Positions 1-64,000 of a DNA stretch of 64,000 bases are shown here, one piece after another (position 1 is the first letter of the stretch; each line of letters starts with the position of its first letter). The DNA comes from an uncultured Selenomonadales bacterium (GTDB lineage Bacteria > Bacillota > Negativicutes > Selenomonadales > Selenomonadaceae): assembly GCA_900321035.1 (NCBI GenBank), contig ONUH01000001.1, positions 310,001 to 374,000 on the forward strand, in the 5' to 3' direction. The notes beneath the pieces were generated by a model. That model searched no databases, was not told where the DNA came from, and was given only the letters and a program-made list of their open reading frames with translations. A program made the translations under genes and the position numbers.

Positions 1-75
1 AGGTACGTTGAAATCCGCGCGCACAAAAACTTTTTTGCCTTTTACGTCAATATCTTCCAATGTTTTCTTCGCCAT
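1..75 (-). CDS. pgk: Phosphoglycerate kinase, N-terminal fragment (cut by window edge)
   Basis: The first 25 codons are present and the rest lies outside the window. The peptide begins MAKKTLEDIDVKGKKVF and continues VRADFNVP, the N-terminal substrate-binding signature of phosphoglycerate kinase, which makes ATP from 1,3-bisphosphoglycerate in cytosolic glycolysis. The ATG is preceded by a GGGAGG ribosome-binding site 7 nt upstream. It follows gap on the same strand, the usual gap-pgk order, but a terminator-like hairpin lies between them. The call rests on a short but very characteristic stretch and on synteny. Confidence 0.9.
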   Translation of the reverse strand, partial: MAKKTLEDIDVKGKKVFVRADFNVP

Positions 76-108
76 GAAGGTTCCTCCCTTTTCTTGCATT
101 TTCAACCA

Positions 109-141
109 AAAAGACCCGGCCCGTGAAAGGCCGGGCCTCTT
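109..141 (-). terminator. Rho-independent terminator between gap and pgk
   Basis: A GC-rich stem (CCCGGCC at 115-121 paired with GGCCGGG at 129-135) is flanked by an A-run and a T-run, so it can act on either strand. It ends about 33 nt before the pgk start codon, so some read-through or a hidden promoter is needed for pgk. Confidence 0.85.
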
Positions 142-154
142 TTTACCCGAAATC

Positions 155-1168
155 TTATTTCTGTACCAACGTCTCCAAATACTTGATCGTGCGAACCATC
201 TGGCTCGTATAGCTGTTCTCGTTGTCGTACCACGAAACGACCTGAACCTGCGTCAACTCGTCGTTGATCGGGTTGACCATCGTCTGCGTCGCGTCAAACA
301 GCGAGCCGTAAGTCATGCCGACGATATCGCTGGAAACGATCTCGTCCGTGTTGTAACCGAAGGACTCGTTGGCCGCCGCCTTCATGGCCGCGTTGACCTC
401 ATCCGCCGTGACTTTGCCCTTGACGACGGCAATCAGAATCGTCGTGGAACCGGTCGGAGTCGGTACGCGCTGCGCCGCGCCAATGAGCTTGCCTTTCAGT
501 TCGGGAATGACAAGGCCGATGGCCTTCGCCGCGCCCGTGGAATTCGGAACGATATTGATAGCGGCCGCGCGGGAACGACGAAGGTCGCCCTTGCGCTGCG
601 GGCCGTCCAGCGTCATCTGGTCGCCGGTATAAGCGTGAATCGTCTGCATGATGCCGCTCTGAATCGGAGCAAGCTTGTGGAGAGCCGCCGTCATCGGTGC
701 AAGGCAGTTCGTCGTGCAGGATGCCGCCGAGATTACATCATCCTCCGGCTTCAGCGTCTTATGGTTGACGTTGTATACGATAGTCGGCAAGTCGTTGCCG
801 GCCGGAGCGGAAATGACGACTTTCTTCGCGCCCGCCTTGATATGCGCGGAGGCTTTCTCTTTCGAGGTATAGAAACCCGTGCACTCCAGCACCACGTCCA
901 CTTTCAGGTCGCCCCAGGGCAGATTCGCGGCGTCCGCTTCCTTAAAGATCTTGATCGTCTTGCCGTCCACCGTGATGCCGTCTTCCTCGGCCTTCACATC
1001 ATGATTGTAACGGCCCTGCGTGGAGTCATACTTCAAAAGATGCGCGAGCATCTTCGGGCTCGTAAGATCGTTGATCGCGACAATCTCATACCCCTCGGCC
1101 GCAAACATCTGACGAAACGCCAGACGACCGATACGTCCAAACCCGTTGATTGCTACTTTTACTGCCAT
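155..1168 (-). CDS. gap: Glyceraldehyde-3-phosphate dehydrogenase, type I
   Basis: This is a 337-residue NAD(P)-dependent glycolytic dehydrogenase that makes 1,3-bisphosphoglycerate. The Rossmann motif INGFGRIGR is at residues 7-15. The catalytic cysteine is C151 in SAASCTTNC and the catalytic histidine is H178 in HAYTGDQ; the C-terminal WYDNE motif is also present. Length is normal for the family. The start is the ATG at 1168, which has AGGAGG upstream; an in-frame extension to 1216 has no ribosome site and no family support. The gene has its own strong promoter at 1240-1268 and a terminator after it, followed by pgk. Confidence 0.97.
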
Positions 1169-1239
1169 AAGACACAGCCTCCTAAAATAAATTTTGTCCC
1201 ATTCGGGAATTCGCATTTATCGGAAAACTTCTGCATTTA

Positions 1240-1268
1240 ATTATAGCGCAATCATTGAGGAAACGCAA
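1240..1268 (-). promoter_or_regulatory. SigA-type promoter of gap
   Basis: On the minus strand the sequence reads TTGCGT, a 17-bp spacer, then TATAAT. Transcription would start near 1233, giving a leader of about 65 nt before the gap ATG. Confidence 0.8.
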
Positions 1269-1370
1269 CGAAAAGAAAAGAAGAAGGACCTCCGCCTTAT
1301 AGAATCCACGAAACGAGTTCGTTGCCGGTTTGTTTGCCGCATATAAACGATTCCTGCAAAATTTGCAAAT

Positions 1371-1409
1371 AAAAAACCTTTCGGAAAACATCCTGTTTCC
1401 GAAAGGTTT
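1371..1409 (-). terminator. Terminator after proS
   Basis: CCTTTCGGAAA pairs with TTTCCGAAAGG around a short loop. On the minus strand the stem is followed by a run of six T. It closes the long uppS-to-proS gene run. Confidence 0.9.
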
Positions 1410-1437
1410 TGCCTGCTTGAGGTTACATTCCCGTCAC

Positions 1438-3144
1438 TTATAGCGTTTTCAAAATCTCCCGTGCTTTTGCGAGATACGTCTCCTTCGTTTCGTTAAACGT
1501 CTCGCCGGTTTTCCTGACTCGCAGTTCGATCGTTCCTTCCTCGACCGCTTTCGGACCGACAGTGATGCGGAGCGGATAACCGATCAAGTCGCAATCCTTG
1601 AATTTCACGCCCGCCCGTTCTTTCCTGTCGTCAAGCAACACGTCGACGCCCGCCGCCTTCAGTTCGCCGTAAATCTTTTCCGCCAGTTCCAGCTGCTCGG
1701 GCACCTTCGCGTTGACCGGTACGACCACGACCTCGAAAGGCGCTATGGCGCGCGGCCAGATAATGCCGTCCTTGTCGTTGTTCTGCTCGATGGCCGCCGC
1801 CATCGTCCGGCCGACGCCGATTCCGTAGCAGCCCATGACAAGCGGCTTTTCCTTGCCGCTCTCGTCAAGGAACGTAGCATGCAGCGCCTCGCTGTATTTC
1901 GTACCGAGCATGAATACCTGTCCCGCTTCGATGCCCCGCGTCATTTTCAGCGGCGCGCCGCAGCGCGGACACGGATCGCCTTCCTGCACTAATCGGATAT
2001 CGGTGACAATCACTTCGCCAAAGTCGCGCTTCGGCGTGACATTTTTATAATGCGCGTCGGCTTCGTTGGCTCCCGCGACAGCGTTCACCATCTCCATGAC
2101 CGTCGCATCCGCCACGATTTTCGTCCCCTTCTTGATGCCGACAGGACTCATGAAGCCCGGTTCGCCGCCCACCGCCCGGATTGCCGCTTCATCCGCCATG
2201 CGGAGCGCGATCGCGCCGACGGAATTCAGCACCTTGACTTCGTTGACTTCATGATCGCCGCGCACAAACGCCAAGACCACCTCATCCGTTTCCGTCTGAT
2301 AAGCGACCGCCTTGATTGTTTTTTCCACGGGGATTTTCAAGTAATCGGCCAAAAGCGCGATGGTCTTCGTGCCCGGCGTCGCGACTTTTTCAAGAGGCAA
2401 CGCTTCTTCCTGCACCGCATGGATGGCTTTCAGCTCCGCTTTTTCGTCGCTGGCCGCATAATCGCATTTCTCACAATACGCGATGCTGGATTCCCCTGCG
2501 TCCGCCAATACGGTGAACTCATGGGAACCGCCGCCTCCGATGGCTCCGTTGTCCGCCTCGACAGGACGGAAAGTCAAGCCGCAGCGCGTAAAAATATTCG
2601 TGTAGGCGTCGTACATCTTTTTATAAGAAACACGCATGCCTTCTTCGTCCTTATCGAAGGAATACAGGTCTTTCATTATGAACTCGCGTCCCCGCATCAA
2701 GCCGAAGCGCGGACGGATCTCGTCGCGGTACTTGTTTTGGATTTGGTAAAGCATCAACGGAAGCTGCTTATAAGAGCGCACCTCGTCCCGCACGATGGAA
2801 GTGACCATTTCCTCATGCGTCGGCCCGAGGCAGAACTCGCGGCCGTGGCGATCGTTGACGCGAAACATTTCATCGCCGTAAACCTCCCAGCGGCCCGTTT
2901 CCTTCCAAAGCTCCGACGGCTGAACAATCGGCATTGCAATCTCCTGCCCGCCCGCCGAGTCCATTTCCTCGCGGATAATCTGCTCGATTTTTTTGATTGT
3001 GCGCCATGCCAGCGGAAGATAGGTATACAGCCCGCCCGCGGCTTTGCGGATCATGCCCGCCCGAAGCATGAGCTTGTGGCTGATGACTTCCGCCTCCGCC
3101 GGAACTTCCCTAAGCGTCGGCGCGTAAAGCTGTGATGTACGCAA
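1438..3144 (-). CDS. proS: Prolyl-tRNA synthetase, bacterial type with INS editing domain
   Basis: This is a 568-residue class II synthetase charging tRNA-Pro in the cytosol. Residues about 1-200 carry the catalytic core with LGPTHEE and [12 protein letters not shown] (motif 2 region). About residues 225-400 form the INS insertion typical of bacterial ProRS, which deacylates mischarged Ala-tRNA. Motif 3 (GCYGIGVGR) follows, then the anticodon-binding domain. Length is normal. The start codon is TTG at 3144 with AGGAGG 7 nt upstream. It is the last gene of the uppS-cdsA-dxr-rseP-ispG-DUF554-proS run, a common Firmicute order. Confidence 0.97.
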
Positions 3145-3180
3145 TGCAATTCCTCCTATGCTTCTAAGTATGTCTATTTA

Positions 3181-3858
3181 TTAAAGTCCCAAATATACAA
3201 GTCCGAATGCGACGAAAATCGCAGGCAGGAGATTGGCGATGCGAATATCGGTCATCTCCAGCATATTGAGCCCAATCGCAAGCACAAGGACGCCGCCCAC
3301 GCCGCTCGTCTCTGCCAGCATCGCATCCGTGAAGAACGCGGAAAGGCTCGCCGCACCGAGCGTGATTGCCCCTTCATAAAGCAACACGGGGATGGCGGCA
3401 AAGAGCACGCCTAAGCCCATAGAGGCGGCGAACACGACCGCCATGACGCCGTCGATCATCGCTTTCGCAAAGAGCGTCGAAGCGTCTCCGGCAAGCCCTT
3501 CCGAAAGCGCCCCGACAATCCCCATCGCACCCAGGCAATAAATCAACGAAGCCGACACGAATCCCTTGCCGACGTCGCCAAACCGCTCGCCTGTCCTCGC
3601 GGTAATCCGCGCCGCAAATCGCTCCATGCGTCCGTCCAAATCAAAAAGCACGCCAAGCGATGTTCCCGCCGCCAACGCGACAACCAGCACCATGCTGTTT
3701 TGACTCTGGAACGCCATTTTCATGGCAATTACGACGACCGCCAATCCCATCGACTGCACGACGCCCTTTCGCATCGTTTCCGATATGCCGCCGCGCAAAA
3801 GCATGCCGGCCATACCGCCGACGAGAATCGTCGCCGCGTTTACAAGGGCCCCCGTCAT
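3181..3858 (-). CDS. DUF554 family membrane protein
   Basis: The 225-residue protein is almost entirely hydrophobic, with about six membrane segments and glycine-rich turns, and matches the DUF554 (YdfK/YqgA-like) pattern including the start [15 protein letters not shown]. Its biochemical role is unknown. The start codon overlaps the ispG stop in an ATGA, so the two are translationally coupled, and proS follows 36 bp later. The link to isoprenoid and translation genes is positional only. Confidence 0.85.
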
Positions 3859-4928
3859 GCGCCCGCCGCCTTTTCGACCAGGAGCGCGTCAATCTCCTTG
3901 AAAAGCTCGCTCACGAGCTCCGTCTCGGGCACCTTCCGCAAAATCTCGCCCTTGCGGAAAACGAGTCCCTCGCCCTTACCGCCCGCAATGCCGACGTCCG
4001 CCTCCCGCGCCTCGCCGGGACCATTGACCACGCAGCCCATAACCGCTACCGTGATCGGCGCCTTGATCCCCTCAAGCCTTTTTTCCACTTCGGCGGCAAT
4101 GGCCGGAAGGTCGATAGCCGTACGCCCGCAGGTCGGGCAGGAAATCAACGTCGGCCCATATTCACGAAGCCTCAGCGATTTCAAAATCTCATTCGCCACC
4201 CGCACTTCAACGACAGGATCGCCCGTCAGCGAAACGCGGATAGTGTCGCCAATCCCCTCGGCGAGCAAAGAACCGATGCCCACGGCGGACTTTATCATGC
4301 CCGTAGTCGGCGTCCCCGCCTCGGTTACACCGAGATGGAGCGGATAATCGACAGTCCGGCTCATCAAGCGATAGGCGGCGATTGTCAAAGGAACATCATG
4401 CGCTTTCAGCGATATTTTCATATCATAGAAATCCTGCGCTTCCAAAATACGAACATGCTCCATCGCTGATTCGACAAGCGCCTCCGCCGTAACGCGGCCA
4501 TATTTCTGGAGCAGCTTTTTATCGAGGGAGCCGCCGTTGACCCCGATGCGGATCGGTATGCCCGCTGCTTTCGCCTCGCGCACGACAGCCTTGACACGTT
4601 CCTCGCCGCCGATGTTGCCGGGATTCAGCCGAAGCGCCGCGACGCCTTGCCGGATTGCCTCCAGCGCCAACCGATAGTCAAAATGGATATCTGCTACCAG
4701 CGGCACATCCGTACCGCGGATAATCTCCCCCAACGCTTTTGCCGCATCCATATCCGGCACGGCCAGCCGCACAATGTCGCAACCCGCCGCAGACAGCGCG
4801 CGAATTTGCGCGACCGTCGCGGCAACGTCCGCCGTCTTCGTGTTCGTCATCGACTGGACGGACACGGGCGCGCCTCCGCCGACAGCCACCGGGCCGATAT
4901 GGATTTGGCGCGTTTGCTTTCGCTCCAT
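3855..4928 (-). CDS. ispG: 4-hydroxy-3-methylbut-2-enyl diphosphate synthase (IspG/GcpE)
   Basis: This is a 357-residue iron-sulfur enzyme of the non-mevalonate (MEP) pathway, converting MEcPP to HMBPP. The N-terminal TIM-barrel part includes [14 protein letters not shown]. The C-terminal cluster-binding cysteines are in [12 protein letters not shown] and [11 protein letters not shown]. It is the short bacterial form without the plant insertion. It lies 3 bp after rseP and overlaps the DUF554 gene by 4 bp. With dxr in the same run, two MEP-pathway steps are co-transcribed. Confidence 0.97.
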
Positions 4929-4931
4929 GTC

Positions 4932-5972
4932 TTACCCTCCAAAGAAAATGCGGACAACGTCGTTTTTCGTGGCAAAGAGCATCAACGCCACCAATACCGT
5001 AATACCAGCCATTTGCGTATAATGTAAAGCTTTTTCACCCAACGGCTTTCCGCGCACGGCCTCAATCAAAAGCGTCACAAAATGGCCGCCGTCAAGCGCA
5101 GGCACAGGCAGCAGGTTGATAATACCCAAATTCAAGCTCAAAAGCGCCGCGAAATTCATGAGCGCAGCAAATCCCAGCTTCGCCACCGCGCCTGTCATCT
5201 GCATGACGCCCAACGGCCCCGCAAGCTCCGCCGCCGCGTCGCCCGTAAAAATCTGCACGAGCCCCAAGACCATATGATAAATGACATACGCCGTCTTCCC
5301 CAACGCCGTACCCGCCGCTTCTATCACGCCGGGCTGCCGCGTATCCAGCGCCCCCATGACGCCGATTACCATACGGTTTTCCTGCTTATCGCGAACAGGA
5401 ATGACCGTCGCCTGCCGAGCCTCGCCGTTCCGGCTGTATGCAATCTTCATCGGCGTCCCGTCCGCACTGCGCACGATGCGCACGATGTCATCCCATGCAT
5501 TGACTTTTTCGCCGTTGATGGCCTCAATACGGTCGCCCTTTTGCAGCCCCGCCATTGCCGCAGGCTGGTCAGGCATCACCTCACCCAATTCCGGACGCGT
5601 CGACGGAGAACTGACGCCCACCGTCATAAAAATCAGGAAAAAAATCGCAATCGGCAACAAAAAATTCATAATCGGCCCGGCCAGAATGACAATCATTCGT
5701 TTCCAAACCGGCTTTTCACAGTAGCCACGCTCGCCCGCATCGTTATCCGACGGATCCATGCCTGCGATGTCGTTGAAGCCGCCCAGCGGCACGCATCGAA
5801 TCGAGTATTCGGTCTCTCCGAACGTCCTGCTCACCAATTTGGGGCCGAACCCGATGGCAAACTCATCGACGCGCATTCCCGTCGCCTTCGCCATAATGAA
5901 ATGCCCGAATTCATGAAAGAGCACAAGCAGCCCAAAAACGAAAACAGAGGCAAGTATCGTTACGCTCATCAT
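4932..5972 (-). CDS. rseP: Site-2 protease RseP (membrane zinc metalloprotease with PDZ domain)
   Basis: This 346-residue intramembrane protease cleaves membrane-bound anti-sigma factors and signal-peptide remnants. The zinc motif HEFGH is at residues 20-24 in the first membrane segment. A single PDZ domain follows at about residues 125-205 (MAGLQKGDRIEAINGEKV). The second active-site motif is PALDGGH in the third membrane segment. The ATG at 5972 overlaps the dxr stop (ATGATG, with a second possible start at 5969). The reading frame is open further upstream, but that part looks non-coding and lies inside dxr. Confidence 0.95.
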   Translation of the reverse strand: MMSVTILASVFVFGLLVLFHEFGHFIMAKATGMRVDEFAIGFGPKLVSRTFGETEYSIRCVPLGGFNDIAGMDPSDNDAGERGYCEKPVWKRMIVILAGPIMNFLLPIAIFFLIFMTVGVSSPSTRPELGEVMPDQPAAMAGLQKGDRIEAINGEKVNAWDDIVRIVRSADGTPMKIAYSRNGEARQATVIPVRDKQENRMVIGVMGALDTRQPGVIEAAGTALGKTAYVIYHMVLGLVQIFTGDAAAELAGPLGVMQMTGAVAKLGFAALMNFAALLSLNLGIINLLPVPALDGGHFVTLLIEAVRGKPLGEKALHYTQMAGITVLVALMLFATKNDVVRIFFGG

Positions 5973-7135
5973 TGCACCTCTTTGCTGTCCAAGAACCCAC
6001 GCACAAACGCCCGCGCACGCGCGTCCGCCTCGCAAAGCGCCTCAAAGGACGGATGCGTGAAATTCTCCTGCGCGTCCATGGCGCGCTCTATGCAGTCATA
6101 AATATCCAAAAATCCGATGCGCCCGGCAAGAAACGCCGCAACCGCCTCCTCGTTCGCCCCGTTCAGCACGCAAGGCATCGTGCCGCCTGCCTTTCCCGCC
6201 TCATACGCGAGAGGCAGGCCACGGAAAGTAAGCATGTCCGGCGCCTCAAAAGAAAGATTCATCCCCGCCCGAAAATCCATGCGGCCGAAATCCGCCTGCT
6301 CACGCGACGGATACGTCAGCGCATACTGAATGGGAAGGCGCATGTCAGGAAGCCCGAGCTGCGCCATCACCGCGCCGTCGCGAAATTCCACCATGGAATG
6401 AACGATGCTCTGCGGATGTACCGCCACGTCTATTTTTTCATAAGGCACGCCATACAGCCAGTGCGCCTCAATGACTTCCAATCCCTTATTCACCAGCGTC
6501 GCCGAATCGACAGTAATCTTCCTGCCCATCGACCAAGTCGGATGCTTGAGACAATCCGCCACAGTTACCGAGCGCAAATCTTCCGTAGTCTTTCCCCGGA
6601 ACGGCCCGCCGGAAGCCGTAAGGATCAGCCGCTCTACCGTGTCGCGGCGCTCGCCCTGCAGGCACTGAAAAAGCGCACAGTGTTCGCTGTCCACCGGCAG
6701 GATGGAAACGCCTTTTTCTTTCGCCAGCGCCGTCACAAGCTCGCCCGCTACGACTAATGTTTCCTTGTTTGCCAGCGCGATATTCTTTCCGGCTTTGAGC
6801 GCCGCCAGCGTCGGTGCAAGGCCCGCAAAACCGACCATAGAGGTCACGACCACATCGACTTCGTCCAAAGCCGCCGCGTCGAGCAACGCTTTTTCGCCGC
6901 CCCGGATTTCCGTCTTGCCCCGGTACCGGCTGCGCAGCCGCTCGGCCGCTTCTGCATCCGCGAGAACGGCTGCCAACGGACAGAATTCTTCAATCTGCTT
7001 TTCTATCAGAGCGTCGCTGGTATTCGCCGCCAGCACGATCACCCGGAAAAGTTCGGGATGGCTTCGCGCCACGTCGAGAGCCTGCGTCCCTATGGAACCC
7101 GTCGATCCTAAAATCGCCAGCCGCTTCATCGTCAT
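5969..7135 (-). CDS. dxr: 1-deoxy-D-xylulose 5-phosphate reductoisomerase
   Basis: This 388-residue NADPH enzyme catalyses the first committed step of the MEP isoprenoid pathway (DXP to MEP). The Rossmann motif AILGSTGSIGTQ is near the N-terminus, and the metal-binding and catalytic loop motifs PVDSEH and SGGPFRG are present, as is NKGLEVIEAH. The start is the ATG at 7135, which overlaps the cdsA stop as ATGA and has GGAGG 7 nt upstream. An ATG at 7129 and a GTG at 7141 are less well placed. The stop overlaps rseP. Confidence 0.96.
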   Translation of the reverse strand: MTMKRLAILGSTGSIGTQALDVARSHPELFRVIVLAANTSDALIEKQIEEFCPLAAVLADAEAAERLRSRYRGKTEIRGGEKALLDAAALDEVDVVVTSMVGFAGLAPTLAALKAGKNIALANKETLVVAGELVTALAKEKGVSILPVDSEHCALFQCLQGERRDTVERLILTASGGPFRGKTTEDLRSVTVADCLKHPTWSMGRKITVDSATLVNKGLEVIEAHWLYGVPYEKIDVAVHPQSIVHSMVEFRDGAVMAQLGLPDMRLPIQYALTYPSREQADFGRMDFRAGMNLSFEAPDMLTFRGLPLAYEAGKAGGTMPCVLNGANEEAVAAFLAGRIGFLDIYDCIERAMDAQENFTHPSFEALCEADARARAFVRGFLDSKEVQ

Positions 7136-7980
7136 CCCCACGCCTCCATAAGCCGCAAGAAATAATATACAAACGGAATTACATACATCGCGCTGTCAAA
7201 GCGGTCAAGCACACCGCCATGGCCGGGAATCAGCGTTCCCGAATCCTTGATTCCCGTATAGCGTTTTACCGCAGATTCCACAAGATCGCCCACCGTCGCC
7301 ACAAGCGCGATTGCCACGCCCAAAGCGAACATCGGCAAAACGGCGTATCCCATGGAATGCCCGATTGCCGCAACGGAAACCGCCGTCCCGACGACGCCGC
7401 CATAAAAGCCTTCTCTCGTCTTTTTCGGACTGAGTTCCTCGCAAAGCTTCGTCTTGCCGAACGCGAAACCGGAAAAATAGGCGAAGGTGTCGCTGGCCCA
7501 GGTCCCAATCATCGCCAGCCAAAACCACGCGCAGCCGATTTCCATTTCTCCCATCGGCGTCGGCACCGTTTCCCCCGCATGCCAAAAACGCAGCAAAATC
7601 AAATATGCGAAAGGCAAACCCACATACATGACGCCCGCCACCGAAACCAGCGCCTGCGGCACGGAAAAAGAACGATGAAACAGAACCGCTTGAAGCATCA
7701 GCCAAAGAGAAAACACCGTCACCGCCGCTGCCAATAGGTCAGCCCTTCTCAAATAGGCGGCGCCAAAAAAACAAACTGCCGCCGCCATGCCGCTCCAATA
7801 CGCGGGCGAAATATTCTTATGCCGGAACGCCTGCGCGTACTCATGCCACCCCGTCAACACCAACAGGAGTACCGCCGCGCAGAAAACCGCGCCGCCCGTT
7901 TGAATGACGAAAGCGGCGACGGCTATGCCGATGATTCCTGAAACTATACGAACCGCCAAAACAGCACCTCTATCTTTCAC
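7132..7980 (-). CDS. cdsA: Phosphatidate cytidylyltransferase
   Basis: This 282-residue membrane enzyme makes CDP-diacylglycerol from CTP and phosphatidate. It has about eight hydrophobic segments, the DTFAYFSGFAFGKTKL motif, and near the C-terminus the family signature GHGGVLDRFDS. The start is not certain: GTG at 7980 has GGAG about 9 nt upstream, while an internal TTG 10 codons later has AGAGGTG in front of it. It is 18 bp after uppS and overlaps dxr, so it belongs to the lipid/isoprenoid operon. Confidence 0.94.
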   Translation of the reverse strand: MKDRGAVLAVRIVSGIIGIAVAAFVIQTGGAVFCAAVLLLVLTGWHEYAQAFRHKNISPAYWSGMAAAVCFFGAAYLRRADLLAAAVTVFSLWLMLQAVLFHRSFSVPQALVSVAGVMYVGLPFAYLILLRFWHAGETVPTPMGEMEIGCAWFWLAMIGTWASDTFAYFSGFAFGKTKLCEELSPKKTREGFYGGVVGTAVSVAAIGHSMGYAVLPMFALGVAIALVATVGDLVESAVKRYTGIKDSGTLIPGHGGVLDRFDSAMYVIPFVYYFLRLMEAWG

Positions 7981-7998
7981 GCGAAAGGCTCCGCGTCC

Positions 7999-8790
7999 TC
8001 ACTTGTTTTCCAATCCCCCAAAGCGCCGTCCGCGCTTTCCGAAATCCTTCAACGCCTCTATAAAAAGCGCCGGCGTAAAGTCTGGCCAATTCTTGTCCGT
8101 AAACCAGAATTCCGCATACGCCGCCTGCCACAGCAAAAAATTGCTGAGACGCATATCGCCGCTGGTTCGGATTACGAGATCGACCGGCGGCAGACCGTCC
8201 GTATAAAGGCAGCTTTCAAACAACGCCCCGTCCACGGCGTCCAACTGCGTCTCCCCCGCCTGCACCCTGCGCGCAATCTCCCGCGCAGCGCGCAAGATCT
8301 CGTCTTGGCCGCCGTAATTCATCGCCACGTTAAACCGAAGCCCGGTATTATCCGCCATCCGATCCACCGCCGTCTGAGCCAAATCCTGCAATGCGGGGGA
8401 AAGCTCGTCCATGCGACCCAAGAATCGAAGCTTTATATTGTCCTCATCCATCTCGTCGATTTCTTTCGTCAAATAATCGACGAAAAGCCGCATGAGAAAA
8501 TCGACCTCCGCGCTCGGCCGTTTCCAATTTTCCGTCGAAAAAGCATATACCGTGAGCGCCGGAAGCTCAAGATCAATGGCGGTTTTCAAAATCTGCTTCA
8601 GGGCGTCCACCCCTGCCGAATGGCCCGCCGTCCGAAGAAGTCCGCGGCCTTCGGCCCAACGGCCATTCCCATCCATGATGAGGGCCGTATGCACCGGCAA
8701 GCGCGCTCGATCTATTCCTCGATACAAGGGGTTCTCCCATGTCTCCTTCGCTTCGGAAGGCGAGGAACCCTTAAATATTTTTTTCCACAT
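7999..8790 (-). CDS. uppS: Undecaprenyl diphosphate synthase (cis-prenyltransferase)
   Basis: This 263-residue cytosolic enzyme extends FPP with IPP to make the C55 lipid carrier for peptidoglycan and surface polysaccharides. The catalytic motif MDGNGRWAEGRG follows a roughly 37-residue N-terminal extension, and the IRTSGDMRLSNFLLWQ and EFWFTDKNWPDF blocks are intact. The ATG at 8790 has GGGAGG 5 nt upstream. The frame extends upstream to 8865, but that part runs through a terminator hairpin and is rejected. It is the first gene of the run ending in proS. Confidence 0.95.
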   Translation of the reverse strand: MWKKIFKGSSPSEAKETWENPLYRGIDRARLPVHTALIMDGNGRWAEGRGLLRTAGHSAGVDALKQILKTAIDLELPALTVYAFSTENWKRPSAEVDFLMRLFVDYLTKEIDEMDEDNIKLRFLGRMDELSPALQDLAQTAVDRMADNTGLRFNVAMNYGGQDEILRAAREIARRVQAGETQLDAVDGALFESCLYTDGLPPVDLVIRTSGDMRLSNFLLWQAAYAEFWFTDKNWPDFTPALFIEALKDFGKRGRRFGGLENK

Positions 8791-8822
8791 GCCATCCTCC
8801 CGCTGCTGTCCTTCCGTTAAGC

Positions 8823-8860
8823 GAAAAAACAGGTCCCTCTCGCAAATCCAAGAGGGACCT
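8823..8860 (-). terminator. Terminator after the ferredoxin gene
   Basis: AGGTCCCTCT at 8831-8840 and AGAGGGACCT at 8851-8860 pair perfectly around a 10-nt loop, with six T after the stem on the minus strand. It sits only about 33 nt before the uppS start, so uppS either has read-through or a promoter inside the ferredoxin gene. Confidence 0.9.
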
Positions 8861-8891
8861 CCCATTCTCTCCCATCATGGAGCTTTTCTCA

Positions 8892-9062
8892 TCAAGGAGC
8901 GGCAATCGCCGAAACCGGGCAGCCCGCCGCGCAGGCGCCGCACTCCACGCATTTCTCCGGATCGATCTCGTAATGCTTCTCGCCCTCCGAAATCGCGCCC
9001 ACCGGGCATGTCGCCGCACAGGAACCGCAGGAAATGCAATCGTCTCCAATCTTGTATGCCAT
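8892..9062 (-). CDS. 2[4Fe-4S] ferredoxin, clostridial type
   Basis: This 56-residue protein has two clusters: CISCGSCAATCP and CVECGACAAGCP, each CxxCxxCxxxCP. It is a low-potential electron carrier typical of anaerobes. The ATG at 9062 has AGGAGG upstream. It lies 17 bp after the small PASTA-like gene and before a strong terminator, so it ends the pyrH-frr transcript. One candidate use is supplying electrons to iron-sulfur enzymes such as the adjacent IspG, but that is only positional. Confidence 0.95.
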   Translation of the reverse strand: MAYKIGDDCISCGSCAATCPVGAISEGEKHYEIDPEKCVECGACAAGCPVSAIAAP

Positions 9063-9079
9063 GTCGTCTTACACCTCCT

Positions 9080-9282
9080 TCACTGCTTTTTCTGCTTCGC
9101 CGCCAACGTCAGGCGGCAGGAAGCGTCCGGGCAGGTAACGGCCCGAACCACATATAGCTTCGCGTCGTCCACGGGAAAAAAATGCTTCGTGGGGCGCGTC
9201 AGCTCCGTCACATACTTTACGCCGGCGTCCGAAAGGAGCTTTACAGCTTCCTCAACCGGGCGTCCAAGAACGTCGGGCGCCA

Positions 9283-9283
<1 letters not shown>
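9080..9283 (-). CDS. Small PASTA-like protein
   Basis: The 67-residue protein has PDVLGRPVEEAVKLLSDAG near its start, which resembles the opening strand and helix of a PASTA domain, followed by a strand-rich stretch and a basic tail (LAAKQKKQ). It has no signal peptide or membrane segment, so it is unlike the extracellular PASTA repeats of PBPs and Ser/Thr kinases. The ATG overlaps the last base of the frr stop (TGATG). It could be a stand-alone remnant or a small regulator; function unknown. Confidence 0.7.
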
Positions 9284-11623
<2,340 letters not shown>

Positions 11624-11672
11624 AAATTTTTTCCCTCTTTCCCATATAATGAAATGAATTCGGTTTTGCGCT

Positions 11673-11707
11673 AAAGAAAAGGGCAAGGGATAACGTGTCC
11701 CTTACCC
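11673..11707 (-). terminator. Terminator-like hairpin between rpsB and tsf
   Basis: GGGCAAGGGA pairs with TCCCTTACCC with one wobble; the minus-strand tail is TTTTCTTT. It would let rpsB be made in excess of tsf by partial termination. Confidence 0.75.
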
Positions 11708-11721
11708 CTCATATCTCGATA

Positions 11722-12444
11722 TTACTCGGCGTCTTTGTCCGCCGCTTCCTCCGGCTCGTCCTGCCCGTGGCTGCCCTCGATGACGGCATCCGCCATGCGG
11801 CCGGTCAAAAGGCGTACGGCACGAATCGCATCGTCGTTGCCCGGAATCACATAGTCGATCTCATCCGGATCGCAGTTCGTATCAACGATGGCGACAATCG
11901 GGATGTTCAGCTTACGCGCCTCCGCGACAGCGATGCGCTCCTTCCGCGGATCGACCACATAAAGCGCGCCCGGAAGACGATTCATCTCCTTGATACCGCC
12001 AAGGAATTTCTCCAGCCGTTCCATCTCATGACGAAGCGCCAAAACTTCTTTCTTCGTCAGCACCTCAAACGTGCCGTCCTGCTCCATCTGCTCCAACTGC
12101 TTCAAACGCTTGATGCGCTTTTGGATCGTCTGGAAGTTCGTCAGCATGCCGCCGAGCCAACGCTCGTTGACATAGAACATGCCCGCGCGAACCGCCTCTT
12201 CCTTCACGGCTTCCTGCGCCTGCTTCTTCGTGCCGACGAAAAGGACCTTCTTGCCTTCCTGCGCGACGCTGCGAATAAAATTGAACGCCTCGTCGACCTT
12301 ACGGACCGTCTTTTGCAGATCGATAATGTAGATGCCGTTCCGCTCCGTGAAGATGTACTTCGCCATCTTCGGGTTCCAGCGGCGCGTCTGATGACCGAAG
12401 TGAACGCCCGCCTCCAATAATTGCTTCATCGAAATAACTGCCAT
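11722..12444 (-). CDS. rpsB: Small-subunit ribosomal protein S2 (uS2)
   Basis: This 240-residue ribosomal protein has the family motifs [41 protein letters not shown] and [20 protein letters not shown]. The C-terminus ends in an acidic tail. The ATG at 12444 has AGGAGGG upstream; the open frame to 12582 crosses the promoter and is not used. A strong promoter lies about 110 bp upstream. Confidence 0.97.
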
Positions 12445-12553
12445 GATGTAAACCCTCCTGTTTTTTCCTCCGCGCGTTTCATCCGCCGCTTCACCTTGAA
12501 GAATCAAGGCACAGCACGGCGCTCGACGCGCGTGCGTTTTCACACTGCAAGCG

Positions 12554-12582
12554 ATTATACCATAGAGGCCAATCGAATGCAA
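12554..12582 (-). promoter_or_regulatory. SigA-type promoter of rpsB-tsf
   Basis: TTGCAT, a 17-bp spacer, then a perfect TATAAT on the minus strand. The leader would be about 100 nt, long enough for ribosomal-protein autoregulation, though no specific S2 site was identified. Confidence 0.85.
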
Positions 12583-12696
12583 CGGGCGAAAACGAAAAAA
12601 TTAGCCCTTGTGAAAAATTCCATCGGATATTTTGCACAGACCCAAAAATCGACAAATCGCCTATGAATTTCATTAAATTTTCAGGTTATGTTCGAT

Positions 12697-12712
12697 TGTT
12701 TCACGTGAAACA
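12697..12712. promoter_or_regulatory. parS: parS chromosome-partition site
   Basis: TGTTTCACGTGAAACA is a perfect 16-bp palindrome identical to the near-universal bacterial parS consensus bound by ParB (Spo0J); the symmetry extends to 20 bp with AT on each side. It lies between rpsB and bofA, about 115 bp upstream of the rpsB promoter, outside any gene. parS sites cluster towards the replication origin, so it suggests where this window lies on the chromosome. Confidence 0.9.
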
Positions 12713-12734
12713 ATTTTTCAGATTTTGTAGAAAA

Positions 12735-12780
12735 CGTAAAAATCCCTTCGCCGCTGCGTTTCTTCAGCCGCGAAGGGATT
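12735..12780 (-). terminator. Terminator after the bofA-like gene
   Basis: AATCCCTTCG at 12741-12750 and CGAAGGGATT at 12771-12780 form the outer stem, extended inwards by CCGCTG and CAGCCG. Five T follow on the minus strand. Confidence 0.92.
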
Positions 12781-12801
12781 GTGCATTTTTTCCGCGATAC
12801 T

Positions 12802-13059
12802 TTATCCAACGATAAATTTATACCAAATAAAAATGCCGATAACGCCCGGTATTCCGAATACGCCTGCAATCAGCGCGTTTATGACGGTGATCTTGATGCC
12901 CGCGCCGAACAAATCGACAATGAACAACAAAATCGCGCCGCAAACGCTGTTCGAGACAAATTTCAGCAAAAGCTCCACCGGCCATTTCAAAAGCTTGAAC
13001 AAAAGGCATATAGCCAAAAGACCGACGGCAAACGAAACGACGATGCTTGATTCCGCCAC
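12802..13059 (-). CDS. BofA-like membrane protein (pro-sigmaK-processing inhibitor family)
   Basis: This 85-residue protein has two to three hydrophobic segments and the family end INALIAGVFGIPGVIGIFI. In Bacillus BofA holds back the SpoIVFB protease during sporulation. The start is GTG at 13059 with AGGAGG upstream. It follows recR by 12 bp, the conserved dnaX-ybaB-recR-bofA order. Whether this organism sporulates cannot be told from the window, so a vegetative role is possible. Confidence 0.85.
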   Translation of the reverse strand: MAESSIVVSFAVGLLAICLLFKLLKWPVELLLKFVSNSVCGAILLFIVDLFGAGIKITVINALIAGVFGIPGVIGIFIWYKFIVG

Positions 13060-13071
13060 GCAATCTCCTCC

Positions 13072-13668
13072 TTACAATTCCACCCGGTTTTCCATAGCCT
13101 TGGCCAATGTCACTTCGTCCGCATATTCAAGGTCGCCGCCCACGGGCAGCCCGTGCGCGATTCGGGTGACTTTGAGCCCCATAGGCTTCAGCAGCCGCGC
13201 AATATACATGGCCGTCGCTTCCCCTTCCACATTCGGGTTCGTGGCCATGATGACTTCCCGCACGGTTCCGTCCGAAAGACGATCCAATAATTCTTTGACG
13301 CGGAGATTTTCCGGCCCCACTCCTTCCAGCGGCGACAGCGCGCCATGCAGGACATGGTACACGCCATGATAATCGTGCATCCGCTCCACCGCGGCTACGT
13401 CCTGCGGCTGTTCAACGACGCAAACCGTTTCATGATCCCGCTTTACAGAGCTGCAGATTGCGCATGGATCCTTATCGCTCAGATTGCAGCATACGCTGCA
13501 AAAACCAATCTTTTCCTTCGCCTCGATAATGGCCCCGGCCAGCGCCCGCGCCTTCGCCGGATCCATATCTATAATATGGTAGGCGAGCCGTACCGCAGTC
13601 TTCGCCCCGACGCCCGGCAGCGCGCGAAAATGCTCGATCAGTTTCGCCAAAGGTTCGATGTATTGCAC
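13072..13668 (-). CDS. recR: Recombination mediator protein RecR
   Basis: This 198-residue protein helps load RecA at gaps together with RecO/RecF. The helix-hairpin-helix is in [13 protein letters not shown], the zinc finger in [16 protein letters not shown], and the Toprim domain starts at [10 protein letters not shown]. Length is normal. The start is GTG at 13668, immediately next to the ybaB stop. Confidence 0.96.
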
Positions 13669-13998
13669 TTAAATCATCCCCGGCGGCAGACCGAGGCCGC
13701 TGGTCAATTTCGCCATCTCGCTCTGCATCATGTCGTCCACTTTTTTGCCGCACTCGTTGACCGCCGAAACGATCAAGTCCTGGAGCATCTCCACATCCTC
13801 GGGGTCCACCGCTGCTTTGTCGATGGAAAGAGCCTCCACCTGCTTTTCGCCGTTCATCGTGACTTTGACGACGCCTCCACCCACCGAGACTTCCACCGTG
13901 CGCTTTTTCAATTCCTCCTGCATTTTTTGCATCTGCGCCTGCACTTTTTGCACTTTCTTCATCATGCCGGCCATATTGCCGCCCATTCCGCCAAACAT
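13669..13998 (-). CDS. YbaB/EbfC family nucleoid-associated protein
   Basis: This 109-residue protein starts MFGGMGGNMAGMMKKVQK and contains the conserved coiled helix QAQMQKMQEELKKRTVEV and the glycine-rich GGGVVKVTMNGEKQ strand pair. Family members bind DNA as dimers with unclear physiology. The ATG at 13998 follows GGAGGGAGG. It lies between dnaX and recR as in most bacteria. Confidence 0.95.
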   Translation of the reverse strand: MFGGMGGNMAGMMKKVQKVQAQMQKMQEELKKRTVEVSVGGGVVKVTMNGEKQVEALSIDKAAVDPEDVEMLQDLIVSAVNECGKKVDDMMQSEMAKLTSGLGLPPGMI

Positions 13999-14094
13999 CA
14001 AATATCCTCCCTCCTCCGCGCCCCTGCGCGGTCAAAACCATCTATAAGAATAACAAAGACGACTCCATACGTCAATCTTCCGCCGCAAAAAGTA

Positions 14095-15879
14095 TTACAT
14101 GTCCGCAGGCGGAGGCTCCTGCCTTTGGATACCGTCGTTCATCTCTTCCGCCGGCACAATCTTCATATCGTCGCCGAATATCTCGACCAACGGCTCCACC
14201 GCTGCCCGCGCCTCCGGAGGCAGCGCCTCCACCGCTTCTTTCGCCGATTTTTCCCTCTTCAGCGTTTCTTCTTTCGTTTTTTTCGGCGCTTCGGAAAGCT
14301 CCTCCACCTCAACGGTCAGCCGAAGCGGACTGCCTGAAAGCCGTTCAAGATACGCTTCCAGCACTTTCCGAAAATCGTCCTTCTTCAGCCGATTCGCAAG
14401 AAACGCGCTGGTAAACTGAACGCAGAAATATTGATCCGTCATGCCCCCAAACATGCCGTTGACAGCACAGGCAAGCACGACCTTTTCCCCGTCTGCCTCC
14501 AGCGCAGCCAACAACTGCTTCCACAACGCCTCTCCCGCTTCCGTTTTTACAAGAGACGCCCCTGACGCTGCCCCTGCTTTTCCGGGCAAGCGGCCGTTAG
14601 TCCGAGCCGCCGAAGGAGTTTTTTTGACGCCTTGCGTGTCGCGGCGCGGCGCTGCCCCCTCCCTCAGTGGAACCGCTGCGCCCGCAGCCAGCTTCTTTTC
14701 CAAAGCCTCTATACGTGCGGCAAGCACCCGCATCCCCGCTTCGGAATCACGCGCTCCAGCCGATGCCATGGATTCCTCCCGTTTCGTCGGAATGCCGCCG
14801 GAACGACAAACGGAAAGCAACGCCGTTTCCACAGCGATGCGCGGCTCCGTCGTCCAACGAAGCTCTACAAGCGCATCATGCAAAGCGCGAAGCATCGGCA
14901 AAAAATCCTCGGGCGAAAAAAGCGCCGCCGTCTCTTCCAGCGCGGCTTCATCCGTCTCGTAAAGCTCCGTCCCTTCCGGCACCCCCGCCGCCTGATATAC
15001 CATGGCCGCCCTGAGCTCCGCGATCAGCTCCGCCACCAACTGTTTAGCGTCTTTTCCCTCGGCAAGCACATCCCCCACCGCAGAAAGGGCGGCCTTCGCA
15101 TCTTTGGCGGCGAGAGCCCGCAATATCCGAAGGACGCTCTCGCGCCCCACGAGCCCTAAAATCTCCCGCACCAAAGGCTCAGTCACCCGCTCCTCAGCCA
15201 GCGATATACATTGGTCAAGAGTCGAAAGCGCGTCGCGAAGGCCCCCGTCGGCCTCCCTCGCCACAAGCGCAAGCGCCGCGCCGTCCGCCGTGACGCCGGA
15301 TGCTTCCGTAACCTCCTGCAGCCGCGCCTCAATATCCTTCGCCGCGATCCGCTTGAAATCATACCGCTGGCAGCGGGACTGGATGGTGGCGGGAACCTTT
15401 TGCAATTCCGTCGTCGCCAAAATAAAAACGACCTGCGGCGGCGGCTCTTCCAGCGTCTTCAAGAGCGCATTGAACGCTTCGCTGGTCAGCATATGCACTT
15501 CGTCGATGATGTAAACCCTGTATCGTCCCGTCGTAGGCGCAAATTTCACCGTTTCCCTGAGCTCACGGATTTCATCAATGCCGCGATTGGAAGCCGCATC
15601 GATTTCCATAACGTCCATAGAAGTTCCGTCGCTGATACGACGGCAGCTTTCACATGCGTTGCAAGGCTCCGCCGTCGGCCCTTTCTCGCAGTTCAATGCC
15701 TTTGCCAGTATTTTCGCCGTGCTGGTCTTCCCAGTTCCCCTTGGACCAGAGAAAAGATAAGCATGCCCGACGCGCCCGCCGACGACAGCCTGCGCCAGCG
15801 TCCGGCTCACATGCTCCTGTCCCACCAACTCGGAAAAGCCTTTGGGCCGCCATTTTCGATAAAGCGCCACATATTCCAT
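14095..15879 (-). CDS. dnaX: DNA polymerase III subunits gamma/tau
   Basis: This 594-residue AAA+ clamp-loader subunit has Walker A (GPRGTGKTS), a zinc module with four cysteines (CEKGP and CNACESC region), Walker B IIDEVHM, and SRCQRYDFKRI. The C-terminal third is low-complexity and charged, then ends in a polymerase-binding-like domain. Length is at the upper end of the family. The ATG at 15879 has AGGAGG upstream. An A7 run near codon 533 is not placed as a standard slippery heptamer, so no programmed gamma product is claimed. Confidence 0.96.
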   Translation of the reverse strand: MEYVALYRKWRPKGFSELVGQEHVSRTLAQAVVGGRVGHAYLFSGPRGTGKTSTAKILAKALNCEKGPTAEPCNACESCRRISDGTSMDVMEIDAASNRGIDEIRELRETVKFAPTTGRYRVYIIDEVHMLTSEAFNALLKTLEEPPPQVVFILATTELQKVPATIQSRCQRYDFKRIAAKDIEARLQEVTEASGVTADGAALALVAREADGGLRDALSTLDQCISLAEERVTEPLVREILGLVGRESVLRILRALAAKDAKAALSAVGDVLAEGKDAKQLVAELIAELRAAMVYQAAGVPEGTELYETDEAALEETAALFSPEDFLPMLRALHDALVELRWTTEPRIAVETALLSVCRSGGIPTKREESMASAGARDSEAGMRVLAARIEALEKKLAAGAAVPLREGAAPRRDTQGVKKTPSAARTNGRLPGKAGAASGASLVKTEAGEALWKQLLAALEADGEKVVLACAVNGMFGGMTDQYFCVQFTSAFLANRLKKDDFRKVLEAYLERLSGSPLRLTVEVEELSEAPKKTKEETLKREKSAKEAVEALPPEARAAVEPLVEIFGDDMKIVPAEEMNDGIQRQEPPPADM

Positions 15880-15913
15880 TCGGCTTCTCCTCCTTCCCTA
15901 TCCGAAATTATGC

Positions 15914-15966
15914 AAAAAACCGCCGCACGAAGTCCGTTTCCTGCTCTGCAGCTTCATGCAGCGGCT
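15914..15966 (-). terminator. Terminator after the FtsZ paralogue
   Basis: A long stem pairs GCCGCTGCATGAAG with CTTCGTGCGGCGGT on the minus strand around a 19-nt loop and is followed by six T. It separates ftsZ from dnaX. Confidence 0.8.
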
Positions 15967-15979
15967 TTTTCTGTTCTTC

Positions 15980-17215
15980 CTATCCCTTCGGCCGAAACGG
16001 CGGAATCGTAGTACCGTCGTCCATGTGCATTGTCAGGGGCGGAATCTCGGTGCGCCGTCTTTGGATAAAGTCCGGCAGCGTAAGCTCCGGCGTTTTAGCC
16101 TGCGGCTGCGGCTCCGAAGGTTTCGATGCTTCCCTTTCCATCCTTCGAGTCTGCTGCTGCGCGGCCGCCGATTTCATCATCGACTGCGAACGGCGCGCAT
16201 TGCCCGGCTGCCCCGTTCTCACTTTCGGCGTCCGATAAGCGTCAGCACTGTCCACGAAATCCGTAGCGACCAACGTCGCCCTGACCGTTCCGCTGAGCGT
16301 AGGCTCAACGATAGTCCCGAAAACCACGTTAAGGTCGGGATGCGTATGGGCTGTCACGTACTCCATGGCTTCGTTGACTTCAAACAGCGGCAGCGTCTCA
16401 TCACCGCTGATATTTAGAATCAAGCCCCTGGCGCCGTCCAGCGCCCGCTCCACCAGCGGGCTTTCGATGGCGTGCTGGACCGCTTCGATCACGCTTCCGT
16501 TCCGGCTTTCGCCGATACCCAATAAAGCGTCGCTGGAGCCGCTTTGCCGGAAGATTGAAACCACGTCCGCAAAATCCACGTTCACGACGCCGGTGACAAG
16601 GATGACCTCCGAAATGCAGAGAATCGCCTGCCGCAAAATACTGTCCGCCTCTTTGAAAGACTGCATCAGCGTCATGCGCTTATTGCCCGGCAGATTCATC
16701 AGATTGTCGTTATGCACGACCAAAAGCGCATCCATCTGCTCCCGCATCGCCTCGACGCCTTGCTCGGCGACCCGCAGCTTTCGTTTTCCTTCGAAGGAGA
16801 ACGGCACCGTCACAACGCCGATGGAGAGCATGCCTAACTTTTTCACAAGCCGCGCAATGACCGGAGCCGCCCCTGTGCCGACCCCGCCTCCCATGCCGGC
16901 GGTAATGAACACGAGATCCACGTCCTTCAAGACTTGTTCCAGCCGCGCTATATCGTTTTCCGCCGCTTTCTCGCCAATCTCCGCCACGCCGCCGGTGCCG
17001 CGCCCCTTCGTCAAGCGTTCGCCGATCTGCAAGACCTCGATCCCGGCGTCTTTCAGCAGAGAAAGCTGCTTCGCCTCCGTATTGACTCCCAACAGTTCGA
17101 TGCCGGGAATCCTGTCTTCCGCCAGTCTGAGCAGAACGCTGTTTCCGCCACCGCCCACGCCGACAACCTTAATCCGTATGACAGCTCTTGTAATACCCGC
17201 CGATAAAGTCTCCAT
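15980..17215 (-). CDS. Divergent FtsZ-family GTPase
   Basis: This 411-residue tubulin-fold GTPase keeps the FtsZ core: VVGVGGGG at about residues 17-24, the signature region GMGGGVGTGAAP at 107-118 (canonical proteins have Thr where this has Val), and the catalytic T7 loop NVDFADV. A typical membrane-partner peptide, LTLPDFIQRRR, occurs near the C-terminus but is followed by about 24 more residues ending IPPFRPKG. No ftsA or division cluster is nearby; it sits alone before dnaX. It may be the main FtsZ or a second copy. The ATG at 17215 has GGAGG upstream. Confidence 0.9.
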   Translation of the reverse strand: METLSAGITRAVIRIKVVGVGGGGNSVLLRLAEDRIPGIELLGVNTEAKQLSLLKDAGIEVLQIGERLTKGRGTGGVAEIGEKAAENDIARLEQVLKDVDLVFITAGMGGGVGTGAAPVIARLVKKLGMLSIGVVTVPFSFEGKRKLRVAEQGVEAMREQMDALLVVHNDNLMNLPGNKRMTLMQSFKEADSILRQAILCISEVILVTGVVNVDFADVVSIFRQSGSSDALLGIGESRNGSVIEAVQHAIESPLVERALDGARGLILNISGDETLPLFEVNEAMEYVTAHTHPDLNVVFGTIVEPTLSGTVRATLVATDFVDSADAYRTPKVRTGQPGNARRSQSMMKSAAAQQQTRRMEREASKPSEPQPQAKTPELTLPDFIQRRRTEIPPLTMHMDDGTTIPPFRPKG

Positions 17216-17280
17216 AGGGTAAAACGCCTCCCTCACGGAACTCTTTACATACAATATCCTAAAATTTTATTATTCGCCGT

Positions 17281-18186
17281 TTATCCTCTATTTCCTGCAA
17301 GACGCCGCCGTCTTTTTTTCAATGAAACGAACACGTATCCACCGGCCTGCGACGCCAGCATCCCCGTGCCCATCAAAGCGCAGCCCGCCAACTCGCGCGC
17401 TGAAAGCGTTTCGCCAAGCACGAACCAGCCCGCCAGCGCGCCGAACACCGACTCCAAGCTCATAATCACCGCTGCAGGAGCGGGAGCCGCCGTCCGCTGG
17501 CCGACAATCTGGAGAGTAAACGCCACGCCCGTTGAAAGCACGCCCGCGTAAAAGAGAGGAAACCATGCCGACGCCACGTCCGCCGCTCTCGCCGTCTCAA
17601 AAGTCACAGCCGTCGCCGCATTCAGCAAAAACACCACGGCCACCTGAGCCAGCGACATGGCAATCACTTCGGCTTTCGCCGCGTATCGACCGATAAAAAG
17701 AATATGCGCCGTCCAAAAAAATGCACCGCAAAGCTCCATCACGTCGCCCCGCCCCAAGGACAATCCGTCCGTCACACAGAGGAAATAAAGGCCCGTCACA
17801 GCCAGTACCGCGCCTGTCCAATGTTCAGCGCGAATGCCCTGCTTCAAAAAAACGCCGGTGAGCGGTACGAAAATCAAATAGAGACAGGTCAAAAACGACG
17901 CCTTTCCCACCGTCGTATAAAGCATGCCATACTGCTGAAGAGCGGAAGCGGCAAACATCAGGCAGCCTGCACCCATGCCCACGCGAAAACTGCGCGCCGC
18001 CTCATCCTTTCGCCTATGGCCGCCCACCATCAGCCAAAGCGCAAAAAGCGCCAACAGACCGAGAAAAAACCGTGCCGCGCCGTAAGTAAAAGGCCCGATA
18101 TTCTCCATTCCCACGGACTGAGCCACAAACGTCGTGCCCCAAATAAACGCAGCCGCCAAAAGGCACGCGTTTCCCCGCCAGTGCAA
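17281..18186 (-). CDS. DMT-superfamily (EamA-type) transporter
   Basis: This 301-residue protein has about ten hydrophobic segments in two repeated halves, each of EamA type (for example AAAFIWGTTFVAQSVG and SLESVFGALAGWFVLGE). Such carriers move small metabolites or amino acids, often outward; the substrate cannot be read from sequence. The start is TTG at 18186 with AGGAGG 7 nt upstream. It lies downstream of tRNA-Ala, with a terminator between. Confidence 0.88.
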   Translation of the reverse strand: MHWRGNACLLAAAFIWGTTFVAQSVGMENIGPFTYGAARFFLGLLALFALWLMVGGHRRKDEAARSFRVGMGAGCLMFAASALQQYGMLYTTVGKASFLTCLYLIFVPLTGVFLKQGIRAEHWTGAVLAVTGLYFLCVTDGLSLGRGDVMELCGAFFWTAHILFIGRYAAKAEVIAMSLAQVAVVFLLNAATAVTFETARAADVASAWFPLFYAGVLSTGVAFTLQIVGQRTAAPAPAAVIMSLESVFGALAGWFVLGETLSARELAGCALMGTGMLASQAGGYVFVSLKKRRRRLAGNRG

Positions 18187-18292
18187 AACGAACCCTCCTA
18201 AAATCAAACGCCGTGCAAAAGCATAAAAGCTGTCGAACAAATTTTGCACGCGGCTTTCCAACTAACATAAAGAATCGATCTGAACGCCGCAT

Positions 18293-18330
18293 TAAAAAAA
18301 ACAGAAGCCAACGGGACTCCCGTCAGCTTC
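18293..18330 (-). terminator. Terminator after tRNA-Ala
   Basis: GAAGCTGACGGG pairs with CCCGTTGGCTTC around a short loop, followed by TG and eight T on the minus strand. Confidence 0.88.
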
Positions 18331-18343
18331 CGCAAATTTTCGA

Positions 18344-18419
18344 TGGTGGAGACGAGGGGGATCGAACCCCTGACCTCCTGCATGCCATGCAGGCGCTCTC
18401 CCAGCTGAGCTACGCCCCC
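18344..18419 (-). tRNA. tRNA-Ala (GGC anticodon)
   Basis: A 76-nt cloverleaf with an encoded CCA end. The acceptor stem GGGGGCG pairs with CGTCTCC; the D arm is GCTCAGCTGGGAGAGC; the anticodon loop ATGGCAT gives GGC; the T arm includes GGGGTTCGATCCCC. It has its own promoter and terminator. Confidence 0.97.
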
Positions 18420-18436
18420 GTTCAACGTACTTTGCT

Positions 18437-18465
18437 ATTATACTCGAAACCCTTTCGTTTGGCAA
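18437..18465 (-). promoter_or_regulatory. Promoter of tRNA-Ala
   Basis: TTGCCA, 17-bp spacer and TATAAT on the minus strand, placing the start about 10 nt before the tRNA. Confidence 0.85.
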
Positions 18466-18468
18466 GCC

Positions 18469-18507
18469 TTATCCAAGAAAAATTTCGCCTCGAAGCGCAT
18501 CCGTCAT
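18469..18507 (-). CDS. Possible 12-codon peptide MTDALRGEIFLG
   Basis: A very short reading frame that starts in an ATGA overlap with the stop of the 30-codon frame before it, and has an unusually good ribosome site (GGAGGGG, 5 nt upstream of ATG). It overlaps the tRNA-Ala promoter. It may be a chance frame; it is listed because of the ribosome site and the chain of overlapping starts and stops that begins with the radical-SAM gene. Confidence 0.25.
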   Translation of the reverse strand: MTDALRGEIFLG

Positions 18508-18596
18508 ACTTTCCCCTCCGCTGCGGCGAGAAAAGCATCTACACTCGACAATCTGCCGCATGCGAAATCCAAGAATATTCGACCGCCCTGTTTCAT
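18504..18596 (-). CDS. Possible 30-residue peptide after the HExxH gene
   Basis: The frame starts in an ATGA overlap with the HExxH protein stop and encodes 30 residues beginning MKQGGRIFLDFACG. It has one cysteine and a GG pair but no clear leader/core pattern. No separate ribosome site is seen, so translation would rely on coupling. Given the RiPP-type maturase two genes upstream it is a candidate substrate, but it could equally be chance sequence. Confidence 0.3.
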   Translation of the reverse strand: MKQGGRIFLDFACGRLSSVDAFLAAAEGKV

Positions 18597-19480
18597 CCTT
18601 TTGCTTTCAAACGCTCCGCAAGGCTCGTCCCCGCCAAGGCGAAAAGCAGCTTTGCGTCGCTCTCCTTTCTTGCCAGCCGCCCGTTCATCTCGTCGGCTAC
18701 GTCGTCCAGCACCGTGTCCACGGCCCGGTATATTGCGGCGCGTTCTTCCGGCCGCACGTTTTGACAATAAAAGGAGAGCCTCCCCGTGCAGGCGTCACCG
18801 CCGCGTTTCAGGCCGAAAAAGATCCGCTGCCGGTCCGCGTCAAAAGAACCGAATGCGGCTATCTGCCCCATGCCGTCGGCAAGGATTTCATCGAACGCGT
18901 GGTTTTCCATACCCCCAAAAAGCCGCAGCGTTTCATAATGAACGCACTCATGACGCAGACGCAGCCGATGGGATCGTTCCAGCCATTCCTGATTGGGAAG
19001 TCCCAGTTTCTCAGCGGGAATATTGCTGTAAGGCGCGCTGTTCAGCAACAACACGCGGTGACGAAAAATAGCCTTCGCTCGCGCCTCGAGCGTAAACGCA
19101 TTCACCGTCGGCGGCAGCTCCAGCGCCTCCGTCCTTGCATTGAGCAGCGCTTCCATCTGCCGAAAATCTTTGTGACTCGCCGTGGCGACAGACGGAAGCC
19201 GTCCGCCCAAGGTCTCCGCGAAAGAAATCTTCAGCGCCTTCCTGTCTTCCCATGGGAACCGAAAGGCCGGAAGTCCGAACTCATCCGCCAAAAAATCCAA
19301 AACCGCTCCCCCGGACGCCTCCCGCCAAGTTGCGGCAAACGATTCATCCGCAAGCGGTCGTTCCGGCAATTCCGCCGGAATCTTGTAGCTATGCCGCAGA
19401 TACTCTGCAGCGGATATATAGCCGTCTATCGGCGGTTGCGTTTGCTTTTCCCGTTCTCCTTTTCCCGCGCTTTCCATCAT
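18593..19480 (-). CDS. HExxH-motif protein of unknown family, coupled to a radical-SAM maturase
   Basis: This 295-residue protein has no signal peptide. The clearest feature is HECVH at residues 177-181 followed by FDEILADG, with E198 sixteen residues after the second histidine, which resembles the gluzincin zinc site HExxH...E. Flanking regions are helical. Its ATG overlaps the stop of the radical-SAM gene as ATGA, so the two are made together. HExxH proteins occur beside radical-SAM peptide modifiers in other bacteria, where they are thought to act on the same peptide; here that is inference. It could be a protease or a non-peptidase metal enzyme. Confidence 0.6.
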   Translation of the reverse strand: MMESAGKGEREKQTQPPIDGYISAAEYLRHSYKIPAELPERPLADESFAATWREASGGAVLDFLADEFGLPAFRFPWEDRKALKISFAETLGGRLPSVATASHKDFRQMEALLNARTEALELPPTVNAFTLEARAKAIFRHRVLLLNSAPYSNIPAEKLGLPNQEWLERSHRLRLRHECVHYETLRLFGGMENHAFDEILADGMGQIAAFGSFDADRQRIFFGLKRGGDACTGRLSFYCQNVRPEERAAIYRAVDTVLDDVADEMNGRLARKESDAKLLFALAGTSLAERLKAKG

Positions 19481-21447
19481 TTCTCCCCCGTACTCCCCAC
19501 TCTATCCACAGGGAGCGCCAAATACTCATCGCCGATATGCAACACTATATTTTCCTCTTCCAGCCAATTTAACGCCGTCCGTATCGCCTCCGCCGGGTAA
19601 CGGCCCGAAAGCCGCTCAAAAACCGCACGTTCCCTCATCGTATTCCGGCAGGCACGCAGCACGTCCGCCTCCGCTCCCTTGATATGGCGAATCGGGACAT
19701 GGGCAATCATTCTCGTGTCAAGCACCTTGATTTCGTCTCCAATGTCCTTCATGAAAAGCAGCTGCTGCTCGTTCCGCCATTCCTCGGAAAGTCGGTAGAG
19801 CTTCTCATAGGACGGGCCGATGCGGCGGTAATCATAATACTTCGCCAGCTCTTCCTCGTCCTCCGGCGCGTAAAGGTGAACGGCGCGGCGAATGTATTCT
19901 CTGTCAGGAAACACGAAATCATAGCCGCGGTCCGGACGCAGCTTCGGCGCAAGAGGATCTTCCGGATGCTCCATGTAATAATTGTAACGAAGATACATCA
20001 TATGAGCGACCGTATTCGGCGTTTCAAGGTGCATGATCTTGGGGATTACCGCGTCGTCCTGCGCCATCATCTCGTCCGTTTCCCCCGGCAGACCGAGCAG
20101 AATATACCAAAGCACCCTCATATCATGGGCGCAGCAATGTTTAAGCGTTTCCACCTGACGAATCGCCGAAACGCCTTTGCCCATCAGCCGCAGCCGTTCG
20201 TCGGAAAAGCTCTCGATTCCCGCCTGCACCCAGAAAAATCCCGTCTCTGCCAGCCGTACCACGTCTTCCTCGGACACCGGCGACTTGATCTCGGAAAAAA
20301 GCCGCAGCCCATGCTGCCCGTTCCACCCCTTCTTCCAATACGGTTCCCGAGCCGCCAGCGCCTCCGGCAGTCCCTTTTGATGATGCAGGCTCATCACATT
20401 GCCCGTAAAATAGCAGTGAAAGCCCGGGTAATCCCTCGAAAGCTGCGCCAGCTCGTCTGCCAGCCGTTCCGTGGATTTTTCACGATACAAGTGCGCCGTA
20501 CTGCCATTCAGCCCGCAGAAGCGACAGGGATGCTTCGCCGCCCACCAACAGCCCCGTGAGTCTTCCGCCGTGATAATCCTGACGTCCGTCTGATCCGGCA
20601 GAAGCGCATCCCGCTCCCGGAAATAATCGCTGAAATCCGGAATCGGCAGCGCGTCAAGATTTTTCGTAATCTTCGCCGGGGGCGCCGTCATCCGGGTCCG
20701 GGATACGACGCCGTCGGGAAGTTCCTCGTCCGGTATTTTCCCGTCCTTCAAAAGCCTATGGCACATCGGCGCAAGTATCTCGTCCGCCTCTCCTGTGAAT
20801 ATATAGTCAAACGGCTCGAAAAACTCGATCATCGCCTGCCCCGCGTCGCCCTCGCAATTCGCTCCGCCCGCCATGATGATCGGCGCGTCTTTTTCTTTTT
20901 TCAGCCGCTTTGCCAGTGCAATCGTCGCATTCTGTTGCTGATACATGGACAAGAACGCAACGATTTTCGCGCCGCTCTCTTTTACGCGGCTGACAGCCTC
21001 GTCAAGATAATCTTCCGCCATATCCCGGGCTTCCTCAAACAGCGCGAGCTTGTCGAGTGTCTCATTTCTCTGATCGCCGGCGAAAACTTTACCTGGCAGA
21101 TGCTTCTCCCGCATCCAGCGCAAATATTCGTCAAAAGAGCGCAGCTGCTTGCCGTCATGAGCCGCATCCGCAAAAATCGCTTCGCAGGCGAAATAGTCGT
21201 GCCCATACCCTATAGTACAGACGTGCATAATGCCCTGTTGATACTTTTTCACGCCGATACGATTTGCAAAGTACAAGAATTCATGCTGGACGCGGCTTTT
21301 GATCCCCGCCTGCGTCAGAACCGCCTTGAAGAGCGCCAGTGTGATGCAAGGCATATATTGGTCGCAAAAGGGCATCGTGACAAAAAGAACGTCCGCCTTT
21401 GTATTGCCTGGAATACTCGGGCTCAATGCCTTTCCCTCGTCACGCAA
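19477..21447 (-). CDS. Radical-SAM protein of RiPP-maturation type (CX7CX2C)
   Basis: The 656-residue protein has a B12-binding-like Rossmann region at about residues 15-240 (ending DYIFTGEADE) without a clear DxHxxG, then a radical-SAM core. The cluster cysteines C300, C308 and C311 are in RGCWWAAKHPCRFCGLNG, the CX7CX2C arrangement of the ribosomal-peptide maturation radical-SAM group, not CX3CX2C. The last 110 residues look like a winged-helix region (LDTRMIAHVPI onwards). The start is TTG at 21447 with GGAGGG. It follows rfbB by 33 bp and overlaps the HExxH gene. No precursor is obvious. Confidence 0.8.
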   Translation of the reverse strand: MRDEGKALSPSIPGNTKADVLFVTMPFCDQYMPCITLALFKAVLTQAGIKSRVQHEFLYFANRIGVKKYQQGIMHVCTIGYGHDYFACEAIFADAAHDGKQLRSFDEYLRWMREKHLPGKVFAGDQRNETLDKLALFEEARDMAEDYLDEAVSRVKESGAKIVAFLSMYQQQNATIALAKRLKKEKDAPIIMAGGANCEGDAGQAMIEFFEPFDYIFTGEADEILAPMCHRLLKDGKIPDEELPDGVVSRTRMTAPPAKITKNLDALPIPDFSDYFRERDALLPDQTDVRIITAEDSRGCWWAAKHPCRFCGLNGSTAHLYREKSTERLADELAQLSRDYPGFHCYFTGNVMSLHHQKGLPEALAAREPYWKKGWNGQHGLRLFSEIKSPVSEEDVVRLAETGFFWVQAGIESFSDERLRLMGKGVSAIRQVETLKHCCAHDMRVLWYILLGLPGETDEMMAQDDAVIPKIMHLETPNTVAHMMYLRYNYYMEHPEDPLAPKLRPDRGYDFVFPDREYIRRAVHLYAPEDEEELAKYYDYRRIGPSYEKLYRLSEEWRNEQQLLFMKDIGDEIKVLDTRMIAHVPIRHIKGAEADVLRACRNTMRERAVFERLSGRYPAEAIRTALNWLEEENIVLHIGDEYLALPVDRVGSTGEK

Positions 21448-21480
21448 GTAAATCCCTCCCGCCGCCTGCCGACCGTTGCC

Positions 21481-22503
21481 TTATTTTGCGGTTCCGTAAT
21501 GCTTTTCATAATACGCGGCATACACGCCGGAAGTCACATGCTCCCACCAAGACCGATGCGCAAGATACCAGTCAATCGTCCGGCGTATGCCGTCCTCAAA
21601 ACGCGTCGCGGGGAACCATCCCAATTCCGACCTCAGCTTCGTCGGATCGATAGCATACCGCAAATCATGGCCTTTTCGATCCTCTACGTGACGAATCAGG
21701 CTTTCCGGCTTTTCAAGGGCACGCAAAATTATTTTCACCACATCGATGTTTCGCTTCTCGTTATGCCCGCCGACATTGTACAGGCTGCCCGCTTTTCCTT
21801 TTCTTATAATCAAATCGACAGCCGCGCAATGATCCTCCACATAAAGCCAATCCCGCACGTTCTCTCCCGTGCCGTACACCGGCAGCGGCTTGTCCGCCAA
21901 GGCGTTCAAAATCATCAACGGAATCAATTTTTCCGGGAAATGATACGGGCCGTAATTATTCGAACAACGCGAAATACTCACCGGCAGCCCGTAAGTACGA
22001 TGGTACGCCTGCACGAGGAGGTCGGCGGCCGCCTTCGACGCGGAATAGGGACTGGACGCGTGCAGCGGCGTCGTCTCCGTAAAAAACAGATCGGGCCTGT
22101 CCAACGGCAAATCGCCGTAAACCTCGTCGGTAGAAACCTGATGAAATCGCCGCACGCCATACTTTCGGCAGGCATCCATCAAAACCTGCGTACCCAGAAC
22201 ATTTGTACGGAGAAAAAGCCCCGGCGTTTCGATGGAGCGGTCCACATGACTTTCCGCGGCAAAATTCACCACCACATCCGGTTGCTCTTCCGCAAAAAGA
22301 GAATCCACCGCCGCCTCGTCGGTAATATCCCCCTTCACGAAACGAAACTGGGGGGATTCCATTGCTTCCTCCAGCGTTTCTAAATTCCCCGCGTAGGTCA
22401 GCGCGTCGTAGCAGATAATCCTGTCCTCGGGATAACGCGCCAATTCGTAATATACGAAATTTGAGCCGATAAAGCCCGCGCCGCCCGTCACAACAATCTT
22501 CAT
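21481..22503 (-). CDS. rfbB: dTDP-glucose 4,6-dehydratase
   Basis: This 340-residue short-chain dehydrogenase fold enzyme makes dTDP-4-keto-6-deoxyglucose. It has GGAGFIGSNFV at residues 7-17, the TDEVYGDL block with catalytic Thr-Asp-Glu, YSASKAAAD with the catalytic Tyr/Lys, and SRCSNNYGPY. Its ATG overlaps the rfbC stop (ATGA). The rhamnose pathway also needs RfbD, which is not in the window. Confidence 0.96.
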   Translation of the reverse strand: MKIVVTGGAGFIGSNFVYYELARYPEDRIICYDALTYAGNLETLEEAMESPQFRFVKGDITDEAAVDSLFAEEQPDVVVNFAAESHVDRSIETPGLFLRTNVLGTQVLMDACRKYGVRRFHQVSTDEVYGDLPLDRPDLFFTETTPLHASSPYSASKAAADLLVQAYHRTYGLPVSISRCSNNYGPYHFPEKLIPLMILNALADKPLPVYGTGENVRDWLYVEDHCAAVDLIIRKGKAGSLYNVGGHNEKRNIDVVKIILRALEKPESLIRHVEDRKGHDLRYAIDPTKLRSELGWFPATRFEDGIRRTIDWYLAHRSWWEHVTSGVYAAYYEKHYGTAK

Positions 22504-23078
22504 GACGCCACCTCCCCGTAAACAAAATTCAATCCCGCAGCCGCACGCTCCGCCAACGTCGGCGCGTTTCTGTCCTTATCGGAGAGAATCACGGGCTCTG
22601 CCGGCCACGCAACGCCGATGACCGGATCATCCCATCGAACGCCGCCGTCATGCTCGGGAGAATAGTAATTGTCGGCCTTGTACTGCACCTCGACGTCGTC
22701 AGTCAGGGTGAGAAATCCATGGGCGAAGCCCCTCGGAATGAAAAGCTGCTTCTTATTCTCCGCCGAAAGCCGCACGCCGACCCACTGGGCATATTGCGGC
22801 GACCCTCTGCGGATATCCACCGTCACGTCGAATATTTCACCCCGCGTCACTCGCAGGATTTTCGCCTGCGCCATCGGGTTCAGCTGGTAATGAAGGCCAC
22901 GCAACGTTCCCTTTTTCGCCGAAAACGAATGACAATCCTGCATAAACGTAACGGCAATCCCCGCCGCCTTCAGCTCGCGGTCCGACCAGGTTTCCATAAA
23001 CCAACCGCGGGCGTCGCCAAACACCTTCGGAAAAATCTCGAAAACGCCCTTCAATTTTGTTTCCCGAATCTCCAACAC
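22500..23078 (-). CDS. rfbC: dTDP-4-dehydrorhamnose 3,5-epimerase
   Basis: This cupin-fold epimerase of about 192 residues shows FPKVFGDARGWFMETW, QDCHSFSAKKGTLRGLHYQ with the catalytic histidine, and FIPRGFAHGFLTL. The start is taken as GTG at 23078, 7 nt after GAGGTG; a TTG one codon upstream is possible. It follows rfbA and overlaps rfbB. Confidence 0.95.
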   Translation of the reverse strand: MLEIRETKLKGVFEIFPKVFGDARGWFMETWSDRELKAAGIAVTFMQDCHSFSAKKGTLRGLHYQLNPMAQAKILRVTRGEIFDVTVDIRRGSPQYAQWVGVRLSAENKKQLFIPRGFAHGFLTLTDDVEVQYKADNYYSPEHDGGVRWDDPVIGVAWPAEPVILSDKDRNAPTLAERAAAGLNFVYGEVAS

Positions 23079-23134
23079 CAATATTCACCTCATATGAGTA
23101 TACGGCATAAAAAATCTCAGGTTCTTTCCACTCT

Positions 23135-24007
23135 TCACTCTTTAATAATCCGCATCAGGTATTGTCCATACTCGTTTTTCATCAACGGCTGGGCCAGCCG
23201 TTCCACCTGTTCCGCATCGATATATCCCATGCGATATGCGATTTCTTCCACGCAGGAAATCTTGAGTCCTTGCCTCGCCTGGATTGTCTGTACAAAGGAC
23301 GCCGCCTGTAAAAGCGTTTCATGCGTTCCCGTGTCGAGCCACGCAAAACCACGACGCATTTTCTCCACATGAAGTTTGCCTCGCAAGAGATATTCACGAT
23401 TCACATCGGTGATTTCCAGCTCTCCTCGTGCCGACGGTCTAATGCCTCGTGCAATTTCCACGACATTCGCATCATAGAAGTATAACCCCGTCACCACATA
23501 ATTCGAACGCGGTTGCTTCGGCTTTTCTTCTAAGCTGATTGCCTTTTCGTTCGCGTCGAACTCCACTACACCGTAACGCTCAGGATCGCTGACATAGTGA
23601 GCGAATACCGTCGCTCCTTCCTTCCGTTTTACTGCACGGTGAAGATAAACGACAAGATTGGCGCCGTAAAAAATATTATCTCCCAAAATCAGCGCGCACC
23701 CGTCCCCCGAAAGAAATTCCTCGCCGATCAGGAACGCCTGCGCCAAACCGTCGGGACTGGGCTGCTCCGCATAAGAAACGGAAATCCCCCATTGGCTGCC
23801 GTCCTCCAAGAGGGATCGAAAACTGCCGCCGTCCTGCGGCGTCGTAATTACAAGAATATCACGGATCCCTGCCAGCATCAGCACCGAAAGCGGATAGTAA
23901 ATCATCGGCTTGTCGTAGACAGGCATCAACTGTTTCGACACGGCCCGCGTTAAAGGATAAAGCCGCGTGCCGGAACCGCCCGCCAAAATAATGCCCTTTC
24001 GTATCAC
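23135..24007 (-). CDS. rfbA: Glucose-1-phosphate thymidylyltransferase
   Basis: This 290-residue nucleotidyltransferase starts the dTDP-rhamnose pathway. It has the [11 protein letters not shown] phosphate loop, [15 protein letters not shown], and [20 protein letters not shown]. The start is GTG at 24007 with GGAGGG about 7 nt upstream. It is the first gene of rfbACB and the transcript may continue into the radical-SAM genes. Confidence 0.96.
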
Positions 24008-24045
24008 CGGTTTTCCCTCCAAAATCCAATTAGGTACAGTATATC

Positions 24046-24079
24046 ACAAAACGGCGGCTGGAAACCTCCGCCGCCGTTT
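24046..24079 (-). terminator. Terminator after the nitroreductase
   Basis: AACGGCGGC pairs with GCCGCCGTT around an 11-nt loop with T residues after the stem. The stem starts right at the nitroreductase stop and could work on either strand. Confidence 0.75.
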
Positions 24080-24631
24080 TTATTTTATGATATTTACGAT
24101 ATGATCTTCCGAGGACAATACCCTCGGAGGCGTCGCAGGTGCGCGCTTATATCCGAAAGCGCCGACGCAAAGGGGCACATAACCCGCCGGTATGCCGAGT
24201 TGGTCCAAAAGACTTTTTCCCTCTTCAGAATGGAAAACGGATGCCGCCGTGGAAAGCCAGCCGGAGGAAACGCCAAACTTTTCCGCCACCAGCATCATAC
24301 TTCCGAATACCATGTGCGCGGCGTCCTCCACAAATTTTTCTTCCGTGCGGCCGGAAATAATCAACACCACCGGAATCTCGGAAACGAGGCGCATGGCAAC
24401 CCGCGCCGCATCGCCGCCTTTTTCCTCCACGAACAGCGCGTAAAGCTCATGAAATCGCCGAACCAGCCCACGATTCTGCAGAACCGTGAAATGCCATTCC
24501 TGATTGTTGGGCGCGTTGGAGAGCACTTTCCCCTCTTCCAGTATTTCCATCATCGCCTCGTCGCGTATAGGACGCGGCTCAAACTGCATCGTGCTCCTGC
24601 GCATCAGGACGTTCCGAAGGATATTGTTCAT
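24080..24631 (-). CDS. Nitroreductase-family flavoprotein
   Basis: The 183-residue FMN enzyme fits the small nitroreductase fold: NVLMRRSTMQFEPRPI at the start (the RRS FMN contact), APNNQEWHFTVLQN, and VPLCVGAFGYKR near the end. Likely an NAD(P)H oxidoreductase with broad substrates. The ATG at 24631 has GAGGGAG upstream; upstream in-frame sequence is inside queF. It follows queF by 13 bp. Confidence 0.9.
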   Translation of the reverse strand: MNNILRNVLMRRSTMQFEPRPIRDEAMMEILEEGKVLSNAPNNQEWHFTVLQNRGLVRRFHELYALFVEEKGGDAARVAMRLVSEIPVVLIISGRTEEKFVEDAAHMVFGSMMLVAEKFGVSSGWLSTAASVFHSEEGKSLLDQLGIPAGYVPLCVGAFGYKRAPATPPRVLSSEDHIVNIIK

Positions 24632-24644
24632 GCCGTACACTCCC

Positions 24645-25136
24645 TCATCGGTTGTCCACCTGATCCATACCCGCCATGTCATGCATGCGGAACCGCTGCG
24701 CGGCCATCCGCTCATACTTCGTCCCGGGCCTGCCATAATTCGCGAAAGGATCGATCGATATGCCGCCCCGAGGCAAGAATTTCCCCCAAACTTCAATATA
24801 ACGCGGATCCATGAGCTTGATTAAATCCTTCATAATGATATTGACCACATCTTCATGAAAATCACCGTGGTTGCGAAAGCTGAACAGATACAGCTTCAAC
24901 GACTTCGATTCCACCATGCGGACATCCGGCACATAGGAGATGTAGATCGTCGCAAAATCCGGCTGTCCCGTGATTGGGCAGAGACTCGTAAATTCCGGGC
25001 AGTTGAACTTGACCCAGTAGTCGTTGTCCTGATGACGATTCTCAAAAGTCTCCAAAACTTCCGGCGCGTAGTCGGAAGGGCCTTCCACTTTTGTGCCGAG
25101 CACCGAAAGTCCGTCTACTTTTTTAGCCCGCGTCAT
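24645..25136 (-). CDS. queF: NADPH-dependent 7-cyano-7-deazaguanine reductase
   Basis: This 163-residue tunnel-fold enzyme reduces preQ0 to preQ1 in queuosine synthesis. Key features are [20 protein letters not shown] with the catalytic cysteine, [21 protein letters not shown] with the NADPH/substrate motif, and [12 protein letters not shown]. It is the short (unimodular) type. The ATG overlaps the end of the EAL-domain gene by 14 nt, an unusual partner. Confidence 0.96.
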
Positions 25137-26829
25137 GCGCGCCCTCCTTCAAATACGTTTCATAAAAATCGTTCTGCGAAACGGGACGTCCGAACAAATA
25201 ACCTTGGATATAGTCCGCGCCGCAACGATTCGTCACAATCTCATAGACCTCGTTTTCCTCCACGCCTTCGATACAGGTGCGGATGCCGACGCTGCGGCAA
25301 AGGGTGACGGTGTACTCGACAAGTTTCGTGTCAAAATCGTTGTCCAGGATATTCTTGACGAACGCCCGATCCACCTTCACGATGTCGCAGGACAGATTTT
25401 TCAAATACGCCAGCGACGAATAGCCTGTACCGAAGTCGTCCATGGCAATCTGCACGCCCTGGTCACGGAATTCATTGAATTGCTGGTTGATAAACGTCCA
25501 GTCGGAAACGATGGTGCTCTCCGTCAACTCCAGCGTCACCGCCTCGGGCGGAACGCCGATACGCCCAATCGCTTCGCGGACAAACGGGAAAAACGTCATA
25601 TCCCGGATCTGCACCGAAGAAATATTGATGCTCATTTTGAAATCCGGCACGATGTCGCGCCACTTTTGGCAGACCCGAAGCGCCTCTTCAATGACCCATT
25701 TCCCCACCGGCAGAATCATTTTCGTCTCTTCCAGGATGGGAACAAATTCCATAGGCGAAACCATACGGCCCTCCGGCTGTTTCCATCGGAGCAGCGCCTC
25801 TGCACCGATCAGCCGTTTCGTGCGCGCCTCAATCTGCGGCTGGTAGAAAAGCTGGAATCCCTCGCAGCCGTTTTCGACGCAAGCCTTCAATTTGTCGCGC
25901 ATAGCCGAGGAACGAACATACCGGCTGTAAAGCTCGGGCGTCAGGATGACATTTTGGTTTTTGCCGCCGCGTTTTGCCAACTCCAACGCCGCTTCCGCAT
26001 GCTTGAACAGTTTAAAATACTCCTTGCCGTCCTCCGGATAGGCGACGGTTCCCGAAGAGACCGTGCAAAAATAGGGTTTGCCGTCAATGTACTGCTGCCG
26101 CGTCATGCAGGCCTGGATTGCCTTGAATATCTGCGCGACCTGCGCCGTCCTCGCGCCGGGCAGAATGATGCCGAACTCGTCGCTGTCCAGCTTGTAGAGC
26201 ATCGCGCCCGGAGGCAGGAGATTCATCAGCTGCTGCGCCGTCATACGAAGCACCGCATCGCCGAAAGAGCGGTTATTTGTCTCGTTGATTGCACGGAAAT
26301 TATCAAGCCCCAAAAGCATGATCCGGCCGCTGATCCCGTTGCGCGCATGCTCTTTCAGCGCACGGTTCACCGCCATCTCAAACTGCACCTTGTTCAAAAG
26401 CCCCGTCACCTTGTCCGCCTGGTTCAGATGATCCATGCGGTTCACGATGCCTCCCAAGAAATAGGGCTTTCCCGTCTCATCCCGAAGCACGCGCGCCCGG
26501 CTTCTGAGCCAAACATATTCGCCGTTCAGATCTCTCGCACGGTAGTTAATGCTGAGCACATTTCTGACGCCCCGGTTGAACATCTCATCCAGCTGTGCGT
26601 TCATACGAACGAGATCATCGGGATGCATCAGCGACAGCCACTTCGACTGGACGACCTTTCCCTCGTCGCCCTTCATGTCAAACTCTTTCGCCCATTTCTT
26701 CGAGATCAGCGTCACATTCGCCAATAAATCGGTGGCAAAATAATACGCGTCGCTGGATTCCTCCAGCACATCGAAGTAAAACCGGATGCCCTCCAACAGC
26801 GATGACAGGTTTTTCTTCTTTTCTTTCAT
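25123..26829 (-). CDS. PAS-GGDEF-EAL protein, probable c-di-GMP phosphodiesterase
   Basis: The 568-residue cytosolic protein has a PAS/PAC domain at about residues 20-140, a degenerate GGDEF domain (active site reads LDSDEF) at about 145-305, and a complete EAL domain: [35 protein letters not shown] and QGY. It should therefore break down c-di-GMP, with the GGDEF part possibly sensing GTP. The ATG at 26829 has GGAGG upstream. It shares a transcript with queF and the nitroreductase. Confidence 0.93.
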
Positions 26830-26918
26830 GTCGCGGCCTCCCAAAAACCCCTAAAAAACGAATCAATCCTTTACAGGGAATTATATCATAAATGCCTTTC
26901 CTTTTCACTTTGCCAAAT

Positions 26919-26946
26919 AAAAAAGAAGGGCAAAGCCCTTCTTTTT
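26919..26946 (-). terminator. Terminator after the GT39 gene
   Basis: GAAGGGC, a 3-nt loop and GCCCTTC, with T-runs on both sides, immediately downstream of the glycosyltransferase stop. Confidence 0.9.
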
Positions 26947-26952
26947 ATCGTC

Positions 26953-28407
26953 TTATGACTTTCGTCCCTCTTTCCGAAGCACGCGACACTGGTCAAACTC
27001 ACGGACCAGCGTCCATTCCTCTGGGCGAAAATCTTTATTAAATCCGCCGTCTTTTTTCTTACCGACAACCATAACGAGAGTCCGATCTTGCGGGATTTCC
27101 TCCAGCGCCCAATATGGCCAAACATTTTTACTGTTCCACGACTTCCCGTCAGGACGGTCCGCCTCGATAGATTTTTTATTGTCGACATTGTAAATGTCCA
27201 AATTGCTGTAATAAGGATGGGACACTTTATAGTCACCGTAATTCAAAACCAAGTCGCCGTCCTGTACCGTCTCCTTAAGTGTCGCCGCGACTTCTTTGCC
27301 CGAATAATTTTTCGCCGTGATATTCGGGACCAGCACCAGCAGCGTAGCTATGACGAGAAACGCAATCTCGCCGAAAAACATCCGGCGCAGCAACGTCGTC
27401 CTGTTTCGCAAAAACTTCGCCGCGAGAATCGAGATTGGAAGCAGCGACGGCATCGTGTAGGTCGTGTATTTCGTCGCCATCATCTGATAAAAAATATTGA
27501 TGGTCAGCGCCCAAACCAACAGGAACTGCTCATCCGTGTCGAGGCGCGGCAAACGGCGCTCGCGAATGATACTGTAAATCTTAGGCGGCAGCGTCACAAA
27601 ACCCCACGGGAAGAAGATCAGGAAGAACAGCACCGAATAATACCACCAGACATTCCACATCGGATGCTCGGAAACGGTGGCACGAAGATAATTATGCACG
27701 CCAAGAAACGTATTGATAAAATCCGAACCGTGCAGAAGATACATCGGCACGTACCAGAGCGCGACCACCGCGAAGAAGACCGCGAACCCCAGCGGCTTCA
27801 TGCGCGGGATTTCTCCAAAGTCCCGACGCAGGACGATGAAAACCGTCACGATCAGACCGGGAAGCAGGAGGCCGATAGGACCTTTCGTCAGCACCGCGAG
27901 ACCGGCGAAAAGGTAGCAAAGGTAATAAAGATTCTTGTTATTTCCTTTATAGGCGAGATAAAAAAAGACAAGCACCGCGTTGAAAAACACGAACAGGGTA
28001 GCGTCGGTAATGACCGATTTCGAAATCACCCAATATCCCACCGAGGTAGCCAGCATGACGCCCGCCCAAAGGGCTGTCGTACCGTCGTACAGGCGGCGGG
28101 CAAAAAAATAAGTCAGCCAAAGGCCGATCACGCCGAACACCGCCGGAAAGAAGCGCGCGGCAAAATCCGTCACGCCGAAGACTTTGAAAGCCGCAATCAG
28201 TTCCCAATAAAAAAACGCCGGCTTGTCGTACCAAAAATTCCCGAAAATGCGCGGTGAAACATAATCACCGGAAAGCAGCATTTCCTTCGCCGTCTGCGTA
28301 TAATTCGACTCGACGGGATCGGTAATCGCCAGATGCCCGTTCGCGAACAGGAACAGCGCTACGCCAAGCAACGTCAAAAAAATCAAATTCCGTTTGTCCT
28401 GCTCCAT
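26953..28407 (-). CDS. ArnT-like/GT39 membrane glycosyltransferase
   Basis: The 484-residue protein has an early acidic motif TDPVESNY between the first two membrane segments, typical of GT39/ArnT enzymes that use polyprenyl-phosphate sugars, then about eleven membrane segments, and a C-terminal soluble part with LNYGDYKVSHPYY. Such proteins transfer a sugar to lipid A, proteins or other surface molecules; the acceptor is not known. The ATG has GGGAGG upstream. It follows murA by 9 bp. Confidence 0.88.
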   Translation of the reverse strand: MEQDKRNLIFLTLLGVALFLFANGHLAITDPVESNYTQTAKEMLLSGDYVSPRIFGNFWYDKPAFFYWELIAAFKVFGVTDFAARFFPAVFGVIGLWLTYFFARRLYDGTTALWAGVMLATSVGYWVISKSVITDATLFVFFNAVLVFFYLAYKGNNKNLYYLCYLFAGLAVLTKGPIGLLLPGLIVTVFIVLRRDFGEIPRMKPLGFAVFFAVVALWYVPMYLLHGSDFINTFLGVHNYLRATVSEHPMWNVWWYYSVLFFLIFFPWGFVTLPPKIYSIIRERRLPRLDTDEQFLLVWALTINIFYQMMATKYTTYTMPSLLPISILAAKFLRNRTTLLRRMFFGEIAFLVIATLLVLVPNITAKNYSGKEVAATLKETVQDGDLVLNYGDYKVSHPYYSNLDIYNVDNKKSIEADRPDGKSWNSKNVWPYWALEEIPQDRTLVMVVGKKKDGGFNKDFRPEEWTLVREFDQCRVLRKEGRKS

Positions 28408-28416
28408 GCGTCCTCC

Positions 28417-29682
28417 CTATCCGTCAATCCTTCGAATGTCCGCGCCAAGTCCAACAAGCTTTTCCACAAGATGATCGTACCCGCGGTCGATATGATGAAT
28501 ATAACCGACCTGCGTTTCGCCGTCGGCAACCAGCCCTGCCAGCACCATTGCCGCGCCCGCCCGAAGGTCGGTAGCCTTGACCTGGCAGCCCGTGAGCTTC
28601 GGCACACCCTCGACGACAGACGTGCGCCCGTCGATCTTGATATTTGCACCCATGCGCTTCAGCTCGTCCACATGCATAAACCGATTCTCGAAAACCGTTT
28701 CCGTTACCATCCCCGTACCTTCAGAGGTGGCAATCATCGCCATGAACTGCGCCTGCATATCGGTGGGGAACCCCGGATACGGCATCGTCTTCACATCCAC
28801 CGCTTTCGTCGGGCCGTCGCAGAAAACGCGGACGCCGTCCACGTCCTCCTCAATGCCGACGCCGGCTTCCTTCAGCTTCGCGATAACGGGCTTCAAATGC
28901 TCGCTGATAGCATTTTCAATGTAAACGTCGCCCCGCGTCATCGCCGCCGCCACCATATACGTTCCCGCCTCGATGCGGTCGGGAATCACGGTATATGCCG
29001 CGCCGCGAAGCATCGGAACCCCCTCGACCTTGATGACGTTCGTGCCCGCGCCGCGAATCTTCGCCCCCATCACATTCAGGAAATTCGCAAGATCGATAAT
29101 CTCCGGCTCCTGCGCAGGATTTTCAAGGATGGTCTGTCCTTCCGCCATGGACGCCGCCATCAGAATATTCTCCGTCGCGCCGACGCTCGGAAAATCCAGA
29201 TAAATACGCGCACCCTTCAGCCCTCTCGGCGCGTTGGCGTCAATGAAGCCGTGGCCGATCTCGATTTCCGCCCCCAGCGCCTCGAACCCCTTCAAGTGAA
29301 GATCGATGGGCCGCGTACCAATGGCGCAGCCTCCCGGAAGGGAAATCTTCGCGCGCCCGCAGCGAGCCAACAGCGGTCCCATAATCAGGAAAGACGCGCG
29401 CATTTTCCGCACGAGATCATAGGGCGCCTCCCAGCAATCGATATTGCTGCTGTCCACGGAAAATTGATGCATTTCCGCGTCGTAATCGGCCTTGACCCCC
29501 AGTTCCCGCAGCACCTCCGCGATGGTATGCACATCTTCCAGCGCCGGCACTTCGTCCAGGCGGCTCCTCGTCTCTTGCCCCAAAAGCGTCGCGGCGATAA
29601 TCGGCAGCACCGCATTTTTCGCGCCGCTGATTTTCACGCGCCCCGCGAGTCGTTTGCCGCCGTTGATGACCAATTTCTCCAT
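28417..29682 (-). CDS. murA: UDP-N-acetylglucosamine 1-carboxyvinyltransferase
   Basis: This 421-residue enzyme carries out the first committed step of peptidoglycan synthesis. The catalytic cysteine is C119 in [13 protein letters not shown], so fosfomycin would be expected to target it. Other blocks are [23 protein letters not shown] and [11 protein letters not shown]. Length is normal. The upstream region carries a cluster of DnaA-box-like sequences close to the promoter. Confidence 0.97.
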
Positions 29683-29728
29683 AAAAAGAAAATTCCCTCC
29701 AAAAAATCTGCCAAAGTATAGTCACTGT

Positions 29729-29769
29729 GTATCCACAGCAATATCCACGTTGTCCACAAGTTTTTCACA
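29729..29769 (+). promoter_or_regulatory. Cluster of four DnaA-box-like 9-mers upstream of murA
   Basis: In the same orientation: GTATCCACA (29729), ATATCCACG (29741), TTGTCCACA (29750) and TTTTTCACA (29761), each one or two changes from TTATNCACA. Start-to-start distances are 12, 9 and 11 bp. They lie just upstream of a TATACT (minus strand) that could be the murA -10. A chance cluster cannot be ruled out. Confidence 0.5.
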
Positions 29770-29868
29770 AAAATGGGTACAGCTTTGCATTATCTTTTAG
29801 TGTACCATTTGCGGCGCGTCATGACAAGGGGAACCGAAAAATTTCTCTTGTTTTTCTTCAATTATAGG

Positions 29869-29912
29869 AAAAAAGAAACGGCGTCCAAGCCCTAAGACTT
29901 ATACGCCGTTCC
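29869..29912 (-). terminator. Terminator after the first chemoreceptor gene
   Basis: GGAACGGCGT pairs with ACGCCGTTTC around a partly paired loop, followed by six T on the minus strand. Confidence 0.85.
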
Positions 29913-29930
29913 ATTTTTGTTTTCTTTTGC

Positions 29931-31895
29931 TTACACCTTGAACTTGCCCGTAGCCGCCTGCAGCTCCGTGGCAAGATCTGCCAGCGAATGGGAAGCCGAG
30001 GCGATTTCCTGGCTCGATGCCGACTGTTCTTCCGCCGCCGCCGAGATGGTCTGCGTCTCCTCGCTGGTCGAGCGGCTGACCTCGTCGATGGTGTCCATGG
30101 CGCCCACGATTCCCTGCATGCCTTTCGACACCGTCTGCACCGCGCCGTTGATTTCTTCCATTTCCGACTTGATAGATGCGACCCGTGCCGTAATGTCCTT
30201 GAACTGCTCGCCCACCTCGCGGATGGCCTGGGTGCCGAGAGCGACTTCGTTGGTTCCCGCCTCCATCGCGACTACCGCTTCCTCGGTATCGCCCTGGATG
30301 ACTGCGATACGGTTCTTGATTTCCTCCGCCGACTGCTGGGACTGCTCAGCCAACTTCCGGACCTCCTCCGCGACAACGGAGAAGCCGCGGCCTGCCTCGC
30401 CGGCCCGTGCCGCCTCGATGGCCGCATTCAGCGCAAGAAGGTTCGTCTGATCGGCAATGGCCGAGATGCTCTCAACGATCTGCCCGATCTGCTTCGAGTT
30501 TTCGCCGAGCTTCTTGACGACTTCCGCCGAGTTCGAAACGCTCTGCTCGATGCCGTTCATCTTTTCCATGGCGTTGTTCATCAGTTCCGCGCCGTGATCC
30601 GCCGCACCTGCCATCTGCTCGGTATTTTCCGTGACAGTCCCCGTCTTTTCCGTCATCGCATTGATATCGATGAAGGCTGCATCGATATGCTGTTTCGCGC
30701 CGTCCACGCTGGTGAGCTGTTTCTCCATGCCGTCCGAGACTCCGACAATCGTCTGCGCGACATGGGTGGCCGCTTCCGCTGCCTGCTGGGAGCTGGCCGT
30801 CAGTTCCTCGGAGCTTGCCGCCACCTGCTCCGCCGTATGCGTCATTTGTTGAATCAAACCGCGGATATTCTTCGTCATCGTGTTGAACTGCTCCGACATC
30901 TGGCCGAACTCATCGCTGGACGTAATCGGCAGCGGCTCCAGCCGCAAGTTGCCCTGCGACATTTCCCCCATATGAGCGACAAGGCCCGAAATCTGTTTGA
31001 CAATCGCGTTCGCGAAGAACAAAAGCGAAACGACGATCAGCACGACGCCGACAATCGTCAGCACGCTGTAAATCATGCGGAGTTTCGCGGTCTCGGCGAA
31101 CACGAAATCCTCCGGCACGCCGACCACCGTCATCCAGCCCGTCGACGGCATCGTTTCATAAGCGATTACGGTTCCGTTCGCAACGAAATAGCCTTCCTTC
31201 TTCTGCGCCATTTCGTCAATGTGCTCTTTCAGCAAGGGATTGTCCGCAATCGGCTTCAGGTTTTCACTCTCATCTGCCGACGCGAGAATCAGCCCCGTCT
31301 TCGGGTTCAGGATCATGCCTTTGCCCTGGCCGTCAAATTTGATATTCTTTGCCTTCTGCGAAAGCGTATCCGTCTTGAACATGACGCCGACAACGCCGCT
31401 GGAAGCGCCCTGCCGCGCGTACGGAACGCCCGCCGCGCAGACTGTATCGCCCGTGGTCTTGGAGACATAGGGATCGGTGAAATTCACCTTGCCCGCCGCC
31501 TTCGCCTGCACGTACCAGGCGCGCTTCGTCCACTCCGCCTTGCCGGTCTGGTCGCCGCCGTGAAGCGCCATGCAGAAACCGTCGTCCATCGCGTTGATCA
31601 AATTCGTCATTTCCTTGTCGTCGGCGACGGCTTGCGTCAGCGCCTGACTGCGCGCAAGTGCTTCCTGTGAAGCGGGAAGATGCGCAAGAATCGACGCGAC
31701 GCCCTGTGCCAGCTGGCCTTTTCCAAGCAGCCACGACTCCGCCTCTTCAGACTCAGCTTTGATAGTAGAAACGATTTCCTTCTCCAATGTCTCCGACACT
31801 GCGCTCGACGCCGTGAAGTAACCGATAACGGAAACGATGGCCATGATGAGCCCGGCCACGCCCGAAATCGCGAAAAACTTTTGCTTCACATTCAT
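29931..31895 (-). CDS. Methyl-accepting chemotaxis protein with dCache sensor
   Basis: The 654-residue receptor has a membrane segment at about residues 8-30, an extracytoplasmic double-Cache-like sensor at about 35-275 ([19 protein letters not shown]), a second membrane segment, HAMP, and a long signalling coil with the invariant tip [20 protein letters not shown]. It should control CheA from the cell pole. No CheR-tethering pentapeptide is seen. It has its own near-consensus promoter. A paralogue lies 1.7 kb away. Confidence 0.95.
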
Positions 31896-31941
31896 TTTTC
31901 TTCATTCCCCTTCCCAAATTGAATTCCGATTGTATAGATTT

Positions 31942-31970
31942 ATTATCTTCTTTATATGAGTAATTGTCAA
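31942..31970 (-). promoter_or_regulatory. Strong SigA-type promoter of the first chemoreceptor
   Basis: TTGACA, 17 bp, GATAAT on the minus strand. Confidence 0.9.
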
Positions 31971-32025
31971 TTTAAAATAATTTTATAGGGCTTTATATTT
32001 ATATTTTCAGAAAATAATTCAAGCG

Positions 32026-32051
32026 CAAAAAAACGGCGCGCGAAGCGCCGC
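32026..32051 (-). terminator. Terminator after the diguanylate cyclase gene
   Basis: CGGCGC, short loop, GCGCCG, followed by seven T on the minus strand; it lies about 57 bp after the stop codon. Confidence 0.85.
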
Positions 32052-32107
32052 TTTCCGCTTCAGGCAGCCCCACTCCAAAGCTACCGCCGGCTTTTGTCGC
32101 ACATGGT

Positions 32108-33346
32108 TCAATTCGAGGCCGCTCTCACCCGGTCTTTCAATTCCCGCTTGCGCCGATACATTTGCAGATCCGCACGATCAAAGACCTGGTTGAAGTCGCT
32201 GTCCCGTTCCGCCACATAATCCGCCATGCCCATGGCAATAATCAGCTGGTACGCTTCTTCGGAATTCTCCGCCACAAACGCGTCCACCTTACGGTTGAAT
32301 TCGTTTCCAAGCACATTCCTTTCCTGAAAATCCTGTCCCTCCAACACCACGGCAAATTCATCCCCGCCGATGCGGAAGACGGGACTGTGCTTGAAATGCT
32401 CGCCAATCATGCGGGAAGCGCGAACGATATATTGATTGCCCACTTCATGTCCCAATCGGTCGTTGATGACCTTCAAATCGTTTAGGTCAAAGACCGCAAT
32501 CGCAAATTGCGGCGCTAACTGCGCCGCGATAAGATTGTTCTTCTTCACTTCCTCTTCCACATACGCCAGCTTGCTTTTCGCCCCGGTCATCGGGTCTGAG
32601 TAAGCCAGCTTCCTTACGGCTTTCAACCGTTCGCTTTGCAAATTCTCCCTTGCAAAGGACGCTTCCAGCTCGCTCTTGTATTCTTCCTTTTCATCCTCAA
32701 CCACGAAGGTATGCACCAAACAGGTTCCCAGCATGTACCCGACGGAATACAGCGGAAGCAGCGGATAATACAGCTGGATGAAAAGGAGTATCGCCATCGC
32801 CAGGCCGAACAGGCAGATTGTCCGATACCGCTTTTTGACCGCTCCCTTCCTCTGTCTCATGACGCGAAACGCGTAAATCGACGTCAACAGGAACAAAAAA
32901 ACCTGGAACGTCAGCAGCACATGCCGTATCATATGCGCCTGATACGTCCCGCTCGCATCAAACCAAAACAGCACCGGCACAAAACAGTTAACGGCGCTTA
33001 CGGTCAGTACGACCCCGAAAAAAATCCGACCCGTGTAGTACAGGAATCGGCTGAACACGTTTTCCTCGGCAAAATAGCCGATGACATACTGCGTCCAAAG
33101 CAGCACGCCCGAAGCCATCGCGATATAATAAATCACGGTGTCCGCGAACAGCCACGAAACCAAATGCAGGCTGTTGAGGACGCCCCACAGCATATCGGTG
33201 GTGTAATACGCCAATACGGCGTATAAGAACTTTTTATAAATCCCGATGACGGGAATAATCTTGCTTTCGTCGCCCGCAAAAAGGATATCATGGTTCTCAA
33301 TCAAAAGAACCAAAGCGGCGAGCAGGCCGATCGAAGAATAATACAT
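32108..33346 (-). CDS. Membrane diguanylate cyclase (GGDEF)
   Basis: The 412-residue protein has about six to seven membrane segments in residues 1-215, a linker helix, and a GGDEF domain with the intact active site FRIGGDEFAVVL and DLNDLKVINDRLGHEVGN. It should make c-di-GMP. No RxxD inhibitory site is obvious just before GGDEF. The ATG at 33346 has only a weak GAGA ribosome site. A strong promoter 124 nt upstream gives a structured leader. Confidence 0.93.
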   Translation of the reverse strand: MYYSSIGLLAALVLLIENHDILFAGDESKIIPVIGIYKKFLYAVLAYYTTDMLWGVLNSLHLVSWLFADTVIYYIAMASGVLLWTQYVIGYFAEENVFSRFLYYTGRIFFGVVLTVSAVNCFVPVLFWFDASGTYQAHMIRHVLLTFQVFLFLLTSIYAFRVMRQRKGAVKKRYRTICLFGLAMAILLFIQLYYPLLPLYSVGYMLGTCLVHTFVVEDEKEEYKSELEASFARENLQSERLKAVRKLAYSDPMTGAKSKLAYVEEEVKKNNLIAAQLAPQFAIAVFDLNDLKVINDRLGHEVGNQYIVRASRMIGEHFKHSPVFRIGGDEFAVVLEGQDFQERNVLGNEFNRKVDAFVAENSEEAYQLIIAMGMADYVAERDSDFNQVFDRADLQMYRRKRELKDRVRAASN

Positions 33347-33431
33347 GTCTCTTGTCTCTCAATCCGTTTCGCATAGTTTTTCCTGAAGAAGCGCTGCATG
33401 AACCCGCTCGGATCGTTCCGGCGGACGGTTC

Positions 33432-33455
33432 CGCAAGACGGCCCTTTTCGTCTTG
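33432..33455 (-). other. Hairpin in the leader of the diguanylate cyclase mRNA
   Basis: GCAAGACG and CGTCTTGC pair around an 8-nt loop about 15 nt after the predicted transcription start. It has no T tail, so it is not a terminator. The leader does not match a c-di-GMP riboswitch by eye. Confidence 0.5.
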
Positions 33456-33476
33456 CCGCTCCTCAGATATAGGCTT

Positions 33477-33505
33477 ATTATCACCTCTACACAGGCTACT
33501 GTCAA
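33477..33505 (-). promoter_or_regulatory. Strong SigA-type promoter of the diguanylate cyclase gene
   Basis: TTGACA, 17 bp, GATAAT on the minus strand, the same elements as the two neighbouring chemoreceptor promoters. Confidence 0.9.
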
Positions 33506-33527
33506 GGAAAAACCATCCCTTTTCATG

Positions 33528-33555
33528 GAAAAAGCGGCGCCCGAAGGCGCCGCCT
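33528..33555 (-). terminator. Terminator after the second chemoreceptor gene
   Basis: AGGCGGCGCC, loop TTCG, GGCGCCGCT and TTTTT on the minus strand, a very stable tetraloop hairpin. Confidence 0.92.
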
Positions 33556-33577
33556 ATCGTTTGCAGCCGTATAAGAA

Positions 33578-35554
33578 TTACACTTGGAACTTGCCCGTGG
33601 CCGTCTGCAAGTCCGTGGCGAGATCCGCCAGCGAATGGGACGCCGACGCAATTTCCTGGCTCGACGCCGACTGTTCTTCCGCCGCCGCCGATATGGTCTG
33701 CGTTTCTTCGCTCGTCGCCCGGCTCACTTCGTCGATGGTGTCCATCGCGCCCACGACGCCCTTCATGCCGTCTTCCACCGTCTTGACCGCATGATTGATT
33801 TCTTCCATCTCTGTCTTGATGGAGGACACTCGCGCCGTGATATCCTGGAACTGCTCGCCCACTTCACGGATCGCCTGCGTGCCGAGAGCCACTTCGTTTG
33901 TCCCCGCTTCCATAGCGACGACGGCTTCTTCCGTGTCTCCCTGGATGACCGCGATGCGCTCCTTGATTTCCTCCGCCGACTGCTGGGACTGCTCGGCCAG
34001 CTTCCGGACTTCCTCCGCGACGACGGAGAATCCGCGTCCCGCTTCGCCGGCGCGCGCCGCCTCGATAGCCGCGTTCAGCGCCAAGAGGTTCGTCTGGTCG
34101 GCGATGGCCGATATGCTCTCGACGATCTGCCCAATCTGTTTCGAGTTCTCGCCGAGCTTTCGGACGACCTGCGCCGAGTTGGAGACACTCTGCTCAATGC
34201 CGTTCATCTTGTCCATGGCGTTATTCATCAGCTCCGCGCCATGATCCGCCGCGCCCGCCATCTGCTCGGTGTTTTCCGTGACTTCCGCGGCCTTCTTTGT
34301 CATCGCCTCGATGTCGATGAACGCCGCGTCGATGTTTTGCTTTGCCTGATCGACGCTGGAGAGCTGCTTGTCCATGCCTCCCGCGACCTCGACCACCGTC
34401 TGGGCAACATGGGTCGCCGCCTCCGCCGCCTGCTGGGAGCTGGCCGTCAACTCCTCAGAGCTTGCCGCCACCTGCTCCGAGCTGTTCATCATTTGCTGAA
34501 TCAGGGTACGGATATTCTTGTTCATATTGTTGAAGCCAGTCGCCATCTGGCCGAATTCGTCATTCGAGGTCACGGCCAGCGGCTCAAGCCGCAGGTTGCC
34601 CTTCGCCATTTCATTGATATGGCCCGTCAATCCCAAAATATTTTTGACGATATTGCTCGACGCATAGAGCAGCGCGACGACAATCAACACGATGCCGACG
34701 ACCGTGAGGATGCTGTACAGCATGCGAAGTTTCGAGATTTCCACGAAAACGAAATCCGACGGCGCGCCGACCGCCACAATCCATCCCGTCGAAGCCATCG
34801 TTTTATAACCGATGACACGCTCCGAGCCGCCCGCCGAAGAAAGGAAATATCCCTCTTTCTTCTGGACCATTTCCGCGATATGATCCTTCAGCACCGCGTT
34901 GTCCTCTATTTTCTTCAGCGCCTCCGCCTCGTCCGCCGACGCGATAATGATGCCGCTGGCGGGATTCAGAATCATTCCCTTTCCTTCGCCTTCATATTTG
35001 ATTTGCTTGACCATCTCCTCGATGGCAGTCATGCTGATGTCCTCGCAGATGACGCCGCCTTTCGCTCCCTGCCGCGCATACGGAACGGCCACCGTAATGC
35101 AAAGCTTGTTCGTCGAGGAGTCGCGGTACGGGTCGGTGAAAATCATCTTGCCCGCCTTCTTCGCGCCCACGAACCAGTCGCGTTTCGTCCAATCCGCTTC
35201 TTTGGTGATGTCGCCCTCGGCATAGGACACACAATAGCCGTCGTCCGTCGCATGAGTGATGTCGATGATATCCTTGTCGCCCTTGTACGTCGCCGTCATT
35301 TCCTTGCGGCGCACGATCGCTTCGTCCTGCGCGGAAAACGAACTGAGCATCCTGGCCGTTGCCTCGCCGTACTGCGCCTTTTCCAGCATCCAGCCTTCAG
35401 CCTCGTCCGCCGCCGCCGTAATAACGGCGACAATCTCTTTCTCCGTCGTGTTCTCGACCGCCTCCGACGCCGTAAAATATCCGACGATGGACACAATCGC
35501 CATGATTACGCCTGCCACACCCGAAAGCGCGAAAAACTTCTGTCTGACTCCCAT
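33578..35554 (-). CDS. Methyl-accepting chemotaxis protein, paralogue
   Basis: This 658-residue receptor has the same layout as the one at 29931: membrane segment, dCache-like sensor ([20 protein letters not shown]), second membrane segment, HAMP and signalling coil. The cytoplasmic part is almost residue-for-residue the same, while the sensor parts differ, so the two likely sense different ligands with one output. The ATG at 35554 is chosen over a TTG at 35578 by similarity to the paralogue ([15 protein letters not shown]). Confidence 0.95.
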
Positions 35555-35593
35555 TCCCCACTCGCTCCTTCTCTCCAAAATAGAATTTTGAAT

Positions 35594-35622
35594 ATTATCC
35601 TATTTTTTTCGTAATATGTCAA
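35594..35622 (-). promoter_or_regulatory. Strong SigA-type promoter of the second chemoreceptor
   Basis: TTGACA, 17 bp, GATAAT on the minus strand. Confidence 0.9.
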
Positions 35623-35664
35623 GAAATATACATGACCTTTCTCCTATATAGAAAGTCGGGAAAT

Positions 35665-35699
35665 CAAAAAGCGGCCCTCCGAAAATGGAAAGCCGCCTT
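35665..35699 (-). terminator. Terminator after serA
   Basis: GGCGGCTTTCC pairs with GGAGGGCCGC with a mismatch, then five T on the minus strand. Confidence 0.8.
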
Positions 35700-35719
35700 G
35701 TCGCTTATAAAGGGTTCCG

Positions 35720-37306
35720 TCAGATAACGTTCAGGTTGATCATCTTCGCGCCGAAGATGCCGTCCAGCGCCGTAACTTCCTTCAGCACGTTTGCCGGGAC
35801 GTCGCTGTCCACCGTCAGCACCATCAGGTTCGTGCCCTCTTTATCGGTATGCCCGACCTGCATGCCGCTGATGTTGATGTCCGCCGCGCCCATGATCGAA
35901 CCGACCTTGCCGATAACACCGGGACGGTTGATATGCGGGCAAATCATGATATGCTTGTGCGGATCGAGATCCACGCGATAGCCGTCGATCTCGACGATGC
36001 GGCCTTCCGAGCCAAAGAGCGCGCCCGCCAGCACGACGCCCTTCTTCTCCGCCGTCGCCTTGACGCGGACCGTATTCGCGTAATCCGCCGTCTCCTTGCT
36101 CTTAATCTCACGAACGGTGATATTGCGCTCTTTCGCCAGGCCCGGCGCGTTGACGAAATTCACGTTCGTTTCGAGGATCGGCGTCAGCATGCCCTTCAGC
36201 ACCGCCGTCGTCAAAAGCTTCGTATTGACGTCGGTAATCTCGCCCGTGTACTCAACTTCCACCGCCGTGACCGCGCCTTCCGCGAGGGCCGTCGCCATGC
36301 AGCCGAGGCGCTCCGCAAGGTCGAAGAACGGCTTGATGACGTTCATTGCCTGCGCGGACACCGGCGCCATATTCACCGCCGTCATCACAGGCTCGCCTTT
36401 CAGCGCCGCGACGATGCCTTCCGCCACGTCGATGGATACGCCGATCTGCGCCTCCACCGTGGATGCGCCAAGGTGCGGTGTCAGCGTGATGCCCGGCACG
36501 CCGCGCAGCGGATTGTCCTCCGCCAAAGGCTCCGACGTGAACACGTCGATGGCCGCCCCCGCGACCTGACCGCTCTTCACCGCGTCGGCAAGGTCCTGCT
36601 CGTTGATGATACCGCCGCGCGCACAGTTCACAAAGCGCACGCCCTTCTTCATCTTTGCGATGTTGTCCTTGTTGAACATATCCCGGGTCTCGTTCGTCAG
36701 CGGCATATGCACCGTCACGAAATCAGACCGCTCGATGATGCCGTTGAGGTCCACGAGCTCGAGCCCCATGGCCTGCGCACGTTCCTCGTTCACATAGGGG
36801 TCATAGCCGATGACCGTCATGCCGAACGCCGCCGCGCGCTTCGCAATGCCGCTGCCGATACGTCCGAGGCCGACGATGCCGAGAGTCTTGCCCATCAGTT
36901 CTACGCCCGTGTACTTCTTACGGTTCCATTCGCCCTTCTGGGTCGTCTCGTTCGCCACGGCAATATGACGCGCCATCGCCAGCATCATGCCCATCGTATG
37001 CTCAGTGGCTGCCGTCGTGTTCCCACCCGGCGAATTGATGACGATAATGCCCCGGTTCGTAGCTTCCGGCACATCTATATTGTCCACGCCCACGCCCGCG
37101 CGACCGATGATCTTCAAATTTTTCGCCGCCGCCAATACGTCCTTCGTCACCTTCGACGCCGAACGCACGATCAGCGCGTCGTAGTTCCCGATTGTCGCGA
37201 CCAGCTCGTCTGCTGAGATTTTGTCCTTGACATCGACCTCAAAGCCCGCCTCCCGCAGGATTTCAATACCGCGCGCCGAGACGCCGTCTGCTGCCAATAC
37301 CTTCAT
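35720..37306 (-). CDS. serA: D-3-phosphoglycerate dehydrogenase with ASB and ACT domains
   Basis: The 528-residue enzyme starts serine synthesis by oxidising 3-phosphoglycerate. It has GLGRIGSGIAKRAAAFGM (NAD loop), NCARGGIINEQDL, and PHLGASTVEAQ with the catalytic His. Residues about 315-450 form the intervening ASB domain and the last 75 residues the ACT domain (HINRPGVIGKVGSIM), so it is the long, serine-feedback type. The ATG at 37306 is chosen by homology. The next enzyme but one in the pathway, serC, lies 6.5 kb away on the other strand. Confidence 0.97.
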   Translation of the reverse strand: MKVLAADGVSARGIEILREAGFEVDVKDKISADELVATIGNYDALIVRSASKVTKDVLAAAKNLKIIGRAGVGVDNIDVPEATNRGIIVINSPGGNTTAATEHTMGMMLAMARHIAVANETTQKGEWNRKKYTGVELMGKTLGIVGLGRIGSGIAKRAAAFGMTVIGYDPYVNEERAQAMGLELVDLNGIIERSDFVTVHMPLTNETRDMFNKDNIAKMKKGVRFVNCARGGIINEQDLADAVKSGQVAGAAIDVFTSEPLAEDNPLRGVPGITLTPHLGASTVEAQIGVSIDVAEGIVAALKGEPVMTAVNMAPVSAQAMNVIKPFFDLAERLGCMATALAEGAVTAVEVEYTGEITDVNTKLLTTAVLKGMLTPILETNVNFVNAPGLAKERNITVREIKSKETADYANTVRVKATAEKKGVVLAGALFGSEGRIVEIDGYRVDLDPHKHIMICPHINRPGVIGKVGSIMGAADINISGMQVGHTDKEGTNLMVLTVDSDVPANVLKEVTALDGIFGAKMINLNVI

Positions 37307-37361
37307 TTGCCGATTCTCCCCTTCTTTTTTGAATTCTGTATACTTTCTGAAATCCGTTTTT

Positions 37362-37390
37362 ATTATATCATGTTGAAGAGCGGAAATCCA
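37362..37390 (-). promoter_or_regulatory. Possible promoter of serA
   Basis: A perfect TATAAT on the minus strand with a weak TGGATT 17 bp upstream. The leader includes TGTATAC (37337-37343 on the plus strand), also found in the serC operator. Confidence 0.5.
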
Positions 37391-37417
37391 TGCTTGCGGA
37401 AAAAAGCTTTCCGGCAC

Positions 37418-37446
37418 TTGACTTATTCCCGTCCCGATATGATATA
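37418..37446 (+). promoter_or_regulatory. Probable promoter of the FIST-like operon
   Basis: TTGACT at 37418-37423, then 17 bp to GATATA or 19 bp to TATAGT. Divergent from serA. Confidence 0.55.
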
Positions 37447-37516
37447 GTAGAAAAAAGAACTCCTATTTTTTTGACTAATCTTACCTTTTTTATCGACGAA
37501 AAATCCCTTATGCAAA

Positions 37517-37550
37517 CGTCGGAGCGGTTAGTCCAGCGGCAAAGCCGATG
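37517..37550 (+). other. Hairpin in the leader of the FIST-like operon
   Basis: CGTCGG at 37517-37522 can pair with CCGATG at 37545-37550 with one wobble, enclosing a loop that contains GCGGCAAAG. It ends about 26 nt before the first start codon and close to its ribosome site. It was compared by eye with c-di-GMP riboswitches but is too short to match. Confidence 0.35.
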
Positions 37551-37575
37551 AACCCCAGAGAGGAGGAGCCTATCC

Positions 37576-37794
37576 ATGACACCGATTCTGCAGGCGAAAT
37601 TCGAGGAAATCCTCAAAGGAAACCTCAAATACGTTTCGTCAAACCTTGCGCTCAATATGCTTATCAGCAGGCTCCAAAGAAAGGCGATAGCCGATCCCAG
37701 GAATATGGCGGCCTATATCAGGGAACTGGATGAATTCGTGACGAGATATGCGGCGGTCATGGGCGAAGAGTTTGACAAGATTGCGGCGCTTTGA
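37576..37794 (+). CDS. Small helical protein of unknown function, first gene of FIST-like operon
   Basis: This 72-residue protein is not recognised. It is predicted by eye to be all-helical with a basic middle (LISRLQRKAIADPRNM) and an acidic end, without membrane segments, cysteines or a signal peptide. The ATG has GAGGAGGAG upstream. The next gene, encoding the FIST-like protein, begins 36 bp later on the same strand, so the two are likely partners. Confidence 0.8.
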   Translation: MTPILQAKFEEILKGNLKYVSSNLALNMLISRLQRKAIADPRNMAAYIRELDEFVTRYAAVMGEEFDKIAAL

Positions 37795-37830
37795 GATTTT
37801 ACCCGCTCATCGGGAAAAGGAGGACGAACC

Positions 37831-38793
37831 ATGCTTGTATCATTAGACACGGCGACCAGCCTCATCCAAGAAGGCAAGACGCTGCATATCGCGGCGGACG
37901 ATTCCCTGCTGGCCAAGCTGCCTGCGGGCAAATGGATCGGCGGCACTACCCCCTATTTCATCGCCGAGAGCGGCGGCATTCTCACGAAAGACAAGCTCTT
38001 TATCAATGAGATCGACTTCGCGGAAGAAACGAGAGTCGCGGTGTACGGCAAATACAATATATTCCAGATTGTCGAAGAATGTTACGACAACGGCCTGACC
38101 ATGCTCATCCTGCCCTTCGGCTCGGCTGTGGCGGCGAAGTACGCGAAAGGCGCGCCCGACGTGGAAGAACTCCTGATGCACCCGACCGTCGGCTGGGTCT
38201 CCGGCCTCGACCTAAACACGGGCGGCGAGGCGAAGGTTTACGACGGCACAACGGGCAAGTCTTACACGGACAAGGCGGTTATCATGTACATCAAGCTGCC
38301 GAAGAACAAGACAGCGATGATCAACATCGTCAACATCTTCGGGGACGACAAGACCGACCCGACGATCGCTTTCCCCGAAAACGCGCTGGACGTTTCCCAA
38401 TGCCGAGTAAACGGGCAGGAAGTCAACTTCGCCGAATACATCCAAAAGAAGCACATCGACACACAGATGCCGTTGGTGGCGGATTACAACGGCGTATATA
38501 TCAACACCTCCATCAAAGCGGTCGAGAACGGCAGAGTCGGCCTTTACGCGCCGGTATTCAAAGGCATAGAATATCGTTTTGCCACGCACGTCGCCAACTA
38601 CGCGGAGGAGTTCAAGAACAAAATCGGCGCGGCCGGAGCGGGCACGCCCGTATTCTCCTGCAACTGCATCCTCAACTATCTGTACGGCCATCTGGAGGGC
38701 AAAAAAACGCCGCCCTACGTCGGACCCGTTACGTTCGGCGAAGTCGCTTATCAGCTCCTAAACCAAACGCTCGTGTATTGTGAAATCATTTAA
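37831..38793 (+). CDS. FIST-like putative sensory protein
   Basis: The 320-residue cytosolic protein has no membrane segments. It is not a clear member of a named family, but its C-terminal part reads PVFSCNCILNYLYG and then VGPVTFGEVAYQLLNQTLVY, which resembles the end of FIST C domains (cysteine strand, then G-x-x-T-x-GE and NxT). FIST proteins are thought to bind small ligands, often beside signalling genes. The N-terminal half has IADDSLLAKLPAGKWIGG. RBS AAAAGGAGG. Close neighbours include chemoreceptors and c-di-GMP enzymes. Confidence 0.6.
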   Translation: MLVSLDTATSLIQEGKTLHIAADDSLLAKLPAGKWIGGTTPYFIAESGGILTKDKLFINEIDFAEETRVAVYGKYNIFQIVEECYDNGLTMLILPFGSAVAAKYAKGAPDVEELLMHPTVGWVSGLDLNTGGEAKVYDGTTGKSYTDKAVIMYIKLPKNKTAMINIVNIFGDDKTDPTIAFPENALDVSQCRVNGQEVNFAEYIQKKHIDTQMPLVADYNGVYINTSIKAVENGRVGLYAPVFKGIEYRFATHVANYAEEFKNKIGAAGAGTPVFSCNCILNYLYGHLEGKKTPPYVGPVTFGEVAYQLLNQTLVYCEII

Positions 38794-38811
38794 TCGAAAA
38801 TCCGCATAAAA

Positions 38812-38858
38812 ATCGCCGCAGACGTCCGCAGCGACAGAATCGGACGCATGCAGCGGCG
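38812..38858 (-). terminator. Second stem-loop between convergent genes
   Basis: CGCCGC with GTCCG pairs with CGGAC and GCGGCG; on the minus strand the stem is followed by ATTTTTAT. It acts as a back-up terminator for the minus-strand F420-ligase-like gene. Confidence 0.6.
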
Positions 38859-38861
38859 CAT

Positions 38862-38915
38862 AAAAAACGGACCGTCCATGAAAGCGTTTGCCTTCATGAA
38901 CGGTCCGTTTGTTTT
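38862..38915. terminator. Bidirectional terminator between FIST-like and F420-ligase-like genes
   Basis: AAACGGACCGT and ACGGTCCGTTT pair, extended by CATGAA and TTCATG, with A/T-runs on both sides. It serves both converging transcripts. Confidence 0.9.
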
Positions 38916-38956
38916 GTCGTTTGCGCAATCTGCAGGACAACCGCCGCAATGGAAGA

Positions 38957-40138
38957 TTATTCCGTCGCGTAATTCGTGAAGTAGTTTTGAATCAAGACCA
39001 CCGGCGTCCCCCGGTCTCCGCTGCCGCTGGTCAGGTCGCAGAGGCTGCCCAAGAGGTCCGTGAGCTGTCTCGGCGTCGTGCCCTGGGACGTCATGTCTCC
39101 CACAAGATTGGAATCCTTTGCCTTTATTTTTTCTTTCATGGCCTCCGCCAGCTCCTGCCCGGAGAGATCCTTCAAGTCGTTATCCGCGAAGTATTTCATC
39201 TTCAGTTCGTTCGGGGTGCCGCGGAGCCCCTCCGTGTACGCGGGGGACACCACCGGGTCTGCCAGTTCCCAAATGCCGCCGACAGGATCCTTGAAGCCGC
39301 CGTCTCCGTAAATCATGACTTCCAGCTTCTTGCCCGTGGCCTTCGTCAGTTCCTTCTGCAGCCGGTCTACAAAGCTCTGGCAATCCCGCGGGAACAGCTT
39401 CACTTTTTCCTCCGTCGCCTTGTTTGCCCCCAGGAGGCCATATTTCTCATTATAGCCGCTGCCGTCCACCGAAGCGGTCATGATATCGTCCAGGCTGTAA
39501 ACGCGCGCCGCGCCGCCCGCCTGCAGGATGCGCTTTGTGCGTTTCCTCGAATGGATGTCGCAGTTGATTACGTTTTTCGTATATCGCAGAATATAACAGG
39601 GGTCGTTGGAGAATACGATCTCAATATTCTGCCCGAGGCTCTTGTAATATTCGATATAGTCCACGCCCGTGAACGGATGGACCGTGTCAAATCCGAACGC
39701 CTCACGGAACCCCTTCTCGTCAAAACTGTCCGTATAAGGATTGACCTTCTTCCCATCCACGTCGTCCTCGCTGATCAGATGGTTCCCCACCTCATCCGAG
39801 GGATAAGAGAGCTGCACATAGAGCTTCTTGCAGGACATGCTGAGCGCCCGAAGCATGATCGCAAAACGATTCCGGCTCAGAATCGGGAAAACGATCCCCA
39901 TATCCTCCCCGCCTAACTTCTGCTTGACGTCCTTGGCAATCTGCTGGATGGTCGCGTAATTCCCCTGCGTCCGGGCTACGACCGCCTCCGTGACGCCGAG
40001 AACGTCTCTGTCCTGCAGTGCAAAGCCTTCCTTTTCAACCGCCTTCAAGAGGCCGTCCCGAATCAGGGAAACGAGATCGTCGCCTTCCTTGAAGATCGGC
40101 ATGATAATTCCTCTTGAAGTTACTCCTGTGTACCGCAT
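38957..40138 (-). CDS. Coenzyme F420-0:L-glutamate ligase-like protein (CofE family)
   Basis: The 393-residue protein resembles the CofE/F420 gamma-glutamyl ligase family in its opening RYTGVTSRGIIMPIFKEGDDLV, the QDRDVLGVTEAVVARTQGNY block, and the late GDMTSQGTTPRQLTDLLG block. No other F420 genes are visible here, so the true substrate may be a different carboxylate. The ATG at 40138 has AAGGGGAAG upstream; the open frame to 40216 has no support. Expected to be cytosolic. Confidence 0.75.
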   Translation of the reverse strand: MRYTGVTSRGIIMPIFKEGDDLVSLIRDGLLKAVEKEGFALQDRDVLGVTEAVVARTQGNYATIQQIAKDVKQKLGGEDMGIVFPILSRNRFAIMLRALSMSCKKLYVQLSYPSDEVGNHLISEDDVDGKKVNPYTDSFDEKGFREAFGFDTVHPFTGVDYIEYYKSLGQNIEIVFSNDPCYILRYTKNVINCDIHSRKRTKRILQAGGAARVYSLDDIMTASVDGSGYNEKYGLLGANKATEEKVKLFPRDCQSFVDRLQKELTKATGKKLEVMIYGDGGFKDPVGGIWELADPVVSPAYTEGLRGTPNELKMKYFADNDLKDLSGQELAEAMKEKIKAKDSNLVGDMTSQGTTPRQLTDLLGSLCDLTSGSGDRGTPVVLIQNYFTNYATE

Positions 40139-40269
40139 GTTTCTTCCCCTTGCTTTCCGGCTTGTCTCAATTCCCCTGCGCGCCCTTGTCGCCGGTTTCC
40201 CGGCGGATGCGCGCACGAAAATTTTACCTGTGCCATATTTTATATTTGTATCGGGTGCTTTCCAATTCC

Positions 40270-41202
40270 TTATATTTCCCGCAGTCGCTCAAAAAAGTCC
40301 ATGTCCACCGGGCAGCTGTTGGCTTCCTGGCTGATCGTCGCGGACGCCAGCCGGGCGCCGTATCCCGTCGCCTCCGCCAGGGAAGCGCCCCGAATCAGAC
40401 CCATTACCGTCCCGGAAAAGAACGCGTCTCCCGCGCCGGTCGTATCGACGACCTTCGTCGGGCAGGGAGGACAAATGCCGACGCGCTTCGTTTCTTTCTC
40501 ATAATAAACCGCGCCCTGCGCACCGAGCGTGATGACCACAGACTGCAATCCCGCTTTTTCCACTGCTTCGGGAAGGAACGCCTGCACTTCCTCCACAGTA
40601 CGTCCCGGAAAGTCCTTGCCAAAGAACTGCGCAGCCTCCACCTCGTTGCAGATGAAGCATTTTGTCTGCCGGATCAAGTCCTTCCGCGCCAAGACGACGC
40701 TCATATTGCCGACGATGGAATAGACGTCCTTCCCATGGTTCTTCGCCATCTGAAGAACCATCTCGGCAATGCTCTCGTTCAGGTCCACCTCCAGCACGAC
40801 GGCCTCGGCCTGCGAGATAATCTCTTCCCCGTGCGCCTTCAAATGGGTTTCCAAATAAGAGATATCGGGCATCTTGGAAATGGAACCGGCTAAATCCCCG
40901 TTTTCATCAAGGATGACCAGCCACATGCCAATCCCACGTTCCGGCGCCTTGACGATATAACCAAGATCGACGCCGATTTCCGTCAGATGAAGCTCCACCT
41001 CCCGGCCGATCGTCGAATCTTCCAGCATCCCCACATAAGCGACGGGCATTCCCACATTCGCGAAGTTCTCGACGACATTGCGCCCGACGCCGCCATGGAC
41101 GAATTTGACTTCTCCTAAGTTACGCCCTTGAGGGTCGTAGCTGTCTCTCGAATAACCCTTGATATCCACGAACGTGGTACCGATTACAACTGTTGGATTC
41201 AT
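40270..41202 (-). CDS. PfkB-family carbohydrate/nucleoside kinase
   Basis: The 310-residue ribokinase-fold protein has the N-terminal GGVGRNVVENFANVG and the C-terminal signature DTTGAGDAFFSGTVMGL with the catalytic aspartate. Sequence near the start (FVDIKGYSRDSYDPQGRNLG) resembles pseudouridine-kinase-like members, but the substrate is not fixed by this. It has its own promoter and is followed by the F420-ligase-like gene 131 bp later. Confidence 0.88.
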   Translation of the reverse strand: MNPTVVIGTTFVDIKGYSRDSYDPQGRNLGEVKFVHGGVGRNVVENFANVGMPVAYVGMLEDSTIGREVELHLTEIGVDLGYIVKAPERGIGMWLVILDENGDLAGSISKMPDISYLETHLKAHGEEIISQAEAVVLEVDLNESIAEMVLQMAKNHGKDVYSIVGNMSVVLARKDLIRQTKCFICNEVEAAQFFGKDFPGRTVEEVQAFLPEAVEKAGLQSVVITLGAQGAVYYEKETKRVGICPPCPTKVVDTTGAGDAFFSGTVMGLIRGASLAEATGYGARLASATISQEANSCPVDMDFFERLREI

Positions 41203-41281
41203 TCTGATTCACCGCCGTTTTCACTATGGATAGCCCCGTGGCTTCGCAACATGATGTTTGAAAACTCGTCTTCCGCGGCTT

Positions 41282-41310
41282 AGTATAGCAAACGGAACCG
41301 CAATCGTCAA
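41282..41310 (-). promoter_or_regulatory. Promoter of the PfkB kinase gene
   Basis: TTGACG, 17 bp, TATACT on the minus strand, about 80 bp before the start codon. Confidence 0.85.
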
Positions 41311-41333
41311 TGGCTACGGCGTCTCCATGGGAG

Positions 41334-42221
41334 CTATGCGGAATCCGGTATTGCGCCCGTCTGCCGTCCCCAAAATCGCACCGCCCGGTCAATCCACCCC
41401 TCGGCAGTGGTTCCCGTCCCTAATCCAAAACCGTGGGCCACCCCATCGAACACCTCAAATTCCGCGTCTACGCCCCGTTTTCGAATGGCTTCCGCCCGTG
41501 CCTGCATCGCCCGACGCAAGCCCGCGCCGTCGTCGGCTCCGGCGCATCCGTAGGTAGGCGGCTCGCTCCCGTATATGTCGGCGAATCCAGTGTATTGCAT
41601 CATGACGGCCGCCGGCTTCGGATACTCCTTTTCGCCGAAGCGTGCCGTTCCCAACGCGCCAAGGATGGCAGCCGCCCGTGCGCCCGCCGAACCGCCCCAA
41701 ATGGAATACCCGCTCACATCCGCTTGCAGCGCCGCTTCATTATCATGAACGAAAGCAATCGCCCGCGCCAAATCCTCGCAGCTTGTATCGCCGCCGGGCC
41801 GGTAAATCAGGGCGAACGCATGGATACCCTTCTTGGAAAGCGCCAGCGCATGGGGAAAACTGTCGTGCATCGCGCCGACGTAACGGAAACCGCCGCCCGC
41901 GCAAAGGATGGCAACTTTCCCGCCGGGCTTTCCCCGGAAACAGAACAAACCGGTATCCCGCTTCGCCGGGTCAGCCGTCTTTTCCGCCTCGGTATAGACG
42001 TCATAAAAAACGGATTCACCCGCCGAGGCGCGCTCCCAAAGGTCATTGACGACCGCCACGGTGTCCTCGGGGCAAATATTGGCGTACCAGGAAAGGTTCA
42101 TGGTCCCCAGCGACGCGCCCTGCATGTAATTCCGCTGCACGGGAAAAAGCAGCCGCCCGAAATCTCCAAATGCGGGGTCGCTGATGACGTCGCGGATTTT
42201 AGACTTCGCCGTATATTTCAT
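41334..42221 (-). CDS. Alpha/beta-hydrolase (esterase-like)
   Basis: The 295-residue cytosolic hydrolase has an oxyanion-side motif CAGGGFRYVG, the nucleophile elbow WGGSAGARAA, and a late catalytic histidine in GVAHGFGLGTG. It looks like a BD-FAE/acetyl-esterase-type enzyme acting on acylated small molecules. It is the third gene after DUF2284 and an SGNH hydrolase, 19 bp after the latter. Confidence 0.85.
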   Translation of the reverse strand: MKYTAKSKIRDVISDPAFGDFGRLLFPVQRNYMQGASLGTMNLSWYANICPEDTVAVVNDLWERASAGESVFYDVYTEAEKTADPAKRDTGLFCFRGKPGGKVAILCAGGGFRYVGAMHDSFPHALALSKKGIHAFALIYRPGGDTSCEDLARAIAFVHDNEAALQADVSGYSIWGGSAGARAAAILGALGTARFGEKEYPKPAAVMMQYTGFADIYGSEPPTYGCAGADDGAGLRRAMQARAEAIRKRGVDAEFEVFDGVAHGFGLGTGTTAEGWIDRAVRFWGRQTGAIPDSA

Positions 42222-42240
42222 GAAGTTCCCTTCTTCTATT

Positions 42241-42915
42241 CTAATCGGCGCACCTCAGTACCGCCTCCGCATACAGCCGGACGCCGGCGCCGGCATTTGG
42301 GTGGATGAAGTCTATCAGATATTTTTCCGGCGAAGACGACGCAAACGCACGGGCAATATATCCGCTGGCGTCGATGAATACGTCCCCCGTATCCCTGCAC
42401 CACGTTTGAAGCGCCGCCGTGTAATCCGCATACGTCTTATCTATATTTGGCGGCACGACGCCGCCGATGATGCCGGCGTCCCCGTCCGTCGCAATCCACG
42501 GGGCGATAAAGACAAACTTTGCGTCGGGACGGCGTTCGCAAACCGCGTCGCGGAACTTTTGCAGGTTCTGAATGTAGTCCGCCGCCGTCATCGCGCAAAA
42601 CATCGGGTCACGGAAAAGGATGTCGTTCGCTCCCGCGGCAACGACAACGAGGTTGGCCTCCGCGCGGACAATCGCCGGCAGGAAATAGGCCAGCAGGATC
42701 TTCGTAGTGGCGCCGCCTTGGGAAACATTGACGATCTTTCCGCGTATCGAAGAACGTATGGGCTCATACCAAGGAACGCCGCCGTTTATGGTTCCCTCCG
42801 TCAGGGAATCCCCGACGAAGCACACCGTTTCCGCATTCTGCAGCAGACGGCAGATGCGGCTGTTCTTCATCTCATCGGTTATTTGCAGCGGTTCCAACTT
42901 TTCCATTTGCGTCAT
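42241..42915 (-). CDS. SGNH/GDSL hydrolase
   Basis: The 224-residue protein has the four SGNH blocks: FVGDSLTEG with the Ser, SQGGAT, GANDIL and DFIHPN with the Asp/His. No signal peptide, so it probably deacylates a cytosolic substrate. The ATG overlaps the DUF2284 stop (ATGA). Two esterases in one operon suggest a shared acylated substrate. Confidence 0.9.
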   Translation of the reverse strand: MTQMEKLEPLQITDEMKNSRICRLLQNAETVCFVGDSLTEGTINGGVPWYEPIRSSIRGKIVNVSQGGATTKILLAYFLPAIVRAEANLVVVAAGANDILFRDPMFCAMTAADYIQNLQKFRDAVCERRPDAKFVFIAPWIATDGDAGIIGGVVPPNIDKTYADYTAALQTWCRDTGDVFIDASGYIARAFASSSPEKYLIDFIHPNAGAGVRLYAEAVLRCAD

Positions 42916-43538
42916 ACCTTTCGCTCCGAGTGTAAGCTGTCCTCTCTATGCAGGCCGGCGGCTTCAAAGAACTTCTCGGGAACCGGCTCCTTTGCCAACA
43001 GTGCGTGGATGAGCGTGAAGTACCTCGGCAGGCTGTCCTTGCACCACAAGATTTCTATATGGAAAATATCCTCCGTAATAGCCGAGAGGTCGAAGCCGAA
43101 GGCGTCCAGCGAATACCGCATCTTGTCCGGCTGACGGCAGGGCTTTCCTTCTTTCCGTGTGCAGTTCTCGCACAGGATGCACCCGCCGGAGGACAGCGAC
43201 AGACTTTCTGGAATCCTCGCTTCCAATTTTCGCAGCCGCTCGTCGGCGTCGCGCTTGACTGCCGAAACGATCTCCCATCCCACCGTCTTAATCTTCTCAT
43301 CCGTATCCGCCGCCCAGATTGTCTCGTCGTCCAGATCGATCTTGGCGCAGAGGAGATTGACCGACGTATAGGGCTCCAAAAATTCCGACACGTCGAAGGA
43401 CAGCGGCGGGCATGACCATCGCGTATTATAGCGCGGACATTCCCGGCAATAAGCCATGAACTTTTCCTGATCTTGGTATTTCTGGCGGAAACGCGGCGCC
43501 TCGATTTGGCTTGTTCGATATTCTACACGATATCCCAT
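42912..43538 (-). CDS. DUF2284 metal-binding protein
   Basis: The 208-residue protein is cysteine-rich: CRECPRYNTRWSCPP near residue 35 and GGCILCENCTRKEGKPC near residue 125, the pattern of DUF2284 proteins (predicted metal or iron-sulfur binding). The reaction is unknown. The ATG at 43538 has AGAGGTGAG upstream. First gene of a three-gene operon with two hydrolases. Confidence 0.88.
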   Translation of the reverse strand: MGYRVEYRTSQIEAPRFRQKYQDQEKFMAYCRECPRYNTRWSCPPLSFDVSEFLEPYTSVNLLCAKIDLDDETIWAADTDEKIKTVGWEIVSAVKRDADERLRKLEARIPESLSLSSGGCILCENCTRKEGKPCRQPDKMRYSLDAFGFDLSAITEDIFHIEILWCKDSLPRYFTLIHALLAKEPVPEKFFEAAGLHREDSLHSERKV

Positions 43539-43742
43539 AGTCTCACCTCTATGTCTTACTCTCCCGTACCTTAAGAATCGCCTTTTTGACGATAGCACAA
43601 ATGCATTCTAAAGACAATAGGAAGGAAACCAACTTTTCGTTCCCAAGTGCGCCGCCGGAGACAATGCCGCGAAAACGTCCTTCCATCTTGCCAATGAAAA
43701 GCCACGCTACGACAAAATTTTCAGTGCGGAAAAGGTTTCCCC

Positions 43743-43771
43743 TTGACCGCTCCCCGTGCGGGCGGTACAAT
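43743..43771 (+). promoter_or_regulatory. SigA-type promoter of serC
   Basis: TTGACC at 43743, 17 bp, TACAAT at 43766-43771. The -10 is the start of a perfect inverted repeat. Confidence 0.88.
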
Positions 43772-43788
43772 GTATACAATACATTGTA
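43766..43788. promoter_or_regulatory. Perfect inverted repeat over the serC -10 and start (putative operator)
   Basis: TACAATGTAT (43766-43775), a 3-bp centre, and ATACATTGTA (43779-43788). It runs from the -10 to just before the ribosome site. The inner GTATAC resembles GntR-family half-sites. A bound repressor would block transcription. Confidence 0.7.
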
Positions 43789-43803
43789 TAGGAGGAATTT
43801 TCT

Positions 43804-44895
43804 GTGGAAGCAAATCGCGTTTACAATTTTAATCCCGGCCCCGCAACCCAGCCGCTGGAAGTGCTGAAGGAAGCGCAGGGCGAATTTTTGAACTTCAAAG
43901 GCACGGGCGAATCCATCATTGAGATCAGCCACCGCGCCAAAGAGTTCGAAGCGGTGCTCGATCAGGCGAAGGCGGACATCCTCTCGCTGATGGGCCTCGG
44001 AGACGATTACGACGTCCTCTTTTTGCAGGGCGGCGCGTCCACGCAGTTCGCGATGATTCCGATGAACTTCGCGCGGGACGGCAAGGTCGGCAGCTACGTC
44101 GTGTCCGGCAGCTTCGCTGAGAAAGCCTACAAGGAAGCCGAAATCCTCGGCGTCGGCCATATCGCCGCGACGAGCAAGGACGACGACTTCCGCCATGTGC
44201 CGACGCAGGACGAGATCAAAATCGCGGACAACGCCGCGTACCTGCACCTTTGCTACAACAACACGATTTACGGCACCGAATATCATTATATCCCTGAGAC
44301 GAACGGCGTTCCCCTCGTCGCCGACATGTCCAGCGATATGCTGTCCCGTCCGCTGGACTTCTCGAAGTTCACGTTCATTTACGCAGGCGCGCAGAAAAAT
44401 CTCGGCCCGGCGGGCGTCGTAGTCGTCGTCGCGAAGAAGTCCTTCATCGACGTCAAGCACAAAGACATCCCTACGATGCTCCGTTACGGCATTCATCTGG
44501 AAAAGAACTCCCTCTACAACACGCCCCCGGCTTTCTGCATTTACATGGTCGGCAAGACCGTGGCTTGGATCAAGGCCCAGGGCGGCCTTTCCGCGATGGC
44601 GGAAAAGAACGCGAAAAAGGCGAAGATTCTTTACGACGCCATCGACAACTCCAACGGTTTCTACAAGGGCCACGCGGCGAAGGACAGCCGTTCCTTCATG
44701 AACGTCACCTTCCGCCTGCCCAGCGAGGACCTCGAAAAGAAATTCGTGGACGAGGCGAAGGCGAAGTCCCTTTGCGGCGTCAAGGGTCACCGCTCCGTCG
44801 GCGGCATGCGCGCCTCGATTTACAACGCGATGCCCATCGAAGGCGTCGAGCGTCTCGCGGACTTCATGGAATCTTTCCGCAAGGCGAACGCATAA
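43804..44895 (+). CDS. serC: Phosphoserine aminotransferase
   Basis: This 363-residue PLP enzyme is the second step of serine synthesis. It has YNFNPGPATQPLEVL at the start, the PLP-lysine block YAGAQKNLGPAG, and KGHRSVGGMRASIYNAM. The start is GTG at 43804 after AGGAGG, preferred because it lines up with family N-termini. It is monocistronic, ending at a terminator, and probably regulated through the inverted repeat. Confidence 0.97.
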   Translation: MEANRVYNFNPGPATQPLEVLKEAQGEFLNFKGTGESIIEISHRAKEFEAVLDQAKADILSLMGLGDDYDVLFLQGGASTQFAMIPMNFARDGKVGSYVVSGSFAEKAYKEAEILGVGHIAATSKDDDFRHVPTQDEIKIADNAAYLHLCYNNTIYGTEYHYIPETNGVPLVADMSSDMLSRPLDFSKFTFIYAGAQKNLGPAGVVVVVAKKSFIDVKHKDIPTMLRYGIHLEKNSLYNTPPAFCIYMVGKTVAWIKAQGGLSAMAEKNAKKAKILYDAIDNSNGFYKGHAAKDSRSFMNVTFRLPSEDLEKKFVDEAKAKSLCGVKGHRSVGGMRASIYNAMPIEGVERLADFMESFRKANA

Positions 44896-44911
44896 CCCCG
44901 AAGCAGACGAT

Positions 44912-44952
44912 GACTCCCCGCTGCGCCGTGTGCGTGACGGGGAGTCGTTTTC
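44912..44952 (+). terminator. Terminator after serC
   Basis: GACTCCCCG and CGGGGAGTC pair, extended by GCGC/GCGT, then GTTTTCT. The -35 of the next promoter lies inside this hairpin. Confidence 0.85.
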
Positions 44953-44963
44953 TATGGTATAAT
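44934..44963 (+). promoter_or_regulatory. Promoter of the MRJP/Yellow-like gene
   Basis: GTGACG, 18 bp, perfect TATAAT. The upstream element overlaps the serC terminator stem. Confidence 0.65.
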
Positions 44964-44998
44964 GATTTAAGCGACACCAAGATGAAAGGAATGATTCC

Positions 44999-46084
44999 AT
45001 GCAACTGAAGAAATGGCTTTGCGGCGCTTTGGCGGGTCTTTCCCTGCTCGGCATGGCCGCCGTGTCCTCGGCAGCAGAACGCGTCTCGCAGGAAGAACCG
45101 CCCCATCTGGAGATTGTGGCCCAGTCCGAATACCAATGGACCGGCGTCGCCTCATCGCCGTACGGACGGCTCTTCGTCTGCTTCCCCTCTTGGGGCAAGC
45201 ACCCCAGCTTCCATGTGGGAGAACTTTTGAACGGCACCGTTTACCCCTATTATGAGCTGGAAGATCATGCGTCCTTCGTTTGCGTGCAGAGCGTCTACGC
45301 GGACGCCACGAATACCCTCTGGGTCCTCGATACCGGAAAACGCGCGGGCCAACCTGTGAGCCAAGTCGGCGCGCGACTTTTCATGGTCAACCTCTCCAAT
45401 AATCAGATCGTCCGGACCTATACCCTGCCTTCCGACGTCGTCCTTCCCGACAGCGTGATGAACGACGTGCGCGTGGACAATGCGCGCGGCGTCGCCTACC
45501 TGACCGATTCCGGCCACGGCGGCATCGTCGTCCTCGACCTGAACACGGATAATGCATGGCGCGCGCTGACGGATATCCCCGAAGTCCGAGCCAATCTGCA
45601 AGCTATTTATTTTCCCACGGGGCTCTTCACGAAACTCGCGCACAGCGACGGGCTGGAGCTTTCCGATGATAAAAAGCTGCTCTATTTCAGCTCCCTCGGC
45701 AGCGACATTCTCTATTCGGTTCCCACCGCCGCCCTGCTGGACGAATCGCTTTCCGTCCAGCAGCGGCAACAGCTCATCAAGGCCGTCAACGTGAAGAACG
45801 TGCCGACGGACGGCATGGTGCTCCGCGGCAACGCGCTTTACATGGGCGCGCTTTCCAATGAGGGCATCTGGGAATTCAAGCTGGACGAGTCCAACATCTC
45901 CGAGGCCGGTTCCATCCTGAATTTCGGAATAGACATCCGCTGGGCGGACAGCTTCGCCCGGGCCGCCGACAACAGCATCTATTTTACCACCTCGGCCATC
46001 AATTACCCACCCGACCAGCAGGCGCCTTACGAGCTTTATCACATCGTTTGGCCGGAAAAAAACGCTTCTTCCCAGGCTCATTGA
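44999..46084 (+). CDS. Secreted Yellow/major-royal-jelly-like beta-propeller protein
   Basis: The 361-residue protein has a signal peptide (basic start, hydrophobic 8-24, cleavage after SSA-A) and the propeller blocks of the Yellow/MRJP family: YQWTGVASSPYGRLFVCFP, LWVLDTGKR, AYLTDSGHGGIVVLDL and LYFSSLGSDILYSVP. It is likely exported to the periplasm or surface. Bacterial members are rare compared with insects and have no settled function. It is monocistronic. Confidence 0.85.
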   Translation: MQLKKWLCGALAGLSLLGMAAVSSAAERVSQEEPPHLEIVAQSEYQWTGVASSPYGRLFVCFPSWGKHPSFHVGELLNGTVYPYYELEDHASFVCVQSVYADATNTLWVLDTGKRAGQPVSQVGARLFMVNLSNNQIVRTYTLPSDVVLPDSVMNDVRVDNARGVAYLTDSGHGGIVVLDLNTDNAWRALTDIPEVRANLQAIYFPTGLFTKLAHSDGLELSDDKKLLYFSSLGSDILYSVPTAALLDESLSVQQRQQLIKAVNVKNVPTDGMVLRGNALYMGALSNEGIWEFKLDESNISEAGSILNFGIDIRWADSFARAADNSIYFTTSAINYPPDQQAPYELYHIVWPEKNASSQAH

Positions 46085-46138
46085 CAGGCAATAAAAAACT
46101 GCCGTGCGATAAACGCACGGCAGTTTTTTATTGCCTGT
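46084..46138. terminator. Bidirectional terminator with 25-bp perfect stem
   Basis: Two 25-nt arms (46084-46108 and 46114-46138) pair perfectly around ATAAA; the GC core GCCGTGCG/CGCACGGC is flanked by A6/T6. The left arm begins on the last base of the MRJP stop. It serves both converging genes. Confidence 0.95.
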
Positions 46139-46167
46139 TGTCCTTTATGTAAATACCCCACACGCGA

Positions 46168-47049
46168 TCAATAATGATGCGCGTCCGACAGGGTGACCTC
46201 ATCCGAAGCCAGCACCAACGTGAAGGCCCCGAAACCGGTATCAACGCAAAGCTGCAGCTGGCGGCTGCCCATCGGCTTCGTATTCTTTCCGACGCGAGGC
46301 GTTTCCAAATCGAGATCGAAATCCCGCTTGCCGAGATCCACCACGAAAAGACCATTGACGACGTTCAAGAACTCCGAAACGCAGTCCTCCGCCATCTCGT
46401 CCGCCTCGTCAATCAGCTCGTGGCTATACCGCTGCGCCATTTCGATAAAGACCTTGTCGCTGGCATACAGGCCCGAGACAAAACTCACAGAGCCTGACAG
46501 ACGCTGGGAAACCGTATGAGTCGCAAACAGGGTTTCCTCAATGTCCGGCGCGCACTCGGTCACAATCGCCGGCGTATCCATAAACCGCATCAGAGAACGC
46601 ATGAAGAGCTCCGTGAAATCGGCGTAGAGACCTTCCTCCGCTTCAAGTTCCTCGTTTTGCTCCGCGATGATCCGGCGCACCGATTCTTTGAACGGGCTCC
46701 CTTCCATGCTGCCGCAGGCGGCCATCCACCGCCCCAATTCCATGAAGTCCATCTTGCCGACGTCGAGAAGCGCCTGCGCCGTTTTCAGTCCGTCCGTCGA
46801 ACGGGCCTCCTGCAATTTTTCCACTTGGGAAGCAAACAATAACCCTTCCGCCACCGCCAATTTGGAAAAAGCGTCTTTTTCAAAAGGCATCAGCTCCGCA
46901 AGCTTGGACGCGGATACCGCCCCTTCCGCCAAAGCGACCACAGCCAGTCCCGGCGTCGTTTTTTCGGCTTCCTTTAAAAGCTCTTTTGCCTCCCGTTCGG
47001 CGATTACACCCTCATTGACAAGATACTGGGCAAAATACAGGCTATTCAT
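46168..47049 (-). CDS. CheX-like chemotaxis phosphatase fused to an N-terminal helical domain
   Basis: The 293-residue protein has an unassigned helical N-terminal half (LVNEGVIAEREAKELLKEAEK onwards) and a C-terminal CheC/CheX-like domain: GSVSFVSGLYASDK and the phosphatase-type E-x-x-N motif in DCVSEFLNVVNG. It would dephosphorylate a response regulator, most simply its own neighbour. The ATG at 47049 overlaps the CheY-like gene by 8 nt; the open frame further upstream lies inside that gene. Confidence 0.75.
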   Translation of the reverse strand: MNSLYFAQYLVNEGVIAEREAKELLKEAEKTTPGLAVVALAEGAVSASKLAELMPFEKDAFSKLAVAEGLLFASQVEKLQEARSTDGLKTAQALLDVGKMDFMELGRWMAACGSMEGSPFKESVRRIIAEQNEELEAEEGLYADFTELFMRSLMRFMDTPAIVTECAPDIEETLFATHTVSQRLSGSVSFVSGLYASDKVFIEMAQRYSHELIDEADEMAEDCVSEFLNVVNGLFVVDLGKRDFDLDLETPRVGKNTKPMGSRQLQLCVDTGFGAFTLVLASDEVTLSDAHHY

Positions 47050-47473
47050 CGCCAACCGCCTTCTTTCGGATGCTTTCAATCGCCTTCGCAATCTGCGCAC
47101 TCGTATACGGCTTTTGGATAAAATCAAGGGCGCCGAGCTTCAGCGTTTCCATCAGCTTTTGCGGCGTGCCGGCTGAAGACAGCATAATAACCGGCAGCTC
47201 GGGAGACACCTCCTTCATCACGCGCAAGGCTTCAATTCCGCCGACCTCGGGCATGACAATATCAAGGAAAACACCGTCCGGCTTTTCCTGCAAGGTCAAC
47301 ATAACCGCGTCTTTTCCGTTTTGCGCTTCCAAAACTTCGCAGCCGAACTTTTCCAGCTCCAAACGCAGCTTCTTACGGAGCAGCTTGGAATCGTCCGTTA
47401 TCAATATCCGCAGAGGTCTGTCATCCAATCCGGATTTTTCCTGCATGTTTTCCATTTCATTATTGTCTTCCAT
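47042..47473 (-). CDS. CheY-like single-domain response regulator
   Basis: The 143-residue protein has a 20-residue N-terminal tail then a receiver domain with the acid pair ITDDS, the phospho-acceptor Asp in VFLDIVMPE, the switch Ser in MLSSAG and Lys in FIQKPY. No output domain. It is coupled to the CheX-like protein and has its own promoter, so the pair forms a small phosphorylation module. Confidence 0.93.
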   Translation of the reverse strand: MEDNNEMENMQEKSGLDDRPLRILITDDSKLLRKKLRLELEKFGCEVLEAQNGKDAVMLTLQEKPDGVFLDIVMPEVGGIEALRVMKEVSPELPVIMLSSAGTPQKLMETLKLGALDFIQKPYTSAQIAKAIESIRKKAVGDE

Positions 47474-47539
47474 TTTGGAATGCCTCCCCGCACATGGAAA
47501 CAGTGCTTACTTCCTCCGTTTCCCTTACAATACAGAATC

Positions 47540-47568
47540 ATTATATCATAGTTCCCGTTTCCTGAAAA
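47540..47568 (-). promoter_or_regulatory. Promoter of the CheY-CheX-like pair
   Basis: TTTTCA, 17 bp, perfect TATAAT on the minus strand. Confidence 0.7.
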
Positions 47569-47579
47569 GAAAAAGAAAA

Positions 47580-49715
47580 TCACGCTTCCTTCAAGGAAAC
47601 CTCCACCGCCGTATGGATGACGTTTTCAATCACATAGTCCGTAGCGAGCTTCGCTTTCGGCGGTGCGGACGGCTCCGCTTTCTTCCCGCTTGCCTGCTCC
47701 TCTTCCTGCCGCCGAATGGCCGCCTCGATTTCCTTCTTCTGTTCCTTTTCGCTGAGCACGGGGCCCGGGCCCGGCTCAATCACGATCTCATTATTGGAAT
47801 CCGTTTCGCCGAAGTCATGGAGGCTCTCCTTGACCGTCTTCGATCCGTCCTGCGTGTCCGGCGTCACGATGCCGGCTTCCGCCTGTGCCGCCTGCAGCAG
47901 CTTCTCAAGGGAAACCAACCCGCCGCCGTGCACGTCCAAATGCATGGAGCCTTCACGCCGTCCCTTGGGCACCGTGAACGGCACATCCACCGTCACTTTC
48001 GGGGCCCGGTACGGCTGCAGCGTGACCTTGAAATTCACCGTTTCCCCCGGCTTCACTCTCGGTTTGTCCGGCGTCGCCGAAACGAGCGACGCGGTACGCC
48101 GCTTGGCTTCGGCGGAGATATTGACCTTGACGTCGTAAACATCCGCCTCGCCCTTCGTATCACTGGAAATAATCGCCAGGACCTGCGCCAATTCCGCGAA
48201 GGCAATCTGTCCCGTGTCCGCCGCCGCGTAAAAGAGATTCGACCGCTCGAACAGGCCGTTTTCCGCAGCGTCGGTCCGGATGGCGAAATTCACCTTGACC
48301 GTGCTTTCGCTCATGTTGTCCACCGTCCGGCCCAGTGCAGCGTAAGAAATCGCCTGCGTCAGGATCGGGACGAACGCCTCGTCATACGCCATCGTCGCCG
48401 CGTAAGAATTGGAACGCCCCAGCGTCTTGTCCTCCACCGTCAGGCGAATAGGCACTACCGACGGGAACATGCCCACAATGCCGGCGATGCCCGCCGTGCG
48501 GTCCTGGTTGATGCGCCCGATGATGCTGCCGGTGTTCACCAGCTTCATGCCGTCGGTCATGCCGTTGACCATCGCAAAAACGGAGGCGTCCGTCATAAAG
48601 TAATTGACGTTGCCCCGATGGAGGAACGGATGACCGAAGGCCAAGACACGCCCGTCTTCCTCCACCGCCGTGACCGTTCCCGTCGCCGCAAAGGAAAAAT
48701 CGCCGTAAGCGAGCGCCGCTCCCACCGGGCTTCCCGGATACAGCACGGCTTCGTAATCCGTCGCATAACTCGAGCTGCCGGACAGGCCGCCAAAATTCGT
48801 CGCCTGATATCCCAACGGGTCGAGCTGCTTTTGCAGGAATCGCATGCCCGCGTCGCCGAATCCCGACGCGTAAACCAGCGTTTTCTCCTGCCGCTCCCCG
48901 ACAGGAGCCGCCTTATCCTTATCCTCTTTTGCCGTAGGGGTTTCGTTTGGTTTATTTTCTTGCTTGGTTTCTTTTGCGGCCGAAGCTCCTTTTTCTTTGC
49001 CGTCCCCGGCCTTTGCGTCTTCAGGCGCCTTCTCTTCTTTCGCGCTCTCGCGTTTTGCCGCCGGTTCCGATTCCTTGGGGGCCTCGGCTGCCGCTTTCTT
49101 TCCCTCTTCCTTCGCGGCGGCTTCCGGTTTCTCCGGGGCAGGCTGCTCCTTGCCGTCCTTTTTCGTTTCGGCGCCGCCCTGTCCTAATTTCAAAATGGTT
49201 CCGTCGTCTTTCTTTTTCCCCGCCTGCTCCGATTCCTCTTTTTTCTCCTCAGGCTTCTTCAAATCGACAAGCTGCGGGCGGCTTTGATTTTTCGTGTCCG
49301 GCATATCCCAAATCGGGAGCATTTCCTCGATGGGCGTAATCAAAAAGGTATGGGGATCCATCTCCTTGACCGTCGCGGAGCCCGCGCCGACCAACCGGCC
49401 ATCCACATAAACGGGACTGCCGCTCATGCCCTGCATCAGGCCCCCGTCCGTATCGGCAAACGCCCCTTCGCTGCGGGCGATGATGAACGGCATGGATTTC
49501 CCGTTCTGCATGACGCCTAAAATCGTCACCTCAAAGCTCCGTATATCCCCGGACGCGTCCGCCACAGTATAAAGTTCCCCGGTCATGCCCGCTTCCACCT
49601 CAGCGAGCGGCATGATCTCGTCCATCGCCATCGCCGCGGGAGACCAGCTCCAAACAGCCGCCCCCACCGCCATAGCCGCGAGCATCGCCCGCATTCTTTT
49701 GCATACCTTACGCAA
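47580..49715 (-). CDS. SpoIVB-like S55 serine-peptidase protein with charged insertion
   Basis: The 711-residue exported protein has a hydrophobic signal segment ending near AMA, then an S55-like block with GMSGSPVYVDG (Ser about residue 98). A roughly 128-residue Lys/Glu/Ala-rich stretch (about 151-278) follows, then AFGHPFLHRGNVNYFM (His about 362) and a beta-rich C-terminal region. In SpoIVB the His comes before the Ser, so the order is swapped, as in S55 proteins of some other phyla. The TTG start at 49715 follows GAGGTG; ATG 49694 is an alternative. The preceding lipoyl-fold gene is 13 bp away. Confidence 0.8.
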   Translation of the reverse strand: MRKVCKRMRAMLAAMAVGAAVWSWSPAAMAMDEIMPLAEVEAGMTGELYTVADASGDIRSFEVTILGVMQNGKSMPFIIARSEGAFADTDGGLMQGMSGSPVYVDGRLVGAGSATVKEMDPHTFLITPIEEMLPIWDMPDTKNQSRPQLVDLKKPEEKKEESEQAGKKKDDGTILKLGQGGAETKKDGKEQPAPEKPEAAAKEEGKKAAAEAPKESEPAAKRESAKEEKAPEDAKAGDGKEKGASAAKETKQENKPNETPTAKEDKDKAAPVGERQEKTLVYASGFGDAGMRFLQKQLDPLGYQATNFGGLSGSSSYATDYEAVLYPGSPVGAALAYGDFSFAATGTVTAVEEDGRVLAFGHPFLHRGNVNYFMTDASVFAMVNGMTDGMKLVNTGSIIGRINQDRTAGIAGIVGMFPSVVPIRLTVEDKTLGRSNSYAATMAYDEAFVPILTQAISYAALGRTVDNMSESTVKVNFAIRTDAAENGLFERSNLFYAAADTGQIAFAELAQVLAIISSDTKGEADVYDVKVNISAEAKRRTASLVSATPDKPRVKPGETVNFKVTLQPYRAPKVTVDVPFTVPKGRREGSMHLDVHGGGLVSLEKLLQAAQAEAGIVTPDTQDGSKTVKESLHDFGETDSNNEIVIEPGPGPVLSEKEQKKEIEAAIRRQEEEQASGKKAEPSAPPKAKLATDYVIENVIHTAVEVSLKEA

Positions 49716-49728
49716 TCCGTCCACCTCG

Positions 49729-50022
49729 TTATTCTCTTCCGATTTTCGCAACGGCGTCGCCTTTTCGTATATGCGCGCCGACCATTGTCACCGTCTTGCG
49801 AACGACGCCCCGGTCTTTCGCCCGGGCCGCCACCGCTTCCCCACCGGAAAGCGCGGCAATCCTTACCAGCGCGTCGCCTTCTTCGACATGCGCGCCCGGC
49901 TCGATGACCCACGTGACCTCGCCGCCGATAGCGGCCCGCTGAACGCTTGCCGCGTCCTGAAGGAAAAGTATGCCTATCGCCAGCACGGCAAACGCCGCCG
50001 CCGCCAACCATTTTCTTTTCAC
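49729..50022 (-). CDS. Membrane-anchored lipoyl-fold (barrel-sandwich) protein
   Basis: The 97-residue protein has one N-terminal membrane segment and two half-motifs typical of biotinyl/lipoyl or HlyD folds: VIEPGAHVEEGDALVRI and VTMVGAHIRKGDAVAKI. No biotin or lipoyl lysine sits in the usual turn, so it is a structural fold and not a cofactor carrier. The start is GTG at 50022 with GGGAGG upstream. It is co-transcribed with the S55 protein and may present or restrain it outside the membrane. Confidence 0.8.
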   Translation of the reverse strand: MKRKWLAAAAFAVLAIGILFLQDAASVQRAAIGGEVTWVIEPGAHVEEGDALVRIAALSGGEAVAARAKDRGVVRKTVTMVGAHIRKGDAVAKIGRE

Positions 50023-50048
50023 GCCGCGCTTCCTCCCGTATCATTACT

Positions 50049-50077
50049 ATTATACGAGGCAAGGCACCGCTCCGCAA
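50049..50077 (-). promoter_or_regulatory. Promoter of the lipoyl-fold/S55 operon
   Basis: TTGCGG, 17 bp, perfect TATAAT on the minus strand, directly after the end of the AMIN/NAGPA gene. Confidence 0.8.
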
Positions 50078-50086
50078 GTATCGGAT

Positions 50087-51523
50087 TCATTTTTTTCTCG
50101 GCGTCTTTCCCGCAGGCGCCGCCTTTCGCGGCATCACCGCCAGCGCGCTTCCCACGCGGCGCTCCTCGCCGTCGGAAGGCGAATTGACCAGCTCGCCGCC
50201 GATTACCATCGCGCTGGACCCGCCGCCGTCAAAATTCACGGCTTCCCGCGCCCCGTACTTCACAAGGAGGTCGGCGAACTCTTCCAGCGTCGCGCCGATA
50301 CTCGCCTCCTGGCGCCCGTCCACCACGGCCAGCAGCGCATGGCGATTTGCGAGCACCGCCACGCCGGTCCGCGGCGCGCGCCCCCGAGATATATCTGACG
50401 GAAACTCCTCCTCCGTCTTCGTCACAAACGGCTTTCCCTTTTTCACCAGCATCGGACCGGCCCCGACGATGAGCGGCACGTTCTGGAACGCCGTCCCCAA
50501 ATCCTCTTCCAAAGTAGCCGCGTCCCCGACGCGCACCTTCGCGAACAGGTTCTTCATCTTGCCGTGCACCGAAACCACGTAGCCGTCCTCGGGAATCGCG
50601 GAATTTCCCTGATTGATTTTAACAACCTTGCCGTTCTGCACCACGAACTCCCGTCCGTATTCATTCGTGTTCGTGCGCACGTCATACGCCCGGTTGTAAA
50701 TAATCAGTGTGTCCGCGCCCCGTTCCGCGTTCACGCCGGACACATAGGCCGACTTCTTTCCGATCGTCATTTTCCCGCTGTAATACACTTGATCCACAAA
50801 CGGCGTCCCATCCGTCCGGACGCCCAGCGCGCTGCGCGTGAAATACGTCGTCCCCACTACCGTGCCGCCCATGCGAAGCACGCCCAAGATCTCCCCGGAC
50901 GACGCAAAATAATTGGAATTGATCGCCGCCACCGCGTTCACCTCGTCGGACATCCGGGAAACCGTCGTCCGCCCCAGCACTTCGCCGTTGGCCAACACCG
51001 GGACGAGGTCGTATTTCTTCAAATCCACGTCCAGCAAAAACGCCCGGAAACGGCCGCGCCCGTCCCTCCGCGTGTAAACCGTCTCCACCAGTCCCGGCGC
51101 CGGCTCCGACTTCTGCTCATGCTCATATTCCTTTTGGATGTCAACAAAAATGCGGTTCGGATTTTTCAGCGTCTTGACGACGAACTCCGCCGGCTCCGTG
51201 AGGTCGATGGTCAAGACCACGCTGTTTTTCAGCTTCGTGAAATACACGCGATGTACCACGTCGCTGTGGATGACCGGCTTCACCTTCACGGAATCCCCTG
51301 TATTCGGCAGCTCCAAAATAATCTGCATGCCGTTCTTCTCCGTCCTCGTCGCGTACTTCGGAATCTCCGAGACGTCGAGGACGATTCGGTCATGGTCCGT
51401 GCCCTTGCCGAAGCGCACGCCAGTAATCGACGGCGAAGCGGCCAGCGCGGCCGAAGAAAAAAAGAAAAACAGCGCCAGCGTAAAACCCGCCACGCGCCGT
51501 ATCCAACGATTTGCAAAAATCAT
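50087..51523 (-). CDS. Secreted AMIN-domain phosphodiester glycosidase (NAGPA-like)
   Basis: The 478-residue protein has a signal peptide (FTLALFFFFSSAALAA), an AMIN domain at about residues 30-120 that should bind peptidoglycan, and a NAGPA/DUF2233-type domain to the end (NAVAAINSNYFASSGE, RAPRTGVAVL, AVNFDGGGSSAMV). Family members hydrolyse sugar phosphodiesters. It probably works on cell-wall polymers in the periplasm. The ATG at 51523 has GGGAGG upstream. Confidence 0.9.
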   Translation of the reverse strand: MIFANRWIRRVAGFTLALFFFFSSAALAASPSITGVRFGKGTDHDRIVLDVSEIPKYATRTEKNGMQIILELPNTGDSVKVKPVIHSDVVHRVYFTKLKNSVVLTIDLTEPAEFVVKTLKNPNRIFVDIQKEYEHEQKSEPAPGLVETVYTRRDGRGRFRAFLLDVDLKKYDLVPVLANGEVLGRTTVSRMSDEVNAVAAINSNYFASSGEILGVLRMGGTVVGTTYFTRSALGVRTDGTPFVDQVYYSGKMTIGKKSAYVSGVNAERGADTLIIYNRAYDVRTNTNEYGREFVVQNGKVVKINQGNSAIPEDGYVVSVHGKMKNLFAKVRVGDAATLEEDLGTAFQNVPLIVGAGPMLVKKGKPFVTKTEEEFPSDISRGRAPRTGVAVLANRHALLAVVDGRQEASIGATLEEFADLLVKYGAREAVNFDGGGSSAMVIGGELVNSPSDGEERRVGSALAVMPRKAAPAGKTPRKK

Positions 51524-51599
51524 GTGCAGCCTCCCAAAACAACATCCAAGATATACCAACAAACAAAGAAATATTAGCGCAGTTCCCTGTGTTTTTTAT

Positions 51600-51758
51600 G
51601 GAAACACTGATTAAGTCAAGTCACGGTCCTGTTGAGGGATTTTTACGACAGGCAAGAAAGATGGTGCGAAGGCGTAGCATCGCTACGTCAAACGACATCT
51701 GACGCAGCATGGCGGAAAAAGAACCAACAGGGGCCGGCGGGACTTATTCAGTGTTTCC
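51600..51758. repeat. MITE-like element with imperfect 18-bp terminal inverted repeats
   Basis: The left end GGAAACACTGATTAAGTC (51600-51617) and right end GACTTATTCAGTGTTTCC (51741-51758) match in 17 of 18 positions as inverted repeats. The 159-bp unit has an inner pair beginning CCTGTTG and ending CAACAGG, and a small central hairpin (GCGTAGC, ATC, GCTACG). No protein frame is convincing. It lies between flgJ and the AMIN/NAGPA gene, in the upstream region of the latter. A further GGAAACAC copy follows at 51763. No target duplication is clear. Confidence 0.6.
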
Positions 51759-51773
51759 TTTAGGAAACACCGC

Positions 51774-51811
51774 AAAAAAACGCCGCACGCCTTTTCAACG
51801 TGCAGCGTTCA
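51774..51811 (-). terminator. Terminator after flgJ
   Basis: AACGCTGCACG pairs with CGTGCGGCGTT around a 9-nt loop, followed by T-run on the minus strand. Confidence 0.88.
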
Positions 51812-51822
51812 TGGTCATTTCC

Positions 51823-52284
51823 CTATTTCGGTGCGTCGATCTTCCCTTTCGCGGCCAAGGTCTGCGACGTGACCTGGTCGATCAGGTTGTCGTACATCAT
51901 ATCCGCAATACCGACGCCGCCGGACTTCGCCACATTCTGCATCAGTTCCGTATCCAGCATCGAGTGCCAAATCTTTTCGCCGTTGCTCTCGCCAAACAGC
52001 GTATTTTCCGGGACGGTGTTCCGCATGGATCTGAAAACGATGTCCAAGAACATCGCCTCGAATCCTTGGCAAGCTTCCCGGAGACGCTTCGCTTCCGCTT
52101 CGGCGTCAACACCCGACGTATCGACGGTTTTTTTCGCGTTTTCCAGCGCCTGCGTCGCTCGGCTCAGCGCGTCCTCAAACCGCGCCGCGTCCGTCGTCGC
52201 CTGCAGCGCCTCCTGCGAAGCGTTCGGACCGTTCCACGTCGCCGCGCCGCGAAGCGCGTCCATGCCCGTAAGCCCGTTTATCAT
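51823..52284 (-). CDS. flgJ: Flagellar rod-binding protein (FlgJ N-terminal domain)
   Basis: The 153-residue protein holds only the rod-capping domain: CQGFEAMFLDIVFRSMRNTV then GEKIWHSMLDTELMQNVAKSGGVGIADMMY. The muramidase domain of enterobacterial FlgJ is missing, so another enzyme must open the wall. It follows flgI by 13 bp and ends the flgAHIJ run. Confidence 0.9.
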   Translation of the reverse strand: MINGLTGMDALRGAATWNGPNASQEALQATTDAARFEDALSRATQALENAKKTVDTSGVDAEAEAKRLREACQGFEAMFLDIVFRSMRNTVPENTLFGESNGEKIWHSMLDTELMQNVAKSGGVGIADMMYDNLIDQVTSQTLAAKGKIDAPK

Positions 52285-52297
52285 GTCATGCCCTCCG

Positions 52298-53422
52298 TCA
52301 GATGATTTCCAGTTCTGCGTGCAACGCGCCCGCAGCCTTCATCGCCTGCAAAATCGAGATGATGTCGCGCGGCGTCGCGCCTACAGCGTTCAGCGCGCCC
52401 ACGATGTCGTTGACGTTCGCCGTGGCGTCGAGGACGATGGTGTTCGCCTTTTCCTCCGACACGCTGACGTTATCATTCTTCGTCGTGACAGTCTTCGCGC
52501 CGCTGCCCATACTGTAAGGCATCGGCTGGCTCACGTCCTGCTCCGTCTCGATACTGATGGAAATGCCGCCCTGCGTAATGGCGATATTGTCCACCGCTAC
52601 GTCGCCGCCCATGACGATGGTACCGGTCCGCTCGTTTACGACCACTTTCGCGATATTGTCCGGCATGATCGGAAGTTCTTCAATGCCCGCCACAAAGCTG
52701 ACGACGTTATTCCTGAAAAACGGCGGGATACGGATATCCACGCGTCCCGGATTCGCCGCCGTGGCCACGCCCGCGTAACGCATATTGATTGCCTGGGCAA
52801 CCCGCGAAGCCGTCGTGAAATCGGGATTCGCGAGGGACAGCGACAACGTGCCGTCCTGTCCGAGGTCATCCTCCACCGTGCGCTCGACAATAGCCCCGTT
52901 CGGCGTCAAACCCACCGTCGGGAAATTTTTCTGCCGCGTGCTGCCGCTGCTGCTGTTGCCCGCCGTGAAGCCGCCGGTCGAAACCGCGCCCTGCGCCACC
53001 GCGTACACCTCGCCGTTACCGGCTTGCAGCGGCGTCTGAATCAAGGTGCCGCCCTGTATGCTTTTCGCGTCGCCCATGGACGAGACCGTCACGTCGATGG
53101 TGTCACCCTCGCGGACAAAGGGGGGGAGCGTTGCCGTAACGACCACAGCCGCCACGTTCTTCGTCTTCAGCGAAGCCTGATCGATGGTCACGCCGAACTT
53201 CCGCAGCATATTCGCCACCGACTGCAGCACTTCCAGCGTCTTGTTCGAATCGCCGGTGCCGTTCAGGCCCATGACAAGCCCGTAGCCGACGAGCTGGTTC
53301 GAGCGCACGCCCTGCACCTTCGCGATGTCTTTAATGCGCGTAACGGCGGACTCCGCAAAAGCCAGCCCGGAAACGGACAGGCAAAGAACCGCCGTAAGGA
53401 GCGCGATCCATTTTTTCATCAT
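52298..53422 (-). CDS. flgI: Flagellar P-ring protein FlgI
   Basis: The 374-residue exported protein has a signal peptide (ALLTAVLCLSVSGLAFA) and the FlgI blocks RIKDIAKVQGVRSNQLVGYGLVMGLNGTGD, and INMRYAGVATAANPGRVDIRIP. It forms the bushing ring in the peptidoglycan layer and is found only in diderms. The start is ATG 53422; TTG 53425 and ATG 53419 are alternatives. It is next to flgH. Confidence 0.96.
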   Translation of the reverse strand: MMKKWIALLTAVLCLSVSGLAFAESAVTRIKDIAKVQGVRSNQLVGYGLVMGLNGTGDSNKTLEVLQSVANMLRKFGVTIDQASLKTKNVAAVVVTATLPPFVREGDTIDVTVSSMGDAKSIQGGTLIQTPLQAGNGEVYAVAQGAVSTGGFTAGNSSSGSTRQKNFPTVGLTPNGAIVERTVEDDLGQDGTLSLSLANPDFTTASRVAQAINMRYAGVATAANPGRVDIRIPPFFRNNVVSFVAGIEELPIMPDNIAKVVVNERTGTIVMGGDVAVDNIAITQGGISISIETEQDVSQPMPYSMGSGAKTVTTKNDNVSVSEEKANTIVLDATANVNDIVGALNAVGATPRDIISILQAMKAAGALHAELEII

Positions 53423-53434
53423 CAAATCACCCCG

Positions 53435-54043
53435 TCAGAACAGGATATTGAATATCTGCGTCAAAATGCCCTGCCGCTGCTTCGAGTTCAACGGACCCTT
53501 GCCGTCGAATCGGATGGTGGCGTCCGCCACCTGCGCGGAAGACACGGTATTGGCATACGTCACGTCGTCACGGCGCACCACGCCGCGCAGCGTAATCTTA
53601 TGCTCGTTCTTGTTCTGCCATATCGACTGCGTTCCCTCGACAATCATGTTTCCGTTCGGCTCCACCTCGACCACCGTGACCGATACGCGGCCGTTGGCGC
53701 GGTTCGTGCTGGCCGACGACCCGTCCGCCTTGAAACTGTCGCTGCCGCTGATGGACGCCGGGAAAATGGAATTCAGAAAATCAAAGACGCCGATACCGGC
53801 CTGCATATTCACGTTGCCGGACTTGGAATTGGAACTCGACCTCGTCGCGGACGTGGTCGCCGTTTCGCTGATGATGATGGTCAGAATATCGCCGACATTC
53901 CGCGCCTTGTTGTCCGAAAAATACAAATTCTCAGTGTGCCCGTCGCCGTTCGACCACAGTGACTTTGCCGACACGGGAAAGGCCGTCGCCAGCACCATCA
54001 CCGAGATGCCCGCGACCGCAAGGAACCGCCAATTCTTTCTCAT
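53435..54043 (-). CDS. flgH: Flagellar L-ring protein FlgH
   Basis: The 202-residue protein has a signal sequence (FLAVAGISVMVLATAFPVSA), then SLWSNGDGHTENLYFSDNKARNVGDILTI and GNMIVEGTQSIWQNKNEHKITLRGVVRRDDV, clear FlgH features. It forms the outer-membrane ring. Unlike enterobacterial FlgH no lipobox cysteine is present near the cleavage site. The ATG at 54043 is chosen for the signal peptide. Confidence 0.95.
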   Translation of the reverse strand: MRKNWRFLAVAGISVMVLATAFPVSAKSLWSNGDGHTENLYFSDNKARNVGDILTIIISETATTSATRSSSNSKSGNVNMQAGIGVFDFLNSIFPASISGSDSFKADGSSASTNRANGRVSVTVVEVEPNGNMIVEGTQSIWQNKNEHKITLRGVVRRDDVTYANTVSSAQVADATIRFDGKGPLNSKQRQGILTQIFNILF

Positions 54044-54068
54044 GCCATCGCCTATCCTTTCCTTTATC

Positions 54069-54812
54069 TTACTTCCGTACAATCTCTACCGTGAATTCGT
54101 CAAGGATGCGCCCGCGCAGGATTTTTCGCGAAGCCGTATTCCTGACGCGGATGACCTCCCCTTCGTGTCCCGCCTCCAAAGCGACGCCTTCCATCTTGAC
54201 CGCGACGCCGTTCTGCTTGGAAATCAGCGTCACCGGGGAACCCGGCTGCACGATATCCGGCAGCTTGAGCATGGCCCGAAGAATCGGCATGCCTATGCTG
54301 AGAGACCGGGAAAGCACCTTCCCGACAAGGACGTCGTTCTCTCCCATGAATTTAGCGCCCTTCGTCCCGACCTCCTGCTCCTCGAAGCGGTAATCCGCCG
54401 CCGTCAAAGGCTGCCCCGGCGTAAGCGGCCGGGCCGCAACGGCAACGCGGTCGAACACATGCATCTTGAACTGGCATTTGACCTGCCGAAACGGCGCGCC
54501 GTCCACCAGCACGTCCATATAGACCGCCGTGTTGCCCCAAAACCGGAGCCCGTTGGGCGTTTTCGCCTTAAAGGTAATCTCGCCCTCCGGCGCGCGCAGC
54601 GCGCGGGGAATGTGCACCGTCTCAATCGTGTAGCGCCGCGTGTCGCCCAAGGCCGCCATCGTCTCGTCAATATAGGCGATAGCCTCCCGCTGGATATCCT
54701 CCGGAGAAATCTCCTGCGGATAAACGTCCTCCGGCGTCAAGCCATAGGCACCGGCGACCGCCGCAAAGGCCCAGAACAAGACCGCCGCAAAAACACAACA
54801 AAACCGCCGCAT
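54069..54812 (-). CDS. flgA: Flagellar P-ring assembly chaperone FlgA
   Basis: The 247-residue exported protein has a signal peptide (VLFWAFAAVAGAYG) and a C-terminal SAF region: RPLTPGQPLTAADYRFEEQEV and GSPVTLISKQNGVAVKMEGVAL. It helps FlgI assemble in the periplasm. It is next to flgH and 2 bp after flgG. Confidence 0.93.
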   Translation of the reverse strand: MRRFCCVFAAVLFWAFAAVAGAYGLTPEDVYPQEISPEDIQREAIAYIDETMAALGDTRRYTIETVHIPRALRAPEGEITFKAKTPNGLRFWGNTAVYMDVLVDGAPFRQVKCQFKMHVFDRVAVAARPLTPGQPLTAADYRFEEQEVGTKGAKFMGENDVLVGKVLSRSLSIGMPILRAMLKLPDIVQPGSPVTLISKQNGVAVKMEGVALEAGHEGEVIRVRNTASRKILRGRILDEFTVEIVRK

Positions 54813-54814
54813 AA

Positions 54815-55603
54815 TTACCGCTTCAGACCGTTGGCGATTTCCAGCATGGAATCCGAAGTCGTGATCGCCTTCGCGTCCGACTCGTAGGCGCGCTGCGCCA
54901 CGATCATATTGACCATTTCCTCGACGACCTGGATATTCGACATTTCGATGACGGACTGCACCAGCGTGCCGGAACCGTCCTCGCCCGGATTGCTTTCCAG
55001 AGGGGGACCCGAAGCGTCGGACTCATAAAACAGGTTGTGCCCGCGCACCGTAAGACCCGCCGGGTTGACGAACCGGGCAATCTGTATCTGCCCGACCTGA
55101 TTCTGCTGCCCGTCCACGATATCCGACACGCGCCCATCCGGCGAAATCGTGATGGAATCGCTGGCGGCGTTCTGCTCGATCGTGATATTGTCCGCCAAAG
55201 GATAGCCGTCCGTCGTCACCATGCGGCGGTCGGAATCGAGCTTGAAGGAACCGTCCCGCGTATACGCGATGGTCCCGTCCGGCATCTCAATCCGGAAAAA
55301 CCCGTCGCCCTCAATGGCGATATCCGTCGGATTTCCCGTGGACTGGAGATTTCCTTGAGAGAAAATACGCTGGGTCGCCGCCAAACGGTCGCCGAGACCG
55401 ATCTGCAGCCCCGTCGGGTACTGGGAATCAGCGCCGCTCTCCGCGCCCGCCGGACGCAAAGTTTGATACAAAAGATCATGAAATTCCGCACGCACTTTTT
55501 TCGCGCCAAACGTGTTGACGTTCGCGAGATTGTGCGCCACCACATCCATATTGTCCTGCTGCGACTTCATCCCTGATGCCGCCGACCAAAGGGCTCGCAT
55601 CAT
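54815..55603 (-). CDS. flgG: Flagellar distal rod protein FlgG
   Basis: The 262-residue rod protein has MRALWSAASGMKSQQDNMDVVAHNLANVNTFGAKK split over the N-terminal coil (NLANVNT motif), the GDGFFRI middle and the C-terminal coil with EEMVNMIVAQRAYESDAKAI. No signal peptide: it is exported by the flagellar machine. The second Met codon (55600) is an alternative start. A SigD/FliA-type promoter precedes it. Confidence 0.95.
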   Translation of the reverse strand: MMRALWSAASGMKSQQDNMDVVAHNLANVNTFGAKKVRAEFHDLLYQTLRPAGAESGADSQYPTGLQIGLGDRLAATQRIFSQGNLQSTGNPTDIAIEGDGFFRIEMPDGTIAYTRDGSFKLDSDRRMVTTDGYPLADNITIEQNAASDSITISPDGRVSDIVDGQQNQVGQIQIARFVNPAGLTVRGHNLFYESDASGPPLESNPGEDGSGTLVQSVIEMSNIQVVEEMVNMIVAQRAYESDAKAITTSDSMLEIANGLKR

Positions 55604-55653
55604 AGTACATCCGCTCCTCTAAATAAAAATGGTCAAACTCATCTCTGTCCTGT

Positions 55654-55680
55654 ATATCGGAAAAACATCTGAAAAACTTA
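55654..55680 (-). promoter_or_regulatory. Probable sigma-28 (FliA/SigD) promoter of flgG
   Basis: TAAG, 16 bp, then CCGATAT on the minus strand; the -10 is an exact match to the Bacillus SigD type. It starts an RNA about 45 nt before flgG. Confidence 0.65.
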
Positions 55681-55688
55681 ACCTTTCA

Positions 55689-55723
55689 TAAAAAAATAGG
55701 GCTAAGGCACCACTTAACCCTAT
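55689..55723 (-). terminator. Terminator after flgF
   Basis: ATAGGGTTAAG pairs with CTTAGCCCTAT around a 6-nt loop, followed by T-run on the minus strand. Confidence 0.9.
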
Positions 55724-55734
55724 CCTTTATGCAA

Positions 55735-56532
55735 TTACAACCTGCCGACCTCGTTCACCGAATGGTCGAGCATCGTATCCTGCGTCGTGACCGCCTTGGA
55801 ATTTGCCTCGTAAATGCGGTAATTCGTAATCAAATCCACCATCTCGTTGACCACGTTCGCGTTGGAGCGCTCCAAAACGCCCTGCTGGATCGCCCCCGTA
55901 GCCGGCTGCGGCTCCGCGCCTGCCTGCGGATAAAAGAGACTGTCGCCCTGTTTCAGGAGCGCCCGCGGATCGCCGTCGAACTCCACAAAGCCCAGCATGC
56001 CGAGCTGCGCGCCGTCGGCGTAAACGCCGCCTTCCGCCGTCACCATGATATTCGCCGCGTTCTCCGGAATATTGATCGGGCGTCCCTGCCGGGAAAGAAC
56101 AGCCCGCCCATCGGAATTCACAAGATCGCCGTTCACCGCGCGGTAAAAATTCCCGTTTCTCGTATAGCGCGGCCCCTCCGGCGTGTCAATGACAAAAAAA
56201 CCGTTCCCGCTGATAGCCAAATCGAGGGGATTGCCCGTCGTCATGAAATTCCCCGGCGCATGATCGACAGCGATCTCGTCCGTGTAAGAACCGAGCCCCA
56301 GCGTCCCCACCGCGGGCGGGCGCCGATCAAGGGAAAATCCCTTGAAATCCGTTACCTTGATCGGCATATCGTCGTTGATGCGCCGAATCAGCATCGGGCG
56401 AAACTCCGCGTCAAGCGCCCGGTCGCGTTTATACCCGGTCGTATTCGCGTTCGCCAGATTGTTCGCAATGACCCCCGTACGGTTCTCCTGCGTCATCATG
56501 CCGGCAGCCGCCGTATAAAGCCCACGCCACAT
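55735..56532 (-). CDS. flgF: Flagellar proximal rod protein FlgF (FlhO-like)
   Basis: The 265-residue rod protein has MWRGLYTAAAGMMTQENR, IANNLANANTTGYKRD, ISGNGFFVI and the C-terminal EMVDLITNYRIYEANSKAVTT. It follows mbl by 16 bp, matching the mbl-flhO-flhP order of Bacillus, where these are the FlgF/FlgG homologues. Confidence 0.93.
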   Translation of the reverse strand: MWRGLYTAAAGMMTQENRTGVIANNLANANTTGYKRDRALDAEFRPMLIRRINDDMPIKVTDFKGFSLDRRPPAVGTLGLGSYTDEIAVDHAPGNFMTTGNPLDLAISGNGFFVIDTPEGPRYTRNGNFYRAVNGDLVNSDGRAVLSRQGRPINIPENAANIMVTAEGGVYADGAQLGMLGFVEFDGDPRALLKQGDSLFYPQAGAEPQPATGAIQQGVLERSNANVVNEMVDLITNYRIYEANSKAVTTQDTMLDHSVNEVGRL

Positions 56533-56548
56533 ACAGTTTCACCTCGTT

Positions 56549-57592
<1,044 letters not shown>

Positions 57593-57638
57593 CTATCCGA
57601 GGCACAGAATTCTCCTATGATAGAACTTATCTATATTT

Positions 57639-57667
57639 ACTATAAAACTGCAAATCCCATTTGTCAA
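57639..57667 (-). promoter_or_regulatory. Promoter of mbl-flgF
   Basis: TTGACA, 17 bp, TATAGT on the minus strand, about 65 bp before the start. Confidence 0.9.
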
Positions 57668-57731
57668 TGCATCTGGAAGTCCCGTCCGTATTTTTCAAAG
57701 GATTTCAGTCCCAAAAATTTCTGAGATAAGA

Positions 57732-57750
57732 AAGTAAGAAATTCTTACTT
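57732..57750. promoter_or_regulatory. Perfect 9-1-9 palindrome upstream of the mbl promoter
   Basis: AAGTAAGAA, A, TTCTTACTT. It lies about 65 bp upstream of the mbl -35, in the 302-bp gap between the tadG-like gene and mbl. It is not followed by a T-run on either strand long enough for a terminator, so an operator is the simplest idea. The rest of the gap shows only the mbl promoter and the tadG-side terminator. Confidence 0.4.
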
Positions 57751-57821
57751 TATTGCCTCAGCTTTCTTCATCCCCTTCAAACCCGCGTCCCCCTTGCCCT
57801 CTTTTTTGCATGTGCGCACAA

Positions 57822-57857
57822 AGAAAAACTTCCGCACAATTTCTACTGTGCGGAAGC
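57822..57857 (-). terminator. Terminator after the tadG-like gene
   Basis: CTTCCGCACA and TGTGCGGAAG pair perfectly around an 8-nt loop, then TTTTTCTTT on the minus strand. Confidence 0.92.
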
Positions 57858-57876
57858 CAATTACAAAATTGTCTTA

Positions 57877-59769
57877 TCATTGAATTACCGACGAATAATA
57901 TTTCGCGTCTGTGAAATCCTCATAACGATTAAACGCTACCATGTACTCGTCCGTATAATATCTTTTCTCGTAATCGTAAATATCTTTCGATCTGTCCCTG
58001 ACAATGGTACTCATGGCAGGCAGCGAGACCGTTTCGGTCTCAAGGACGCTCTTCGCGCCGGAGGGATGCCAATCGCTGGCGTCAATCTCCCGGGCGGCGA
58101 TAAAGCCGTAAATTATCCCCGTTCCTTTAATGATAACTTTGCTATGGGGAGCAAAAATGGTGCCGTAAAACACACACTCGGAGTCGATATTCACCTCGAT
58201 TGGCCCCGACGTCCAAAGCGCAGATTTCACCATATGCTTTGCTGTAAGATATGCACTGTCGCCTAAATACTTTCGACTTGGATTGCCCAAAAGCAACGGC
58301 TCAATGTTGCCCTGAATTTGTGCCGGCTCAATCTTCCACTCCGAATTGTCCGAAAACATGCTCTTTTCCAAAGTGGTATTCTCCGTCGCAATCCACGGGG
58401 CGTCTTCCACATCCGTTTTTCCCGGCGCCAGTTTTCCGCGCAGCGGGTCCGGTCCGTCATAGGCAAGCACAAACGGTCTGGCAGCTTTATTGCTGACCGT
58501 GATTTTTCCATCACTTATACCCACTCCAAGCTCTTTTCGCGTCGCCTTTGCATCAATAAAGACGCCATGCACTGGCATGAGCCCCTGTGTCCCGATACGG
58601 ATAGGCTCGCTTTCCAGCCGTGCATAAAGAGGAACGGTAAACGAGTTTTCATCTACCGTATTTCTGCTTGTTCCCGTCATATAATTGACGATGATTTTGG
58701 TGAATCTATCCCTTGCGCCAGTTCTTTGAATATCAGTTCCAGGGATTTTACCGGTATTAGTAATATGATCCCGATTCAGATAAAGGGCGAATATCTCCCC
58801 TGCATCCGTATAAGTGACGCCCTCATTATTTTGTATCACAAAAACCTTTGTCGTCGCTCGTTCTTTGAGCTTCGATTCTGTGCCTCCCGTGGCGTAAATA
58901 GGAGCAGCGCAAATGCCGCCGTCTGTCGGTTCCTTGTACCCGATAATGAATCCGTTTTCATCGGTGTGCGCTCGCTGCGTTTCGTCTGTTCCTAAATACA
59001 GCAACTTTGGCGCTACACCTGTAGTGACATAATATCTGTTCACTTTTTCGCCAAACCCTACGTTGCCCGTCGTCGTCTTGCTGCTGTCCTTCAAATCCGT
59101 AATCGTGAATGCCTTGCTTTGTTTGGTATTGACAAGACTTTCCCATATTTGATTGGGCGCAAGCATCGCCAGCCGCTCGCCGACTCCTTCCAACCGCTTC
59201 CCCCAGGTTTCATTCTCCGCAGACCCGTCCATCAGCGCCAACGCAGACACCTTCACAGTCAGCGAATCCACCCCGAAAATGCGCGCGAAAAACGTCTGGA
59301 TGGTGTCCTCCAAATCGACCCGGCAATAACGGTGCGTCGTCGTAGTGCTCTGCGTGACGCCGTTTTCCGTTTTCTCTTCCGTTACCTCTTCGCTCCACAC
59401 TTTGTTGTCTTTTATGTCCAAATTGCCATAGTTGTTTGTGACATAATCCTGCGCCTGGCTGCGTACCGTTCTGGAAGCAGAAACCGCCTTGTCGTTCTCC
59501 ACAAGCGTGACGAGACGCCCTTTGCTCAACGTCGGCGCGGCTACGGCGCCGGCGCTGTTCGCGGCAATCTCTTCCTCCGTATATTTTGCAACGCCTGCCA
59601 GCGCGGCGGCGTCGGCGGCGTTCTGGAGACGGGAGCGGTGCTGATAGTAGTTTCCGAAATCCACGGAAAACGCGACGAACATCATCAAAAACCACAGCGT
59701 CAGCGCTGTGAACACGATGAACGCGCCTTGCTGCCCGCCTGCCGTTCCTTTTTTCCATCGCAGCTTCAT
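57877..59769 (-). CDS. TadG-like Tad-pilus assembly protein with C-terminal beta-rich domain
   Basis: The 630-residue protein opens like TadG: basic start, then GAFIVFTALTLWFLMMFVAFSVDFGNYYQHRSRLQNAADAAALAG split across a membrane segment and the conserved Asp-rich turn. The long extracytoplasmic part ends with CVFYGTIFAPHSKVIIKG and GIIYGFIAAREID, a repeated strand pattern seen in PilX-like or polymer-forming modules. It probably links the pilus to the envelope. The ATG at 59769 has GGAGG upstream. It has its own promoter, apart from the other tad genes. Confidence 0.75.
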   Translation of the reverse strand: MKLRWKKGTAGGQQGAFIVFTALTLWFLMMFVAFSVDFGNYYQHRSRLQNAADAAALAGVAKYTEEEIAANSAGAVAAPTLSKGRLVTLVENDKAVSASRTVRSQAQDYVTNNYGNLDIKDNKVWSEEVTEEKTENGVTQSTTTTHRYCRVDLEDTIQTFFARIFGVDSLTVKVSALALMDGSAENETWGKRLEGVGERLAMLAPNQIWESLVNTKQSKAFTITDLKDSSKTTTGNVGFGEKVNRYYVTTGVAPKLLYLGTDETQRAHTDENGFIIGYKEPTDGGICAAPIYATGGTESKLKERATTKVFVIQNNEGVTYTDAGEIFALYLNRDHITNTGKIPGTDIQRTGARDRFTKIIVNYMTGTSRNTVDENSFTVPLYARLESEPIRIGTQGLMPVHGVFIDAKATRKELGVGISDGKITVSNKAARPFVLAYDGPDPLRGKLAPGKTDVEDAPWIATENTTLEKSMFSDNSEWKIEPAQIQGNIEPLLLGNPSRKYLGDSAYLTAKHMVKSALWTSGPIEVNIDSECVFYGTIFAPHSKVIIKGTGIIYGFIAAREIDASDWHPSGAKSVLETETVSLPAMSTIVRDRSKDIYDYEKRYYTDEYMVAFNRYEDFTDAKYYSSVIQ

Positions 59770-59796
59770 TGAACTCGCCTCCAAAAATATGCCTGT

Positions 59797-59825
59797 ACTA
59801 TATAGATATGCTTAAATCTCGCCAA
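59797..59825 (-). promoter_or_regulatory. Promoter of the tadG-like gene
   Basis: TTGGCG, 17 bp, TATAGT on the minus strand, about 28 bp before the start codon. Confidence 0.65.
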
Positions 59826-59924
59826 ATCTTAACCCGCGAAAACGGGCTAAAGCTTAAACTGTCTTAGCCTTGAGCGCGGGATAAATTACCATTTGCATAA
59901 TCACAAATCGCACGTCGCGGCATC

Positions 59925-60010
59925 TTGGCTCCGCAGAGCCTTTCAGGGGTTTCAAAAGGGGGCGTAGCTCCCTTTGTGGGGAGGGCTGGAGGGGAGACGC
60001 CCCTCCAGAT
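59925..60010. repeat. GC-rich multi-hairpin intergenic segment
   Basis: Within 86 bp there are three short inverted repeats: GGCTC/GAGCC near 59926, AAGGG/TCCCTT near 59956 and TGGAGGGG/CCCCTCCA near 59988. The last abuts the DUF192 stop and could end that transcript. The style resembles dispersed intergenic repeats of anaerobic Firmicutes; no frame is convincing. Confidence 0.45.
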
Positions 60011-60424
60011 TTATATCGCGCGCTGTATTTCTTCTAAAATGCTCCCTACCTCTATTCCCATACGCTCCGCTTCGCCCATTCCCATTTCCAGCGCCGCATC
60101 CGCTTCTGTGCAAACGCCGAGACCGGTCCACGGACGAAGGCCGCGGGCAACTTTGACTACCTGCCAGCCTTCGCCGTCCTCCTGCCTCTTCACAAAAGCG
60201 ACGTCAATGGAGAAACGCATGAAACACATATGCACGCTGGAACAAGGACGAAGGAGCAGCGCGTGGGACGACGCTATATTTTTTCGTCCCATCAGGCCAA
60301 GAAGTCGCCGCCCAAATGTATCCGCAATCTCTACATACCAAAGGGGAGCGCCTTCCGACGCTCCCCTCGCCTTCCATATTGCCGCCTGTCTTTCCACGAG
60401 GAAGCGCCCCTTTCCGCCCTGCAT
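60011..60424 (-). CDS. DUF192 family protein
   Basis: The 137-residue protein fits DUF192: IADTFGRRLLGLMGRKNI, SSVHMCFMRFSIDVAFV and VKVARGLRPWTGL. Function unknown; many relatives are exported but no signal peptide is seen here. It begins 9 bp after tadC, so it travels with the tad operon, and similar DUF192 genes near tad loci would suggest a pilus link. Confidence 0.85.
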   Translation of the reverse strand: MQGGKGRFLVERQAAIWKARGASEGAPLWYVEIADTFGRRLLGLMGRKNIASSHALLLRPCSSVHMCFMRFSIDVAFVKRQEDGEGWQVVKVARGLRPWTGLGVCTEADAALEMGMGEAERMGIEVGSILEEIQRAI

Positions 60425-60433
60425 GCCCGCCTG

Positions 60434-61363
60434 TCACATATTCTTCAGCAGGAACAGGAGCGTCGGCAGAAGCACGATGACGAACAGCGCCGGAAAAATG
60501 AACAGCACCAGCGGGAACACGATCTTGACCGGAGCGCGCAGGGCCTCCGCTTTCGCGGATTGGCGGCGGCGCTCCCGCATATTATCCGCCTGAATAACCA
60601 GCGTGTTGGCGATGCTGGTGCCGAGGCGCTCCGCCTGTATGATGGCCGTCGTAAAGAGATAGACCTCCTGCACGTCGCATCGGCGCGCCATTTGCTGGAG
60701 CGACCGTTTCCGCATCATACCCATGCGCACGTCGCGCTGCATGCGCTGACATTCTTCAATGAACGGTCCTTTCATGCGGTCCACGATTTTCGCAATCCCG
60801 CTGTCGAAGGACAATCCTGCCTGCACGCTGACGCAAAGCAAATCAAGAAACTCCGGGAGCTGGCGCAAAATCTGCTTCTGCCGCTCGCGGATGATCGAGT
60901 TCAAAAGAGCAAAGGGGAGAAGCGCCCCCACGACGCCGCCCAACACCAGCAGAGCCGCCCGCTGGATAAACGGCAAATCGGCATCCGATAAAAGGAAGAA
61001 CGCAATGAGCAAACACGCGGCTACGGACAGCACCCAGCCGCAGACAAAAGCGGTGACACTCCAAACGCCCTGCTTGCCGGCCAGCATGATGCGCCGCTCC
61101 AACTGGTCGTGGATGCTCTTTGGAGCAAGCGAGGTCAACGTTTCGGTGACCGAGCGGAAAAAGGGAGTGATCGTACGCTCCACAAAAGGAATGTCCGCAA
61201 GGTTTTTCGCTGTCTCGCGTTCCGCCTGCACCTGCGAGCCGTATTTGAGTTTACGCAATCGCTGGTGCATTTGCGTGTCAGGCACTATCTGCGTCTTTAT
61301 TAAGAAATAGAGCAGCAGAAAGATAGCGAGCGCGCCCGCTGCGGAAATCACCAGTACCAACAT
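60434..61363 (-). CDS. tadC: Tad-pilus inner-membrane protein TadC
   Basis: The 309-residue protein has the type II secretion F layout with membrane segments at both ends and in the middle. Family blocks are LRQLPEFLDLLCVSVQAGLSFD split over the first T2SF helix, ERLGTSIANTLVIQADNMRERRR, and the C-terminal KIVFPLVLFIFPALFVI. It forms the pilus platform with TadB. It follows tadA by 16 bp. Confidence 0.9.
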   Translation of the reverse strand: MLVLVISAAGALAIFLLLYFLIKTQIVPDTQMHQRLRKLKYGSQVQAERETAKNLADIPFVERTITPFFRSVTETLTSLAPKSIHDQLERRIMLAGKQGVWSVTAFVCGWVLSVAACLLIAFFLLSDADLPFIQRAALLVLGGVVGALLPFALLNSIIRERQKQILRQLPEFLDLLCVSVQAGLSFDSGIAKIVDRMKGPFIEECQRMQRDVRMGMMRKRSLQQMARRCDVQEVYLFTTAIIQAERLGTSIANTLVIQADNMRERRRQSAKAEALRAPVKIVFPLVLFIFPALFVIVLLPTLLFLLKNM

Positions 61364-61379
61364 ACGCTATCTGCTCTCC

Positions 61380-62771
61380 TTACATAGAATCCATATCGGC
61401 CTGCGCCGGATTGCCGAAGGAGCTCTTCGGAACCTGTACGCCGTGCAGCCGGAATTTTTCCAAGAAGCCGGGCTGCAAACCTGTGGATACGAAAGTCCCC
61501 ACCGATTTCCCGCTTTCGTCGATATGGGACTGCTCATAGCGGAAAAGATCCTGCAGGACGATGGTGTCGCCCTCCATTTTCTGCACCTCGGTAATATAGG
61601 TTATCTTCCGGCTGCCGTCCTGGATGCGGGACTGCTGGATGATGAGGTCGATGGCCGAGGAAATCTGCTCGCGAATTGCCCGCACAGGGAAATCCATACC
61701 TGCCATCAGCACCATCGTCTCAAGACGCGACAGCGCGTCTCTCGGGCTGTTGGCATGAGCCGTGGTCAGGGAACCGTCATGGCCCGTATTCATGGCCTGC
61801 AGCATATCGAGAGCTTCGCCGGAACGAACCTCGCCCACGATGATGCGGTCCGGACGCATACGAAGCGCGTTCCGCACCAAATCGCGAATGGTAATCTCGC
61901 CCTTGCCTTCGATATTCGACGGGCGCGCCTCCAGCGTCACCACATGCTGCTGCTGGAGCCGAAGCTCCGCCGCGTCCTCGATGGTCACAATGCGTTCGTC
62001 ATCCGGGATGAACGACGAAAGCACGTTCAGCGTCGTCGTCTTACCGGAGCCGGTGCCGCCGGAAACGAGGATATTGAGCCGCGCCTTGACGCAGGCGCGA
62101 AGGAATTCCGCCATGTCTTCGCTCATGGAGCCGAATCCGATGAGATTATCCACGGACAGCGCCGTCTTGGAGAATTTACGGATGGTCACGCAGGGCCCCA
62201 CCAGCGAAAGGGGATGGATGATGATGTTGACGCGGGATCCGTCGGCCAGGCGCGCGTCCACCAAAGGCGACGCCTCGTCCACACGACGGCCCAGCGGGCT
62301 CAATATGCGTTCGATGATGTTCATCAAATGCGCTTCGTCATGGAACTGCACTTTCGTCAGGGACAGCTTGCCCGCGCGCTCCACGAAGATCTGCTTCGGT
62401 CCGTTGATCATGACCTCGGTGATGGTGTCGTCTTTCAGGAGCGGCTCGATCGGTCCCAAGCCCAGCATCTCGTCGCAAATGTCCGCCACGATGCGCGCCC
62501 GGTCGCCCCTCGGCACGGCGAAAGGATTGTCGTCCAGCACTTTGGTACAGTAGGACGTAATCAGCGCCTCTACCTGTTCCCGGGAATTATCGCGTCCGGA
62601 AAGCAGCTGCCGCTCCTCGGCGCTCATCTCGTCCACGATCCGCCGATGGATATCCAGCTTTATCTCCTGATAGGCGTCTTCCGTCGCCTCCGAGCGCCGC
62701 CCGGCAAAAATCGGCCTCTGCCGGGGCTTTTCACCCGCAGGCCGCCCCAGCCGTTCCAACAATGCTGACAT
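61380..62771 (-). CDS. tadA: Tad-pilus ATPase TadA/CpaF
   Basis: The 463-residue hexameric secretion ATPase has the N-terminal helical domain, Walker A SGGTGSGKTTTLN, the Asp box IVTIEDAAEL, Walker B RIIVGEVRSGEAL and the His box TGHDGSLTTAHANS. It powers Flp pilin export and retraction. Length is normal. It follows tadE by 53 bp. Confidence 0.95.
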   Translation of the reverse strand: MSALLERLGRPAGEKPRQRPIFAGRRSEATEDAYQEIKLDIHRRIVDEMSAEERQLLSGRDNSREQVEALITSYCTKVLDDNPFAVPRGDRARIVADICDEMLGLGPIEPLLKDDTITEVMINGPKQIFVERAGKLSLTKVQFHDEAHLMNIIERILSPLGRRVDEASPLVDARLADGSRVNIIIHPLSLVGPCVTIRKFSKTALSVDNLIGFGSMSEDMAEFLRACVKARLNILVSGGTGSGKTTTLNVLSSFIPDDERIVTIEDAAELRLQQQHVVTLEARPSNIEGKGEITIRDLVRNALRMRPDRIIVGEVRSGEALDMLQAMNTGHDGSLTTAHANSPRDALSRLETMVLMAGMDFPVRAIREQISSAIDLIIQQSRIQDGSRKITYITEVQKMEGDTIVLQDLFRYEQSHIDESGKSVGTFVSTGLQPGFLEKFRLHGVQVPKSSFGNPAQADMDSM

Positions 62772-62824
62772 CTATACCCCACTCCATTTCCGCCGCACGG
62801 CGGCAATCCCCATTCGCGACTCCG

Positions 62825-63238
62825 TCACGAGGAAGGCTCCTTGTGCATGGAATAAAAAATTTTATATTGCTCCGGCAATGGCGCCCCCACAAAATCCATG
62901 ACGCCCACGCCCGGAAAACCATGGTTCAAATCCACAGTCACGGTCACCGACACCGACGTGGAACTGTCATCGCCGCCAGCGATGGCAAAACTGCTTGCGC
63001 CCTTCCATTGGTAAAGATTCGTCAAAAGCGCCGGACTGCGCGCCTCTCTCTGAAACTCCGTTACAGCCGCCCCGGCGCCTTCAATGGAAGCATACCGCGC
63101 GCTCTCACGAGCCCAGTTGGAAAGCGTCAGATAGTCCGAATACAGAAGCCCTATATAAATCATTCCCCAAAAAAACAGGAAGAACAGGGGCAGCACCAGA
63201 GCGAATTCCACTATGGCCTGTCCTTTTTGCCTTCTCAA
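62825..63238 (-). CDS. tadE: TadE-like minor pseudopilin
   Basis: The 137-residue protein has the TadE signature QKGQAIVEFALVLPLFFLF with a conserved Glu in the first hydrophobic helix, as in prepilin-peptidase substrates. The start is TTG at 63238, 6 nt after AAGGAGGTG; the frame is open upstream to 63313 but that part covers a stem-loop. It lies between flp and tadA. Confidence 0.88.
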   Translation of the reverse strand: MRRQKGQAIVEFALVLPLFFLFFWGMIYIGLLYSDYLTLSNWARESARYASIEGAGAAVTEFQREARSPALLTNLYQWKGASSFAIAGGDDSSTSVSVTVTVDLNHGFPGVGVMDFVGAPLPEQYKIFYSMHKEPSS

Positions 63239-63298
63239 TGGCTCCACCTCCTTCACGGGAGGACTGCCTCCCGATTTCAGGCGGTCTTCCACATGAGC

Positions 63299-63343
63299 CG
63301 GACAGCCCGCCAATCACGGATGGATTGCGGGCGTGCCCGTCCG
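63299..63343 (-). other. Stem-loop directly after flp
   Basis: CGGAC and GCCCGC pair with GCGGGC and GTCCG around a 15-nt loop. No T-run follows on the minus strand, so it probably protects the flp mRNA or causes weak termination and does not end transcription. Confidence 0.6.
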
Positions 63344-63344
63344 A

Positions 63345-63554
63345 TTATTTCTTCATATTGTCAAAGGACTGGGTAATGTTGGAAAAGACCTCGGAAACCT
63401 TGTCCTTCAGCCCGCCGGCGTTCGTAATCGCCACCGCAATTACCACGACGAAAGCCAAGATCAGCGCATACTCCACGATGCCCTGGCCTTTTTCCCCTAA
63501 ATAACGGCTCAGATAGCGCCCCTTGACATACTCCCACATCGCTTTCACAGCCAT
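63345..63554 (-). CDS. flp: Flp/Fap-type major pilin
   Basis: The 69-residue prepilin has an 18- to 25-residue basic leader, the cleavage/anchor region EKGQGIVEYALIL with the Flp Glu-Tyr pair, one hydrophobic helix and a short polar tail. It is the pilus subunit. The ATG at 63554 has GGGGGAG upstream. A stem-loop follows the stop codon. Confidence 0.93.
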   Translation of the reverse strand: MAVKAMWEYVKGRYLSRYLGEKGQGIVEYALILAFVVVIAVAITNAGGLKDKVSEVFSNITQSFDNMKK

Positions 63555-63610
63555 ATTGTTCTCCCCCTTTTGAAAATATAAATATAATGGCCTTATATTT
63601 AAGCTGACAG

Positions 63611-63633
63611 CTCAAATAACCTCAAATAACCTC
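63611..63633. repeat. Tandem 10-bp repeat upstream of flp
   Basis: CTCAAATAAC occurs twice in a row and begins a third time, overlapping the tadB stop. On the minus strand it forms GAGGTTATTT repeats about 60 bp before flp and could be part of a promoter (TTGAGG, 17 bp, TTAAAT). Confidence 0.5.
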
Positions 63634-64000
63634 ACACTTCGATATCCACGATCCGATGGATGACGAAGAATCCGATGAGTTCCAGCACGAGAGCCACGCC
63701 GATGGCAACGCGCCCGATCTGGTCTTCCAAGAGCGGCGTAAGATACGTCGGATTCAGAATGGAAAGGATCGCCGCCAAAGCCAGCGGCAGCACCGCCAGC
63801 ACCCAGCCGGACGCCCGCCCCTGCGCGGTCAGCGCCAGCACTTCCCGCCGCATACGGATGCGCTCGTTGATGGTGTTGCTGATGGAATCCAAAATCTGGG
63901 CCAGATTTCCGCCCACCTGATGCTGGATCAATACGGCGGTGACGACGAGGGAAAACTCAGAACATCCCACCCGTACGTCCATATCTTCCAACGCTTTCTC
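63632..64000 (-). CDS. tadB: Tad-pilus inner-membrane protein TadB, C-terminal part (cut by window edge)
   Basis: The last 122 codons are present. They show the end of a type II secretion F domain (VVTAVLIQHQVGGNLAQILDS, then NTINERIRMRREVLALTAQGR) and two C-terminal membrane segments. TadB pairs with TadC in the platform. It lies before flp, apart from tadC, which is an unusual order. Confidence 0.88.
   Translation of the reverse strand, partial: EKALEDMDVRVGCSEFSLVVTAVLIQHQVGGNLAQILDSISNTINERIRMRREVLALTAQGRASGWVLAVLPLALAAILSILNPTYLTPLLEDQIGRVAIGVALVLELIGFFVIHRIVDIEV

Follow-up and report, generated by a model that had tools for sequence, protein, structure and literature searches.

Genes between rfbB and tRNA-Ala

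The window (the whole 64,000-nt stretch of DNA analysed) belongs to a 2.4-Mb Selenomonadaceae genome, G000. In it, rfbB (21481–22503) stops 33 bases ahead of a gene for a 656-aa protein, and a tRNA-Ala gene at 18344–18419 lies next to the end of two tiny frames. The original prediction, which had placed a 656-residue radical-SAM protein with a CX7CX2C motif directly after rfbB and in an ATGA overlap with an HExxH gene, was correct on all these points. The features are as follows.

19477–21447, minus strand: gene of the B12-type radical-SAM RiPP maturase family TIGR03975 (rSAM_ocin_1), 656 aa, TTG start (NCBIfam/Pfam profiles, dN/dS)
20515–20550, minus strand: CX7CX2C cluster motif CWWAAKHPCRFC, residues 300–311 of the 656-aa enzyme (sequence)
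19477–19480, minus strand: ATGA overlap of the TIGR03975 and DUF7005 genes (sequence; kept in G128/L049)
18593–19480, minus strand: DUF7005 (PF22541) protein of 295 aa with an HExxH motif, a putative processing metallopeptidase (Pfam, dN/dS)
18938–18952, minus strand: HECVH (HExxH) motif, residues 177–181 (H177 in 51/52, E178 in 52/52 and H181 in 52/52 relatives)
18875–18892, minus strand: DEILAD motif, residues 197–202, with E198 as candidate third metal ligand (D197, E198, A201 and D202 each in 52/52 relatives)
18504–18596, minus strand: 30-codon frame, tested and judged not part of the system (L050: one silent, one replacing change)
18469–18507, minus strand: 12-codon frame, tested and rejected (frameshift and lost stop in L050)

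The 656-aa ORF, whose TTG start is preceded by a GGAGGG ribosome site, matched the full NCBIfam model TIGR03975 (RiPP maturation radical SAM C-methyltransferase) with 437.9 bits (cut-off, 281.85 bits), residues 20–647 being aligned with positions 1–606 of 606. This profile search bore out the proposed RiPP-type maturase. Pfam gave a Radical_SAM match, together with a weak match to the B12-binding domain PF02310 (19.9 bits, below the cut-off of 32.1), and the B12 region resembled several B12/radical-SAM models, every score being below cut-off. By family, the enzyme is a B12-type radical-SAM RiPP C-methyltransferase, with C-methylation as its putative reaction. The CX7CX2C motif class has also been reported for PoyB/PoyC and the bottromycin methyltransferases, and PoyC methylates a valine residue (PMC5682303).

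The 295-aa ORF scored 117.6 bits against Pfam PF22541 (gathering cut-off, 27 bits), the best stretch corresponding to the C-terminal half of the model. Alignment of 52 DUF7005 sequences revealed a conserved HExxH followed by conserved acidic residues (DExxAD), and no obvious signal peptide was seen in the protein. Between the window and G128, a genome of the same genus, dN/dS was 0.095 for the TIGR03975 gene and 0.13 for the DUF7005 gene; purifying selection on both genes indicates that both yield functional proteins, and their ATGA overlap suggests that they may be translationally coupled. When both proteins and the DUF7005 profile were compared by sequence with solved structures, no usable relative emerged; a DUF7005 structure model built from five input sequences reached a pLDDT of 44, too low for fold comparison, and none of the papers searched dealt with DUF7005.

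Both tiny frames begin within an ATGA, and a GGAGGGG ribosome-site-like stretch precedes the 12-codon frame. These features, present as originally read, are what speaks for one of the frames being the precursor peptide. However, an ATGA end is shared by 9 of the window's 50 long ORFs, counted over all reading frames and with shadow ORFs, and the overlaps of the tiny frames are no more than chance. L050 is a near-identical strain (99% over DUF7005, with 9 differences in 639 bases); its 12-codon frame carries a cluster of substitutions and one inserted base, by which the stop is lost, and the tiny frames change faster than the adjacent coding DNA; for the more distant L049, the comparison covered 13 bases only of the 30-codon frame. 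Because of the frameshift and changes in L050, and because ATGA junctions are common, the tiny frames are not supported as genes. They are also without leader or cleavage motif, and a normal Nif11 precursor is present in the intact clusters described below. The conservation check largely ruled out a tiny frame as substrate, and we regard that model as hardly credible. Of the two outcomes that together would have counted against the original prediction, one was seen: the tiny frames were not conserved, whereas the enzyme fell in a peptide clade and not in a non-peptide one. The suggested tie to surface polysaccharide through the dTDP-rhamnose genes was rejected as well, since the rfbB junction is common only to G128 among the genomes inspected; orthologues elsewhere sit away from rfb genes, mostly by Nif11-type precursors.

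Relatives of the two genes and the precursor on contig C28

The closest clade of the enzyme (60–83% identical) has members in seven further Selenomonadaceae genomes, one of them a fragment, and in four genomes that belong to a single genus of a second family, among them Succiniclasticum ruminis. In a tree with two outgroup paralogues this orthologue clade had a support of 100/100, and its members often adjoin Nif11-type precursors. Succiniclasticum (Acidaminococcaceae) possesses an intact cluster, in S. ruminis DSM 9236 (L037), L038 and G241, which contains on a single strand the genes for DUF7005, a SPASM enzyme, a Nif11 precursor, a TIGR03975 orthologue (66–67% identical to the window enzyme), two HlyD-like proteins and NHLM ABC1 and ABC2. 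The order in G133 is SPASM radical SAM, Nif11 precursor, TIGR03975 orthologue and ddpX, and in both G118 and G119 the enzyme orthologue is preceded by an ORF with a Nif11 leader and by one of 130 aa with a GG leader. The 130-aa protein was discarded as a general substrate, a search of the window's genome, run without a positive control, having found no homologue. It was also noticed that in G129 (L126, 8930–10868) the orthologue starts in frame with an apparent Nif11 leader start, MATINTNGLVKEQTEKA, and that a truncated leader comes after it, as though recombination between leaders had placed the enzyme gene inside that of a precursor. A literature search on RiPPs of Selenomonas and Succiniclasticum found nothing relevant.

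No Nif11-type precursor was found in the window, beside the maturase or elsewhere. Another contig of the same genome carries the following feature.

G000:C28:37626–37886: Nif11 precursor of 86 aa, with AVAGG at the end of the leader and VKTCYMVDGCAFKCGTLKDC as core

The C28 precursor begins 14 bases after the gene of a SPASM enzyme and is directly followed by ddpX, in place of the TIGR03975 orthologue of G133, the order being otherwise the same. The SPASM enzyme best resembles CefB, TIGR04463, Clo7bot and PapB maturases, all below cut-off. NHLM transporter genes on this contig are homologues of HlyD2, ABC1 and ABC2, with ABC1 76–78% to that of S. ruminis; the NHLM family models were run on homologues from G062. 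The core, which carries four Cys, is identical at 20/20 positions to those of L038 and G241 and at 18/20 to that of S. ruminis DSM 9236, IKTCYMVDGCSFKCGTLKDC. Between the two families its codons show 8–10 silent and 0–2 replacing changes (0 where the core is 20/20 identical), and the leaders are identical at 37/64 positions (58%). Silent changes dominating in the core beside a divergent leader indicate strong purifying selection on the mature peptide. G128 is likewise split, having the precursor on one contig and the enzyme pair after rfbB on another; the arrangement is therefore seen in two assemblies.

The window's genome contains further RiPP precursors. About 20 dispersed Nif11-leader precursors, most with short, Cys-bearing cores, were located on contigs C11, C28, C29, C12 and C21 (L160–L165), many of them without an adjoining maturase. 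One protein of 234 aa on C28 (L161, 8603–9307), also seen at L127 (13471–14175) and L213 (630–1334), consists of a Nif11 leader, a short Cys-rich stretch and a Hint (hedgehog/intein-type) domain; it is kept in several genomes of the genus, and a self-processing RiPP precursor would be unusual. Contig C25 (L004, 3956–9460) holds a proteusin-type cluster in which NHLP precursors with cores rich in Val are accompanied by a TIGR03975 paralogue and an epimerase of PoyD type (TIGR04517).

DUF7005 occurs in 46/189 genomes of the family and 56/380 of the class. Nif11 leaders were present in 40 of the 46 genomes with DUF7005 versus 19/143 others (p = 4e-20), and within the largest genus alone, estimated at ~67 genomes, in 14/19 versus about 12/48 (p = 3e-4). 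At the loci inspected the gene often adjoins RiPP genes, such as TIGR03975 in the window and L049 and SPASM/Nif11 pairs in L042, L046, L067 and L068; many further copies stand alone. At L057 (6831–12629, G062), and also at L056 and L076, it lies inside an NHLM operon together with ABC2, TolC and a relative of the peptide arginases, whose match to the FlmR/OhkR family is below the family cut-off. Two further arrangements were noticed: a full-length DUF7005 gene directly behind a PoyD-type radical-SAM epimerase gene in another family of the class (L226, 29–2496, G315; partly masked), and a flavodoxin-like sequence replacing the C-terminal part of DUF7005 at L036 (9956–11272) and likewise at L052, either an assembly join or a real fusion. 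In the DUF7005 tree the window copy falls among copies from its own genus, most of them stand-alone, and apart from those of Succiniclasticum. Therefore, the TIGR03975/DUF7005 pair was not moved as one block, and the physical link arose at least twice or was rebuilt; either way, a working relation is favoured.

A probable split pathway and its alternatives

We consider that the window pair is one half of a Nif11-leader RiPP pathway, displaced from the precursor, the first enzyme and the exporter on C28, and give this reading a probability of about 0.6. The idea of a peptide-modification system had been raised originally and agrees with a TIGR03975 assignment well above cut-off; its alternative version, in which the substrate is encoded elsewhere, likely holds, given the Nif11 precursor on C28 and the intact clusters of relatives. 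Of the 8 precursor carriers in a set of 380 Negativicutes genomes, 6 also have the TIGR03975 orthologue, which has 11 carriers in all (p = 3e-9, relatedness uncorrected). The near-invariant core and the association of DUF7005 with Nif11 leaders, NHLM operons and a PoyD-type epimerase speak for the same reading. Against the split pathway, the two halves are on different contigs and are linked through the gene order of relatives and co-occurrence. The enzyme and the C28 precursor do not pair as a strict rule: G130 (86% complete) and G131 (80% complete) hold the precursor without the orthologue, and G129, G137, G118 and G119 hold the enzyme without the VKTCYMVDGCAFKCGTLKDC core. In addition, G245 has the enzyme without DUF7005, and the ~20 Nif11 and 4 NHLP precursors of the window's genome make other substrates possible. 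The separate placing of the window and Succiniclasticum copies in the DUF7005 tree also counts against the reading, as do the low pLDDT of the DUF7005 model and the negative outcome of the search for solved relatives.

For the split pathway, we infer a substrate, an order of steps, their chemistry and a protease role as follows. The precursor would be made from C28 and bound through its Nif11 leader. The SPASM radical-SAM enzyme would act first, probably forming thioether links at the four Cys, and by analogy with PoyC the B12-type enzyme of the window would then C-methylate the SPASM-modified core, a C–C cross-link being an alternative product. The C39 domain of the NHLM transporter would cut the leader at Gly-Gly, and DUF7005, as a putative HExxH...E metallopeptidase, may make a second cut, as MfuP does, trimming leader or core either ahead of the C39 peptidase or in parallel with it.

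The same pair might instead serve many of the dispersed Nif11 precursors, as ProcM does with the prochlorosins. In line with this, the Nif11 leaders on the five contigs carry varied, often Cys-bearing cores, orthologues of the enzyme adjoin different cores in G133, G245 and G118/G119, and for the prochlorosins a single promiscuous enzyme is described that serves many Nif11-class precursors (PMC10783134). However, four genomes (G133 and three of Succiniclasticum) combine the orthologue with the near-invariant core, suggesting that one substrate is favoured, and we hold broad-substrate tailoring to be unlikely. Still less probable is an NHLP precursor on C25 as a substrate shared with the TIGR03975 paralogue there. 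That paralogue (46% identical) does adjoin NHLP precursors and a PoyD-type epimerase, but the C25 cluster has its own enzyme, and the window-enzyme orthologues form a separate, fully supported clade beside Nif11 and not NHLP precursors.

A rival for one component concerns DUF7005, which might act in RiPP systems as a metal-dependent tailoring or immunity protein and not as a peptidase. The NHLM transporter already supplies a C39 leader peptidase, HExxH by itself is no proof of protease activity, and the structure model is poor. On the other hand, an HExxH followed by an invariant DExxAD suits gluzincin-type metallopeptidases, and two-step processing by a PCAT and a metallopeptidase is known for MfuP in a lanthipeptide pathway (PMC10885120). 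A role other than peptidase for DUF7005 is possible but somewhat doubtful. Returning to the split pathway, its fullest form is put forward tentatively, with the balance tilted against it: a conserved, probably housekeeping-like peptide VKTCYMVDGCAFKCGTLKDC would receive thioether and C-methyl layers, DUF7005 would represent a new RiPP metallopeptidase family, and in two Selenomonadaceae genomes the second layer would have its genes in trans, as an ATGA-coupled pair.

Comparison with known systems

Radical-SAM methyltransferases, SPASM maturases, Nif11 leaders and NHLM export are each already known, and so are Nif11 precursors encoded apart from their enzyme, as in the prochlorosins. Prochlorosin cores are highly variable, whereas the VKTCYMVDGCAFKCGTLKDC core is nearly invariant. 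Bacteriocins change fast, and such near-invariance is rather what a peptide whose target or role is fixed would show. Our searches met with no account of DUF7005, this core or the split arrangement. RiPP mining links enzyme to substrate via adjacency, so that the window pair would be discarded or mis-assigned; one study left out TIGR03975-only clusters as likely false positives (PMC9426513). The intact relatives supply a testable substrate for the orphan enzyme and a first functional lead for DUF7005.

The window enzyme shares with PoyB/PoyC of polytheonamide and the bottromycin methyltransferases the cobalamin-type radical-SAM architecture, the CX7CX2C motif and a RiPP context (PMC5682303), but those enzymes work in proteusin and bottromycin systems, whereas the window clade adjoins Nif11 leaders, Cys-rich cores and a SPASM enzyme. 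DUF7005 is likened to the metallopeptidases of RiPP maturation (MfuP of M61, AplP of M1, and TldD/E), which carry out metal-dependent trimming and are sometimes encoded outside the cluster (PMC10885120); unlike them, it could not be linked by sequence to any solved protein, and its peptidase role is putative. Among the prochlorosins, too, Nif11-class precursors are not all beside the modifying enzyme (PMC10783134), but the chemistry differs, being lanthionine formation by ProcM. The Nif11-leader/NHLM systems of Haft and co-workers have in common with the present one a Gly-Gly-ending Nif11 leader, a radical-SAM maturase and NHLM ABC1/ABC2 export with a C39 peptidase, whereas here two radical-SAM classes and DUF7005 are present and the enzyme pair lies away from the precursor.
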